Shown here piece after piece: positions 1-64,000 of a stretch of DNA of 64,000 nucleotides (its first letter is position 1; every line of letters begins with the position of its first letter). The position numbers and the translations under genes are program-made. This stretch comes from Capsaspora owczarzaki ATCC 30864 (lineage: Eukaryota; Opisthokonta; Filasterea), in contig NW_011887292.1 in NCBI RefSeq assembly GCF_000151315.2, positions 847,534-911,533 of the forward strand, given 5' to 3'. The notes beneath the pieces are model-generated. The model was given only the letters and a program-made list of their open reading frames with translations. It did not search any database and was not told the DNA's origin.

Positions 1-627
1 CGAGACGTCGCCAAGGATGCTGACAACAAGAAGAAGGCTGCCGAGCCCTCTGCCGATGGCAAACTCAACCCGCTCTCCGTGCTGTCCAAGTTCGACGAGG
101 TTCTCAGCGACGACAGCATTCTCGTGGCTGACGGTGGTGACTTTGTTGGCACTGCGGCGTACATTGTGCGTCCGCGCGGCCCTCTGCGTTGGCTCGATCC
201 CGGTGCGTTCGGCACGCTGGGTGTTGGCGGCGGCTTTGCCCTCGGCGCAAAACTCGTGCGCCCGGATGCCGATGTCTGGGTGATTTACGGCGATGGCTCG
301 CTTGGCTACAGCGTGGCAGAGTACGACACCTTCACCCGGTTTGGTCTGCCGATCATTTCCATTGTCGGCAACGACGCCGGATGGACCCAGATTGCTCGCG
401 AGCAAGTCCCCATGTTCAACACCTCTGTCGCCTGCGCTCTCGCCTACACGGATTACCACACGGTCGCCGATGGTTTCGGCGGCAAGGGCTTTGTCGTGCA
501 CACGCTCGAGGAACTCGGCGCAGCTTATGCACAGGCTGTCCGCATCACTCGCGAGCAGAAAAAGCCCGTCCTCATTAACGTTGTGATTGGCAAGACCAAC
601 TTCCGCGAGGGCTCCATTTCCGTGTAA
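1..627 (+). CDS. ILVBL: ILVBL/HACL2-type thiamine-diphosphate enzyme, C-terminal part (5' cut by window)
   Basis: The frame is open from base 1 to the TAA at 625-627 and gives about 208 C-terminal residues; the rest lies upstream. The ThDP/Mg-binding signature is present: a GDG (in GDGSLGYSVAEYDTF) followed about 27 residues later by the ND of GNDAGWTQ. The stretch LAYTDYH and the ending FREGSISV closely resemble human ILVBL (ending FRDGSIAV). This separates it from plain acetolactate synthase and from HACL1. ILVBL is an endoplasmic-reticulum 2-hydroxyacyl-CoA lyase acting in alpha-oxidation of fatty acids and in phytosphingosine breakdown. No intron is visible in this part. The family assignment is firm; the substrate is inferred from the family. 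Confidence 0.88.
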   Translation, partial: RDVAKDADNKKKAAEPSADGKLNPLSVLSKFDEVLSDDSILVADGGDFVGTAAYIVRPRGPLRWLDPGAFGTLGVGGGFALGAKLVRPDADVWVIYGDGSLGYSVAEYDTFTRFGLPIISIVGNDAGWTQIAREQVPMFNTSVACALAYTDYHTVADGFGGKGFVVHTLEELGAAYAQAVRITREQKKPVLINVVIGKTNFREGSISV

Positions 628-1630
628 AAGTGCAAAAAAACACAAAGAACGTTCTTGCTGTGGTTTTATGCATGTGTTTTGCTGCGCTTGTCGTGAATAC
701 AAAACGGCTCGTTCTTTATCATCGAATTGTTGTTGACAATGAGAGCAGTCCGCCATGAGTAGCAGTGTCCCTTTAGCACATTTATTGCATGCGCTGGTCG
801 TGATTCATGGTCTAGTGGGATGGTTGCCAAAGTGGTCACTTTGAACCACGCTACCGCTCTTCCTTGGTCTCACAACCCGCCCGCTTTAAACGTATTTGTG
901 TAATAATATTATTATGTATATTATTTTTGAAAAGGAGGCGGTCGGATACGACAGGTGCTGCACCTGGCGTCAAGCAAAAGCCAAGGCGTTGAACTCATCG
1001 CGCCATGACTCTCACCCCGGCATTGCCGGGTTTATTTTGGCATGCACTGATTCCATCGCGTGCTATTGTGTGTTGCATGGTGTTAAACTGTCGTTATCTT
1101 GCGTTTGTGTGCGCGGCGCTGGTACCGAGGTGCGCATTGAAGTTTTTTCAGTTGCTGGTTTATAATTTTGCCGATCAGCCTCAATTTGTCGAAGACGCGT
1201 CATTGGAAAAATCAGAACATACCAAATCACTTCATTTCCCAGTACAAATCAGCTGTGAGGCTCTGGATTACACGGGCTGGATATTTGGAGCTATGGGCCA
1301 TAAGCTGGTGGTTCGAACGAATCGAAGTCTTCCAAATTTGATTTTGAGCCGACCGCCAGGCATCTTCGCACACGTCTACCAGTGAACTATCGAATTTTTA
1401 ATACTGCAAAACATGAAACATGAAGATCGACAGAGACAACGGTCGTTTCTATTGGGTTTTGTCGCTTTTTTTGCTGGTCCCATTCGGACTTGCTCTCAAT
1501 CTTCACTCGAACCTCAGGAAAAACAAAAGCACTTCCACATTCATTCTAGCACATGCTTCAGTAGTGATTCCAGGTCAAGGTCCGGGCAAGTTCGAGTAGG
1601 AGCAATCTAGAGAGGCCGAAAACCCGAACG
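628..1630. other. Intergenic region, about 1 kb, no gene recognised
   Basis: The region between the ILVBL-like stop and the convergent TDP2-like stop contains only short open frames without domain motifs. AT-rich tracts lie near 895-930. I see no convincing RNA gene; two tRNA-like words near 812 and 1311 do not fold. It presumably holds both 3' UTRs. Confidence 0.4.
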
Positions 1631-2485
1631 CTACAATTGGACTTCAGCAACTAGCCCGAAATGATCGGAAAGATAAAACGAGCTGTCGGCTTCGACACAG
1701 GGACTATTGCCAATCATCTTGAGCGAGGTGACCTTGGCACGCTTGGTGACAATGCGGTCGAAACGGCAAGTAAACCCAAATCCGTCCGCGTGATACTTGT
1801 TCTTGGTGCTGTCCCAGGTAAACTGCAGCTGCGACCGCTCCTTTGGATTCAATAAACAATAAGCGGAGAACGCATCCACATAGCCATCGTGTGCAAAGTG
1901 TTCATTCTCGTTCTCGCGCGCGTTGAAATCGCCCGCAATGACAATGCTGTTGGTTGCGCTTCGCGTGCTCTGACTGGCCTTGATGGCCTGTGCGAGTGCC
2001 TGAAATTGTGCAGAGCGTTGACTTGTGCCTGTTTTAAACGGGGCGAGATGGCAGCTCGCGACGGTGATTGTTGGCGGCGACGACGCGGCGTTGTCATCAG
2101 AAGAACCGAAACCAGACGCATCGTCGCGTGGCACTTTGAATGTGGCGAAAACCGCTGGTCCTGCCGTCGACGCCAGCTCAAGACGCTCCAGCCAGGGCTG
2201 CTTGACGAGGATGCAGCTCCAGCCGCAGTGGGACGGCGCCGAGTTGACAAACTCCCAGCCGAGCTCGCGAAACAGTTTCGAAAGTGATTCAAACGTCTTT
2301 TGGTGCGCAGGCATTCGCGAGTCGCTCGGGACGGGAAACTCTTGCAGGCACAGGATGTCTGCATCATGGTCGAGCATGCCAAAGGCCAGCCGCTCGAGCT
2401 TGGTCGCAATGGTCTCGCCTGGAGGCGACGCGTCGGAGATGTCCAACCCGGAAATGTTCCACGTCAAGATTCGCAGGCGGGGCAT
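1631..2485 (-). CDS. TDP2: Endonuclease/exonuclease/phosphatase-family protein, TDP2-like
   Basis: A single-exon frame of 284 residues starts at the ATG at 2485. It carries the four motifs of tyrosyl-DNA phosphodiesterase 2 in order: TWNISGLD near residue 8, CLQEFP near residue 46 (metal-binding Glu), GDFNAREN near residue 186 and SDHFGLVAEV at the C-terminus (catalytic His). The spacing fits the DNase I-like fold. TDP2 hydrolyses 5'-phosphotyrosyl bonds left by trapped topoisomerase II and is Mg-dependent. The protein starts almost at the catalytic domain, so the N-terminal ubiquitin-binding region of animal TDP2 is absent. The similar GDxN motif of other EEP members makes a different phosphodiester substrate possible. 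The TWNIxGLD signature favours TDP2. Confidence 0.72.
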   Translation of the reverse strand: MPRLRILTWNISGLDISDASPPGETIATKLERLAFGMLDHDADILCLQEFPVPSDSRMPAHQKTFESLSKLFRELGWEFVNSAPSHCGWSCILVKQPWLERLELASTAGPAVFATFKVPRDDASGFGSSDDNAASSPPTITVASCHLAPFKTGTSQRSAQFQALAQAIKASQSTRSATNSIVIAGDFNARENENEHFAHDGYVDAFSAYCLLNPKERSQLQFTWDSTKNKYHADGFGFTCRFDRIVTKRAKVTSLKMIGNSPCVEADSSFYLSDHFGLVAEVQL

Positions 2486-2873
2486 TGACGTTCGACAGTA
2501 TGATAGGATGACTTTAAGATTGCAGCGGGATGCAATTCTGTAAATAAATGCAGTGATTGGTTTGTTTGAGGTGGGGGGGGGGGAAATGAAAGAGATTGTT
2601 GGTTGTTGCGAGTCAGAGGATTCAGAAACTCAGAAGGATTTTTACAACAAAAGACGACTGACAAGTGATGAACAATGACTGGCAATCCTTGAAACCACAA
2701 CAATGAAAGTGATACGCGAAAGCAACTTCAAATCCCAAGGAGCCTCAGAAAAAGCCGCTCAACGCACCATTGTTTCAGGTCACAACAAGTTGTGCGACAA
2801 TGTTTATTCATTGTTGTCTCACACCCGATAAAACGCACAGCAGACATCGTGGAAATACTCGGGCATTGACCCG
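2486..2873. other. Intergenic gap between TDP2-like and FARSA
   Basis: About 390 bases hold the 5' flank of the TDP2-like gene and the 3' end of FARSA, both on the minus strand. A G-run sits near 2573-2583. No gene or structured element was recognised. Confidence 0.4.
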
Positions 2874-5544
2874 TTAATGATCAAGGCGGCAGATAGGGTT
2901 GCTGCGGATGACGTTAAAGTCGACCTTGTGGCCGACAAGAGCACGGATGTTGTCAATCTTGTACTTGATCATTGTAGGACTGCGCTCGGGAAATACACAA
3001 GCACACAGTCATTTAAAAAAAAACCAAAGTGAGATGAGCAACGCCATCGTATTTCTGCATTCCCTTGTCCTCCCCATCGCTATCGCCATCGTTCTCGCCT
3101 TCACTCTTCGAAATGACATACCGCTCAAGAGAAAGACCCCAAGCAATAACGGAAACGTCTTCAGGCAGACCCATCGGACGCAACATTTCTGGGCGGAAGA
3201 TGCCAGAGTTGCCGAGCTCGACCCACTTCTTGAGACCTTCGTGATAGCTGTAGACCTCCATTGAGGGCTCCGTGTAAGGGTTGAAAGCAGGCTTGAAGCG
3301 GAGCTTCTCAATACCTGTTTGTTCAGTCAAGCGAAAGCGAGTCCCACAACACACAAGTACCAAGATGAGAAGATCATCCAACACGAGAAAAAAAAAAAAA
3401 AGGCCAAAACCACCAACAGAAAACAGCTCCGACTCGCCAACCAATGCAAAGCAATGCACTCACCCATCTTTTTGAAGAACTGGGACAGCAGGCCAATCAA
3501 ATCGCCAAGGGTGAGGTTGCGGTCGGCAACAAGACCTTCAATTTGGTGGAATTCGGCAAGATGGGTGGCGTCCAAGGCTTCGTTTCGGAAGACACGGTCA
3601 ATGCTAAAGTACTTGACGGGCTTGAACTCCTTCTGTTGCGCCAACTGGTACAGCATGCGCGTGCTGACGGCAGTGGTGTGCGTGCGAAGAATGTTCTTTT
3701 GGGCCTCGGCGCGAGACCAGTCGTATCGGTAGCCGATGGAGCCGTAGCCTCCCTTCTCGTGGATCTCGTGCACTCGCTTCAAGTAGTCCTCGGGGAACTG
3801 CGTCGAAGTGGAGGGGTCCTTGATGAAAAAGGTGTCGTGGCTATCGCGTGCGGGGTGCTGTTGCGGCTGGAAGAGGGCGTCAAAGTTCCAGAACGACGAC
3901 TCGACAAAGTTGTTTGTTGGCATTTCGGAAAAGCTACGAGGGAGGGGTGGTGTTTTTTTGTTGTTGTTGTTGTTGTTGTTGGGATGGAAATAGAGAGATG
4001 TGAGCATTCACAAAAACCAGCCAGAGCACGGTTGCACACCACACCCGTTTGTCCAAGCAGCGCTTACCCCATTTCGAGGAAAATGTTGCGGAACTGCGTG
4101 CGAACTTTGAGCAGGGGGTGCAAGTAGCCTCCGCTGGTGGGTGCGCCGAGAGCCTTCAAGTTCTTGTCCTTGAAGGTAACTTCACGCCAAGCATCCCTGC
4201 GCAAAGTAGAAGAGGAGCACGGGTGTTTAAATGAGTTTTTGTTTCTCATTCATTTCCGCGCAGTGGTGCAAACACGCTTAAAGCGAAAAAAAAAAAAAAA
4301 CAAATAAAAAATAAAACAAGACTTGCTTGGTGAGCATGGCAGTCGTCAAGTCAGACTCTGGCTTGACAATCTTGGTGGAGAACTTGTCACCCTTGCCGAT
4401 GGCATAGGCAGTGTAGGTTCTAGACGACAGTCAAGAGTCAGCAAAACTGCTTCAGCTACGATCAACAAACACAAAAATGGCATTTGAGCAGATGGCTCGC
4501 TTACCGGCTAGCAGCCAACTTGAGCTTGCGGAGCTCAGCCAGAGCAGAGTCAGGCACGGTTTGTCCGGCCTGAATCGCAGCCAGCTGTTGCTGAGCCTCG
4601 TCGACGATTGTCTCCACCTGGCAGAGCGAAGAGAGAGAGAGAGAGAGAGATGAGCACGGTCCACTGGAACACAACCGCAACTGCGACGCCTTTCTGCAAC
4701 AACAACAACCCCCCCATTTCGTCGTACAGCGCGGAAGAGCTTGCCGGACGCCTTGTCGAGGCGAATCCACTTGTTCTTCATGGCACGGCCTTGTGCTTGA
4801 CCAGTCGCAGGTCCGAAGCGAGCCTGTCACGTCAGCCCAGCCAATGCAAAACAGTGGGCAACATAATCCACCCTCACCTACTCCAGCACTCAAGAGCAAG
4901 AGCAAAACTCAAAAGCAAGCGTACAGTGAGCTCTGCGAGGGTGGTTCCGTTGGTCTTGTCAATGCCGTTGAAGATGCGGGCGTCGAGCGTGCCCTCCTTG
5001 ACGGTGACGAGGCCTTCCTCTGTCAATGAGACGAGGGTCTTGTCGAACGGCTTTGTCGTGATCATCTGATCGAGATGTGGTTGAGTGAGAGAAGTGCGGT
5101 CAGTGAAGCCATGATGTCAAGGCAAAGAGAGAGAGAGAGAGACACCGCTCCGCTGCGACCACTCGTTTTCACGAAATGCATTGCAAGAACAAAAAGAGCC
5201 GCTCCCCAACTCTTGAAAGATGCGCAGATTCGAGACAACAAGCATTGAATGGAGCGAAGAAGCAGAAGAAGAAAGATCTTTGCTTTTTTTTTTTTTTTTT
5301 TTTTCACAATGCAAAAGCCAGCCATTTTTTTTTTTTTTTTTTTTCCGTTGAACATGCTTCACTCTCTCTCTCTCCATATCATTGCATCATCGTGCTGTAC
5401 CTCGGGGTAGCGCTCGAGGGACTTCATTGCGCCAACGACCGTCTGGTGGTCGGCTTGGATGTTGGCGGCGTACTGCTCCGTGTCTGCAATGACAGTGCCG
5501 GCGTGGAGGTCGTCGAGAATCCGCTGCTGGGTCGCTTCAGACAT
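2874..5544 (-). CDS. FARSA: Phenylalanine-tRNA ligase alpha subunit, cytosolic
   Basis: Nine exons on the minus strand keep one frame: 5544-5401, 5065-4925, 4823-4728, 4617-4505, 4419-4327, 4196-4068, 3933-3464, 3314-3122, 2979-2874 (494 residues; human 508). The N-terminus has the winged-helix DNA/tRNA-binding region ([14 protein letters not shown]). The class II catalytic core includes [20 protein letters not shown], motif 2 around [33 protein letters not shown] and motif 3 GLSLER. The subunit forms an alpha2-beta2 enzyme that charges tRNA-Phe in the cytosol. The intron after exon 5 has a GC donor (AA|GCAAGT); the frame only closes if that GC site is used. Two introns hold long T/A runs (for example near 5285 and 5325). 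The gene is head to head with the carrier at 5842. Confidence 0.95.
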
Positions 5545-5841
5545 GATACAGTTTGTGTGTCAAAAAGAACAAAGAGTGAACTTTGTTTGTAGACATTGAA
5601 ATGCACATTGCAATACAATAAAAAGCATGGTCTGTGTCTTGAAGGTGGGAAGGAACAAAAGCAAATCGTGCTCTTCGTCGGTTCTCCGCTTCCTCGACGC
5701 CGGCAGCGGTCTGCAACTCTGCTCTATGAACAAGCGAAAAAAAAAAACAGAATAACTCTACTTCAAAAGAAGACCAATCCAGTCGGTGAGAGCGAAACTA
5801 AACGCCGATCAGCACAGTCGTTGTTTGTGGTGTCTAATTCA

Positions 5842-7464
5842 ATGCATCATGCGACAGACACCTCACCGATGACGATGATGCACTCAACCACAGCAGCTAC
5901 AACAACAACATCACCAGCTGAAGTCATGACAGCTGCACTCCCGCGCTGGGCTCAACTCGCGCTGCACACTGTCGGAATCAAGCCAGAGTCGGATCCGCTC
6001 AGGGTCATTGGCTATGCATTCTGCCTCAACTTTTGCACACTCACGTCGTTGTACATCATCCAGCCACTGCGCGACGAGCTGGCAGCCAGCGAGGGCGGCA
6101 TCGAGGTCAGTGACTTGTGGTGTTCAATCACTCTGGTCACAGTCACAAGCCAAAGGATCAAACAAATAAAGCACTCACACATACACACACTCACACTCAC
6201 ACATGCGAATATATACCATCATCGTTGACAGAGCTTGCCGTGGCTGTTTATGGCATCGCTGCTCGTCATGCTGGGCGCAAATCGAATCATGGCGCGGGTC
6301 GCTCACAACCGATCGCCTGCACGCGTCGCGCTGCTCGCCTTCCGTTCGTTCATCACTGCATTGATTGCATTCAAGGCAGCGCTGTGGCTGGCACGAGGGC
6401 ACGCGGCGGTGACGTCGTCCCTTGCGATCGTCTTCTTCCTCTGGTCGGGCAGCTTTACACTGCTCTCCATGTCGCTCGATTGGTCGCTCATCTCGCTGAG
6501 CTTTACCAGCGTGCAGTCCACGCAGTTCTTTGGCCTCATTGCCGCAGGCGGGACGCTCGGTCAGATTTTCGGCTCGTTCCTGACCCTGCAATTGATTGAA
6601 TGGACGGGCACCACTGCGCTGCTCCTTGTTGCAGCTGGATTTCTCGTTGGTTCGCTCCACTGCATTCGTGCGCTTGGACAAACACTTGCGTTCCACCCGA
6701 CACTCCCTCATGCTGGCACCGCCGTCGACGGACCCGCCCCCACCGGCAACACGACGTCGAAACACCCGCCGTTGTGGCGGAGCTTGCAAGCGGTGGCTCA
6801 CTCGCCGCTCCTCGTCGGTATCTGTGTCCACGTTATGCTATTCACCTTCACGGCATCGACACTCTACTTTCGAAAGCAACAAATCCTGCTCGACAGCATT
6901 TCGGAGGGAGACTCGCGCACGGGCTTTCGCGCAACGCTCAACGGCCTCATCGGTATCATGACGTTCTTCCTGCAGCTATTTGGCACGCGCCGCATCACGG
7001 CAAAGTTTGGCATGTCTGTCGCGCTGTGCGTCGTCCCGCTCATGTCCATTACGGGCTTTGCGGTGCTCTGGCAATGGCCGCAGCTGAGCACCATCTCGAT
7101 GCTGGTCTTTTTGCGCAAGGTGCTTGGGTTTGCGCTCGACAAGCCCTCACGCGAATCGCTATTCACGCGCGTTGCGCCAAGCGAGCGTCTGATGGTCAAG
7201 AATCTGATCGACACTGTCATTTTTCGCGTGGGCGACGCACTCGGTGCTTCCGTCTACCTGCTTCAAGTGCCACACCACACCACTCCTGCTGCATCCCCAG
7301 CGTCTGCACAGCCGAACGAGCTCGCCATGGCAACGCCGGGACCCGCCATTCCCCTCGAGGCCATTGCGATCGCTGCCAGCTGCTGTTGGCTCGGTGTTTG
7401 CTGGTATCTCGGCTTCCTGTGGCGTCGCGACCATGCGCGTGCAGCTCAGCACCATCCCATGTGA
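5842..7464 (+). CDS. Multi-pass carrier of the ATP/ADP translocase (TLC/NTT-like) family
   Basis: Two exons, 5842-6105 and 6232-7464, give 498 residues. The start MHHATD is the first ATG that fits; the frame is open upstream without another good start. After a polar N-terminus comes YIIQPLRDELA followed by LPWLFMASLLVML. This resembles the YYxLRPxRDExG plus LPWLF signature of the COG3202 ATP:ADP antiporter-like branch of the major facilitator superfamily. About ten to twelve hydrophobic segments follow, with charged loops such as KPSRESLFTRV. Bacterial and plastid relatives exchange nucleotides; what this distant relative carries cannot be read from sequence. Intron 1 contains a CA-rich run near 6178-6200. 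A non-nucleotide MFS substrate is equally possible. Confidence 0.6.
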
Positions 7465-7723
7465 CGTGATCGGCAGCCAAGCATCAGAGCTAAGCTCCAA
7501 ACATGTTTGCTTTCATAGTGTACAAGTGTATATTTTTTCAAAATGGGTTAACAAAAACATTGGAAATGCTTGGCGCGCTGGAATAGAGCCCCGTAGCTTG
7601 AACGTCCAGCAACCTCTCGAACAATCCTTCAGCAAAGCCCATACGTCGATTTTGTATGGTTGTGCTATGACTGGACGAACAAGTCGGAGTTGAATGTCCA
7701 TTGCATTGGGTTTCTTTTGGGTT

Positions 7724-8065
7724 TTATGACGACTTTGCCGCGCTCGCTGCTGGCGTGTTCTCGAGCTTTGGGGTAAAGTTGTTCTTGTCCAGCATTTCAT
7801 CAAGCTTTGTCTGCAGCATTGGCAGCGACGGCGGATCGACAAACAGGTGCGTTTCATCCACGTCGGCGATGATAAACCTCGTCTCGGACGGCTGCTGCGA
7901 GTCGAGATGCAAGAGGAACTGCTTGATTGCAGCGTCACTGTCATTGCAAGTCGGAGTGTTGTTGTGAGTTGCAGGACAGCCGTAGTGATTGGCAAAGGGG
8001 GGGGGTCTGTCTTCCAATGTGCTTCCCTTTTACCATTCAATCAGAACGCCCTTGTGGACGTGCAT
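7724..8065 (-). CDS. GTF2H5: TFIIH subunit GTF2H5/TTDA (Tfb5)
   Basis: Two exons, 8065-8034 and 7937-7724, encode 81 residues (human 71). Joined, the start reads [20 protein letters not shown], which matches human [20 protein letters not shown] almost column for column. It is followed by RFIIADVDETHLFV, the family's second conserved block. The protein stabilises the core of TFIIH through its p52 partner and is needed for nucleotide excision repair and for basal transcription. The first exon codes for only ten residues plus two bases, so single-exon gene prediction would miss the true N-terminus. The gene is head to head with the GLYAT-like gene at 8374. Confidence 0.92.
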
Positions 8066-8373
8066 TGCAAAGTCGTTCAATGACAAAAAAGACTGACTCG
8101 CCCGGAAATGCATCCAAGTAAAATGTGTGAATGAATGCAGTTAACAGTCGTAGTAGAAGTAGTAGTTGTAGTAGTCAACTACAGTACAGTGAGTGAAGTC
8201 AGTTCTGAACAATCCTTTGCTCTCTTGCCATCCATCCCACTCTTGTCGCTCACAATCCCGTCACTTTTGGAGTGAAATTCAATAACTGCACTACTAACTC
8301 TACCATCATCCACATCCGAGTTCAGCTCACTCACCTTTCACTAACACAAACCACAAAACCTCAGAAACACAAA
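8066..8373. promoter_or_regulatory. Shared upstream region of GTF2H5 (-) and GLYAT-like gene (+)
   Basis: About 308 bases separate two divergent start codons. The stretch has a GTAGTA-like imperfect repeat at 8147-8178 and pyrimidine-rich sequence before the plus-strand start. No defined promoter motif was recognised. It is inferred to hold both promoters because of its position only. Confidence 0.35.
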
Positions 8374-9522
8374 ATGTTCCGTGAAATCACCGCCGACGCC
8401 GAGCTCGAAGCGATGGAGCGCCACTGCCTCGAGCACCGCGGGCATTACGGATTGCGCATGGGCTATGTCTTGCACAATGCCAGGCGCGGACGCGTGCCCA
8501 CTGCTCGCTTCTACGCCGACCTGGGAGACGTGACTGCCGGCCGATTTGCCGCTGCTGCGCATGGCGCTGGCACCACCGAGCCGGGTTCGTCACCGACCTC
8601 TGCCGCGAGTCCTAAGAGTGGCGGCGAGAGTGCTGCGTGCACAATGATCATCATGGTGCACCCGACGGCCGACGAAGACACGATCGCGCTCGACGCGACC
8701 ACTCCGGAGGCTGCGCGCGTGCTCATTCACGAGCACTTGACAAACTTTACACTGCTTGGCATTGCGCATCCAAGCAACCCGCAACGACCACGACGGAGCA
8801 TTACATTCTCTGGCTTTGACGATGCCCACTTTACTGAAAACATTCGCCAAGTCTTCCCTCAAGAGTCAGGATTCGTGCTCAAATACCAGTTGAGTGGATT
8901 GTTTTTTGTTGTTGTTGTCGTTCTGAGGTTTTTTTTCCCTTGTACATTCTAAGTGGATGCTGCTGACGACTCACTTTGATTTGCCGCTACAAAAACCCTC
9001 ATTTCTCTGTGCGGAATGCACCATGAAACGTTTCGCTTACACTTCGATCACAGTCCTTGCAAAATGTACTCGGCAACCAACCCAGCGCTCTTTGCGCCAG
9101 AGCTGTACTTGCCCAAGCTCCAAGCGGGATGGACGTTGGGGCCGCTTCGCGCCGAGGACGCGCCGATGGTCAATCAATTGTGGCCCTACTCGTCGCCCGG
9201 CACGCTGGGATTTATCGCAGACCTGATTACCACCTACCCTTCCATGTGTCTGTTTGTCGACGGCACGCCTGCATGCTGGTGCCTCACCCAAAACTACGGC
9301 GCCATGGGCATGCTGCACACAAAGGACGAGTTTAAGCGGCAGGGTCTCGGGAAGATTGTCATGATGGCGCTGTCGCAACATCTCCACTCCAAAAACCACG
9401 TCCCGTTCTTGTATGTCGTTCATCCCAACACCGCCTCTCACGGGCTCTTCAAGTCACTCAATTTCCCTCAAGAAGACCGCGACCAGAGCTGGCTGCTCGT
9501 GCATCCCCCAAAAGACCAATAG
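8374..9522 (+). CDS. GNAT-fold N-acyltransferase, GLYAT-like
   Basis: Two exons, 8374-8888 and 9054-9522, give about 327 residues. The proposed junction uses CA|GTTGAG and a CACAG acceptor; it keeps frame but the donor is weak. The N-terminal half resembles the regulatory half of glycine N-acyltransferases. The C-terminal half has the GNAT pattern: VDGTPACWCL, GAMGMLHTKDEFKRQGLGK with the acyl-CoA-binding R/Q-x-x-G-x-G loop, then NTASHGLFKSLNF. Animal GLYAT enzymes conjugate acyl-CoA with glycine or glutamine for detoxification. The amino-acid acceptor here is unknown. A low-complexity Ser/Pro/Gly insert lies near residues 68-90. Confidence 0.65.
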
Positions 9523-9648
9523 ACCAGCCAAGCTGATCGTGGGAACGAGTGTGTACTGTATGATTTGATATTTGCAACTAATACAAGAGTCATTCATTGG
9601 ATGAAATGATATCGACGAGTACAAGAAGGAAAGAAATTAACAGGAAAA

Positions 9649-12600
9649 TTACGGCTTTCCACGCTGCTTGACCCATTTGAGCGTGCACGACTGACAGCGG
9701 GGACTTTTTTCGTGCGCGTAGAAGGTTTGGTCGGCCAATGGCGTCTTGCAGTCCTGTTCGAAGCGAAAGCAAAAGCAAAAACAAAAACAAAATGCACAAT
9801 GAAATTGCAGCCTTGCGAATGGAGCACCCCGCCCGCCATTCGTCCATTCCAACTCCTCGCACACCCCAGCAAACAAACCTACCTGGCACACAAAACACGC
9901 GACATGCCACCGACTGCCGAGCGCGGAAACGACCTCGTCCAGGATTTGCTTTTTGCAGGCATGGCAGGAGGCGAAAAACTTGGCTGCATAGTCTGCTTCG
10001 CAGTACGGGAATCCATTGCGGCTGAGGAAATCTTGGTCCTTGAGATTCTTCTTGCAAACCTCGCAGTTGAAGCACTCTTGATGCCATTGGTTGTCGATCG
10101 CAAACACCATTTCGCCGACAATGGGAAGCCTGCATTTGAAGCAGCGCTTGCCAAACATCTCGTAATAGTCCTTCTCGCAGTACGGATGGCCCTTGTGCTC
10201 AATGTATGGGGTGAGCTCGAAAGGCATCTTGCACTTGCGGCAGCCAAAGTGGTCGTAGTGCCATTTGCGCCCGCAGGCAAGCAACCACGTTTCACCGCCT
10301 TCTTCGTCGACAGCCACGCCGCATCCGCCGCACGTATCTTCGCCAAAGACGCCGGGGGAGTCGGGGAGCGATGCCAGTGAGGAAGAGCTGGAGGCCGTGA
10401 TGGGCAACGAGGTCGCGCTTCCAGCACCGGGGCGTTTGGGGTAGGCGAGGGTCTGGCTGGACTTGAGGAGGCTGGAGGTACTCGGTCGCTTGACGTTCAT
10501 GAGGGTCATGGAGCGTGTCGAGCCGATCGCCGGCACTTCGTCCGAGCCCAAGCGGCGCTCGAGGTTGATTGAGTTCATGCGCTCGAGCTTGGCCGTGCTC
10601 ATGGGCGATCGGCTCGGGGCCGGGTAGACCGCTTCTGCGCCAGAGTCGCCCAGCTCACCAAGCAGATCGCTGAGATGCTTGCGCGCAGTGACAGAGGGCC
10701 GGAACTTGTCTGACTCTGTTGGAAGCTTCTTAAAGATGCGTCCAGACAGGGCGCTGGGCAGAATCTGCACCAAGCGCTCGGTCGTGTCGAGTTCCTTGAA
10801 GCGGAAGGAGCCAAGATCCGTCAGCACGGGCACGAATGCAGCAAAGGCTCCAGCATCCAGTGCTGGCCGAATGTCGTCAGACACTGAGCCGCTGACCACG
10901 ACCTGTCCGCCGTCAGTCAACTCGCTCACGCGTGCAGCGCGGTTGACCATCGGACCAAAGTAGTCCATGCGCTCGACCACGGGGTCGGTTTCGCTCTCGG
11001 GCGAGCCGCTGTGCACACCCATGCGGATGGACAGGCCGCGCTGCAGCAGCTGGCCATCGGGAGACCGGCGCTCCCAGCAGTACTGCGAGTCGAGCAGCTC
11101 TTTGGGCCAATCGAGCGTCAAAAGCAGCGTCTGCGTCTCAAGACACCACTTGACGGCATCTTCGGAGCGTTGGAAGGCAACCATGAACGCATCACCCTCC
11201 GTCTTGACCTCGTAGCCCTTGTGCACACGAATCGCGCGGCGCATGCAGTCCTTGTAAAGCTTGACTGCCGCGCGCATTGCGTCCGGAATCGCGTGCCAGA
11301 GCTGCAGCGAGTGCTGTACGTCTGCAAACACAATCGCCACGTGCCCTTGCGGGGGAGGCACTTCAGCGTTCTGCTTGTCAAGCATGAGGTTGAACACGAG
11401 TTTGACATTCTCGTCGTTGGTGGGCTTGCGCCGCTTTTGGGCGAGCTCAAACGTCCGTGCCCGCAGCAGCAGCGGCAACACCTGGAACAAGGTCTCCTCG
11501 CTGCCCAAGCCCTTGAGCTTGAAGCTGCCGAGCTCGACGTAAACAGGGTCGAAGAGCTTGAGCTCATCGGCCAGAGCACGGCAATCCTCCATGGCCGACC
11601 GGGACATGACAATCTGGCCGCCCTCGGCCACAGACGAGACTCGCGCAGCGCGATTGACGACAGGGCCAAAGTAGTCCATGCGGTAGGTGATGGGATCGGG
11701 CTCGCAATCGGGCTCGCCCGTGTGAATGCCCATGCGCACCCGCAAGCCTCGAAAGACGGTGTTGTTGTCGCCATCAAACACTTGCGAGTACCCGTCAAGG
11801 GCAAGGATCTCTTCGGGCCAGTTGACACTGAGCAAGTCGAGCTGGGCAATGAGGCAGAACTTGACAGCATCGACCGCGCGTTGGAAGGCAATCATGAACG
11901 CGTCGCCCTCCGTCTTGACCTCGTAGCCGTTGCAGACCTGCATGGCACTGCGCATGACATGGTTGTGCATCTTGACGGCCGCGCGGGTGAGGACGGGGTC
12001 GCGCTCCCAGAGTGCAGACGAGTTTTCAATATCGGTGAAAATGAGCGTGACGCGGCCCGTTGGCGGTGCGACCATCTTGCTGTAGCGACGCGGATGCACT
12101 GGCGCCGAGGGCTGAGCGAGCGTGCTCGAAGAAGCCGCCGCCGCCGCCACAGCAGCAGTAGCAACTGCAGCAGCGGCACCAGATGCGGGTCGATTGGCCG
12201 CAGAGACGGCAGCGAGTGCTGCGGCCAATGTTGCAGCAGCCGTGGCAGCGGGTCCTTCGCCCGCCGCGCCAGCAGCCGCAGCCGCAATCACAGCCGCAAA
12301 AGTCGGGGCAGGAATAGAGCGGGTGCGCGACGCCTCAAGCGTGTTTAGCTGGTTTTTGGACCGCACTTTGCGCGAGAGCGTGCGGCTGAAGGCCGTGGAA
12401 AAGCGACCCAACGACGCGTCTTCCAGCCGCCAGGTGACGAGCTCGGCGTCCAGAGAGTCGATGCCCTGGGTCAGCGTGCGCAAGGTGCGGACCACGACAA
12501 AGGCCGAGTCAATCATGTACTGCACGGCTACTTCGCGATGCTGGGTGGCGGTCGCCGCACGGCTAGCCGCCTGGCGCAACACAATCATGTTGTCACACAG

Positions 12601-15600
12601 GAACTCGCGTGATTCAAAAATGGTCGCGACCGTGTCTGGAGCAGTTTGCTCGAGATTCAGTGCGTTGATCAGACCCACAACTTTGCCAACCGAGTCGGCG
12701 AGCGACGACGCCAGCGTCGTGAACGTATCGCGTTTGGACTGGTCTGCGTTGGCCTTGAGCTGGCGGACGCCTTCGACAATCTCGTCAATGAGGGTTTCGA
12801 GACGATTGTTAAACTCGCTACCGGGACCAATGCGAGTTTCTTCGCTGGTGGCCAAGTTTTGCGAGCTGCCAAAACTAGTACTGCCCAGCTCCGAGTGGCT
12901 GCTCGATGCGCGACTGACAGTCCCGACCTTCAGTTGATTTGCATTGGAAGAGGCAGTGGGTTCGGTTGGGCTGCTTGATCGAGGGGCCGATGGGGCCGAC
13001 GAGGCCGCCAAAGTGGCCGCACCGCCATTGGTCGATTCCGACGCTTGCCTGCTGTGCGCCGGCGAGACCGAGAGTTCGGCTCCTGTGTCAGCAGGCTCAA
13101 ACGAGGACATGGCTGCATCGCTCGCATTCACTTGCAAGCCCATCATGTTCTGGGCCTTGTCGCTCAGGTAGAAGGCCGTTGGGTCGTGCTTGGCGCACCG
13201 AATGTTGTCGTCGATGCACGCCAGAACGGACAGGACGTGTTCAAGCCGCGCGATGGCACGCAGGCTCAGCACCGGCAGGCCGAGCGCCAATGCAGTGGCA
13301 GCCGTTGCGGTGGTGGAAGGAGCAGAGTCGGGCGCGCCACTCTCGCTGGTCATCACGGCAATGCAGCCAGCCAGACCGGAGAGCTCGGGCTCGGACGCTG
13401 CGTCGAGGGAGAACTGGAAGAGGCGGTAAATGTTGGCCAACTCTCGCTCGAGATCAATGGCGGCAGCGTTGTTGATGGCCGCCATGCTGCTCATTTCGCC
13501 ATTCTCGAGAGAAAAGTCCCCAGAAGCAGTCGCGAGCGAGGTGGTAAACTTGCGAAGGCGGGCTCGCGTTGGGCCCATGAATGAGCTGGCAAAACCATAC
13601 CCTTCGCGAGCATCCCGCAGATGGTGCGTCTCGGCCGTCACGTGCAAAATGCGGGCAACCAGCACGAGAGTGTACACGTTTCGCTCGCTGCTTGGGTGGA
13701 CGCCATACGCACGCGGCCGCTCCAGCGCATTGCACAGGAAGCGCGTAAAGAAGAGCTCGTTGACCACCTTGTCCGCAAGCTGCTGTGCGCGCGAAGCCGA
13801 CATTTCGCTGCCGAGCCGGTCAAGGGCCAAGCGTTGCAGATGGCACAGGACGAGTCGGAGGCCAGCAGGACACTCGTCGAGTGAGTGGACGACAGCATCG
13901 ACCACTGATTTGCAAATGGCCTCGAGCGGCTTCCAGTGCTTGCGGATGGTGGCCACCATGTCGTCGCCTTTTGTTGGGGCAATCTTGCCAAACGTGTGCA
14001 GCTGTCGAAGGAGCGACCGCAAGATGCCAGAAATGTAGTCCTTGCCAACGACGCGCATGTACGATTCGATAAACTGGGCAGTGATGGACAAGTCGCCCAG
14101 GAGTGTGGTCGAAGCAACGGTTGCGCCACCTGTTACGCCACCAATGTAGCCCATGGGAGCGGTTGCGCTTGTGCTGCCGGCGAGTGCACTCATCATGGTG
14201 GAGGTGGAGCTGCTGAGACTGAGCGTGCTGGCAGCGCCAGAGGACAATGTCACTGCGGACGCGCTATTGTTTGCGCCAAACCCGTCCAAGTTTTTGTTGG
14301 AGCTGGAGCTGACCAAGTAGGCCGTGACCTCAATGTTCACGGCAGCTTTCAGGAAGGAGAGGGCAAGATCCTGCGTCTCAAAGACGGCCATGACGGAGTC
14401 GGAGAAGGACTTGGACTCGGCGCAGCGCGCTGCAAACGCAAGCACTGCTGGAGTCGTCAAGGTAAAGACCCCAGCCCCTGGCTGCTGTTGTTGCGAGCCA
14501 CTGCCAATCAGGCTTGTCCGTCGTCGCTTGCTCGCAGCGTCCATTTTGGACGAAGCGGGCAGAATGTTGAGGGGAGCAGCCTTGTTTTCGCCGACGTGAC
14601 CAGGAACGAAAAGTTTGAGCAAATCTTGGTAGCACTCCAGTGGCAAAATCTTGTTAAAGGTGGTGTAGTAGTTGACGTGCATGGTGCCAAGACCAAAGGC
14701 GCTCGCGCGCTTGTTCTTGTCGGCCTTGTCCTTCTTTTTGTCCGTCTTGCGCTGGAGAATGCACGAGAGCTCGGAGGTCACGTTCGGCGCAAGACCCGCG
14801 AGCGGCAGCATGCCAGCGGCGTGCTGGGTATCTCCCGAGAAGGTTGCGGCCTCGTACAGGTTGATTTCAAGCCAGTGCGCCTCTGGGGTGAGGTGGAGTG
14901 GGAAGGTGAACGTCTCGTTGAAGGAAGGGCTGGTGTCCTTGGAGACTTTGGTCTTGACAACGCCGTCCTTGCCGTCGATCGAGCGAGACCGCTGGTGGCC
15001 GCCACCCATAGGCGCATGCTGGGGCATGAGGCGCAGGGACAGATAGAGGCCTTTCGCCTTGGCAATCGTCGTCTGCGCATCCACGACGCGCACGGTGATT
15101 CCGCGCGGCGCTGAGGGATGGACGGTGATTTCAACCCGGACCTTGGCTGGCGGTTGCTGATCGGGCATCTCGAGGAAGAGCCACTCGTCGTGAACGGCCT
15201 GTTGGGTGCGCGGGATGGACGACTGCCGTGCGAGCACGTCGAGATTCTCGCTGAGCCGTCTGCTGCTCCGTGCGGAGGACGAGTTGGACGGTGAAAGCGA
15301 GCTGTTGAGTGCCGTCATTGCAGCGATCGCACCGCCAGCGACCGAGGTACTCGAGCTGACGTGCGACAGCGCTGCTGGAGTGGCTGCGCCCGACGCGGAT
15401 GCCGGCGATTCATAGGCACTCTCGCTCATGGTTTCGGATTCGCCGATGAGCGATTCACGCGCGAAATCGGCGCTGCCAATGTCGAGTCCGTGCTTTTCGT
15501 CGCGGACTGAGATGACGAGGTTTGTAAATCCAGCGGCAGTGATGGTGAATGCCTGGGTGGGCAGCCAGTGGACCTCGGTCGATGCCGCGCTCAATGCGAC

Positions 15601-15747
15601 GCTCGTGCTGTCCTGCTCGACGCCATCGAGCAGCACCGCCGCGCGGAGTGGCGAGGACTCTGACCCCGGCGGGAACTGCTTGCCCTCGAGCGCCTGGAAG
15701 ACGATGAGTGGCTCTGAGCGGAGGAGGCTCCGTGTTGCCTCGCTCAT
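9649..15747 (-). CDS. Giant signalling protein: C2, RasGAP-like, two class III cyclase domains, three LIM domains
   Basis: Two exons (15747-9883 and 9753-9649) give about 1,989 residues; the intron interrupts the last LIM domain (CFVCQ|DCKTPL). Approximate order: C2 domain 208-320; RasGAP-like region 426-725 with TTLLGDLSITAQFIESYM and FFTRFLCNALERP; an Ala/Ser-rich linker; cyclase domain 1 at 1230-1385 (FTDIENSSALW, KTEGDAFMIAF, DYFGPVVNRAARVS); cyclase domain 2 at 1462-1625 (FADVQHSLQLW, KTEGDAFMVAF, DYFGPMVNRAARVS); three LIM zinc modules 1802-1988. Both cyclase domains keep the two metal Asp, the Lys before TEGD and the Asn/Arg pair, so adenylate cyclase activity is plausible; they look most like fungal adenylate cyclase. 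The RasGAP loop lacks the arginine finger (FRGNS replaced by LGDLS). LIM domains suggest a cytoskeletal partner. The start is the first Met before homologous sequence; the frame is open further upstream. Confidence 0.88.
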   Translation of the reverse strand: MSEATRSLLRSEPLIVFQALEGKQFPPGSESSPLRAAVLLDGVEQDSTSVALSAASTEVHWLPTQAFTITAAGFTNLVISVRDEKHGLDIGSADFARESLIGESETMSESAYESPASASGAATPAALSHVSSSTSVAGGAIAAMTALNSSLSPSNSSSARSSRRLSENLDVLARQSSIPRTQQAVHDEWLFLEMPDQQPPAKVRVEITVHPSAPRGITVRVVDAQTTIAKAKGLYLSLRLMPQHAPMGGGHQRSRSIDGKDGVVKTKVSKDTSPSFNETFTFPLHLTPEAHWLEINLYEAATFSGDTQHAAGMLPLAGLAPNVTSELSCILQRKTDKKKDKADKNKRASAFGLGTMHVNYYTTFNKILPLECYQDLLKLFVPGHVGENKAAPLNILPASSKMDAASKRRRTSLIGSGSQQQQPGAGVFTLTTPAVLAFAARCAESKSFSDSVMAVFETQDLALSFLKAAVNIEVTAYLVSSSSNKNLDGFGANNSASAVTLSSGAASTLSLSSSTSTMMSALAGSTSATAPMGYIGGVTGGATVASTTLLGDLSITAQFIESYMRVVGKDYISGILRSLLRQLHTFGKIAPTKGDDMVATIRKHWKPLEAICKSVVDAVVHSLDECPAGLRLVLCHLQRLALDRLGSEMSASRAQQLADKVVNELFFTRFLCNALERPRAYGVHPSSERNVYTLVLVARILHVTAETHHLRDAREGYGFASSFMGPTRARLRKFTTSLATASGDFSLENGEMSSMAAINNAAAIDLERELANIYRLFQFSLDAASEPELSGLAGCIAVMTSESGAPDSAPSTTATAATALALGLPVLSLRAIARLEHVLSVLACIDDNIRCAKHDPTAFYLSDKAQNMMGLQVNASDAAMSSFEPADTGAELSVSPAHSRQASESTNGGAATLAASSAPSAPRSSSPTEPTASSNANQLKVGTVSRASSSHSELGSTSFGSSQNLATSEETRIGPGSEFNNRLETLIDEIVEGVRQLKANADQSKRDTFTTLASSLADSVGKVVGLINALNLEQTAPDTVATIFESREFLCDNMIVLRQAASRAATATQHREVAVQYMIDSAFVVVRTLRTLTQGIDSLDAELVTWRLEDASLGRFSTAFSRTLSRKVRSKNQLNTLEASRTRSIPAPTFAAVIAAAAAGAAGEGPAATAAATLAAALAAVSAANRPASGAAAAVATAAVAAAAASSSTLAQPSAPVHPRRYSKMVAPPTGRVTLIFTDIENSSALWERDPVLTRAAVKMHNHVMRSAMQVCNGYEVKTEGDAFMIAFQRAVDAVKFCLIAQLDLLSVNWPEEILALDGYSQVFDGDNNTVFRGLRVRMGIHTGEPDCEPDPITYRMDYFGPVVNRAARVSSVAEGGQIVMSRSAMEDCRALADELKLFDPVYVELGSFKLKGLGSEETLFQVLPLLLRARTFELAQKRRKPTNDENVKLVFNLMLDKQNAEVPPPQGHVAIVFADVQHSLQLWHAIPDAMRAAVKLYKDCMRRAIRVHKGYEVKTEGDAFMVAFQRSEDAVKWCLETQTLLLTLDWPKELLDSQYCWERRSPDGQLLQRGLSIRMGVHSGSPESETDPVVERMDYFGPMVNRAARVSELTDGGQVVVSGSVSDDIRPALDAGAFAAFVPVLTDLGSFRFKELDTTERLVQILPSALSGRIFKKLPTESDKFRPSVTARKHLSDLLGELGDSGAEAVYPAPSRSPMSTAKLERMNSINLERRLGSDEVPAIGSTRSMTLMNVKRPSTSSLLKSSQTLAYPKRPGAGSATSLPITASSSSSLASLPDSPGVFGEDTCGGCGVAVDEEGGETWLLACGRKWHYDHFGCRKCKMPFELTPYIEHKGHPYCEKDYYEMFGKRCFKCRLPIVGEMVFAIDNQWHQECFNCEVCKKNLKDQDFLSRNGFPYCEADYAAKFFASCHACKKQILDEVVSALGSRWHVACFVCQVGLFAGVCEELEWTNGGRGAPFARLQFHCAFCFCFCFCFRFEQDCKTPLADQTFYAHEKSPRCQSCTLKWVKQRGKP

Positions 15748-16818
15748 CTTGGGTTCGTGTTGGTGTAGAAGTGGTGTGTGTGTGCTGATGAAACGCAGGA
15801 TTTTGTCTTGTTTTCTGGTCAAGAATAGAAACCAGTCTTGCCTTTGCGGGTCTTGTTCAAGTTCTGTATGACAGGGAAAGGAGTGGAGGAGAGGAGAGAG
15901 GAGAGAGGAGAGGAGGGAGAACGGAGAGAAGGATTTGAGTTTCAGATTGCAGGAGCATGGGTTTTTGTCCAGAGCACTGCGCAAGGATTTGAGTTTCAGA
16001 TTGCAGGAGCATGGGTTTTTGTCCAGAGCACTGCGCACCCAGACTTGGTGGAAAGAGAGAGAGAGAAAGGAGTGAAGAGAAGAGAAGAGGGAAGCGGATG
16101 GAGATAGAGCGCGAGAGAGAGGCGGGATGGGGATTGAATGGAGCGAAAGAACACACAAAGCGAAAAAAATAAAATAAAAAATAATAATAATAAAATATAA
16201 ACCCACACAACAACAACGCAAAATACTGAAATCTGGTGCGATGGAGATTGGATCACAATGCTGGATGATGGATGATGTTGGATGGATGATGATGAGTATG
16301 GCAAAGTGATCTCAAAGAGGGGAGAGAGAACGAGAGCGAAGAGACAGAGATGGAAAAGTGTGTGTGTGTGGAAGGATTGTGGTTGACATGGAATTAAAAA
16401 ATAAAATAAAATAAAAATCCAATACAAAAAGCATACCTAAAAAAAAAAAAAAAAAAAAAAAAAAGAATGACAGAGGGTAACTGGAAAAAAAAAAAGCCAT
16501 CAGAACAAGCAAAAGCACGAGGAGGGATCCGAACAAGAACAGCAATCTGTCATGATGATAAAAGCAACAGCGAAAACAAAAGCGAAACAAGAAGGAAAGG
16601 CAGAGAGAACAATGGAAATGGGGGCATGGATCTCGCAGACACACACATCCGCCACACGCACGATCTCCTCTCAACAACACACACCTGCCCCCCCCCCAAT
16701 TGCCACTGCGTACCTGTGCACCTGGTCCTACAACATCGTCGTGAACATTGGAAAACACACACACTCACACACACATGCGACTATTGAAAAAACGACATGC
16801 TCATTCATTTTTTCAACA
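15748..16818. promoter_or_regulatory. Divergent upstream region between the cyclase fusion gene (-) and the AAAP transporter (+)
   Basis: About 1.07 kb lies between two divergent starts. It holds GA-rich purine tracts (15885-15930 and 16050-16120), a 54-bp tandem duplication, AT-rich runs near 16165-16200 and 16395-16420, and an A-run at 16438-16464. CA-repeats lie at 16640-16790. No domain-bearing frame was found. Promoter function is inferred from position. Confidence 0.4.
15929..16036. repeat. Perfect 54-bp tandem duplication
   Basis: Two identical 54-base units, 15929-15982 and 15983-16036, each running from AAGGATTTGAG to AGAGCACTGCGC. They lie in the 5' flank of the cyclase fusion gene. 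The lack of any difference suggests a recent local duplication. Confidence 0.95.
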
Positions 16819-19800
16819 ATGGAAGAGTACGACGAGAGCGAAGTGCTGATCGCGTCGGCCTCTGCGCCAGCGAGCCTGACTGCGGACGGCGGCAGGAAGA
16901 AGAAGAAGAAGAAGCCTGCCAGCAACAGCACCAACACTGCCACCAACGACAGCAGTGCACACAAGAAGCAGGCGACGCAGCAGCTGCAGGAGCCATTCGA
17001 CCAGAACCAGAACGAGGACGAGGAGAAGGAGGAAGACGGCGGCAACAATCGGCACGAGGACAGCAGCAAGGCGCCGTCGTTCGACCGCTCGCGGGCATCC
17101 AGCGGCCATAGCTACGGCACAGACAACTCCAGCATCAACGGTGGCACCGCGACGCCGGTCGGTGGGCTCGCTCGCTTCCCGCGCACAGAGTCCAAGACAA
17201 TGCTCGTTCATGTAAAGAAAAAAAAGTCAAAAAAACGCGAGCTGTGCCCCGGTTGTGTGATCACTTTTGGAGGGGGCTAGTGTTCAAAGGACTGTAGATG
17301 AGACCACGCCATGCCAACGTGGGGACGGGAGAAGGGAGGACCGCGGGCGATGTGGCGATGGGGCGCTGGGGAGGAATAGGAGAAACTGTAAACCATCATG
17401 TGCCGTCCTGGTTTTGCCCCTGCTACGACTCACGCAGCGTCGACAGCAACAGTCACTTTGGTGCGAGAACGGTGCGTAGTGTACGGCTTGTGCTGCAAGT
17501 GGTGGATTGGAGGAGCTCCCTGGGAATTCTTCCCCGGGTGCCCGACCTCACTGCACAGTGACTCAAAAACTGAGGTTTCTCCACCGTTCATCAACACGGG
17601 CCAACAGCTGTTCTACAACACACACACTTATTCATTCATTCATTCACGCAATCGCAATGTCGTCAAACGGGAACCAAAAAGACAAAATAACACCACCGAA
17701 AACAAAAAACCACGCAGTTTTTGTCAGTTTTTCAGACAACTTTGTCGCGAGCGTTGAAATTGCACACTCGCTCGACATTGCTCATGCTTTTTTTCGCATT
17801 GACCATTTTGCACACTCTGAGAGGAGAGTTTGTGCGTTTTTGTTTTTTTTCTTTCCTCTCCGAGCGTTGCAAATATGCCGTGCTCTCAGATTTTACCGCT
17901 GCTCCACTCCGAATTGCTCGATTTTTTGTTTTGTCGTTGATGCACGATGGAAATTTCATTCCAACCGAACACTCAATTGGATTTATGGTGTTTTTTGCAG
18001 GAAGACAAGGCACCGCTACTGCGCGATGAGACTGAGGATCGCATCTTGTCGTCGCACGGACTTGGCGGTGGCGGTCATGCCCACGGATTCATCTCGGAGG
18101 GTCGCATGCGCACTACAACGTAAGTGTCAAACAGTTGCAACCCCAACTATGTTAAGGGCGCACGATTCATGCATATCACATCCCTGGATCAGCCTCGAAC
18201 AGCTGTTTCGCGCTTGAAACATTGTTCTGCTCCTTTCTCACCCTCCCACCGAGTCGAGTTCGTTCCGACAAACACATTCGGCCATGAATACTACATCACA
18301 ACAAAGTTTAATGGAATCGCAAGCACGCTCCCAACAAAAGACCGAGCGAGGGAAAAAAAAAAGAACAAAAAAAAGTGGGCGCAACGGCTGGTTTCGATCC
18401 AGCTGCCTTCAGGGCATGGACCTGATGCTCATCCGATTAAGCTGCGTTGCGTTGGCTGCACAGCACCCATTTTTCCTATTCGTGCTTTCTGTGCTTGTAG
18501 TTTTGGTTGGGCGCTTTTGGTTTTGTGCTGAAGTTTCACCCCGATGACGATATTGATCACCACCGCCTTGCATTTGACTTTACAGCGTCTCTCAGACAAT
18601 GCTGAACCTTGTCAAGTCGTACATTGCCTCCGGCATTCTTGGTTTGCCGTATGCCTTCATGCAAAGCGGTGTTGTGGTAAGTAACACTTAAGGTCGAGCG
18701 ATGAATGTTGAGCCTGTCGATCTGACATCCCCAACACCTCCCCGACTGTCCTCTCTTCTCAGGCCTCTGTCATCATCATGGTCATTCTGGTCGCCATGTC
18801 CATGCACTGCATGCTGGTTCTTGTTGACTGCAAGTACAAGCTGATCAATCAGGGCGCCGTTACCTACGCCGATGTCGCTATTTTGACTTATGGGCGGTGA
18901 GTGCAGCAGCCAGCTGTTTTATTTTGAAAGGAGTTGGTTTTTTTGGCTCGTTCAGCGTCCACTCAAATCGTGCCGCGACTCGCATGTGTGCAGATACATG
19001 GGATACCTCGTCGACTTTTTGGTCTGTTTCACCCAATTCGGCTTTGCTGTCGTGTATATGGGTACGTGGCATTTGTTGCTCTTTGAGTTGCCAGCGTTCT
19101 TTGATTTGCAGGTGGTTCTCCTATTGCTAGCTTGGCTCACTGTTGCCGCAATTGTGCTCCATCAGTCTACGTGTCAACGAACTTGGCAAGCTATTGGGAT
19201 ATCGACCACGCTCAAGTGTATATTCTCTTGATGCTCTTCCCGTTGTTTGTGGGCATGTCCTGGATTCGCCAGTACGTTGGATCGATATTTTTTTGGTTGT
19301 TTTTGATCGAACAAACAAACCAAAAAAACAAAAACAAACAAAAAAAAAAACAGTCCTCTCACTTTTCTTTCCGTCCCTCCTTTGGCAGAATGCGCTGGAT
19401 TGGCCCCGTGTCTGCGTTTGCCAACCTCTGCCTGCTTACTGGCGTGGCTGTTGTCATTGGAGCGTCCATTCAACAGCTCGCCCATGGCGTGCTTGAAAAC
19501 ACGGGAACCATTTCCATCTTCGATGCGGGCGGCCTGCCCATTACGTTCGGCATGTGTGTCTACGCCATCGAGGGCATCGGTGTGATTCTGCCCTGCGAGA
19601 CGGCAATGAAGGAGCCCAAGCACTTCCCCAAGGTGCTCTGCCTCAGTCTTGGCTTTGCCGGCTTGTGCTACGTCTTTTTCGGAATTCTCGTGTACTGCTC
19701 GTTCGGCGATCAGATCTCCGACCAGCTCCTCGACACCAACTCGACCATTCCCCTGTTCGTCGCAGCTGCGGGTCAGCCATGGCCGGCCTTTGAGAACATT

Positions 19801-20397
19801 TCGCGCATCAGTCTCGTGATTGCCATCTTCCTCTCCTTCCCTATTCAGCTCTTTGTTGTGATTGATATTCTGGAAGAGGTAAAGCTCAACAGAGTTCTGT
19901 CACAGGGGGGAAGGGTGCTGACTTGGCAGAAGAATGTGAGCTAACCGTTGGTTTTGTTGGGAATTGCGTTTCTCTCTCCTCCCTTCCTCCTGCCCAGGCC
20001 ATGTTCAAGCGTGTCTCGACCCACCGCCGTCTGCTGAAGGAAAACATTGGCCGCTTCCTGCTTTGTGTGCTCGGTGCTGTGATTGCTGTAAGAGCGCGCC
20101 TCTCCGAACGTGCTTTTGTTTGATTCGAAGCATTCGGTCTTGACGCTCACGTTGTTTCTTCTTTCTTGTCCTATTCTATAGCTTACGGTGCCCAAGTTCA
20201 GCCTGTTGATCAGTCTTATCGGAGCGATGGGCGGCTCGACGCTGCAGTTCGTGCTGCCAAGTATTTTCCACCTGCGACTCTTCCCGGAATCGTCAACTCC
20301 CCGCAAAGCCCTCTCCATCTTTTACATTTTGTTTGGACTAGCAGGCGGATCCTATGGCACGTATGACACAATCAACAAGCTGGTAGAGCAGCTCTAA
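16819..20397 (+). CDS. Amino acid/auxin permease (AAAP) family transporter
   Basis: Nine exons keep frame: 16819-17211, 18001-18119, 18586-18676, 18763-18896, 18994-19061, 19112-19271, 19389-19878, 19998-20087, 20182-20397 (586 residues). The first about 170 residues are cytosolic, with Lys runs and an acidic patch. TM1 carries the family hallmark KSYIASGILGLPYAF, and about ten further hydrophobic segments follow, including YAIEGIGVILPCE. The family (SLC36/SLC38, fungal AVT) moves amino acids with protons or sodium across vacuolar, lysosomal or plasma membranes. The layout resembles SLC36 and fungal AVT3/4, which suggests vacuolar or lysosomal export. Intron 1 is 789 bp; intron 2 contains an antisense tRNA-like gene. 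The exon 1-2 link rests on frame and splice signals only. Confidence 0.88.
18375..18550 (-). repeat. Copy 1 of a ~180-bp repeat: conserved 5' flank plus tRNA-like gene plus T-run
   Basis: Read on the minus strand, this segment matches 22915-23103 on the plus strand over its whole length with small gaps. Shared blocks include TCGTCATCGG, a 24-base identical block beginning GCCCAACCAAAACTAC, GGGTGCTGTGCAG and the entire tRNA-like body. It lies in intron 2 of the AAAP gene, antisense to it. No target-site duplication was evident. Confidence 0.85.
18379..18451 (-). tRNA. tRNA-Met-like gene (anticodon CAT by position)
   Basis: Read on the minus strand from 18451, the cloverleaf closes completely. 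The 7-bp acceptor stem is CGCAACG/CGTTGCG. The D stem is GCTT/GAGC with GG in the loop. The 5-bp anticodon stem TCAGG/CCTGA has loop TCCATGC, and the 5-bp T stem GCTGG/CCAGC has loop ATCGAAA. The T loop with A54 and A60 is the hallmark of eukaryotic initiator tRNA-Met. C then CCA follow in the genome (18379-18376), and a run of eight T (18374-18367) could end Pol III transcription. Oddities are C rather than T at position 33, G at 37, no T8, and C1-G72 instead of the initiator's A1-T72. It may therefore be a divergent functional tRNA or a tRNA-derived RNA. Confidence 0.7.
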
Positions 20398-20667
20398 CGT
20401 GTCGTTAACACAAATCTATTTCTAAAATTTTGTCGTTGCGATTTTTTTTTCTTTTGCTTGAGCGTCCTCCTCGTTTGTTGTTTTTCGGCTTGTTCTTGGG
20501 GTTTTTTTGTGTGTGTGTCTGTTTTCTGTGATTTGTTTGATGATAAAAGGGGCTTGTACCTTCCATTGCATGCGCTTCCGAAAAAAAAATCACAGAGCGA
20601 GGTCACTGTATGAACAAGGTGTACTGGAACTAAACAAGCACTCGCAACAAACACCAAACATCCCGGC

Positions 20668-23600
20668 TCAAGCACGCGATAAAATAACATAGCACTTGTC
20701 ACACACACGAACAGATTCGGAAAAACCAGCTTCCAACAAGGGGAATTTCTTGGCAGAGCAGTTGCCGCAAAAGATGCCACCGCACTTTCGGCAATGGTGC
20801 CGTCGCCGAATGGTGGTGAACTTGAGCTTGCAGGCCATGCACTGCGTGGCCTCGTCGTCTGGTACCCAGCCGTGAATGATGGTTGCAGCCATGTGGAAAA
20901 AGCCGCAAGCCACCGTCCTGCAGCGCTTGTCGGCCATGCTTTCGATGAGTGTTGGCGCGTACTTGGTGCGGCCGTCGGGGAGGCCGAGAGCGTTGCTGGC
21001 ACCACTGCCCCAAGTGTAGATCTTGCCACGGTCTACGTGCAAAACAAAAAACCAGAAGACAAGTCAGCGGGTGTGATGTTAACCTCCAAAACATGCACCT
21101 GCACTCAGCTTCATATTCCACAATGAGCGCATACCTGAAACGGCAGCTGAAATGTCTTGCCCGCAAGAGATTGCAGTGTATTTACGACCTTCGGGATTTG
21201 GCAGAGCAGCGGGTGTGGCTTGGTTCTTCGTCGCCAGCGGCCCAAGTCCGAGCTGGCCCTGAGCGCCACTTCCGAACGCGTATAGCAGACCGCTGTTGGA
21301 CAGGATGATGGTGTGGTTGCCACCACAGGCAAAGTCAGCAACATCGTCCCGTACTACGTTGCTTTCCACACGGACTGGTGAGAGGCGGTCTTCTAACGGC
21401 TCGCCGACACCCAGTTGGCCGCTGGAATGCGCACCCCAAGCATACAGGCGACCGGTTTCTGTTGGGCGAAAAGCAGCGTTTTAGTTGAGCGAGCGACAAA
21501 GGACTAGAATAGCCGCCACCACACACAAGCGATCGATTGCTCCTCACCTGATAAAGCAACAGCGTGAGAATTTCCGCAAGCAATTCGAACAATACGCTCT
21601 GGTAGATTCGTGACCAACGTGGGCTCACTCATCGCCTCGTTGGAGCCGATACCAAGCTGGCCGTGTTCGTTGTTGCCACAGGCGTACACTTCGCCAGACT
21701 CGATCACGACTGCCCAAAAGAAAGAAAAGAAGGGGGGGGGGCGGGACGAGGTGGAGTCAGTGGTCAACAGAGACAAACAACAGCGTAAAAGCAGCGTCAA
21801 CACGCACATAGTGTGAATGCGGCACCGCATGCAGCGTGTACGACACGCTTCCCGTCAAGAGCGTGGATTTGCGTGGGAGACACGTGTTTGTCTCCCTCGA
21901 CACCGAGCGATCCATCAATTCCTCGGCCCCAGACGTAAGCCTCGCCGTTATCTGCAGAGCAATGCCAAGCAAGCACGACAAGAACGAACAAATTCAGTCA
22001 AAACGAACGAAGAGTTGTCGAACACACATCAAGCTGCCAAGGATTCGCACCTGCGACAGCCACAGAGTGGTTTTCATTGCAAGCAATATGCGTAATGTCA
22101 AACCCTCGCAGGCCCGCCAGACGCAGAGGGGTGAAGCGATCTCGCTCACGGCCTTGGCCGAGCCGACCACCCAGACCCAAGCCCCACGAGTACACCTCGC
22201 CGCTGACAGCAAGTGCCATGGTGTGTCCCGAGCCCAAACAAAGCATTTTGATGTCGTGGCCAAGCAGGGCCTCGACGACTCGCGGGCTGGCCTCCGGATC
22301 CTCCTCACCGTGGCCGAGCATGCCGCGAGTGCCTTCGCCCCAGGTATACACATCCGACGCATCTACACGCGTTGGTATCGATGCAGACAGAATTACGGCC
22401 AAGATGTGAGGACGAGCAGAACACAGAGGAGAAAACGATGCACCCAAACCTTCGCGAATGAGCACTCGTGTCGAGCCCTTGTCAATCACAACTTGAAGCT
22501 TTTGGTCGGTTTCCGGGGCAGTGGCACGCAACTGGGATAGATCAATGTCTCCCGTGGCCCGATTCACCAGCGCCTGTTCAATCCAGCCCACAAACAAACA
22601 AAAGTTGTTGGTTGCACGCGCAACTCCTCGGCTCACGCACAAGGGGATACTGACCTGCAAACCACTAATCCACACATCGTGCTCTCGACGATCCTTGCAA
22701 ATAATGTCCAACGTGCGATTTCCTTGGTATACAATCGAGAAGGACCGCTCCTGCAGCGAGTGAACGCGCAAACCACAAACAAGTCCATGTCAAAGGTCAA
22801 TTGCGCAGCCAAACCAGCTCGCAAATGGAATAAGCACATAACAGGCATGACACTGAGTAACAAAAGTGAGAGTGAGCCGGGAAGCGGCGTGCGAAAGCGC
22901 AGAGATCCGCGATGTCGTCATCGGACTGAAACTGTAAAACAAAAAGTGCCCAACCAAAACTACAAGCACAGCAAGCCAAAATAGCAGAAATGGGGAAAAT
23001 GGGTGCTGTGCAGGGAACGCAACGAAGCTTAATCGGATGAGTATCAGGTCCATGCCCTGAAGGCAGCTGGATCGAAACCAGCCGTTGCGCCCACTTTTTT
23101 TTTAAAAAAATCTTGTTCCGTTGTTGATGAGCTGTCTTTTTGAATGTTGCAACTTGAATCAATGTTGAATGCAACAAGAATTATCGCTCTCGTCAAATTG
23201 AGGTGAGGAAGAGGAGCAAGAGGAGCAAGAGGAGAATGAGTGAAAATGGATGGCTCCCCTCTTTCGGTCCGGCTCGACGATTGAATTCAAGGAAATCAAT
23301 ACAAGGATGCCGTTGATAGAATGCCTTGGTGACTGGCACCTTTTGACTCTGCGCAGGAATGCTCGTTCGGGGTTTTCCTCACCTCAAATTCGGGCATTCG
23401 GTTGCTCTGGAAGACGCGCGTCTGCTGGCCCTTGAGCACTTCGGAAATTTCCGCAACGAGCACTGCACATGGACAAGCATGTCAGCATGGTCAGGGTTCC
23501 CAATTGAAGTGAGATGAGATTGGTCTGCGAGAATAAGTTCCCAAATTGTCAAACCAAAAAACGCACCGGACGATTCTCCGAGGTTTTTCTTTGGCGATTC

Positions 23601-24136
23601 CCATTGCAAGCGTAGCAAGTCTGTTGTTTCAACACAAAAAATCAAGCACAAAATCAAAGTGCAAAAGTCAGACAAGCGATGACCATTGGACACATAGACA
23701 ACAGACGTCGAGCGGCAGGGTTTTGTACCAGGCGAGAGGCGGAAGTGACGAAAGTGCGGCTTGCCCTGAGAAGCAAATGCAAAGCCAAAGCCAAAGCCAG
23801 AGCCAGAGCCCAAAGCCGTGCATTCAAACACAAACGAGCATTCACACAGTGAGCACAGACAGGGGACCCAAAAACGAGTGGAGGGAGGGAACGTCGAGGA
23901 ATGAGAACAAGAGTAGAGGGGGTCAGCTTGGAAGGGACGTCGCTCGTCCTCTTCACATTGCGTAGCGACCATCACGATGAACAGCTGGACGTTGGTGAGA
24001 CAAGCAGGAGAGAGTGCGTGTCTGTGTATGAAGAAGAAGTGGAAGGGATTGGGGGTACCGCTCGGCCAGCCTTCAGCAGCGTATTGCCGCCGATCATTGA
24101 GCGCAGCGCATCAATCAGTGAGACTTCGCTGCTCAT
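20668..24136 (-). CDS. PH-RCC1-FYVE protein (PRAF-like)
   Basis: Eleven exons keep frame: 24136-24059, 23765-23729, 23620-23567, 23462-23383, 22750-22655, 22573-22450, 22362-22051, 21951-21808, 21709-21548, 21458-21135, 21032-20668 (591 residues). The N-terminus joins into a PH domain like plant PRAF1 (LLKAGRAGKPHFRHFRLSPG, later TLDIICKDRREHDVWISGLQ). The middle has RCC1 propeller blades (VYTWGEGTRGMLGHGEEDP, SWGLGLGGRLGQG, AFGSGAQGQLGLG). The C-terminus is a FYVE finger with WVPD, RRRHHCRKCGG and RVCDKCY. FYVE binds PtdIns3P on endosomes; RCC1 blades may act on a small GTPase. The plant C-terminal BRX segment is absent. Intron 4 (22751-23382) contains an antisense tRNA-like gene. Confidence 0.9.
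22915..23103 (+). repeat. Copy 2 of the ~180-bp repeat with tRNA-like 3' part
   Basis: This is the inverted counterpart of 18375-18550, about 4.4 kb away. The 5' flank is conserved for about 100 bases before the tRNA-like body, with a few indels; the segment ends in CCCAC and nine T. It sits in intron 4 of the PH-RCC1-FYVE gene, antisense to that gene. Confidence 0.85.
23018..23090 (+). tRNA. tRNA-Met-like gene, second copy (anticodon CAT by position)
   Basis: The body differs from the copy at 18379-18451 at only two positions: the base after the acceptor stem (A instead of C at position 8), and T instead of C at the end of the D stem, where it can still wobble-pair. Acceptor, anticodon and T stems are all intact, the loop ATCGAAA is kept, CCA is encoded at 23091-23093 and a T9 run follows at 23095-23103. 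Conservation of all stems argues for selection or very recent duplication. The same odd anticodon loop (TCCATGC) is present. Confidence 0.7.
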
Positions 24137-24322
24137 ATTGGAATAAAAGCAAGAATGAACAACAACACAACAGAAAAAAGCGAAACAACACTATTGGACA
24201 GAGAGTGATGGACCTTTCGATTGAGCTTTGGTCGCAATTCATTCATTCATTCAACTCAGCCAGTCAGTCAGTCTCTTCTTTCAGTTTTTTCTTTTTCTTT
24301 TTTTCTTTATTCGTCGTTCGCT

Positions 24323-26419
24323 ATGTCTAGTTTTCATTTTCGGTCGAAAAGGCGCGACTATCTGAACGAAACGATGGCAGTTCCGCGTCGGCTGAAGCTG
24401 GTGGAGGAGCAGACCCATGCCACCCTGCCACCGAGCACAGCCAGCCCGCGCGCCCGACGAGCACCATTACAATCATCATCATCATCGTCATCTTCATCAT
24501 CATCATCGTCATCATCAGTAGCAGCAGCAGCAGGGAGCCTCGCGCTGGCCGCCAGTGCAGCACTGCTGGTCTGCATTGCGCTCGTGCTTTCAGCCGTGCC
24601 AACAACAGCAGCAGCGAGCTCGCTGTCGTCTGGGAACAACGCTGCTGCGTGGAACCGCTTTGCAGTCTCGCTCATGGACGACGACTTTAACTGCACAGCA
24701 TGCACTCCTGGCAGCTACAGCGCATCGAGTAAGCTAGAAGAGAAAGAGCGAAGGCGGGCTCGTTGTGTGTGTGTGTTTGCATTTATTATCAATCCTCAAC
24801 CATACAACCACTCGTTCACTCGTTCACGCAACTCACCCCCCGCGGCGGTGCTCTCGAATGTCAGAAGATGAGCTCCTTGAACTTAAACACGTACACGAAC
24901 TGTCCCTCTTGAGTGCAAAGTGAGCGAAAGGAGAGTCAAACAAAGCAAACAGGAATCACTGTTGGAATAAAATCCTGGGGTTCGGCAGAATTTTATATTG
25001 GAGGGGGGTTTGGATACTGACCAACAGTTGTAGCCGAGTTGGAAGATTGTGAGGAGGGATGGCTGGCTGGTTGGTAGCAGAGATGAAGCAGCGGAAAGAC
25101 GGGGGGGGGAGGAACAGGGGGAATGCTTTGAGACGTTTTACTTTACTCAATGCATCACAGTGTGGACGATGAGACGTTTTACTTTACTCAATGCATCACA
25201 GTGTGGACGATGTCGACCCTCCAGAATTATTGCTTGACTCACCTTCACTGTACCAGTGCGACGAAGGCCAATGCCCACCCAACAATTGCACGCTGTGCAC
25301 CCCAGGCTCATTTGCACAGCACGACGGTGCCGTCAACTGCACATTGTGCACACCTGGGTCTGCCGCACCTCTGAAGGCAAGTTGGCAGCCCAAAAATAAC
25401 AGAGTTTGAGGCTGGTTTTTGAATGAATTTCTTACTTTTCATCTCTCTCGCACTTGCGAACCTGGAACGTTTGCACACGATGACGGATCGGCCGAGTGCA
25501 CCGAATGCACGATCGGCTTTTACTGTGGCGACTACAGCTGCACTGGCTGCTTCCGTTGCGACCCTGGCGAGTCCAGTGGTCCAGCGGCAATCAAGTGCAC
25601 CCCCTGCAATCCTGGAACATACAGCGATGCCGACATCCTGACGTGCGAGGACTGCACCACGGGATACTATTGCAACGCGACTGGTTGCACAGAGTGCTCG
25701 CGTTGCGCTGACGGCTCGTCGAGTGGCCAGGCCGCCACCGAGTGCACCGAGTGCATCCCCGGCACGTACAACACCGATCCCATGCTTTCTTGCGAGCCCT
25801 GCCCTGGTGGCTACTATTGCAACGACACTGGCTGCACGGGCTGCCCGCAGTGCGTGCCTGGCTCGTTCTCGGCGACTCCCGGCTCTGTCCTTTGCCACCT
25901 GTGCAACCCAGGCTCGTACCAATCGCACTATGGCCAGACGTCGTGCGTCTCTTGCGGCGTTGGCTTTTACTTGCAAGGCCGCGGCAACGAAAACAACTTG
26001 TGCCGCATCTGCCCGCCCGGCTACTATTGCCCCTTCCGAGAGACTGGCGACCCAATCGTGTGTCCTGACGATGCGTACTGTCCCGCGGCATCCGTTTCTC
26101 CCGAGTACTGCCCAATGCTGTTTGAGGTTTCGTCTGATGTAAGAACGGGCGCTGGTTTTTAGGCTGGCGTAGGAGGTTTTGATGCTCACACTTTTTTTGA
26201 AAATTGTTCGCCCGATACTTGCGCGCTTGCGTGTACCAGGGATGTGTTGCACGCTCGGACATTATCGCAGTGGTCACTTGCGTCTCTATTGTCGCGCTTG
26301 TCGTCATTTTGATTGTGGCGTACAAGACCTACCGCCGATACAAGCTGCGACTTTCCGACGAAAGCACTACTTTGCTGACAAAGCGCCCTGTCGACGAGCC
26401 CGAGTATCAAGGCTATTGA
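24323..26419 (+). CDS. Cysteine-rich single-pass membrane protein
   Basis: Proposed exons are 24323-24728, 24865-24919, 25202 to about 25378, about 25411 to 26138, and 26240-26419. The N-terminus has a Ser run coded by a CAT/TCA repeat, then a hydrophobic segment (ALAASAALLVCIALVLSAV) acting as signal or anchor. The ectodomain is a string of C-x2-C-x-PG modules (NCTLCTPGSF, RTCEPGTFAHDDG, CIPGTYNTD, YYCNDTGCTGCPQC) like GCC2/GCC3 or TNF-receptor-type cysteine repeats. A C-terminal helix (IIAVVTCVSIVALVVILIVAY) and a 30-residue tail ending EPEYQGY follow. The junction between exons 3 and 4 is unresolved: a GC donor (AAG|GCAAGT, 25379) is attractive, but no AG acceptor keeps that frame. Function unknown; a surface receptor or adhesion role is a guess. 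Confidence 0.65.
25130..25211. repeat. Perfect 41-bp tandem duplication
   Basis: Units 25130-25170 and 25171-25211 are identical and run from GAGACGTTTTAC to GTGGACGAT. Each contains a CATCACAG splice-acceptor-like site. Only the acceptor in the second unit (before 25202) leaves the downstream cysteine-rich frame open. Confidence 0.95.
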
Positions 26420-26691
26420 TTTTTTTTTAAGTTTGTGTGTATTCGTCGGTTTTTTTTTTCCTTGTTGTTGTCAGCCGTGGTTTCTTTGCGGGCGAATGTT
26501 GGCGTTGTGTTGTGTGTGTGTCGGTTTCTGTCTTTGTGTGTGTCTGTCATCCATCTTATATTGCTTTGGTTTTTCGAATGGCGTATGTTATGCACTATTC
26601 TATTTTATTCGTTTGGCCCTGCATGCAGATCTCACTCTTTGTTTCACACAAGCTGAGCTGTTGAGTGTTCAAGCAAAACACAGAGCGACGA

Positions 26692-29600
26692 ATGCGGCGG
26701 CAGCGCTCGCTGTCCCCGTCTCGCGATGACCCGCATTCAAGCAGCAACCTCTCGTCTGACGCTATCGCAGACGATCTGATTGACCTGACGACATGGCCGT
26801 CGCCCGACCCAAAGCGCGTGTGCATGTCTCTGCGTGAAACAACACGCTCCGCTGCAAGTCCACCCAGCAGTGCCGCCACGCGATTGCTCTCCGGCGCCTC
26901 AAGTGTCTCGAGTGTCTCAAGTGTCTCAAGTGTCTCAAGTGGTTGGATGGGCACGTCAGGCCATACGCATCCGTCGGCGCTCACCACACCAACGCGGCGT
27001 TCGCTCGCTTTGCCGCGCGTTCCAATCTCAAGCTCCGAAACCACAACCGCGGTTGAGCGCACTTCTCAAGACGACCACTCGTCAGTCGCTCCTCCCAGTG
27101 CTGTGGTTACACCAGTCAGGACGAACACGGCTCCAGTGTCAGACTCGAGCGTGCGCACTGCTCCATCACAATCACGCGTGGCCATTCGCAGTAGTCGGAC
27201 TGATGACGGATTGTCGACCACCTCCACGCCCTCAACCAGACGTGCTGCATCCGCACCTGCAGCCGCAGCGAGGCGGCCGTCATCTCCGCCTTCTGGGATG
27301 GTCGCACAGCCGGCTGCGTCTCCCGCTGGCCCTGCCAAGTCGCCGATTTCAAGTATTGCGCATCGCTTGCTCGCTCAGCCTGCCGTCAAGATGACGGAAT
27401 GTCCCGCGTGCTCGCGCCAAGTGCGCCTTGCTCTGCTCAACAAGCACCTGGATACAGACTGCGAGTCGAGCGAGCAAGCACGACTGCGGCGACAACGAGA
27501 AGCAGAGATGGAAGCGGACGCCAAATCTTGGCTTTCCTACATGGGAGAGGGCTTGGATGGAGCTGGCGGGCAGCATCGCCAACAGTGTAGTGTATGTCAC
27601 TCTTCAGGATGTCTCGAGGAGTGCACAGGTGAGCGTTGGACGCGAGAGCTGCTCGGAAAGATTGCTGCGCACAAACTTGCAAGCGAAATTGCGGTGCCCC
27701 AAGAGGTCTTGGAGCAGTCATCAGTCCCCAATGAGAAAGCTGGAGATGTGCAGTCGCTCCAAGATGTACCAGCTCCAACCGATGCGACTGAGGTGCCCCA
27801 AAATGACACCACCACTGCGCGACCTCGTTACTACCAGCGCGACTTCCTCCTGGTCGTTCGCGACATTTGCTCCAGCTCCCACTACGAACTGTGGTTTAAT
27901 GAACTCGAGCGACGGCTAGTTGGCTGCTTTTTCGGACTGTCTGGTGAGGTTCTGTTTTTTTTTTTTTTGTTTTTTTTTTTTCCCTTGAAGCGGGGTTGCT
28001 GCCCGTTGCTTACTATGTCTGTGCCATCATTTCATTGGGGTTTTCTACATGCAGATGCGTCTCAGAAGCTCTTTATTCGCATGTTCAATCGCAAAGCCGG
28101 CTGGTTTCGTGCCGCCAAAATCGAGTATGACGAAATTCCAGATGTTCCCGCTGCACTAAGCGAGCTGACGCAGAATTCACTTGTCACGGATGGTAAGAGA
28201 ATCATTGGATTGCTGTTTGTTATTGTCTCGTTGGCTGGTCCTGAACGAAAAGCACTTTGTTGTAGATTCTGCATTGGAGCTGGACGAAACATTGGATTTG
28301 CTGGATTTGGGCGATTTGAAAACCCTCTGCTCCCACTTTCGTTTGCCCGCACCTGCTCAGCTGACCAGGAAGGTACGTCTTGCCTTTTCTAGCAATCGTC
28401 GAATTTGTTCATGCTCGCTGACTTTTTTTTTTTTGTTTTTGTTCTTGTTGTTGTTGTTGTTGTTGTTGTTGTGATCAAACACCTCAACCGTTGATTAGGG
28501 TCGGATTGACGCCCTTTTTTCATTCTGCCAGACGCAACGAAGCGTGCTAGGTGAGAGTCCGCACGGCCGCTTGCTCCGACAGGCCAAGCTACTATGCGGA
28601 CACGCGTTTCGGCTCAGCCCATCGGCCAAGTCGCTGTTCCGGCGAATGCACATTGTCTTTTTCAAGGTCACTACCATGGAAGAATTGTCCTTCCCCACAC
28701 TGCTCTTTACAACCAAAGGTCTAGTGTCGTTTCCCAAAGTCACGCTCGATATGTCCGTCCCGCTGTATGACTCGCGCGAGCATCTGGCCCTGTTTGAAGA
28801 ATTTCTGGACGCCGAAAGCCAGATGGAAACGATTGTGATGAGTGGCGGATCCCTGGAGGATATTCGACCCTTCTACGAGCGTGCTTGGCAGTATGTTCAA
28901 CGCGTTCTCGACTCTCCCAAAGTTCCAACGACAGCCACCGCCGCTCTGGAAGCCAGCGCGATCCGACCTCCTTTCGTCGAATTGTTTCACCCTGGCACCG
29001 TGTGTCTCCGTATTCTGGCCATGTGGACGGATGCATTGGAACGACAGCGACGATTTCCGGAGGCGGTTCAGCTTTTGCAATGGATGCTCGCCCAACGGCG
29101 ATTCTGCACCGATCAGCGTGGAAAGTGGTACGATCGGCTTGCGCTGGACTTGGAGCGGCATTTGGCTCGACCGTCAGATGCGCTTGACACGTGCCAGCGC
29201 GCGATTCGCGATCCCTTTGTGCGTTCTGGGCATCTCCTGGCCATTCGGCAGCGGGCCGTCCGTCTCTGCAAGAGCAAAAACTATCCGCAGCTGCACCATC
29301 GCTTGTCGGAATTTGCCCGCGTCCAGTTGTTCGGGGCCGCAGTGGTTCAGATTGCAGCGACCCAGATTGAAACCGAAGATTCGGAAGCCGCAGCGCGGGG
29401 TGCGCAGGGTTTGTCGTTTGTCCAGCAGCGCGCAAATCGCTTGCTCGAGCGGCTGCACTCGCCGTTTCGAGTCTACCGACAAGACGTCTCGAGTAGTGGC
29501 ACTGCGGAATCAAAAAGCGGTGACGTGACGGAAGATGTGATTGACTCGTCCGCCTCGAGCAGCGACGACGACGACGACGAGGAGCATGATCAGCATGCGC

Positions 29601-30280
29601 CCATTCGCACCAAAAGCAAGGCGGGACCTGGTCGTGTCATCTACCTCAGCGCTGACGGCGACGGCTTGTGCGATGTGGAGCAAACTGCACTCAACCATTA
29701 CGCGAGCACGGAGGGCTGGAAGGGAGTCCATGGCGAGAATGGCATTGTGACAACCTTGTTTGGCCTGCTGGTGTGGGACATTCTCTTTTGGGATGGCGTG
29801 CCGGGGGTGTTTCAATCGCGGTACCAAGCTGCCCCGTTGGATTTGCGGACGGACGGATTTTTCCGTGCTCGACGGTCCTTGCTGATGCATCGCATCCACG
29901 CGCTCGCCACGGGTGTCATCCAACCAAGCGACCTTGTCGCGCTCCACTGGGACGAGCATTGTGGCGAAACCTGCGTTGCCGTTCAATGGTCTGCGTACTC
30001 GCGACAAGATTTGATGGACATGGCCAGCTGCCTTGGTGGTCAAGTGCTGGCTGGAATTTGCGATGTACTGGCGCGTGACTTTCGACATCGCGCTGGAGGG
30101 CTGCCCGATCTTCTCCTGTGGGATCCGAGTCGCCGAGCTGCTCGTTTTGTGGAAGTGAAGAGCGAGAACGACAAGTTGGCGCACAAGCAGCATGTTTGGA
30201 TTCATGTTCTCCGAATGTTAGGTGCCCAAGTGGATGTTTGCAAGGTCAAGAGCCACAATGGTCGCTCACTTGGCAAGTGA
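26692..30280 (+). CDS. FAN1: Fanconi-associated nuclease FAN1
   Basis: Four exons keep frame: 26692-27943, 28055-28192, 28266-28372, 28499-30280 (1,092 residues; human 1,017). A UBZ4-type zinc finger lies near residue 235 (CPACSRQVRLALLNKHLDTDC, i.e. C-x2-C and H-x3-C). The middle matches the FAN1 SAP/TPR region. The C-terminal VRR_NUC nuclease has EGWKGVHGENGIVTTLFGLL and the PD...EVK core (PDLLLWDPS then FVEVKSEND). FAN1 is a structure-specific 5' flap nuclease recruited by ubiquitinated FANCD2 to unhook interstrand crosslinks. The N-terminal third is Ser-rich and holds a 9-bp repeat (26897-26940) coding an SSV repeat. An acidic SSDDDDDEEH patch lies near residue 850. Start choice: first ATG in the open frame. 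Confidence 0.94.
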
Positions 30281-30446
30281 ACGGCACAAGGGGGGGCGAT
30301 AAGTTATGAAGTTGAGGTTGCGGTAGAAAATGGGGGGAGGGGAGAGTTGGGTTGTATTAGTTTTTGCACATGTGCGCATGTAACCTTGAAAAATCTAGCG
30401 TGTATTATTTTTGAAGAGCAACAACCTCAACAATGAGCAGCATAGC

Positions 30447-32560
30447 TCAGTACAGAATCGTGTCCTTGGTAGGGCACTGGAATCCGATGGTGGCAGGGTT
30501 CAGATCCGATTCCTTTTCGGCATCAGGGGTCTGAATGTTGTTCCACAGGCCAATGGCAAACGCGGCGTCGGCGTAGGCGTGCGGGTGGAAGCACTACAGG
30601 AAAAATCATGACCCGACAAAAAAAAAAAAAAAAAACGCAAAGGTGAGTTCTTCAGACAACCCCAGAAAGCACAAATCAATGGACGACATACGTCAAGCTC
30701 GCTAAGATACGAAAGACTGGGAATGCGCATGTTCTGTTGAAGTAACAGCGAAAAAAACAAAAGATCAACAGGTAAGTTTGCAAACTTTCACATTTCACGG
30801 CAACCGCGCAGCTTGGATGCTGATCAAACCTGAGCAAAGGGCTGGACTTTGACGTTAAACTCGAGAAGTTGCTTGGCCTGCCAGCGGGAGGCCACGAGGT
30901 TGATGCGACGGTTGAACTCGACGGTGCGCACGTCCATGGCCAGGCGGTCGGCGTCAGTGGCATCGCCCTGCAGACACATGCACTCGGTCTTGACAATGTC
31001 CTTCCACATGACACGGCAGTACTCGCTGGTCATGGCGAAGGTGTGGACTGCAGCAACACGAAATCACCAAATGAGTTGGACGGCAAAAAAACGCAAAAGC
31101 CAGTCGAACTGACTGACTCACCTTGGCTAATGTTGAACAGGGCAATCAGATTGACCACGGTGCGGGGAATGTTCTGGTAGATCTGGCCGACAATCGCGTC
31201 CAAGGTCTGCTCGTAGTAATCGGGATCGGCGTACGACCGGTTGAAGCAGGCACCACAGAGGTTGTTGGCACCGATCAGCAAGTTGAGCATCTTCCAGTCG
31301 TGAGTCATGTTCACGGTCTTGGCGTAGGTGGTGTTCAACTGCTCGATCAGGTAGTCGACCTGCTTGGCGACATTTTCAATCTGGGACATGCAAGGGTGGC
31401 AGAGTCAAAGTTGGCAACCTAGAAAAAAACAGCGCGCTCAAGAAGGTTGTACATGTAGCGACTGAGCATGCACACACACACACACACACACATACATACC
31501 TTGGCTTGGGACTGAGCGGCGTTCAGGTGGGTGATGTGCGGCACGAACGGCTCAATCACACCCTCCTTCCACTTGATTGCGTCGAGCGGGAGAGTTTCGC
31601 CGACCGAAGCGCCAATCAGGTCTGGGTTGTACACCTTGAGGAAGTTGGCAAGCGAATACTGGCCTTCGTTGCCGCCCATATGGAAGGTATCACCGCGGTA
31701 CTCGATGAGACGCAGCGCCCACGGTTCGTCGGCTGGACCTGATTCCCCCCCCCCCAAAAAAAAAAAAAATACAAGAATACAATTACAAGGAATCGAAAGG
31801 CAGAGAGAATCGTGAGTTCAAACAAGCAACAAGACAAACCCTCGTTCAAAAAAACAAAAAAAAAAAAAAAAAAAAGAGCGGCAAAACAAAAACTCCCAAC
31901 AGAATAACACAATCGAAATCCTTCTTGTTTTTTTATTTTTTTTTTGTTTTTTTACCAGAGTGCATGGCAAAGCCAGCGCCAATCGAGTCGCCGACGGCCA
32001 TGATGACCTTGATGTCCTGGATGTGGAGCTGGGTGACGTTGGTCGCGGGCGGCGGCGGCGGACCAGCCCAGGCGGTGCAGTTCCAGAGCGGGATTTGGTA
32101 CACTGGTCCGCGAGACTCGATCATTTTCTGTGTTGCACGGACGCGAGTGAGTACGAACAAGGACCAGGTGAGATTTCTGGAGGTGAGTTGCGAGAACTTG
32201 AAGAGGGCACAGCAGGCGATGGGGCGATGGACAGAAGAAGACGTAGAGACCACCGGTCGGAAGTGGAAGAGTGCTTGTCGCGACAGAAAATCACAAGGCT
32301 GAAGGAGCGGCAAAAAGCGAGCGCGTCCAACCACACGACCAGTCAGCCAGCCATCTCGCTCTGAGGAACGTGGTCTGTGACTTGTGACTGGGCATTCGAC
32401 CAGCAGTGCGAGGCGACGCGGGTGAAGGGATGGGACGCTGCGGGAGCAGAGAGCGAAGCGATCAACAACTCACCTTGTTGGGCGATGCGCAAGCCACAAT
32501 GGCGCCGAATGCCACCACAGCAGCAACAACGCACAACGACCAAGACGACAAACGAGGCAT
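30447..32560 (-). CDS. Secreted phospholipase B-type GDSL lipase
   Basis: Seven exons keep frame: 32560-32474, 32127-31956, 31738-31500, 31380-31122, 31047-30830, 30733-30692, 30593-30447 (387 residues). The first exon codes a signal peptide (LCVVAAVVAFGAIVACAS). Catalytic blocks of the SGNH fold follow: GDSIGAGFAM (nucleophile Ser), GNEGQYSL, IGANNLCGAC (oxyanion Asn) and LDCFHPH near the C-terminus (Asp and His, the exon junction falling inside). NNT, NMT, NRS and NIS sequons suggest N-glycosylation. The family (animal PLB1, single-domain version here) removes acyl chains from phospholipids outside the cell or in lysosomes. There is no C-terminal membrane anchor. A GT repeat lies in intron 3. 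Confidence 0.9.
31471..31494. repeat. (CA)n microsatellite in a phospholipase intron
   Basis: About eleven CA units run through intron 3 of the phospholipase gene, just downstream of the donor of exon 3 on the minus strand. Confidence 0.85.
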
Positions 32561-33305
32561 TATTTAGAGGAAGGAAGAAGAGAAAAAAAAAAAGAGCAAA
32601 GACAAAAAAAAGTGAATGAGAAACTCAGTTCCAACTCTGATTCTTCTGCAAGCTGCTTTCGTGGGTTTCTCAGCTTGGTAAACCTCTAAACCTCCTTTGG
32701 CACTGCTGTCTTCCGATTGTACAGTCAGAGAAGCAGCGCAGCCATCCAAGTTGCTGCATTCTCCTTTGAGATGAACTGCACCGCGGGTTTTGGCTGGCGC
32801 ACTGCAAAAAGCACAGCCTTGCCAAGTCTCTAGAATTCGTCCATGACAAGCTCGGCAATCAAGGCTGGTAATCATGGGTAGCTGGGGGTCGACTGGATCT
32901 GAGTTCTCACAGTCGATGAGTGTGCACCGGTTTCTGAGTCCTTTTTTCTACTGTCTTTTTCTCCTGTCTTGTTTTTTTCATGATTTCAGTCTGTTAATGC
33001 TAGCACCCGTTCGTCTCCACCACAGCACTCGTCTTTGACACCCGGGTGGCGACCGATGAGCAATCGATCGATTTTCAAACTGTGGATTTTGTGTTTTTTT
33101 GCGTTTTAAGGTATTTCTTGACATGTTTCTCACTCTTTTTTTTTTTTTTTTTTTTTTTCAAACACTCACCGCAAGAAACAACAAACAAAGAAAACCCCAC
33201 ACGCTGCACTCTCACACCCAAAAGCCCCCTCTGAGACTCCAACCAGCATACGCGACTCGTATTGTCACACATACACACATACACACAAGCAACCAAAGCA
33301 TCGCC
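32561..33305. promoter_or_regulatory. Divergent upstream region between phospholipase (-) and chromo-barrel gene (+)
   Basis: About 745 bases separate the two starts. A T18-type run lies at 33138-33158. A minus-strand open frame at 32564-32875 has two CxxC pairs but AT-ending codons unlike the neighbouring genes, and no recognisable homology. I do not call it a gene. Promoter function is inferred from position. Confidence 0.35.
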
Positions 33306-33987
33306 ATGGTTCGGAGCACGAGAAGCAGCCGCACGTCGCTGAGCGGGACAGAGGAGGCCATTGTGACCGCAAGCGCCCACAGTGACAATGCGGACGACGA
33401 CGACGAGCACCACGGCCGCCGGGCAAGCACCAGCACTGCACCAATATTACCAGCACAGGCACTTGTCCCAGCGGGCGAAGAGGGGTCGGGCGCCGCGCGA
33501 GCAGGATCCGTGGACGGCAGCGCTGGGCAACGGACTGTGGAGGACGAGGAAGGAGAACAAGCGGCGTCCTCCGACCTCAGCAACCCTCCCTCCAACGGCG
33601 CTGCAGCCAGCCCCGCGGCTTCTGCAGACGACGGCAAGGCCAATATTAATAATGAAGAGGAGGAGGAGGAGGAGGAGGAAGAGGAGGAGCAGGACGCGCC
33701 CGAGCGGCGCAATGTGACTCGTCACAGTGAGGCTCAACAACGAGCGACAGCTGTTTCTCCGACAGTGACGACTTCTCCCCGACGAGGCACCCGCTCCAGT
33801 GGACTGCGTGCTCAGCAGCAGCAACAGCAACAGCAACAGCAGCAGAAGCAACAGCAACGGCAGCAGTCGCAGCAGCAGCGGCGCCGGCAGCGTCAGCGAG
33901 AAGAAGCGGGCGCGGACGATGTGGAAGACGCAGACAAAGATCATGACGAAGAAGAGACGGCATCGCGCGACACCCGCCAAGCCCACA

Positions 33988-34019
<32 letters not shown>

Positions 34020-37000
34020 CCCGACAGCAACGGCGAGGATGGCAGCAACGCCCTGGAGCAGCACGAAGAGCCAAAGACATTCTTCCTGATTGACGATTTG
34101 GTGTGGGTCGAGTTCAAGAAGGGCCACTCGTACGAAGCGACTGTGCTTGACGTCCAAGACCAGCCACACGAAGGCAAGCACTACCTCGTCCACTACCAGG
34201 GCTGGAAGAGCAAGTAAGTTTGAGGGAGGGTTGTTTGCTGTTTTTATTGCATGGAAGCGGTTTCCGTGGGTTGATGAGGGAGGGATGGGGAGGATGGGAA
34301 TGGGGAGGAAAGTGAGTGAGAGCGCAATGGGACAAGCGTTTCCCCCATCTCGCTGTGTCGTGTCTCTGCGACGATCCCCCTCTATGCATGGGTGGGTGTG
34401 TCCTTTATGCCTTGTTGTTCGCTTTCTCTTTGTTCGTTTTGGCTGGCTGGCTCGTGCTCTCTCGCTCATCACGCTTCAGTTGGCATTTTTGAGTGTGATG
34501 ACGGACATTGCTGTATTTTTCATTTTTTTATTTTTTATTTTTTATTTTTTATTTATTTTTTTAATTTTTGGTTGTTATTCGAGTTTTTGCTTTTTTTGGG
34601 ACGCTTTTGTGAGGCGGGTTTGTTTGTTTTGTTTGGTTGTTTTGATTTGGACTTGTTCGAAACAATGCAAAACAACCAACAAAAGCAATCAAAAAGCAAA
34701 GAGCGATCCGGAAAGAACAAAAAACAAGAACAACAAAGCGTGCGAGAAACAAACAGAAATGGTTTCAGTGCGAAACACAATGAACACCTCTCAAAGCAAA
34801 TCACACCACCACCACTACTCACCTCGGGGAATCATTCACATTTAGATACGACGAATGGGTGCCCGAGCAACGCGTCAGTGCTTTCGAGGCGTCGTTGCGA
34901 TCGCGCGCAGCGGCAAACCACTCGAAAACGGCCGTCCAAGCGGCGCTCGCTGTGGTCGCCCCGCGCTCCTCGGCAGCCCAGGCGCACCGCAAGCTCGAGC
35001 AAGAGAAGGAAAAGGAGAAGGAAAAGGCCAGAGATAAGGACAAGAAGGACAAGGAGAAGGACAAGGAGAAGGACAAGGAGAAGGACAAGAACGGCAAGGG
35101 CAAGCAGCACGACAAGCCGACACCAAAGGAGAAGGAAGCCGCTCATCCGCCTCAGTCGACGACAACCCCGCCATCATCCCGACAGTCACGGCTGCGCGCA
35201 GCACAAACGCCAGCCAAAGCCACCGCTGCCTCCACCCCAACCACGAATTCCAACACGGCTGAGAAAGAAGTGACACATCCCACTCCCCAGCCAGCACCCG
35301 CACCTGCACCTGCACCTGCACCTGCACCAGCAAGCGCTCCGCAACGAGCTTCTCGACGACTCTCCGCGTTCGCGGTCGTTGGCGACGACTCGACCTTGAC
35401 CGGTGGTGACTCAGACGTCCTAGCAACCGCCAGCAAACTCGCAGCCAACACCTCCACTGCGACACCCGGCGTCGCTGTGTCATCTTCCTCAGAGAACGCA
35501 TCCCACAGTAACACCGGCAACCGGCAACGACGACACTCGCATTCCAGCCAACACGCGGCCGTAGCAACGGTTCCAATGGACGTATCGCCCGGCGCGCCAT
35601 CCGTCGACACCCCTGTCTCAGGTATGCCCCCTCTTTGTCAAAGCATCCATTCGCGTTTTACTTGCTTGACGCTGTACAGTACCATCAACATTGCATACTC
35701 ACAATCGCTCGCGACTGCTCACGAATCGCTCACGTAGACACTTGCCGGGAATTGCGCGCGCTGTGGGACACGGCCGCACTCTGCCACTTTCTACAATGCT
35801 TCCACGAGCCGCTGGGTTTGACTTTGATGACGTCTGATGAGATTGAGCGCGCGCTGTTGACAGACACGGCCTCGTCCCCAATGCTGGCGAATATTGGCAC
35901 GCGACTCGTGCTGCGACTCACTTCGCGGGTCGATGTGGGTCCGCTCAACTGGGACTATGTGCTGCAGCAAATCTGCCAGCACCAGCTCCCGCCAGCAATG
36001 AATCTGCTGAGCGCGACGCGCTCGTTCGACTCCCTCCCACCGCTGCAGCGAGCGGCGTTGCTCCTTTTGTTGTGTGTCTGGATTATTCAGCAAAACACGG
36101 TCGTCACGCCCTCGCTTGACCTCAACATGCTCTATCGTGACCTGCAGCCTGTCGGCGTCGACCGTTCTGGCGTAGAGTACTGGTGCTTTGGCGATCTTCG
36201 CCTGTATCGTGCTGCAGAACCGTCCGTGCCACCGCCGCCCCTGGTGCAGCTGAAGGCCGAGTTTTTTGCGACAACACCCTGGCATGTGCTCGCACGCAAT
36301 AATGTAGTGCTTCAACCAGTCTGCCTCACGGCGCGCGACTGGGAGGAATGGCGTGCCACCGCTATGAACTCACAGCGAGACCTGTATAATGCTCTGGATG
36401 CACGGTTCCCGGTGCAAACCACGATCGTCAACCTGCTCGTGCGCGAGCGCAGTGTTGATCGCCAGTTCCTTCTAGGTGCCCCTTTCGCGCTCGCTGTGGC
36501 CGCTGCAAAGCGCCCTCTTCAAGCGGTGGCGGCGGCTGACGACCGCCTGTCACAGGGCTCTAGCGCTGGGTCTCAGCGAGAGCAGGATGCCGACTCGAAT
36601 GGCACAGTCGCACACGTAGCGCAGCACGACCGAGCGAATAGCAAGCGTGCCAGGCGTGAAAATGTGCTCCGGCCGCTCACGGATTCTGATAGCAACGTGG
36701 CCCGCGGTGACTCGCAACTGCCCATTCTGCACCAACCGCAGCAACAACACCAACAGCAACAGCAACAGCAACAACAGCAACAACAACAACAATCGACTGT
36801 CCCTGTTCATGCGCCTCCAATGGCTGCAACAGCCTCTGGAAAGTTTGTCTTTACAAGTAAGCTGGCCAACGAGGCATCGCATGCTGTCACCTGCGGAACG
36901 GCGGCGAACATTGTCGAGTACCACGTTTCCAACTTTGACAAGCACCGCGAGGACATGATTTCCGTGTCTGCCTGGCTCGCATCCTCCCGCCCCACCCCTG

Positions 37001-38490
37001 CCCCTGCTCCTGCTCCTGCCCCTGCCCCAGCCCCCGTTGCCTCCGAGGCCACACCTGCTACCAAAGCCAACGACAGGCGGGAGTCGCACTCGCACGCACA
37101 CTCCCAATCGCAAAATCACCATTCCAGCCCGCGTTCGCAGTCAAAGCATTCGCAGCCATCGTCACGGACCCCGCAGGAATCCAAGCATGCTCGCGTCCAT
37201 CATCTTGAACCAAGCAACCCAGTCTACGTTCCTCCCGCTGCGGCCCCACTTTCTTCCTTCTCTGCACCTCCTCCCGGCAACTACTTTTCGCCCTATCCGT
37301 CGCACTCTGTGCGTGAAGCTCCTGGCGCCGCTGTGCTGCCTCCCCCGCATCTGCTCCACAGTAACGTGCGTGAAATGAGCTCGCCAGTGCCCTATCCGCC
37401 CGTGCTTGCTCCGCCAGCAACGTTTGTGGCTCCCTACATGTCTTCGAACGGCATGAATAATGGCAGCATGTACTACAGCCAGCAGCAGGCTCCGGGATGG
37501 ATGATGGGTCCTGGAGCGGTCAATCCGACGCCAATTGCTGCTGCTGCTTCTGCTGCTGCTTCTGCTGCTGCCACGCGTCCGCGAAAGCAACGCAAGCAGC
37601 AACTCACGCAGCAGCACCTCGCCTTGCCACAGCATATGCAGCAGCTTGCAATGCCCATGGACTATTCGATGCCATCACAGGCTCCGTTTATTCAGCAGCC
37701 AGGGTTTGCGCCTGCCTATCCAGTGGCGACAGACGCGCATCTGGCGACAGTCCCCCCTCCTCCGCCATATGGTGCCGGCAAGCAGCGAAAGACTCCGAAA
37801 CACCACAACGCCTCGCCGCGCGAAATGGAAGGCCACCCAATCGTTGGCCACTATGAGATTCTCAACGCACCAGCCGGCAACCAACGCGGCATGCCCATGC
37901 AACCCAGCGTCATGCCGCAGCACCTGCCGTATCCTCAAAATGCGTTCATGGACTCGAGCGTTTCCCACATGTACCAAGGTCCACCCGCCAGCAGCGGTGA
38001 CCAGAGCCATCCTCAGATGCATGCCCAGATGGGCCCCCGCACTTCAGTTGGCTTCCCGACGCCGCAGTTCAAGAGCCATTCGGCCGCAGCCCAGCCGGCG
38101 TACGAGTCCGAGTTTGGCCGGCACGTGTCGCACAGCTCGCCCACCCAGCAGCCGCATCCTCCTTCTTCGTCGCGCGGAGTGCTCCCAGTGGCTCAAGCCG
38201 CCCCAGAGTCTCCCGCGAAAAATACCGCGTCGCCTGGGCGGGGTCGCCGCCAGTCTGCATCAACGGCAGCCAACTCTGACGGTGCCTCAAATCTGCTGCT
38301 CTTCTCGCTCCTGTCGTCCATGCAGCCACCTGTCGCTGTTCCCGAGTCGACGGACGGTGGCAGCACTAGCGGCAGCGAAGCCAATGTCCCTCACGACGGC
38401 AACGGCACCTCGATGACCCCGTCACCCGTGTTGCGCCCTTCCACGAGCACCGGACCCGCCCATTCGACTGAAGAGGTTGAAGCGCAGTAG
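33306..38490 (+). CDS. Chromatin protein with MRG-type chromo barrel and DDT/WHIM region
   Basis: Three exons keep frame: 33306-34213, 34849-35621, 35738-38490 (1,477 residues). Residues 1-255 are acidic and disordered, with Glu, Gln and Asp runs. A chromo barrel at about 258-312 resembles MRG15/MSL3 (DDLVWVEFKKGHSYEATVL, then YLVHYQGWKSKYDEWVPEQR). A Lys/Glu-rich and Pro/Ala-rich linker follows. At about 562-720 comes a DDT-like segment (ELRALWDTAALCHFLQCFHE) and a WHIM motif (LQPVGVDRSGVEYWCFGDLR) like CECR2 and other ISWI partners. The C-terminal half is Pro/Gln/Ser-rich with a long Gln run near 36727-36790. No MRG domain, bromodomain or PHD finger was seen. Likely role: reading methylated histone tails for an ISWI-type remodeller, inferred from the domains. 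Confidence 0.78.
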
Positions 38491-38926
38491 AACTGGGTTG
38501 TGGCACAAATCCAATCCGCGGTTGTTCATGTTTCCCTCCCCTTGATTTTGATTTTTTTTCCGTTTTTTTTTTTTTTTTTGCCGTTGACTTTTTCTTGTCT
38601 GTTTCCACTTGAAGATGTTGATGTGTTTGTGGGTTTGCATCGTTTTCTTGTTTCCAATTGTTGATTTCATTACACACATTGTCCATTTGTTGTCACGACG
38701 CTGAGCTCCAATCACCGTTTTTTTTTTTTCGATCAACTTTTCCGCGCTCCCTTCCACATCCGAAACCGCCTCTCACTTACCAAGCAATTCTCATGGTGTC
38801 GTTGCAGCAATTGTCAACCCCAGCACATGCCCACTTGATTTTGTTTTCTTATTTTCCACCTCTCCAAATGCAGCAACTTTCACTTTTTTTTTTTTTTTTA
38901 TTATTACTATTTTTTAATTTTCAATC
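38491..38926. other. Intergenic gap between chromo-barrel gene and PH-BTB gene
   Basis: About 436 bases are rich in T-runs (38560-38579, 38718-38729, 38884-38899). They hold the 3' UTR of the upstream gene and the 5' flank of the next. No other feature recognised. Confidence 0.4.
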
Positions 38927-41454
38927 ATGTCACAGTTGTATGCTTCTGGCGCTCCTCCGTCTGCGCCCAGCTCTGCCCAGACCTCCCCGCTGCCCGTTGC
39001 CACCCCGATGCTGGTAACGCTATTACGATGATACACACTCTCACTCGCTCACTCTCATCGCCGTCTCGTGCAAATTGGTCTTTTTGTCTCCGCGTCGACC
39101 TGTTGGTTTTGTTAATGAAACGACCCACACACACCATTGCAAAATGATGCCTTTGGAAGTCTCGAGCATTGTGCTCGTCTGCTGTGGTGTGGGCCTGACG
39201 AATGACGCGTGTATTTGTGATGGAAGTGGACAAAAGCGAGAGACAGAGAGCAGAGAGCAGAGAAAGAGCAGAGCGAGATTGAGCAAGACGAAAGGATTGT
39301 TGAGGGGTTGTCACGGAAATCCAAATTCAATCTCCAATCTCGCCTCACTGATCGAAAAGCACTTTGCTCACCGCGGTCTTTTTTTTTTCCTTGTCTGTGT
39401 TTGTCTGTGCTTGTGCTTGATGTTGCTGTGCTTTGATTTAGTCGGTCGTCAAGGAAGGCATGCTGAGAAAGCAAGGTACAAACGAAACACGAAAAGGTCT
39501 ACGTCGTTGAGCAACCTGAGAGCGTTTGCTAAACTTTTTTGACATGTACTTTTGCTTGTCGGGAACACTAAAACAGGTGGACGTGTGCAATCGTGGAAGG
39601 ACCGCTGGTTTGTGCTTACAACAAACGATATTGCGTATTTCAAGACCCGCAACGTGAGTTCTCTGGAGATAGATGGCTGGTGGTGCCGGGAAGGTGTTGA
39701 ATTTCACGCCAACTTTTTGCACCCATTTTCAATTTGCAACTTTCATGGATCTCCGCCACAGAGCGAAGAGCCCATCAAGCGCATCCAAGTCTCGGCCATC
39801 AAGAGCTGTGATGAGGTTCAGGCGCAACCCGACAGCCGTGGTGCTCGCCCGGATCACTTTTACTTTACGCTCAACACGGAAGGGCGACTTTTCACGATTT
39901 GCAGCCGCACCGCTCAAGAGCGCAGCGACTGGGTGGCGGCCATCCGTCAGTACCTTCCCGCCCCTGCCGTCGTGGCATCACCGATCGAGATTTCGGCTGA
40001 GCAAGCCGAGGCCGAGCGGGCGGAAGCCGAAACCCGCGAAAAGGCAGCGGCCGAACTTGAAGCAGCCAATGCTGCCGCTGCAGCAGCTGCGGTCATTGTA
40101 CCAAAGCCATTTGTACGTACATCAGGCGAACTGATGAAGTTTCAATCAACAAGAAAACGAGCAGCGGCTTGAATCTGTCGCTGATTGGATTTTTTTTTGC
40201 TCTTGTTTTCCACAGACTCCCGCCACTCGCGCTCCGACATCCGACGTGCCGCTCGAACGCACGTTCGAGATTGAGCAGTTTGTTGGCCAGATGAAGAGCA
40301 TTGTCCGCTCTGAAAAGTTCTCAGATATTACTTTTGAAGTGGGCGAAAGCAACTTTTATGCGCACAAGGCCATCATTGCCGCGCGCTGCCCAAAGCTTGC
40401 GGGGCTCTTCCAGGCGCATACCGCGCGCGTTCCGCTGGTTGGCATCGAGCCCGCCCACTTTTCCATCGTCCTGGACTTTATTTATGCGGACGAGGCCGCG
40501 CTGACCCCGGCGAACGCCGTCGATCTGTACCACGCCGCCGCCACCTACGGCTTGAGCCGCCTGCAGCAGCTCACGGAGACGTATGTGCGCGACAACATTT
40601 CGGTCGATAACGTGCTCACCCTGCTGAAGGCTGCCAACCGCCGCGAGGCGCGCGAGCTCGAGCGGCTGTGCTTGGGCTTTGTCTCGGACGTTCAGCGCTA
40701 CCAGTCGGTTATTCGCCAGAAGGAGGCCACCGAAATCGCCCAAGTCAACAAGGACTTGTATGTTCGGCTGTCGCAGGTCCTTGCCGAGGCCCCGGAAGCG
40801 TTTGCCCACTCGCTCGGCGACGTTATCGTCGGCCCGACCACCTTGACCAGCGACCTGCTGGGTCTGTTGTCCAGCGTGGCCCACGCAGACGTGCACATCA
40901 AGGCGAAGGATTCCGAGATTTTTGCGCACCGCATCCTCCTGGTCACTCGCTGCGAGTCTCTCCTGCACGAGGGCGGCGCCGGCAACGCCAACTTGGCTCA
41001 GAGCGGCTTTGTCACGCTGCGCCTCCCCACTCTCGAAGGCCAGGTCATCTACACGCTGCTGCAGTATCTCTACTCCAACAGCGTGTCGGTCGATCGATTG
41101 CACGACACGTACGGCCTGATTGCGCTTGCCGACAGCGTCCAGCAGGATCCGATTGTCAGCGTGTGCAACGAGATGATGCGCCAAAACCTCAACGCGAGCA
41201 CCGCCCTCAAGATCCTCATGGTGAGCTCCAAGTACCAGCTGCTCACGCTCAAGAAGGCCACGCTGGCTCTGATCGTCCGCGAGTCTGGCGCCATCTGCAC
41301 GCGCAAGGATCTCAAGCCGGTTCTGAACGAGTTCCCGAACAACCTGATTGACATTTGCCGTGCTCTTGTCAAAGGCGAAGGTGGTGCCTTCTCTGACGAC
41401 GAGGACGACGATGACGACGAAGATGAGGACACGAGCGACTTTGAGCGAATTTAG
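38927..41454 (+). CDS. PH domain plus two BTB domains protein
   Basis: Five exons keep frame: 38927-39013, 39442-39475, 39577-39653, 39762-40112, 40216-41454 (595 residues). Exons 2-4 join into a PH domain: SVVKEGMLRKQGGRVQSWKD, RWFVLTTNDIAYFKTRN, then DHFYFTLNTEGRLFTICSRT and ERSDWVAAIRQYL. An Ala/Glu coiled stretch follows. BTB1 (about 215-310) has FSDITFEVGESNFYAHKAII; BTB2 (about 400-500) has HADVHIKAKDSEIFAHRILL, each followed by a short helical BACK-like region. The tail is acidic (DDEDDDDDEDED). PH domains bind phosphoinositides or proteins and BTB domains bind CUL3, so a membrane-linked ubiquitin-ligase adaptor is a fair guess. I do not recognise an animal orthologue with this order. 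Confidence 0.82.
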
Positions 41455-41787
41455 GCGTGGTTTTTTGTTTTGTGTGAGTGTGTGTGTGTGTGCTTTTCGT
41501 GTGTGGTTTGTTTCGTTGGCGGATTTTGCTTTTATCAATAGCAGCAGCTTCTCCCCTTGGGGTTTATCTCAAAAGCGAGTGCGTCGTGAAGTTCGTTGCG
41601 ACATGTCGTTGACTGGAACACAAAGTCGTCGTGATTTCCGAAACAGCAGCTTAAACAAAGTACCATCAATAGCGACGGCATCCTTAGGTTACTCTTTTCA
41701 GTTTTTGACAACTCCTTTTCAGTATTCAAAATCTGAGAGTTGACGAGCCAGTCTTTTTTACGTCCAAACTCTAAGAATTTGTCAAAC
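41455..41787. other. Intergenic gap before prephenate dehydratase
   Basis: About 333 bases with a GT-rich run at 41474-41491. I see no gene or structured RNA in it; it should contain the polyadenylation region of the PH-BTB gene and the promoter of the next gene. Confidence 0.35.
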
Positions 41788-43442
41788 ATGCCATCCGTTG
41801 CCTTTCAAGTGCGTTTTGATTGTGGTGATATTGGCAGTGTGACTTCGTGAATGAATGCAATGTGTGCTTTGGTCGATGATCTTGGCTGTGACTGTGCTTT
41901 GATGGAGATGAGGGTCGTGATGGAACAGTTTGGCAGCGTACGTTTCGAATTTGCTCACACCAATCACGACCATGAACCACTTTGCAGGGAAACCCCGGTG
42001 CCTACTCGGAAATCGCCGCCAAGACCCACTTTGACACTGCGCCAGACGTGACGACGCGTCCGTGCGAGACGTTCGAGCAGGTAGATTGTTGTTTTGTTGC
42101 ATTGTGTTCGTCGTCGGGCTCTCTTTTCGAGGTATCTCACCCTGCACGACATCTCCGATCTATCATTGCGTCGGCGCTACGTCCTTGTTGTGTCAATCGC
42201 TTTCGCACAGGTGTTTGACTTGGTCGCGGCGGGGCAAGTGGACTTTGGCTTCTGCCCGATCGAAAACACGCTCAGCGGCAACTTTCTGCCCGTGTACGAC
42301 CTGCTGCTGCGTCGCGACGTGAGCATCGTGGGCGAGTTTATTGCTCACGACGAGCACTGCTTGATTGCGGCCGCCGGCACCGCTCTGAGCGATGTCAAGC
42401 TAGTGTACAGGTGCGTCATCGGAAATTCAGAAAACGTTGTTCGCTTGCACATTATGCTGATCATCGTCGTTCTATTCTGGTTGGTAGCCATCCGCACGTT
42501 CTGGATCAATGTGAGGCATTCCTCAAGACACTTCCTGCGACGCATGTCGCCACGACGGATACCGCTGGAGCGTGTCAATTGATCAAGGCTCAAAATCAGC
42601 CTGGCAGGTACGTCGGCCGCTTTCTCTCTCACCTCGCATCATGATTGGCAAGTTGGTTTTATTGCTGATGATTACAACGGCCGTGTGGCTTACTTTGGGC
42701 GCATACTCCAGCGCTGCGATCGCAAGCACCCTGGCCGCCTCCATTTCGGGCCTCACCATCATCAAGCGCGGCATCGAGGATGATGCCAACTCTTCCACTC
42801 GCTACATTGCCATTGCCAAGCAAGCTGTACGTGCTTTGTGAGATGTCGTTGAGAGCTGAAGAGGAGGGGACGGGCACAATGATCCGATCTGATTTCTTCA
42901 TCATATGAAACCACATTCAGGCCAACCCTCCTTCCCACGTCAACGCAAAGACCAGCATGTCCGTTGCCTTGCGTAACCAGCCCGGTGCTCTGTTCCGCGC
43001 GCTGGCGGCGTTTGCTCTCCGTGATTTAAAGTACGCCAGACCTCAAAGAAAAAAAAAAGTTGGAGCATGTTGTGATCTCGGCTTCTCACTCGCTGGGATT
43101 GCCATTGTCCATGTGCAGCATTTCCAAGATCGAAAGCCGTCCTTCCTCGCGAGCTGGAGCCCTGCATACTGTTCGTTCTCGCTTTGCACTTCTTCTACAC
43201 AGATGCCAATGCAATTTCTAACTTTTTTTTTTTTCTGTCTTGCTCCGCCTTGTCTGACACAGAGCACCCGCCAGTGGGAGTACATGTATGCCATCGATGT
43301 CGAGGCGAATGCGAGCCAGCAGGTCATGATCAATGCCCTGAGCAACCTCGAAGAGTTTGCCACCAAGGTCAAGGTGCTTGGCTGCTACCCAATCTTTGTG
43401 CCTCGAGGAACGCCTTCCTCGCTGTCGCCTTTCGGCCTTTGA
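41788..43442 (+). CDS. Prephenate dehydratase with ACT regulatory domain
   Basis: Eight exons keep frame: 41788-41808, 41988-42080, 42211-42410, 42488-42607, 42712-42826, 42921-43030, 43119-43170, 43263-43442 (296 residues). The catalytic part reads FQGNPGAYSEIAAKTHF, FGFCPIENTLSGNFLPVYDL, YSHPHVLDQCEAFL, TTDTAGACQ, SAAIASTLAA and STRY, the last matching the catalytic Thr-Arg of the TRF motif. The ACT domain has NQPGALFRAL and ISKIESRPSS, the GALV- and ESRP-type motifs that bind phenylalanine for feedback inhibition. The enzyme converts prephenate to phenylpyruvate in phenylalanine synthesis. There is no chorismate mutase domain, as in fungal Pha2. The last splice donor (GTTCGT, after 43170) is the least certain. 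Confidence 0.92.
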
Positions 43443-43588
43443 AAGCGGGGGATTTTATTGTTTTTGTGTGCTGCTCTCTGGCTGCACTTGCGGGGCGACG
43501 CTCTGCTAAATACAATAATTATTCAGAAAATAAAAAATAAAAAGAAACTCAAACCCAAATCCGATGCTCGCTCTCTCCTCCATTGACA

Positions 43589-44876
43589 ATGTCCCACGAG
43601 TCTGTCTTTTACAGCCACCCCAGGAAGTTCGGCCCCGGCTCCCGCCAGTGGTATGTCGCACTGTTGTAGCCTGTCGTCGCTGTGTTGCTGTGCAATGTGA
43701 AGCGGGGTGGAGGCGTCAAGGCGTGCGGCAGCAGGAAAGAAGAAGAAGAAGAAGGCAATGGAAAGCCAGCCAAAAAAAAAAAAACAAAAAAAAAAACGAA
43801 AAAAATGAAAAATAAAAGCACACGGGCGCGTTGGATCTTCTCGCGCCTGTCCTGACGCGTGCACGCCCCGTCTGTGCCGCGCTCTGTTGCCGTGGTGCTA
43901 CACGGCTGCTGTTCTGGCGGTATCCGTGCGCGAGGGGCTCGGCAGCGCGCGCGTCGGTCGACTTTCAACGAGTCGAGATCGCTGCTTTTTTTGACGAAAA
44001 AAAAAAATCCATCCAATGCAATCCCATACAAGAAAATGCTTTTTGTAGGCCGCGTGGTTTTTATCGTCCTTTTTTTTTTTTTTCCTTTTCTTTTTTTTTT
44101 CGGTGTCTGTGATGCATTGTCGCCACTGCCGGGCTCGTCCACCCCAACGTGCGAGTGTTGCGCTGGTCATTTATCGCCCTGACACTTTGTCGGGGGATGC
44201 TGAAGATGCGCACCCGCTGTGGATGGAACGAGCTTTTTCTCTTTTTTCTTTTTTTTCTTTTTTTTTATTTTTTTTATTTTTTTCTTTTTTTTTTCTTTCT
44301 TTTGAACAAGTTTGCTGCTCTTCCCTGCCCTTGCCTCGAAAGTCGATCTTACTTTTTCAAGCGATGGTATCAGCTATATTTTGCTTTTGGGCTTTGATGG
44401 CAATAATGTCCAAAAGCACTAGGCGTGTGCACCAGCGTCTTTTTTTGTCTTTTTTTTTTTCATTCTGATGGATTAGCCATCCATCTCTCATCCTTCCTCG
44501 TATCGCGCGCTCCCACCACCACTACTTACGCACTCTTATAATCACCCTTTCGCCAACCGGTCACCCTCTTGCTCTTGGAACGACTCGCGCATCCGTTCGC
44601 TGACTTTGTTTTCTTCTCCACTTTCCTCTCCCCACAACAGCACCGTCTGCTCCAACCGTCACGGTATGATCCGCAAGTACCACCTTGACATGTGCCGTCA
44701 GTGCTTCCGCCAGTACGCCGCCGACATCGGCTTCATCAAGGTGTGTACGAGCCTCTTGGCTTTCTGTTGAACATGTGTTTTTTGTTGCGTGTGGCTTTTC
44801 CTTCATGCTCACCTGCTCGTTCATCTCTCTCGCTCTCCACCTTCTTGCATTACCATCTCCATAACAGTACCGCTAA
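43589..44876 (+). CDS. RPS29: 40S ribosomal protein S29 (uS14)
   Basis: Three exons, 43589-43650, 44641-44740 and 44868-44876, give 56 residues, the same length as human RPS29. Joined, it starts [20 protein letters not shown] and carries the zinc-binding C-x2-C-x14-C-x2-C set (CTVCSNRHG ... [10 protein letters not shown]), ending DIGFIKYR. The protein sits in the head of the small ribosomal subunit. The last coding exon is only nine bases (Tyr, Arg, stop). Intron 1 is 990 bp, long for this window. It holds a GC-rich block at 43820-43980 and many T-runs; I looked for snoRNA boxes and saw none I could support. Confidence 0.95.
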
Positions 44877-45248
44877 GCCTTTTCAAAGCGCTGAAGCAAG
44901 GATTGTTTTCTCTGCTCGACCTTAGCGTTTTTGATTTTTTTGCTGATTCAGTGCCCCCTCTATCGACCCGGGTTTCTCCTGGTTGTGATCTGAAGTCTGT
45001 CTAGTGTCGTTGCTTTGCTTGCTGTTATCATAATGGATGCGCAATGAAGATTTTCGACTCGCCACCCCTCTGTTTCAACTACAATAGCTTCGTCCTTTGA
45101 GTTTCCGCCCCTTTTGTCGCCTGATGCCGGTGCTCGTAGCCGTGCACGCGATTGCATTAAAGATTCCACATCAACTTCAATAACTAGACTAGTGTACAAG
45201 TACAGGCATGGATCTCGCCCAGCAAAAACAGCACAAGACGAAAACATG
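44877..45248. other. Convergent intergenic region between RPS29 (+) and PSMG3 (-)
   Basis: About 372 bases with no recognised gene. It should contain both 3' UTRs and polyadenylation signals. Confidence 0.4.
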
Positions 45249-45716
45249 CTACCATAGCTTTTGCTGCTCGATCTGCTGCACGACCGCCCGCAATGTAGCT
45301 GGGCTGTTGGACTGCAGTGCAATGCCCAGCAGCAGCGAGCGAGAGCTGCCCGTGTTCACCGGGGCCAGCGCAATGCTCTCGATCAAGCGCCGAGCGTAGA
45401 CTTGCAGCACTGGGTCGTCCCTTCGCCCGAGCAGCGTGCGAATGGAAAAGGTGGGTGCTGCATTAACGTCTTCCTTCATGTCTCTTGCAGCCTCGATCTG
45501 CACAACGCAAGCAAGCGCATCCACCGAGTGAGCCGAGCACGATCGCTGTCGTCTTGTGCGGTTTTGTTGTGTACGTTACCAGTGTGCCGATCTTGCCAAT
45601 ATCTGAAATCATAACAACTCATAACAACGACGCGGTTGTCAAAGAGCTGCATGAGGACTTGGACGGTTGTCTGCGGCGCGTCTGTCTTGTTTTTGGGAAG
45701 AGGTGCTCCATTATTG
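45249..45716 (-). CDS. PSMG3: Proteasome assembly chaperone 3 (PSMG3/PAC3), frame disturbed
   Basis: The final exon 45497-45249 codes IEAARDMKEDVNAAPTFSIR, LLGRRDDPVLQVYARRLIES and ends IEQQKLW, matching the human ending (VLLGQDEPLIHVFAKNLV ... VIRVCQVW). The preceding exon ends at 45580 and codes VVMISDIGKIGTL (human VVVTQFGKMGTL). Upstream, PLPKNKTDAPQTTVQVLMQL and FDNRVVVM also match the human N-terminus but lie in a different frame. The break coincides with a perfect 10-bp tandem duplication (45609-45628). No ATG is in frame with the N-terminal part; a start further upstream or in another exon is possible. PSMG3 pairs with PSMG4 to build the 20S alpha ring. Either a disrupted allele, a sequencing error or an unusual expression mode. 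Confidence 0.8.
45609..45628. repeat. 10-bp perfect tandem duplication inside PSMG3
   Basis: TCATAACAAC occurs twice in direct succession (45609-45618, 45619-45628) on the plus strand. On the coding strand it is GTTGTTATGA twice. One unit shifts the frame by one base. Confidence 0.95.
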
Positions 45717-45740
45717 TTCAAACAAGCAAAACACGAGTGC

Positions 45741-45788
45741 GTTTGATTTTTCTCTTTGCTTCAATCGTTTGATTTTTCTCTTTGCTTC
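45741..45788. repeat. 26-bp-period tandem duplication between PSMG3 and GIPC
   Basis: A 22-base word (GTTTGATTTTTCTCTTTGCT plus TC) occurs at 45741-45762 and 45767-45788, separated by AATC. It lies in the short divergent region between the PSMG3 N-terminus and the GIPC start at 45818. Confidence 0.93.
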
Positions 45789-45817
45789 TTCTTATTTGCT
45801 TTGAAGACCAGACAAAC

Positions 45818-47660
45818 ATGCCGATTTTTGGCAAGGTGAAGTTGAGACAAAAAAAAAACACACAACAACAACAACAAACTCAAAAAAAAAAAAAAAAAAA
45901 TCCAATGGTCAAAAAAAAAACCAATGGAAAAACATCAACGAACTCGTCGCGCTGCGTCGTGGTGATCACGGCGTGGATGGCTTGTTGTCTTGCCATCACT
46001 GTGTTGGATGTCAGCCTGTGGATTGGGGGCGACGAGCCAGAGAGTTTCCTGATGAAAAACCAAAAAAAAAAAAAAAAAAGTTTTGATTTTTTTTTTTCTT
46101 TCGTCACAGTTCGATTTTTGCTCGCCCTCTTCGACCGTGCGCTCGAGGAGACTCTCACTTTAGCGTCGTTTGTGCTTGTTTTGCTCACTGTTTTGCATTT
46201 CTGCTTGTCGCTCCGTGCAGAACGAGGGCGCCGCGGCTCCAGCTGCTGCTGCCAAGCCAGGCCAGCGAGTCGAGTTCTCCTTCTCGACGCAGCTCGCTCA
46301 CGGCAGCGCCACCAAGAAGATCTCCAACTTTTCCAACGTCAAGGAGATGTACCAAGCCATCTCAACCGCCTTCAGCGTTCCCTTCGGCGATGTGAGTTTG
46401 GATGCGAAAGCAAGCAGCCACAAAAGCAACAACAAGCAAACCCAAAAAAAAAAAAAAAAAAAAAAAATCAAACACAACAAAGAAAACAAACAACAGCTTT
46501 TTTTTTTTTTTTTTTTTTTTTCTGTGCCTTTCTGTGCGTTTGGTCGGCTGACCTTGCCTCGTATGAGAAGAGGAGGGTGATGATGTGCTGGATTCAACGG
46601 AAGGCCAACCAAAAAAGAACGGGGGCAGGACGAGGCTTGAGGATCTCTTTGGACTCTCGCCCCCTTTTTTGGTTGCTTGGTTGCTTGGTTTCTCATGACT
46701 AATCTCCCTCTCAACAACGACAACAAACAACAACCAACAGATCGTCTTCTGCACGCTCAACACACCCAAGATCGACATGAACCGCCTGCTCGGTGGCCAG
46801 ATTGTCTTTGACGACTTTATCTTTGCGCACTTGCGCGGCGAGACCAAGGTCGCTGAGGTTGAAAAGACCTCGTCGACCCTGGGTCTGTCCATCACCGACA
46901 ACGGCGCTGGCTCGGCCTTCATCAAGCGCATCTACCCGGATTCCATCCTCGCCAAGATCCCGCAGGTCTCTGTCGGCGATCTCATCGAGGAGATTAACGG
47001 CGTCTCGATGCTCAACAAGCGCCACTCGGACGTTGCCAACACCCTCAAGGAGGTTCCCGTTGGCTCCAAGTTTGTGCTCAAGCTGGCTGCAGTCAAGCGT
47101 CAAGGTACATTTAAAAGAGGGGAGAGAAGGAGAGGAGGGCGGGACTCGTTTTTTGAGGCATTGTGTTCTCCCTCTACATGCACTCACCGTTGTCTGTCTT
47201 CTTTTGTCTGTGACGAGCAGGCGGCGATGAGAAGCATGCTACTCCTGCTGCTGCTGCTGCCGCTGCCGCCGCTGCACCCGCCGTCAAGCCACCGGCAGAG
47301 GAGAAGCCGGCCGCCCCGAGCACCCAGAATTTCAGCGATGCCAACAACTCGGCCGCGATTGCCACCAAGGTCGAGGATCTGCTTGAGAGCTTCATGGGCA
47401 TCCGTGATGGCGATCTTGGTACGTGAAGGGTTTTTTTGTTTGTTTTGGAGCATTCTTTTGCATTTTGTGATTGTTCACTTTTTGTGTGATGTTTTGGCTT
47501 TGTAGCTAGTGAAATGATCTCGCTGGCCGATGGTTTGGAGAACAAGGAGCAGTTCATCGATCTTGTTCAGGAGAACCTTGGCGCGTTCGAGTTCCCTGAC
47601 GAGTTCAGCTTGGACGTTTGGGACGTCATTCACGGCGGTGAGGCTGCCCTCTTCACATAA
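45818..47660 (+). CDS. GIPC1: GIPC-type PDZ protein
   Basis: Five exons keep frame: 45818-45835, 46221-46391, 46741-47104, 47221-47418, 47506-47660 (301 residues). Domain order matches animal GIPC1-3. A GH1 region has FSTQLAHGSATKKISNFSNV and VFCTLNTPKIDMNRLLGGQI. The PDZ domain has LGLSITDNGAGSAFIKRIY and VSVGDLIEEINGVSML. The GH2 region has VEDLLESFMGIRDGDLASEM and FPDEFSLDVWDVIHGG, which binds myosin VI in animals. An Ala run sits between PDZ and GH2. GIPC links transmembrane cargo with C-terminal PDZ ligands to myosin VI for endocytic transport. The first coding exon has only six codons (MPIFGK); that start fits frame and splice signals but rests on no homology. Confidence 0.93.
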
Positions 47661-48418
47661 AGAGCGACGCACACACAAAAAAAACCCACAGGCTGGTGCT
47701 TGGTGGTTTTTTTTCTTGTTGTTCTCTGGCTCAGAGTTGTTCCAATCGTTGTTCATTGGCGCGTGCTTTTTGATTTCGAATGGACAAGTAATATGACTTT
47801 TTTTTCCAACATGTCCCTCCCCTCCCTCCCCTCCCCCGGGTCTTTCTCCCCCACTTTTGTTTGTTATTGTTATTGCTATTATTCCTCTCCCTTGTTGCGG
47901 TTTTTGAGTGCCGCTGAATCGCTTTGATTGAACAAAACCCGCCCAAAACCAAACTCAATATTCGGCAGTCCAATCACACGCTTGTAAGCAAAAGTTCGGC
48001 TTGTCTCATTATTATTGTATTTTATTTTATTTTTTTTTTTATTCCCTTCAGCTTTCTCTTTCCCTCACCCTCACCCTCTCTCTCCCTCTCTGCCTCTGCC
48101 TCTCTGCTAGAGTTAGACTCGTTTTCGTTATCTCCCTCTCCCTCTCCTTCTCCTTCTCCTTCTCTCCCTCCACTCGTGCTCCGCTTTCTTTTTGCTTTTC
48201 TTTTTTTTTATCGTTTTTCAATCACGCTCCATTCATTTTTTTTTCTCTTCCCTCTATTCTTCACTCGCTATTCCTCGTCTCTTATTCTGCCTCGACTCGA
48301 GTTACTCAATTGATAGCCTCCACTATTGCTGCGTTATTTGACAGGAGAGAGAGAGAGCGCGCGAAAGAGAGAGAAGAGCGTCGCAGCGGCCTTGTTGGGA
48401 TTCACTACATACAAAAAA
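47661..48418. promoter_or_regulatory. Long 5' region before the SREBP-like gene
   Basis: About 758 bases between two plus-strand genes. The second half (48040-48300) is a strong pyrimidine tract with CTC and TTC repeats, followed by a GA-rich run at 48344-48380 just before the start codon. No coding motif was recognised. It likely holds the GIPC 3' UTR and the promoter and 5' UTR of the next gene. Confidence 0.4.
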
Positions 48419-51400
48419 ATGCTGCACGCCATCGACCTCAAGCCACACGGCCTGCCTCCGCTCCAAGCCATGCCCATGCAGCCCATGCAGCAAGCAATGA
48501 CTGCCAACGGTGCTGCGAATGGTGCCGCACGCAAGCCGCGAGCAACCGCACAAAAGCCGCTGCTCGCAATGGCTCCAATGCCAATGCCAATGCAGCAACA
48601 ACAACAACCGCAGCAGATGATGCACTTCCAGCCGCAGCAGCTCCTGCTCGACGACGCCATGCTGCTCGGGGACGGAATGGACGTCAACGACATGATGAGC
48701 TTTATGAACACGCGGGCGGCCGTGGACAACGACGACGACCACGACGATGGAGACGACTTTGACGACGAGGACGACGCTTTGGCTGCTGCTGCTCCTCATG
48801 GCGCCGCGTCGTTCGACTTTGCATCGCTCATGCCCCAGCCACTGATGCCGGCCGCATCCACCGCCCCATTCCAGACCGGCACCGGCCTCCTCCCTTCTGG
48901 CCCTGGTGTTGACGAGTACGTGTACATGCTGCCATTTCTTTTTGTTAACCCTTTCTTTCATTCGTTCTGTCGCACTCACCAACCTTGACCAACCCTCCAA
49001 CCTGCGACACACAGTCTGCTTGCGTCTCTGATGGGCACGTCTTCGGTGATGCAACCGCAGACCCTGCTCAACCCGAATGCTGCGCCAATCTCGCTGGAGC
49101 AAAACGCCAATCTGATCAATCTCATCATGTCGCTGGGTGCGGCTGCTCCTCCTTCCGCACAAGCCATCGATGCATCTGCTGGGTAACGAAATTGATGTTG
49201 TTGACAGCGGCGGATGTGATTGGCGTTCTAGTCCCTAACTTTTTTTTTCTTTTTCTTTTTGTTCTTTTGTTTCATTGCGTCCCCTTGAACAACTCCAACA
49301 ACCACAGCGCCAACCTTGCCAAACCTTCATTGTCGGCGGCTGCAGAGATTCGGCGAGCGACGCGCGTCGAACGTGAAAAGCGCCGCCAGAAGAACATTAA
49401 CAGCGGGTTTGATGTCATCAAGGAACTCGTCCCGGGATGCTCGGATTTGAAGATTTCGCGCGCGACTGTGCTGCAGCGCTGCGCCAACTACCTGACCCAC
49501 GCACAGCAGGCGCTGGGGCAGTACAAGGTGGTCAACGAGCACCTCAAGAGCGAAAACTCGCGCCTGGTTGCCGAGAACGCACGCTTGTCAGCGCTCATCG
49601 AAGGCATGATGAAGAATTCGCTGAGCCAGTTTGGCATTACGTCCCAGTCCTTTGCCGCGGCTGCCGCTGCCGCTGCAGCTGCCGCAGCTGCTGCCGCCGC
49701 CGCCAACACGACGACGTCCATCGCTCCGGGCACCTCGACTTTGCGCCCTGCCAACCCATCGAGCCTCTCGCCGGCTTCGGTCGACGGGTCCATCGTCTCG
49801 CGAAGCAGTAACCGAAGCTCCAACTCTGTCTCGTCGGCGTCCTCATCGCCCAGCAACGACGCGGCCGTCCACTCGCCGCATGGGTCGTCGCCCTCGCCAT
49901 CGTCATCCACGGCCTTCTCTGGCGTTTCCCCCAAGCTGCGCACATTGTCGCCCCTTCTGCCTCATCCCACTGCGCCGAGCGTCGATCTGCTCATTCCTCC
50001 GGCAGATCTGACCGAGCCTGGCTCCAATGTCTACGTTAAGGACAGCACCCGCATCCTCTTGGTGCTGTGTGTCTTCTTTTTGATTTTCCCGGCGGTTGGC
50101 TTCTTTTCCCGTGAAGATCCGCATCTCATTGCGGGCGGCAACGTTCCTTCGTTCTCGAGTGGCCGTGCTCTCTCCAGCGTGGATGCTGGTTTGGACGGCG
50201 GCGCAGCCATCCCGACGACGACCGACGACGGCTTCCTGAGCGGCATTTTCAGCTTTGTGCCTCTCTCGGTTGTTTATCACATTCTTTTGTGCTTCCGCTG
50301 CCTGGCTGCAATGATTGTCGCTCGTTTGATCTTGTCGTCGCTCGAGCCCATCGCCTACCGCTCCGAGACGATGGTTTCTCAAGCCGCCGTTTTGCGCAAA
50401 GCTGGCGAGACTGCTTACAAGTAATGTTTTGATCACCGGGTGGACTGTGTTTTCTTTTTGACTGTTGCCTTCCGTCCTTCTCATTCCTGCTTGATTTACT
50501 TTGCTTGTTTCTTGTCTGCAGGGAGGGTCGTTTCGAAGCGGCGCACGAATTCTTTGTGCAAGCGCTCGGAACCCTTGGAAATCGGTACTCGTTCTCCTCC
50601 AACTGGCGGTCAGCTTTGAACATCCTGATCGAAACTGGACATCATCAACTCTCGAAGTGGAAAGTGGGTCAAATTGTGGATCGTCTGCACCGATGGGCCA
50701 CTCGCACCAACACTTCCAGTGCCAACCACGAGCTTGCTCGGATTTATCATGGCATCCACATGCTCGAGTGTTTCCAGCACGGACGGTGAGCGTTCGATTG
50801 CAGCTGTCGTGTTGTTCTTGGAAGTCAGTTGTTTGTCACTGACTTGTGTTTTCTGTATTGGTTGCTGCAACGGGTAGTGAAAAGGCTGCCATTTACAGTG
50901 CACTGAAGGCCCTGAACCATGCTGAGGCGTACGAGCACATTTACGGCGCCACAACACCCGTCCTGTCCCAGATCTATTGCTCCATGGCATTCATTTACGA
51001 CCGTATTTTCCCGCAGTTCAACTACATTACCAGGTATGAGCACGTCTTGCTGTTCGTTTTCCTCATTGTTTTTGTGTGTGGGGGGGTGTGTTTAACAATT
51101 CTCGCTTCTTTGCTCACTTTTATCTCATTACCGGGTCCGCAGACATTATCGCAATCTTGTCAATCGACGCATTCTGGATTTGGGCGAGGATCACGCTCGC
51201 GGTGTTCAAGAAATCCTGCAGCTCCAGCGCTCCGAGGGCCACTGGTGCCAAATCAACCCGATGCCTGGCCTGTTCATCGTCTTCATTCTGCTTTTGGCTT
51301 GCACACTCTGCCAGTTCACTGCATTCTTCTTTTCCACCCACACGTACACCGACTCGGCTCTCATGCACAACGCGATGGTGGTGCCCACGTTGATTCTGTT

Positions 51401-51431
51401 CCCGGTTGCAGTCCTCACAACCATGCCATAG
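48419..51431 (+). CDS. SREBP-like membrane-bound bHLH transcription factor precursor
   Basis: Six exons keep frame: 48419-48915, 49015-49182, 49308-50420, 50522-50785, 50878-51033, 51143-51431 (828 residues). The N-terminus is acidic and Gln/Met/Ala-rich, a likely activation domain. The bHLH (about 239-290) reads RATRVEREKRRQKNINSGF then ELVPGCSDLKISRATVLQRC, followed by a leucine-zipper-like helix. A Ser/Pro/Ala linker leads to DSTRILLVLCVFFLIF (about 470), which lines up with the DRSRILLCVLTFLCLSF segment cut by site-2 protease in SREBP-2. A lumenal loop of about 50 residues and a second membrane helix follow. The C-terminal domain (EGRFEAAHEFFVQALGTLG) resembles the SCAP-binding part of SREBP. 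Two more hydrophobic helices end the protein. The diagnostic basic-region Tyr of SREBP is not present. Confidence 0.83.
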
Positions 51432-51698
51432 TTGTTTTTTTTCCGTTGTGCCCCCATTTTGAACTGGGCTTTGCTGTTCCTGTTATGACTATCGTGCGTT
51501 GGCCGCCCGCCCTCTCGGGGTTGCATGCAAGCGACAACTGCGATGATTTTCCTTGTTTCTCTTTCCTTTGTTTTTCTTGGTCTTTTCTCTTACCGTTAAA
51601 CCTGTCCGTCGCCTCCACTTCGTAGCATGCGAGCATTGTACAAACAATAATACAAAACATTTCAATCAACTGGATTTGCTTGTACAACAAAGCCTGCT

Positions 51699-54600
51699 TC
51701 ACAACATGTCAGATTCCTTTGGTGTTTTGGCGGGCTTGGCTGCCGTTGGAGGTGGCTAAGAAAGGGACAAACCAAAGCAGGATAAACACACAACCAAGTC
51801 AGTTTCTGCATCATGGCAACACTTTTCTCGACATAACGTGACTTACTCGACGCGCAGCAGGCTGTGGCTTCACCAGCTCCTGAAAAACGAGAAAAAATCA
51901 AGAAACAACAAGATCGCAGAACATGAGCGTCAGGATTTCGAAATAAATCCTGAAAAGAGCATCGAAAGACTGCCGCATACCTCTGCTGGGGCAGGCTCTT
52001 CACTCGGCTCTGGCGTTCCCTCGTCGGGTGCGGCAATCCCCGCGGCTTCTTCCTCGGCGCGCCGGGCAGCTTCCTGCTTGCGCTTGCGGATGAGTTCGCT
52101 TGCAGCCATCTGGCTTTGAAGCTGAGGGTTGAACACGGACGGTCTCGCGACGGGGGCAGGAGCAGGAGCTGCGGCAGGTTCGGGCGCCGCGGCAGCAGCA
52201 GCAGCAGCAGCAGCAACTGGTTGTTCAATGCCACTCTCAAAGTCGGCCGCTTCGTCTTCGGTGAGCTCCACGGCAGCAGCAGTCGGTTTCGGCGCAGGGA
52301 CTGGAGGCAGCTTTTTCGGGAGGGTCGGAGGCGGTTTGGCGGCCACGGCTGGGGAGGTAGGTGTGGTCGGGGAAGCGGAACCACTTTCGCCGCCGTCCTT
52401 GCTGGGGGCTTTGACAGGAAGGAGCGGGACTTTCGGAGCCGGCAAAGGTTTGGCTGCGGGCTGAGGCTTGTCTGCGGGCACGGGCTTGTTCGCAGGAACG
52501 GGTTTGTCAGCGGGCTGCGGCTTTTCGGCGGGCTGCGGCTTTTCAGCGGGTGCAGGCCGCGGCATGGGAGTCGGAACAGGCTTCTTTGCGACAGCAACGG
52601 CGCTTGCTTCGTCAGAAGAGCCAGAGGTCGGGGTCGAAGCGGTTGCCGACGAAGGAGTGGTCGGCGTAACAGGAGTGCTGTCCGTGCTGATTGGCGTGAG
52701 CGAAGGGCGAGCGGCAGGGATTGGCAGCACCGACATGGCACCTGGCGGCGGCTTTCGCAGCGTGCCTGGAGCCGTTCCGCCGACAATGTTGGAAAGGCTT
52801 TCGACCAGAGACTCTTTGCGCGCGGCAAAGGAGTGCCCGACGACGGCAGCCGGAGTGCCATCAACCAGCGACTCCTTGCGCGACGGCGGGGCAGATGTCG
52901 TTGCGTCGTCGGATACGGAAACTCCACGCGAAATCACCTTGGGCTTGGCAGCCACCGGAGGAGGCGCCTGCGCTGCTGTGGGTGACGGGACTGGAACTGC
53001 TGCATCCGAGATCGAGCCGCGGGCGGGTGCGGATTGAGTGGCGATTGCTGCAGCTTTTGTTTCGGATGCGTTTGTGTCGAGCACCGTTGCGGTCGATGGG
53101 CGGCGCGGCTGCGGAGTCGGGGCGGCGGCTTTCGGGCTTTCTGTTGGCTGCGCTGGGGCCACTACGTGTTCGGCGGCAAGCGGTGGTTGCGCTGGCTCTG
53201 CGGGTGGCGCCGCTACTGGGACTGGCTCTGCCACTGGCCCGGCTGCTGGTTCCGCCGCTTTATCTGCGACTGGCTCGGGAATCGACTTGGGTGCTGCCGT
53301 AGGAGGGTTTACCTCAACGTGCGACTGGGGTTGAGTTTCAGGAGACGCGTCGTCGCTGGAAGCGGGATGCGCTGCTGCCGCCGATGGAACGACAGGAGAC
53401 TCAGCGACTGGCGAGGCGTCAATCGGCTCGGCCGACTTCAATGTCTCGGCAGATTCGGTTGGAGCAGGGGTGTCGGGCTCCTTGGACTCGACATTCTGCT
53501 CCACGTTTGGCTCAGACTCGGATGTGGACTCTGGTTCAGGCTCGACCTGCACAGGCTCTGGTTCCGAACGCGGCGGAGGAACATCATCTGAATCATCAGC
53601 ACTCTGGGCGACCTCGGCGGGCGGAGGTGGCGGCGGAACATCCTCTTCCGGAGGCGGGGGTGGAACTTCTTCGGCAACAGCCGGAGGTGGGGGCACGTCG
53701 TCGTCTTCGGGCGCGGGAGGAGGCGGAATAGAATCGTCATCTTCCAGCGGTGCGGGCGGAGGAGGAATGGATTCGTCCGCCGCAGCAGGAGCGACTGTCG
53801 ACGGAGGAGCAGCGACCGTCGGCGGAGGAGCAGCGACCGTCGGCGGAGGTGCAGCGACAGTCGGCGGAGCAACAACCACTGAAAGTGCTGTAACCGGTGC
53901 AGGCGCAGCAGCAGACTCACTCGCACCTGCGGCAGCAGCAGCCGCTGCAGGACCAGGAACTGTCTCAACTTCGGGTTTCTTGGGGGCACCATCGGTGGAA
54001 CGACGCCAAACATTGGCGTTTGTCGTGGCAATTTCCAGCGCCTCGTGGGAAATGGAGGGTGCAGCTGCAGTGGCGGCAGTTGCAGCAACGGAAGCATGAG
54101 ACTGAGCCGCTGCTGCCGCTGGGGACAAGGTCTTGGGAGCGGTTGCCGTCGGTGTCGAAAGAGTTGTACCGGAAGCTGGCACTTCGCCTTGATCGACGCT
54201 TGTCGAAATGAGCGATGCGCTGGTCGTGGGAACACGGACAGACGTGGGACGCACCGAAGTACGCCTGGACAGCTTGGACGCCGCGGTGTCTGTCGGCAAT
54301 CCTCGCGACGGCGCCTTCGGGCGGGCGTCGCTATTGCCCGGCGGCTCGAGGAGTGTCGGAACTGCCGATGCGGGTGCAGAGGCCTCCTTAGGCTTGGGTG
54401 GAGCAGCATCTGCCGGCTCGGCAATCTTGGGTGCTTCTGTGCTGGGTTTCGTGGTGTCCTTTTCCTTTTCCTTTTCCTTTTCCTTTTCCTTTTCCTTTTC
54501 CTTTTCCTTTTCCTTTTCCTTGGTCTTGTCCTTTTTGCCAAACAGCGCTCCAAGGCCTTTCTTTTCCTTGTCGGGCTTGTCTTGTGAGACGACGGCGGGC

Positions 54601-57600
54601 TGCGATTTGCGAGTCACAGGTGCTTTGCCCTCTTCGTCCTCGTCGTCCTCAACAGGCGTCGCGGAAGCTTTGACAGAAGCTGCGGCTGTCGATGCAGGAG
54701 GAGCAGCCACCGCTGGAGGAGCAGCCACAACTGGGGCAGCAGCCACAACTGGAGCAGCCACCGCTGGAGGAGCAGCCACAACTGGAACGGACGCAACGAG
54801 ATCCATTTTCGCTGCCGACACTGCAACCGCTCGACTTGTGTCATCGTCGTCGTCGTCTTGATTGTCCTTGGAGGGTCGCATTGCCTGCCGCGTGGGCGGT
54901 CGCCGGGGAGCTCCAATCTTGGCGCGAGTTTTTGTGAGATGCACGAGCTTGTCGTCAGTGGGAAGAGCCTCCGTGGGCAGTTCAATGCTCGCTTGAGTGG
55001 CAAGCGCGGGCGCCGCCGTGCGAACGACAGCGTCCACGTCAACAGATCCCCTGGCGGGGGTCTCCTTCAGCGCCGCCGCCGCAGCAACGGTAGCACTCGA
55101 GCCTCGCGAGATGCTCGGAGCGCGCATGGACGCTCGCTGCGAATGGGCAGTACCAAGCGCAGTCTCGCCAGCGCTGACAATCAACTCGAGCGAATCACAC
55201 ACGCGCTCATACAGAAAGTCCGACACAATGTTGGTCAACGAAATGTTGACTGCCTGCATTTTGCGGGCGACTTCGGCTCCGGCCGCCTTGACCAGCACTG
55301 CCGTCAGAAAGTCCTCGTCGATCTTGTCAGCATCGACCTGGACGCCGAGATTCAGGTGCACGAGCGCACGGCTGTCAATCAGATTGGGGTAGTCGTTGTG
55401 CAGCGCTTGCACCAGTCCCGAAGCAAACAGCTGGAAGTTGTCTTCCGTAATTTCGTGCATGGACTGCACCATGGCCGACAGATGACCGACAAGAGCGTTC
55501 ACACCCGACTGCTGGGCCTCCTCTTGCAAAAAGTGGATTTGCGTCAGAATGGAGCTGTGCGCTTTGGCTTCGGCAATCAGGGCCTCGACAGCGAGAGGAG
55601 CGCCCACAACGTTTTCACCCTGCTGGACGGACACGGGCACAACTTCCAGTGATTTGCCTTCGTGCGTCTCGCTGTACTGCACGGCCAGATGCGCAGCCTT
55701 GGTGCACATTGTGTCGATATACTCTTGCTTGGCAGCGTTCGCCACTGGCCCAGAGCCGAAATTGTACAAGGACTGGGCCGTGAGCGTTTTGGGCGCTTGG
55801 TTTTTGTATAGCGCCTGCTCGAGCTGCTGCACAACGCTGACGCAATCCGGGTTCTTGATGAGGGTTGAAATATCCACGATCGGCAACGGCATGTGCGTCA
55901 AGGTTGAGTTGCGGTTGAGCGCCGCAACCACCATCTTGAGCGACGCAACCGTGGTCGCGTTGTCATCCCAGTGCAGATTGGTCAGCGTTGTGTTGGTCTG
56001 CAGCGCTTTGGCAAGGCCCTGTGCACCGAGCTCGCCCATCTGGTTGCCGCCAATGTTCAAGCGAAGCAGCGTGGTGTTGGCACCGAGCGCGTCCAAAATG
56101 GGCACAATGTCGCCCTTCAGCTTGCAGTCACAGAGCGAAAGGGATTGGATGGCGCTCTGGCTGCCCACCAACAAGTCCACGACCGAGCGGATGGCGGACG
56201 GACGCTCCTTGGTTTTGCGTTCAAAGCTCTTGTCCAGCAGCACATGACGCAGAGTGCTGTTGTAGCAAAGACCGCTCACAAACGAGCTCATGCCATCGTC
56301 CCCAAAGTCATTGTCACTCACGTCCAACGTGACGATGGTTTGCACCTTGGCCATCATGCTTCCGACAATGCGGGCGCCAGCGATGCCCAACTCGTTGCCT
56401 CGCACATTCAGCGACAGTTCAGAGACGAGCTGGTTGTTGTGCAACGCGTTGGAGAGGTTTTTCAGCGCCGAGTGTGGCAGCTTGGTGTTGGCGAGGTTGA
56501 TATCGCGGAGCTGAGCAGCGCACTGGAAGAATTGCTCCTGTGAAGAAGTGCGGCGGAATCGTGAGCATCTCACTCGAAACGGGTTCAAAAAAAAAGGCTC
56601 GACATGAATCAAAACCACACTTGCACAGCTGGCTTACAAAACTGGCGGGCGGAATATAGCTCTTGGGATCCTTCTTGGACGCAAAACGGTTTCCCGACAA
56701 GTTGATGGAGACAAGGGTTTGTGCACAGCCACGGAGAAGAGCGGCAAACAGAGGGTCGACGATAATTCCAGAATCGGACAGGTCGAGCTGTGTCAGGACG
56801 TTGGGCACGGCCAAAAAGTCGGCCAGCGCGCTCACGCCCTCGCCAATGTTGTTATTGCTCAGATTCAGTCGCGACAACGAGCTGAGGGTGTTGACGTTCT
56901 TTTTGATGCCTTGAAGGAATCCGGCGATGCCTGTTGCGCCACAACGTAACAGATTATTTTTGTTTCGAGTGAGGCAACCAAGCGCAGTAACAACAGGGCA
57001 GAGCAAAAACCGCGATCGGGTCGGGTCGCTGTACCTTTGGCAGTTGTGCCAGTGCTGGAAAGGTTCAACTCCAGGATGCCGGCAGTCATGTTGCCGAATG
57101 CAGCGCCGAGACTAGATAAGGCTGTTAGTGGGGGATGGCATGAAAAATGAAAAGTGGTTGAGTCGGGGATTTGCTCCAATGGTTTCTGTCTGAGCAACAA
57201 CCAAAACAAAACACAAAAAAAAACAGAAGGTCAAAAGCACCTACCTTTGTCATCAATGGTGTTTCGGGAAAGATCCACCGTTCGGATCGAGGAGGAAGGA
57301 TTCTTCATCAACCCGTCCGCCAGCGCGGCGAAAAAGTCCTTGTACGCGCTCGCGTTGGAAACGACAATCTCTGTCAAAAATTGAGACTTGTTCACGACGC
57401 CTGCGACGGAGGCAAGACCATCGGCGTTCAGTTTGACGTCACGGACAATCAGGCGCGTAAACCACGAGTTGAAGCTCAGGGCGCGGACGATCGCGACCAG
57501 GTCGTTGCCGTCGAGATTGTCAAACTCTTCCAGGTTGAAATCTTTGGTGCCGCTGGCAGCAAAAATGTTGTCAATGTCCCAGCAGACGTCCTCGCGGACG

Positions 57601-59138
57601 GAAAAGCCGAAAAGGTCGCACAAAAACCGATAGCTGCGCGTGTAGCCATCGCAGGCCGCCTCGGGAAACACTGCCAGCAAGGCGGTTGAAAGCGTGCCGA
57701 TTGCCTCAAAGCTGTGGGTTGAACGGACAGGTGAGAGAGTTTGTAGAATGGAAGCGAGAAAACGAAGAAGGAAAAAACAAAACAATATCAGCGACTGAAG
57801 GAAATTCCGAACAGAAAGGGAAGGAGGGAAGGAGGGAGGGAGGGAAGGAGACAATCATACCGAACAGGTGGCCGAACATCAGCCTTCAGCATGAGACGAA
57901 TATCGCCCTTGGACATGTTGAACTGCATCGCAGCAAACGTGGCAGCAACAAGCTCGTTGGCCACCTCCTCGGATGATGTGCGGAAGACGGCCAGTTGTTC
58001 GCCACGCAGCTTTAGCACAACCTGTTGTGGACGGGAGAGCGAGCACCGTGCAAAAATGAGATGGAAAACAAGATGGAATAGGGGCTGCTGTTTGTGAAGG
58101 AACTGACCTCATCGGGCTTGAGCGAATCGAGTTTGAAGATATCCAGAAGATGTGCATGAAACTCGAGCTGGATGAATCCCTGAGATGGAGCGCATGAAAG
58201 TTGTGTCAGTTCCAACGATCGCAAACCTCAACGCCCCATTGTACTCAAACAAAGCTGACCTTGGCATTCCGCAAATTGACTACGTAGAAGCGAGTGCTCG
58301 AGATGATCTACAAAAAATGCACACAAGCCAAGGTTGGCTGCGCAGATGCAGATGCGGATGGCGGGTTGCACAAATCAGCTTGTTCGCTCGCTTGCTTACC
58401 AGGACGCGATCTTCGAGCTTTCCCTTGATGTCGTACTTGACGGACTTTTCAAAGAAGATCTCGGTTGGATTGCCAATGACTTCGCGCACCTTGGCTATTT
58501 GGGATGTGGAGCACGCGTGAGTCACCAGGGAGAGGTTGGCATATTAGGAAGGTTGCCCCGCCATTGTCAATCCACAGGTTCTCAGGCTCTCGAAGGACAC
58601 TCGCTTGCAATACAATGCAACGAACTGCAGCACATTCAAAATCCAACCCGGAATCAAACAAAAAAGATCACAAACGCAACTCAATGGTAAAATGCATTTT
58701 GCATTGGAAAAAAGCAATAAAAATAAAAATAAAAAATAAAATAAAAATAATAAAAAATAAAAATAATAATAAAATAATAAAATAATAATAAAAGTCATTT
58801 CAGCAAACCGTGCTGCTGGCCAGTTCAAAGGAGCGAGCCAGGCGGCTGCTGCTGCACGAGTCCAACAGAGGCTGGGGATTGTGCGCGCCGAGGGAGGGGA
58901 GGGGAAGGGGAAGCGAGCTGAGAGTGGCTTGAGAATGGCGGTTTTTTTGAGCGAGAACGTACCTGTGAGCTCTGGCGACAGCATGCCCGCCGGCGACAGC
59001 TGCTGGCTTGGATGGACCTGCGAAAGGGGGCGAGAATGGGAGATGGGAGATGGGAGATGCGAGTTGAGTGTTGGATTGCGACGAACGACCCCCGTTTGTT
59101 CAGCTTGTTCAGCTTGGTTGATGCTAAAGTCGTACCAT
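51699..59138 (-). CDS. CARMIL: CARMIL (capping protein regulator and myosin I linker), leucine-rich repeat protein
   Basis: About eleven exons, roughly 1,950-2,000 residues. An ATG at 59138-59136 is followed directly by a donor; then 59017-58963 (VHPSQQLSPAG), PH-like exons near 58496-57878 (KYDIKGKLEDRVL, IISSTRFYVVNLRNAK), 57711-57245 (FEAIGTL, FLCDLFGFSVREDVCWDID, WFTRLIVRDVKL), leucine-rich repeat exons to 56642, and one large exon about 56537-51981 with the rest of the LRRs, the dimerisation helix and a long disordered tail. The tail holds KLVHLTKTRAKIGAPRRPP, matching the capping-protein-interaction motif LxHxTxxRPKx6P with Ala for Pro, a Lys-Glu repeat and poly-Pro blocks. Short exons at 51881-51847 and near 51763 end the protein. 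CARMIL uncaps actin filaments and scaffolds myosin I. Smaller exon ends were placed by splice signals only. Confidence 0.9.
54457..54520. repeat. Coding (TTTTCC)n hexamer repeat, Lys-Glu run
   Basis: About ten copies of a six-base unit inside the large CARMIL exon. On the coding strand they give alternating Lys and Glu between two Lys-rich blocks. Likely length-variable. Confidence 0.9.
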
Positions 59139-59569
59139 TTGCAAAAAGAAAATAGAAGAATGAGTGTGGAGACAGCGAATAAATACGTACAATACGTACA
59201 GGATGGGGACAGAGAGAGATAGAGAAAGTGAATGAGAGTCAGTCAAAGAGGCTCATCCTCGTCCACCATCCTCCCAATCCCCCTGATTTCAGTCAAAAGC
59301 AACGCGATCATCCATGTCGCTTGCTTGCTTGCTTGCACTCTAAAAGCAAAGATGCATTGAATTGTCCATTCATCACCACTCACTGCTCGCTTTGGACAGT
59401 CCAACTTTCTTTGGTCTGTTTTTGTCGTTCAACAATTCCCTGCTTTAAAGCCGGATAGACCCACCCAGTTCTCTATCTTCAACTGAATATTGTTGCTTTA
59501 TTTCTCTACATTTTCTGCTCAACTCTCAGCAGCTCAGCAGCCGAGTGTTGTTCTTTGTTTTTGACAACA
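59139..59569. promoter_or_regulatory. Divergent upstream region between CARMIL (-) and MFSD13A (+)
   Basis: About 431 bases between divergent starts, with a pyrimidine-rich stretch before the plus-strand gene and a TTGC repeat near 59320. No other gene was seen. Promoter role inferred from position. Confidence 0.38.
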
Positions 59570-61417
59570 ATGCGCGACATTCAACGCATTGCAAGTCGCT
59601 TACTGCGCGCAGCTGGACTGCACCGCCTTACCTCATCATCAATATCATCCCTATCATCATCATCATCATCATCACTAGCATCATCATCATCAGCATCAGC
59701 ACTAGCATCAGCAGAATCAGACAAACCAACCGCCGCCGCCGCCGGTTCTCCGATTGCTCGCTTGTATGGCCTCGCGACGTGCGCCATCACGCTCCAGCAC
59801 AACATCTTCCTGCTGTACTATGTCGATGTGTTTGTCTCAGTGTACCGCATCTCGCCGACGGCCTTCTTCTACGGCCAGCTCGTCTTCTGGCTGTGGAACT
59901 CGGTCAACGACCCGCTCTTTGCCTGGTTTAGCGACAAGGCCATCCTGACCACCGCCGCAGCAGCCGCAGGCGCAGGGACAAGCGATGCCACGAATAGTAG
60001 CACGGGCCATCCGAATGCAAGTCTCAAGAATGGCTCCACCGCGGCCGCGGCCGTGCGAATCTCGCTCGCGACGCTCCAGCGCCGACTGCGCGCACTCACT
60101 CTCGCAGGTCCGCTCATGTCGCTGTGCTTCCTGTCGTTCTGGTTTCGATGGACGGAATCCATCCCCATCCACTTTGTCGTTAGCCTGTGCGCGTACGATG
60201 GCTTCCTGACGTTCGTGGACTTGCAGCACCAAGCACTCATGGCCGATCTCGTCGTCACCGTGCACGACCGCGTCGAGCTCAGTCGCTACAGCTCCATCGG
60301 GAGTCTCATTGGCTGCGTCTCCGTGTTTGTCTCGTACGCCGTCTGGAATGCCACCAATCTCGCCCAGTTTCAGCTCTTTTGCACGCTGCTCTCCGTTCTG
60401 TCGGCAATTGCGTTCGTCCTGTCCGGTGCAGGCCTGCTGCGGCTGGTCACGCAACGGTCTGCTGCAAAGACAGCATCGTCGATGCAGCGTGTGACAGTGT
60501 CGCATGACTCTGCCGATGCCGGCCACGCAACCAACGGCATCCTTCCCACGCCGGAGCATTCGTCTCACCATTCCGTCCAGCCACAGCCCACGCCAGTGTC
60601 GTTTCTCCAATTCTTGCGGCAAATGCTTGGCTATCGCAACTTTCTTTCGTTCACGGTGGTCAGTCTCGTGCAGACATTCCACTGCCACTTCAACTCGAAT
60701 TTCTTCCCGCTGTTCTTGCACTACCTGCTCCGAGACGTCGTCTCCCCCGCGACAGCCAGCATCCTATTGGGCATTTCGTTTGTCCTGCCGCATCTCAACA
60801 ACCTCTACTTTAGCAGCCTGTCCGAGCGCATCGGGGTGTACCGCGTCGTTCGCGGATTGCTGGCCGCCAAGCTCGTCATTGCCGGTGCGCTCGTCCTGTT
60901 TGGTACGAGTAGTCAGATGCTTTTAACGCTCTTCATTCTGAGCAATCGGATCTTTTCCGAGGGCACGTGCAAGCTGCTTGGCCTCGTGACGAGCGACCTC
61001 GTGGATGAGGACTACATTGTCCACCATCGCGACCAGGCCGTCTCTGCCCTGGTATTTGGCACAACCAACCTTGTCTCCAAGGCAGGCCAGAGCCTTGCGC
61101 CAGTGCTCGGCACGTGGTTTCTCATCGGGCAAGCTGCCTCGGCCGCTGCCAACTCTGGAGCTGCGCCGATCCAAAGTCATCTTGTCGGCGGTGTGATTGG
61201 CGCGGTTGCCGAAGAAGGCTCCATTCTTGCCAGCATTGAGAGCTTTAGTCCCCAACACGCGCAGCAGGTCATGCTTGGCATGCTCGTTGCCGTCCCTGTC
61301 GTCTGCGCCTGCATCCAACTGGCTGCCTGGCATTACTTTACCCTGCATGGCGCTCAACTGCAGTATGTCAAGACTGCCATTTCCGCACGCGAGGGATCCG
61401 GGCATGCGCAAGCCTAA
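59570..61417 (+). CDS. MFSD13A: MFSD13A/TMEM180-like major facilitator protein
   Basis: A single-exon frame of 615 residues starts at the ATG at 59570. After a Ser-rich N-terminus coded by an ATC/TCA repeat, the core aligns with human MFSD13A throughout: LQHNIFLLYYVDVFVSVYRI, WLWNSVNDPLFAWFSDKA, LCAYDGFLTFVDLQHQAL, VQTFHCHFNSNFFPLFLHYL, PHLNNLYFSSLSERIGVYRV, FSEGTCKLLGLVTSDLVDED, HYFTLHGAQLQYVK. About twelve membrane helices are expected. NDPLFAWFSD is the loop 2-3 motif of this cation-symporter-like branch. The substrate of the family is unknown. It is striking that this gene has no intron while most neighbours have several. Confidence 0.9.
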   Translation: MRDIQRIASRLLRAAGLHRLTSSSISSLSSSSSSSLASSSSASALASAESDKPTAAAAGSPIARLYGLATCAITLQHNIFLLYYVDVFVSVYRISPTAFFYGQLVFWLWNSVNDPLFAWFSDKAILTTAAAAAGAGTSDATNSSTGHPNASLKNGSTAAAAVRISLATLQRRLRALTLAGPLMSLCFLSFWFRWTESIPIHFVVSLCAYDGFLTFVDLQHQALMADLVVTVHDRVELSRYSSIGSLIGCVSVFVSYAVWNATNLAQFQLFCTLLSVLSAIAFVLSGAGLLRLVTQRSAAKTASSMQRVTVSHDSADAGHATNGILPTPEHSSHHSVQPQPTPVSFLQFLRQMLGYRNFLSFTVVSLVQTFHCHFNSNFFPLFLHYLLRDVVSPATASILLGISFVLPHLNNLYFSSLSERIGVYRVVRGLLAAKLVIAGALVLFGTSSQMLLTLFILSNRIFSEGTCKLLGLVTSDLVDEDYIVHHRDQAVSALVFGTTNLVSKAGQSLAPVLGTWFLIGQAASAAANSGAAPIQSHLVGGVIGAVAEEGSILASIESFSPQHAQQVMLGMLVAVPVVCACIQLAAWHYFTLHGAQLQYVKTAISAREGSGHAQA

Positions 61418-61646
61418 GTGCATTGACTTTTGCCTGTTCTTGTTCTTTCGTTTGTTGTTGATGATGATGATGTTTCTGTTGTTGTGTGTTTTTGCTCGAC
61501 GCTTGTCAATACAGCCTGCATTCTACCGATTCCTTTGTGTCTCCTTCCTTATTATTATTATTTTGAATGCTCAGTCTTTTATTGTCTCGATTGTCTGCAT
61601 CATCTGAGCAGGCGAATATCGCTTGGTCTTTTGCAGTAGAAAGTGG

Positions 61647-63422
61647 ATGAAGACTCGACTCTCGTCCGCGGCGTCCCCGTCCCTTGCACGCACCCGACGC
61701 TCGACGCCCACACGCCAGCAGCCCGCAGAAACGCCATCCGCAGTCATTGGGCGCGACTCGCTGGTCCCTTGGCGCAAGATTCTCTACGAGCGCCAACCAG
61801 TCCCAGACAACTTCCTCCCGCCGACCTTCCTTGACACTGTCCAGACGAACGGTAAGCCAAGTTCAATGCCCAACTAGGCAGCCGGAACTGAGAGCTGGAC
61901 GTGGGTCGGTTGTGAAGGGGAATTGCCGCGATTGTTCTCTCGCGTTGGCGCTCAATCTGAGATTTTTGATTGTTTTGTTTTGTTTTGTTTTGTTTTGTTT
62001 TGTTTTGTTTTGATCGCTTGCGCTCAATCACAATGGCAAATCAACCAACCGCCCACCCGACGCACAATTTTGCTGTAGTGCATGTTCGTCCGTACCGCTA
62101 CTGGTCCACCGTACTCAGCTCGCTTGGAGTTTTGCTCCAGATTTGCGGCGTTCTGAATGTTCTTGCCATCTTCCACCTGCTTCAGTCGCTGCGACGCGCC
62201 GACGACACTGTCGATGAGAATTCCCGAAATGGAGGGCACGGTGGGCTTCACACGGCAGTGATTGAATCGGGGTGGATTGGAATCACCGATTTCGGCAGTT
62301 GGGCGACAGATCGGCAACACACGCCGATGCATGCTGTTGCGATCGCTCTGGCCATGGCAATCGGCGCAGTCTCCTTGCTGCATCGCACCCGACATGGCGT
62401 GCTATCTTTAGGTAAATGCACATCTTGCCGATGGTTGGCCAACGTGTCGTCAACTCACGTTTGCTGCCTTTTTTTTTTTTTTTTTTTTTTGGCTTTACCT
62501 CACGTTCTGCGGCTCCTTTTTGCGGCTTTGTCAACGACCACTGTTTGCAACTTGATCAGCCTGGGAATCGGCCAAAAGCGCGTCTCTATTCATCGCCTCT
62601 TTGGCATTCGTGCTTCCAGTTTTGTTCTCGTTAACCGACACGATCAGCACTGACACGATTCATGCAATGGCTGCGGTCGCGCTGATCTTGACGGTTGCAG
62701 TGCATGACTACTCGTTCAATGCCCGAAACGACCGTGACGGTAGCTTGTACGGCTCAAATTCCAGAGTTCTTTCGCTGTTGCTTCCGCTGTTGCTGCTATT
62801 CGAGCTGCTTGTCGTTGGCTCATCACTTGCATCGCAGTCTGGTCTGTGCGTCTTCTCTGAACACTGGCATGTTTGCCTGTGTCTGCTTGGCCTCTCGTCT
62901 TTCATCGCTATCGCATGTATTTGTGCTGGTTCTGTTTGCGACAGCGATGTTTGCCTTTGCGCCAGCAGCACACGCTCGCATCGAGGTAAGGTTGCTCTGT
63001 GTATATTCGAGTGCCGTCAACGCGATGCAGTGGTTACCATGTGCGATCTGTGGCTGGGGGTGGGGATTTGAGGAGCAGAGCACCGTTGGCACTGTCGTGT
63101 ACACGATTGGCTCCTGTGCGATAACAATACTGCTGCTGATGCAAGCAGCCGGCGACAGGACATCCAAACTTCTGGTCATATCAGAGTTTGCTGCCTTAAC
63201 AGCGCTCATTTGCCTTGTCTGTCCAGCATGGCTTGTCTTTGTGCAGCGTTACAAAAGGTACTGGCATCTCAGCACAACTTCGATAAACTCTTCGAAACTC
63301 ACCCTCTCCGGCTGTCTGCATTGCTCCACCGCAGCGAGTTACATGGCCCTTGGGACGAGGCCATCATTGGAGGCATTTTGCACTCGGGTCAAACTGTAGG
63401 CAGCCAAAAAGCTGACCAATAG
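61647..63422 (+). CDS. PIGC: PIG-C, GPI-GlcNAc transferase subunit (Gpi2)
   Basis: Six exons keep frame: 61647-61851, 62079-62411, 62560-62746, 62838-62985, 63073-63257, 63335-63422 (381 residues; human 297). Exon 1 ends with WRKILYERQPVPDNFLPPTF, the human counterpart being WQKVLYERQPFPDNY. Later blocks are HVRPYRYWSTVL, SLTDTISTDTIHAMAAVALI, SSLNTGMFACVCLASRL and the ending ELHGPWDEA (human IHGPWDEA). Several membrane helices are present. PIG-C is part of the endoplasmic-reticulum complex that moves GlcNAc to phosphatidylinositol, the first step of GPI-anchor synthesis. A polar insert near residues 105-130 explains part of the extra length. The donor after 62746 was chosen because it alone keeps frame into exon 4. 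Confidence 0.9.
61971..62012. repeat. (TTTTG)n microsatellite in PIGC intron 1
   Basis: About eight TTTTG units in a row lie in the first intron of PIGC, upstream of the acceptor at 62078. Confidence 0.9.
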
Positions 63423-63787
63423 CATGTCATCCAACGAAAAGCGCATTTTGATTTGTTGCAACCAGTCGCAAACGCAAATACACACGCCAGAAGAATGCTC
63501 TCATAAGGTCACAATGTCTTTAATCAAACAACAGAGCACGGACAACAAGAAAAATCGACACGCCAGTGTACAGGAGAAGGTTCCATGAGACAAGACAAGA
63601 GTGAAGATATCAGAAACAAGCTCGGCCACAACAACAACAACAACAACAACAAGAAAAAAACACACAACCAAACAAAAAGTGGCAAGAGAAGACACAGAAA
63701 AACAAAAAACACCAACAACAACAAACATCGAGCGACGGATCCCCTCAAAAATCACAAACAATGAGACACCGAAACGACAAAGAGCTG
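63423..63787. other. Convergent intergenic region between PIGC (+) and a tyrosine phosphatase (-)
   Basis: About 365 bases with CAA-type low-complexity sequence (63628-63725). It should hold both 3' UTRs. No gene recognised. Confidence 0.4.
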
Positions 63788-64000
63788 TTAACCAGAGTTG
63801 CTGCGGATATACTCAAGCACAGCAGAGTAGACAAACTCGTAGTGTTCGAGGGCCTGGACCATGTTGGGTCGCTGGGATCGCAGCATCTTGACCGTGTGGA
63901 AGACATCCACCACGCCTTCGGAGGCCAACCGATCCATTGCCATATCAATGACAATGTAGGCGCCGGTACGTCCAGCGCCAGTCGAGCAGTGGACCACGAC
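63788..64000 (-). CDS. Protein tyrosine phosphatase, catalytic C-terminus (cut by window end)
   Basis: The frame is open from the window edge (64000) to the stop at 63790-63788, giving 70 residues. It contains the classical PTP signature VHCSTGAGRTGAY (HC-x5-R, nucleophile Cys and P-loop Arg). DVFHTVKMLRSQRPNMVQAL follows, then the Q-loop residue, and YEFVYSAVLEYI, the final helices of the domain. The enzyme removes phosphate from phosphotyrosine. The N-terminal part lies beyond the window, so receptor and non-receptor types cannot be told apart. The protein ends within about 15 residues of the catalytic domain, so no second PTP domain follows. Confidence 0.92.
   Translation of the reverse strand, partial: VVVHCSTGAGRTGAYIVIDMAMDRLASEGVVDVFHTVKMLRSQRPNMVQALEHYEFVYSAVLEYIRSNSG

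Follow-up and report, generated by a model that had tools for sequence, protein, structure and literature searches.

The 64,000-nucleotide stretch of Capsaspora owczarzaki contig NW_011887292.1 analysed here (the window) holds a gene in which C2, RasGAP-like, tandem class III cyclase and LIM domains are joined in one protein. The same domain order occurs at a second locus of the genome, so the C2-RasGAP-cyclase-LIM architecture is real and present twice, and is not a product of chance read-through. We suggest, with a probability of roughly 55%, that the single polypeptide is an adenylate cyclase anchored to a scaffold of membrane and adhesion contacts. This reading of the sequence draws on a tandem of Cyr1-type cyclases with their catalytic residues, a RasGAP fold lacking its arginine finger, C2 regions, LIM domains resembling those of paxillin and PINCH, and the repetition of the order in the paralog.

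Gene model and domain architecture

The gene lies in a minus-strand open reading frame (16221..9649) of 2190 open codons, the listed start of which is a TTG at 16221. Counted from the first in-frame ATG, at 15747, the unspliced frame extends for 2032 codons up to the stop. Third-position GC is 0.48 for the bin lying entirely before this ATG, 0.66 in the bin straddling it and 0.64-0.82 inside the frame, the exceptions being an Ala-rich stretch (0.54) and the last bin (0.59). The original prediction of one continuous frame stands as regards its openness over 2032 codons but not as regards LIM3, which is split by a putative in-frame intron of 129 bases (Table 1). Splicing this intron out restores the LIM3 ligand pattern and gives a protein of 1989 residues.

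Pfam analysis of the unspliced translation identified C2 (5.4e-6), RasGAP (4.7e-11), Guanylate_cyc (PF00211; two stretches, 7.2e-49) and LIM (PF00412; three stretches, 1.3e-26), that is, all four families foreseen in one protein, including the C2 and RasGAP folds on whose detection the prediction hinged. Of the two C2-like regions, only the second is reported as C2 by Pfam, whereas in the paralog the same method reports two C2 stretches. This paralog, on contig C5, comprises nine exons and eight introns (by reading) and 1773 residues, and in blastp comparisons matches the window protein at 35% over 861 aligned positions in the cyclases and LIMs (4e-136) and at 23% over 163 aligned positions in the RasGAP part (4e-8). 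Two or three adjacent genes joined by read-through are an extremely unlikely alternative to one protein, given 2032 open codons of mostly coding-like composition and an unlinked paralog that has the same domain order with a different intron pattern. In keeping with the claim that the order lacks a described precedent, no printed description of it was found among the matches listed from open-licence PMC papers. For Capsaspora, LIM proteins that also carry a kinase or a RapGAP domain have already been published, in a paper whose main text does not contain the word "cyclase" (PMC3305314).

Table 1. Features of the C2-RasGAP-cyclase-LIM gene in the window
Feature	Position	Strand	Basis or remark
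Coding region including one intron	9649..15747	-	C2-like, C2, pseudo-RasGAP (probable), helical bundle, CYC1, CYC2, LIM1-3
First C2-like region, residues about 14-195	15163..15708	-	By eye and position of paralog's first C2; no Pfam match
C2 domain, residues about 215-330	14758..15105	-	Pfam core 260-307
RasGAP-like domain, residues about 432-760	13468..14454	-	Pfam 597-702; SynGAP match 554-740
Gly551 at arginine-finger column	14095..14097	-	Alignment; SynGAP alignment starts three residues later
FTR (667-669) where FLR motif expected	13741..13749	-	Alignment; motif as reported in PMC12871552
Predicted four-helix bundle, residues about 975-1103	12439..12825	-	Weakly FAT/GIT1_C-like
Class III cyclase domain 1, Cyr1 type	11440..12069	-	D1239, K1278, D1282, D1358, N1365, R1369 present
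Class III cyclase domain 2, Cyr1 type	10723..11352	-	D1476, K1515, D1519, D1595, N1602, R1606 present
Inverse-LD-like motif LSDLLGEL, residues 1692-1699	10651..10674	-	Inverse LD definition of PMC7703752
LIM1	10156..10332	-	Pfam
LIM2	9976..10143	-	Pfam
LIM3, exon 1 portion (remainder in exon 2)	9883..9966	-	Pfam and splice reading
In-frame GT-AG intron, 129 bases, within LIM3	9754..9882	-	Read from sequence alone
Exon 2: LIM3 end, C-terminus, stop codon	9649..9753	-	Sequence reading

Cyclases of the Cyr1 type

Catalysis by class III cyclases depends on two metal-binding Asp residues, a Lys and an Asp that select the base, and an Asn and an Arg that act on the transition state. Both cyclase domains of the window protein have the expected residues, a set that the cyclases of the paralog have not kept. 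The latter look inactive, suggesting that cAMP synthesis is not a conserved feature of the architecture. The nearest solved structures are the trypanosome GRESAG4 cyclases (1fx4, 1fx2; about 1e-28), and relatives in the same genome comprise one LRR-PP2C-cyclase gene and one RA-LRR-PP2C-cyclase gene; in the latter, on contig C7, the frames for RA (RA_3 6.5e-24, RA 1.3e-9), LRR, PP2C and cyclase are consecutive. In a tree that included no fungal Cyr1, six Cyr1-type domains of this genome clustered with moderate support (85/73), apart from the bacterial rows. Through this grouping with the LRR-PP2C cyclases of their own genome, the window cyclases are assigned to the fungal Cyr1 type. The proposed parallel with the fungal Ras-adenylate cyclase system gains from this assignment, as Ras is reported to activate Cyr1 in yeast (PMC12002173). 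The same source reports that Cyr1 is retained in unicellular holozoans and includes C. owczarzaki in its architecture figure. RA, LRR and PP2C were not found in the window protein by Pfam at E <= 1.

The RasGAP-like domain and its possible roles

The RasGAP profile (PF00616) scores above cut-off but is matched only at positions 101-203; the first half of the domain has diverged, and a Ser/Thr/Ala-rich insert of ~65 residues directly precedes the finger loop. The paralog is matched in two stretches (1.6e-25). As predicted, the C2-RasGAP part is SynGAP-like, SynGAP being its only solved relative at E <= 0.1; SynGAP and p120GAP lead for the paralog. The catalytic arginine finger is absent in both proteins, replaced by G551 in the window protein and by Gln in the paralog. 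The same residues fall at the finger column when the paralog is left out of the profile, and the Gln does so too when the paralog is aligned with SynGAP and p120GAP. Because the finger is missing in both paralogs and kept as Arg in 12 of the 15 other RasGAP genes found in the genome, the window domain is probably a pseudo-RasGAP. Neither sequence conforms to the FLRXXXPAXXXP motif (window FTRFLCNALERP, paralog FTRLLCPAMMGP). In the window protein FLR has become FTR and PA has become NA, and the helix after the FLR position has also diverged; the Arg of that position and an LVA(K/R) stretch are retained. A single-sequence structure model of the region has a mean pLDDT of 36.6.

Given these substitutions, the original prediction of a Ras-binding GAP fold is not supported. 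IqgC of Dictyostelium is reported to lose its binding of RasG when the finger or the FLR motif is mutated (PMC12871552), so the RasGAP part, with its diverged helix, may bind no GTPase. IQGAP is described as a RasGAP fold without a finger within a scaffold (PMC9408373, PMC12871552), and the GAP-related domain of IQGAP1 as a weak binder of CDC42 whatever the nucleotide (PMC9408373). Evidence for Ras binding is mixed.

It is quite possible, if short of an even chance, that the domain is a vestige or a purely structural spacer in a cyclase anchored by its LIMs and controlled through C2 contacts, phosphorylation or the state of oligomerisation. The unmatched half of the profile, the low-complexity insert and the poor conservation between paralogs (23%) are consistent with this, but the domain has been retained in both genes and is still readily recognised in the paralog. 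Retention of the fold after loss of the finger speaks for a small-GTPase effector, which would bind GTP-loaded Ras, Rap or Rho without hydrolysis and activate the tandem cyclase or recruit it to the membrane, providing a second Ras-cAMP route beside Cyr1. The Cyr1 type of the cyclases, Ras-activated in yeast (PMC12002173), and the conserved Arg and LVA(K/R) stretch point the same way; the FTR and NA substitutions, the diverged helix and the behaviour of IqgC (PMC12871552) argue against it, and we regard an effector as possible but rather unlikely. A working GAP using a different residue as its finger is very unlikely, as the aligned finger loop, after its long insert, has no Arg.

LIM tail, proposed working and related systems

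All three LIMs have zinc ligands, LIM3 being complete only after splicing, and the best solved matches of LIM2-LIM3 are paxillin (9.8e-24) and PINCH (4.9e-19), from which likeness we infer a cytoskeletal role for the tail. The strict LD pattern LDXLLXXL is absent from the window protein; an inverse-LD-like motif sits N-terminal of the LIMs, its lax pattern being reached in 8.3% of shuffles. The predicted helical bundle bears a weak likeness to FAT and GIT domains: GIT1_C scores 0.0093 in Pfam, below cut-off, Foldseek gives E about 0.01 (0 matches at E <= 0.001, designed bundles scoring equally high), hhalign gives weak probabilities of 5.5 and 1.5%, and a PDB profile search gave no FAT domain. 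The same genome encodes integrin beta as well as helical domains of GIT and FAK type, and one of its genes (L109) combines PH-RasGAP-PH with LIMs and a motif of LD type; this context fits the proposed function at adhesions.

For the membrane-held, scaffolded cyclase that we favour, we predict that the two cyclase domains pack against each other as a preformed pair whose two composite sites produce cAMP, and that the C2 regions contact the membrane. The RasGAP-like part would not accelerate GTP hydrolysis by its partner, possibly a Ras, Rap or Rho-family GTPase, and would serve as a docking or regulatory surface in a position equivalent to the RA domain of Cyr1; a RasGAP fold lacking the finger inside a scaffold has a precedent in IQGAP (PMC9408373). 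The LIM tail, helical bundle and LD-like motif may bring cAMP production to adhesions of the integrin type or to actin structures.

More speculatively, and in our view unlikely on present evidence, this could be a GTPase-regulated adenylate cyclase of a new kind, in which a pseudo-RasGAP senses an active GTPase without ending its signal and controls a preassembled Cyr1-type pair fixed at integrin adhesions by paxillin-type LIM, FAT-like and LD elements, the degenerate paralog acting as a non-producing competitor or partner. In that case cAMP would be produced directly at the adhesion in an organism closely related to animals.

Animals rely on cAMP and on integrin adhesion signalling. If the protein works as we favour, the sensing of small GTPases, the production of cAMP and the targeting to adhesions were combined in one polypeptide of a unicellular relative of animals, and a RasGAP fold was converted from signal terminator to docking part. 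Genetic tools exist for Capsaspora, making both genes directly testable there. The Ras-controlled cyclase Cyr1 is reported to have been lost in animals (PMC12002173).

Known systems each resemble part of this protein. It shares with SynGAP and p120GAP, the best solved matches of this part across the two paralogs, a C2 followed by RasGAP, but differs in lacking the arginine finger, in having FTR for FLR and an insert before the finger loop, and in the cyclases and LIMs downstream. It resembles the GAP-related domain of IQGAP, a scaffold protein, in having a RasGAP fold from which the catalytic arginine is gone; unlike IQGAP, it has other finger residues, no IQ or CH match in Pfam and a fusion to an enzyme. 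Paxillin and PINCH are the closest solved matches of LIM2-LIM3, whereas here three LIMs end an enzyme and are accompanied by one inverse-LD-like motif only. The GRESAG4 cyclases, closest in solved structure, are receptor-type proteins with a single cyclase domain as opposed to two. Cyr1 (RA-LRR-PP2C-AC) has a cyclase domain of the same type, as indicated by clustering with the LRR-PP2C genes of this genome; in the window protein the cyclases are in tandem, and C2, RasGAP-like and LIM parts replace RA, LRR and PP2C.

Architecture of the window gene and its relatives

Pfam matched all of the RasGAP, two cyclase and three LIM domains of the original prediction in the window protein, together with a C2 domain; the N-terminal region ahead of the C2 match had no Pfam match. 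The single continuous frame that had been proposed lies within a frame of 2190 codons free of stops and contains a predicted GT-AG intron of 129 bases, whose frame-keeping length explains the continuous reading; with it removed the protein has 1989 residues and LIM3 is made whole (see table). The proposed SynGAP-type front stands as to its C2 and RasGAP domains, though probably not as to a single C2. By eye, a degenerate C2-like region precedes the Pfam C2 and, as the paralog described below has two C2 stretches, a C2-C2-RasGAP front is more likely than a SynGAP layout with one C2.

Features of the window, with positions counted along the stretch
Feature	Position	Strand	Remark
Window gene, frame without stops	16221-9649	-	
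Window gene, earliest in-frame ATG	15747	-	
Window gene, intron	9882-9754	-	
Tandem duplication of about 50 bases	15930-16035		upstream of the ATG, presumed 5' leader
GNAT/glycine acyltransferase-like gene	9016-9522	+	convergent, end near the cyclase gene 3' end
FAN1-type nuclease	26665-30280	+	two open frames (FAN1_HTH; FAN1_TPR + VRR_NUC), Pfam
1562-codon frame	51930-56618	-	leucine-rich repeat the sole Pfam match at E <= 0.001

Searching the genome (27,456,641 bases in 29 contigs; window at G000:C1:847534-911533) for RasGAP and cyclase domains located both families next to each other on one strand of contig C5. A model of nine exons and eight GT-AG introns, with joins predicted by frame reading, gives a paralog of 1773 residues with two C2, one RasGAP (1.6e-25), two cyclase and three LIM domains. 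Blastp of one protein against the other gave 35% over 861 aligned positions from the cyclases to the LIMs; in the RasGAP part the figure was 23% over 163. The case for a real fusion in the window gene rests mainly on recurrence of the same plan at an unlinked locus whose introns are arranged differently, and on these gene models we regard the C2-RasGAP-cyclase-LIM order as real. No description of this order was found in the open-licence papers searched, in keeping with the original claim of novelty, and the window gene joins known domains in a new way, with a plausible proposed mechanism.

A third gene, L109 (G000:C3:1705500-1712000), encodes PH-RasGAP-PH with an intact finger, then at least three LIM matches, and no cyclase; an LD-type motif lies between PH and LIMs, and membership of all LIM exons in a single gene is our own reading. 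Together with the window gene and paralog, it indicates that RasGAPs have been joined to LIM tails more than once in this genome.

The RasGAP part

At least 22 RasGAP matches in the genome reduce to 17 genes once neighbouring exons are merged. Among the 15 aligned genes other than the window gene and paralog, 12 have Arg at the finger column, the others having Glu (C1:188k), His then Arg (C3:832k) and Gln (C16:73k); the rows of C2:1688k (12.8 bits) and C1:188k (18.3 bits) are weak. The column is Gly551 in the window and Gln in the paralog, using a profile of three of these genes plus the paralog and a second built without the paralog. The paralog Gln also aligns opposite the finger Arg of SynGAP and p120GAP; the window-SynGAP alignment starts three residues past the finger. 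At the position of the FLR motif (FLRXXXPAXXXP; PMC12871552), the window has FTRFLCNALERP and the paralog FTRLLCPAMMGP. The RasGAP part of the window gene probably does not work as a GAP. In IQGAPs an arginine-less RasGAP fold can serve as a pseudo-GAP within a scaffold (PMC9408373), but in IqgC mutation of the finger or FLR motif can abolish Ras binding too (PMC12871552). Noncatalysis is thus likely, and Ras binding may have been either kept or lost.

Apart from the window gene and paralog, three RasGAP-domain genes (L043, L045, L046) lack a clear arginine finger, and no cyclase match falls at their loci. An IQGAP-like gene (L034, C3:2384500-2387000; Pfam IQ and RasGAP, YYR motif) has Arg at the finger column, in contrast to the Thr of human IQGAPs (PMC9408373).

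The LIM tail and helical bundle

The best solved structures for the window LIM tail are paxillin (9.8e-24) and PINCH (4.9e-19). Integrin beta, T-box, GIT1_C (8.1e-23) and Focal_AT (7.6e-9) are also matched in this genome. Residues ~975-1103 are predicted from single sequence to form a four-helix bundle (pLDDT of ten-residue blocks 61-88, final block 51). Pyk2 or FAK FAT domains account for six of the ten leading Foldseek rows, with E ~0.01 and none at E <= 0.001; designed bundles, vinculin tail and p130Cas occur among them. GIT1_C scored below the cut-off against the bundle alone (0.0093), the whole protein (0.092) and the paralog (0.04). Hhalign scores against the genome's own GIT and FAK domains were 21.2 and 18.0, with low probabilities; the best of 60 shuffles each reached 19.4 and 17.5, both below the real scores. 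Kinship to FAT/GIT helical domains is suggested by these comparisons, not proven.

LSDLLGEL, noticed after the fact between the window cyclases and LIMs, matches the inverse LD motif of PMC7703752; the segment fails a strict LD-type pattern, and 8.3% of shuffles reach the lax one. Ahead of the LIMs, FDDVLRAI in the paralog and IDDVLSML in the third gene both meet the strict pattern (0.8% and 4.9% of shuffles, respectively).

Cyclases and the Cyr1 plan

The solved structures closest to the window cyclases are trypanosome GRESAG4 cyclases. Fourteen cyclase matches in the genome merge into seven genes, two of which, the window gene and paralog, have tandem cyclases with LIMs. The nearest others are at C3:807k (L032), with LRR, PP2C and cyclase within one Pfam-annotated frame, and C7:836k (L031), where RA (RA_3 6.5e-24; RA 1.3e-9) and LRR/PP2C occupy two neighbouring frames preceding the cyclase frames. 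This layout is the Cyr1 plan, which PMC12002173 reports as retained in unicellular holozoans.

Prokaryote records L053-L108, mostly MAGs and one labelled archaeal, contain Cyr1-type cyclase domains with 33-53% identity to those of the window (two places each in L065 and L087), a possible bacterial source of the Cyr1 cyclase. In a tree of the genome's own domains and 53 prokaryotic relatives, with fungal sequences left out, six own Cyr1-type domains cluster with moderate support (85/73) that does not settle their internal order.

Catalysis by class III cyclases involves a metal Asp, Lys/Asp selectors and Asn/Arg, all carried by both window cyclases. Paralog domain 1 has Asn to Arg and domain 2 is altered at all six positions; the L032 cyclase has Asp to Glu (TEGE) and that of L031 Arg to Ala (NRAAA), and these latter two may be weak or inactive given their altered residues. 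As the only one of the four genes with the full set, the window gene is likely the productive cyclase. Class III cyclases function as dimers (PMC12002173), and its tandem pair would be preassembled, in contrast to the recruitment-and-dimerisation idea put forward for Cyr1 in the same source.
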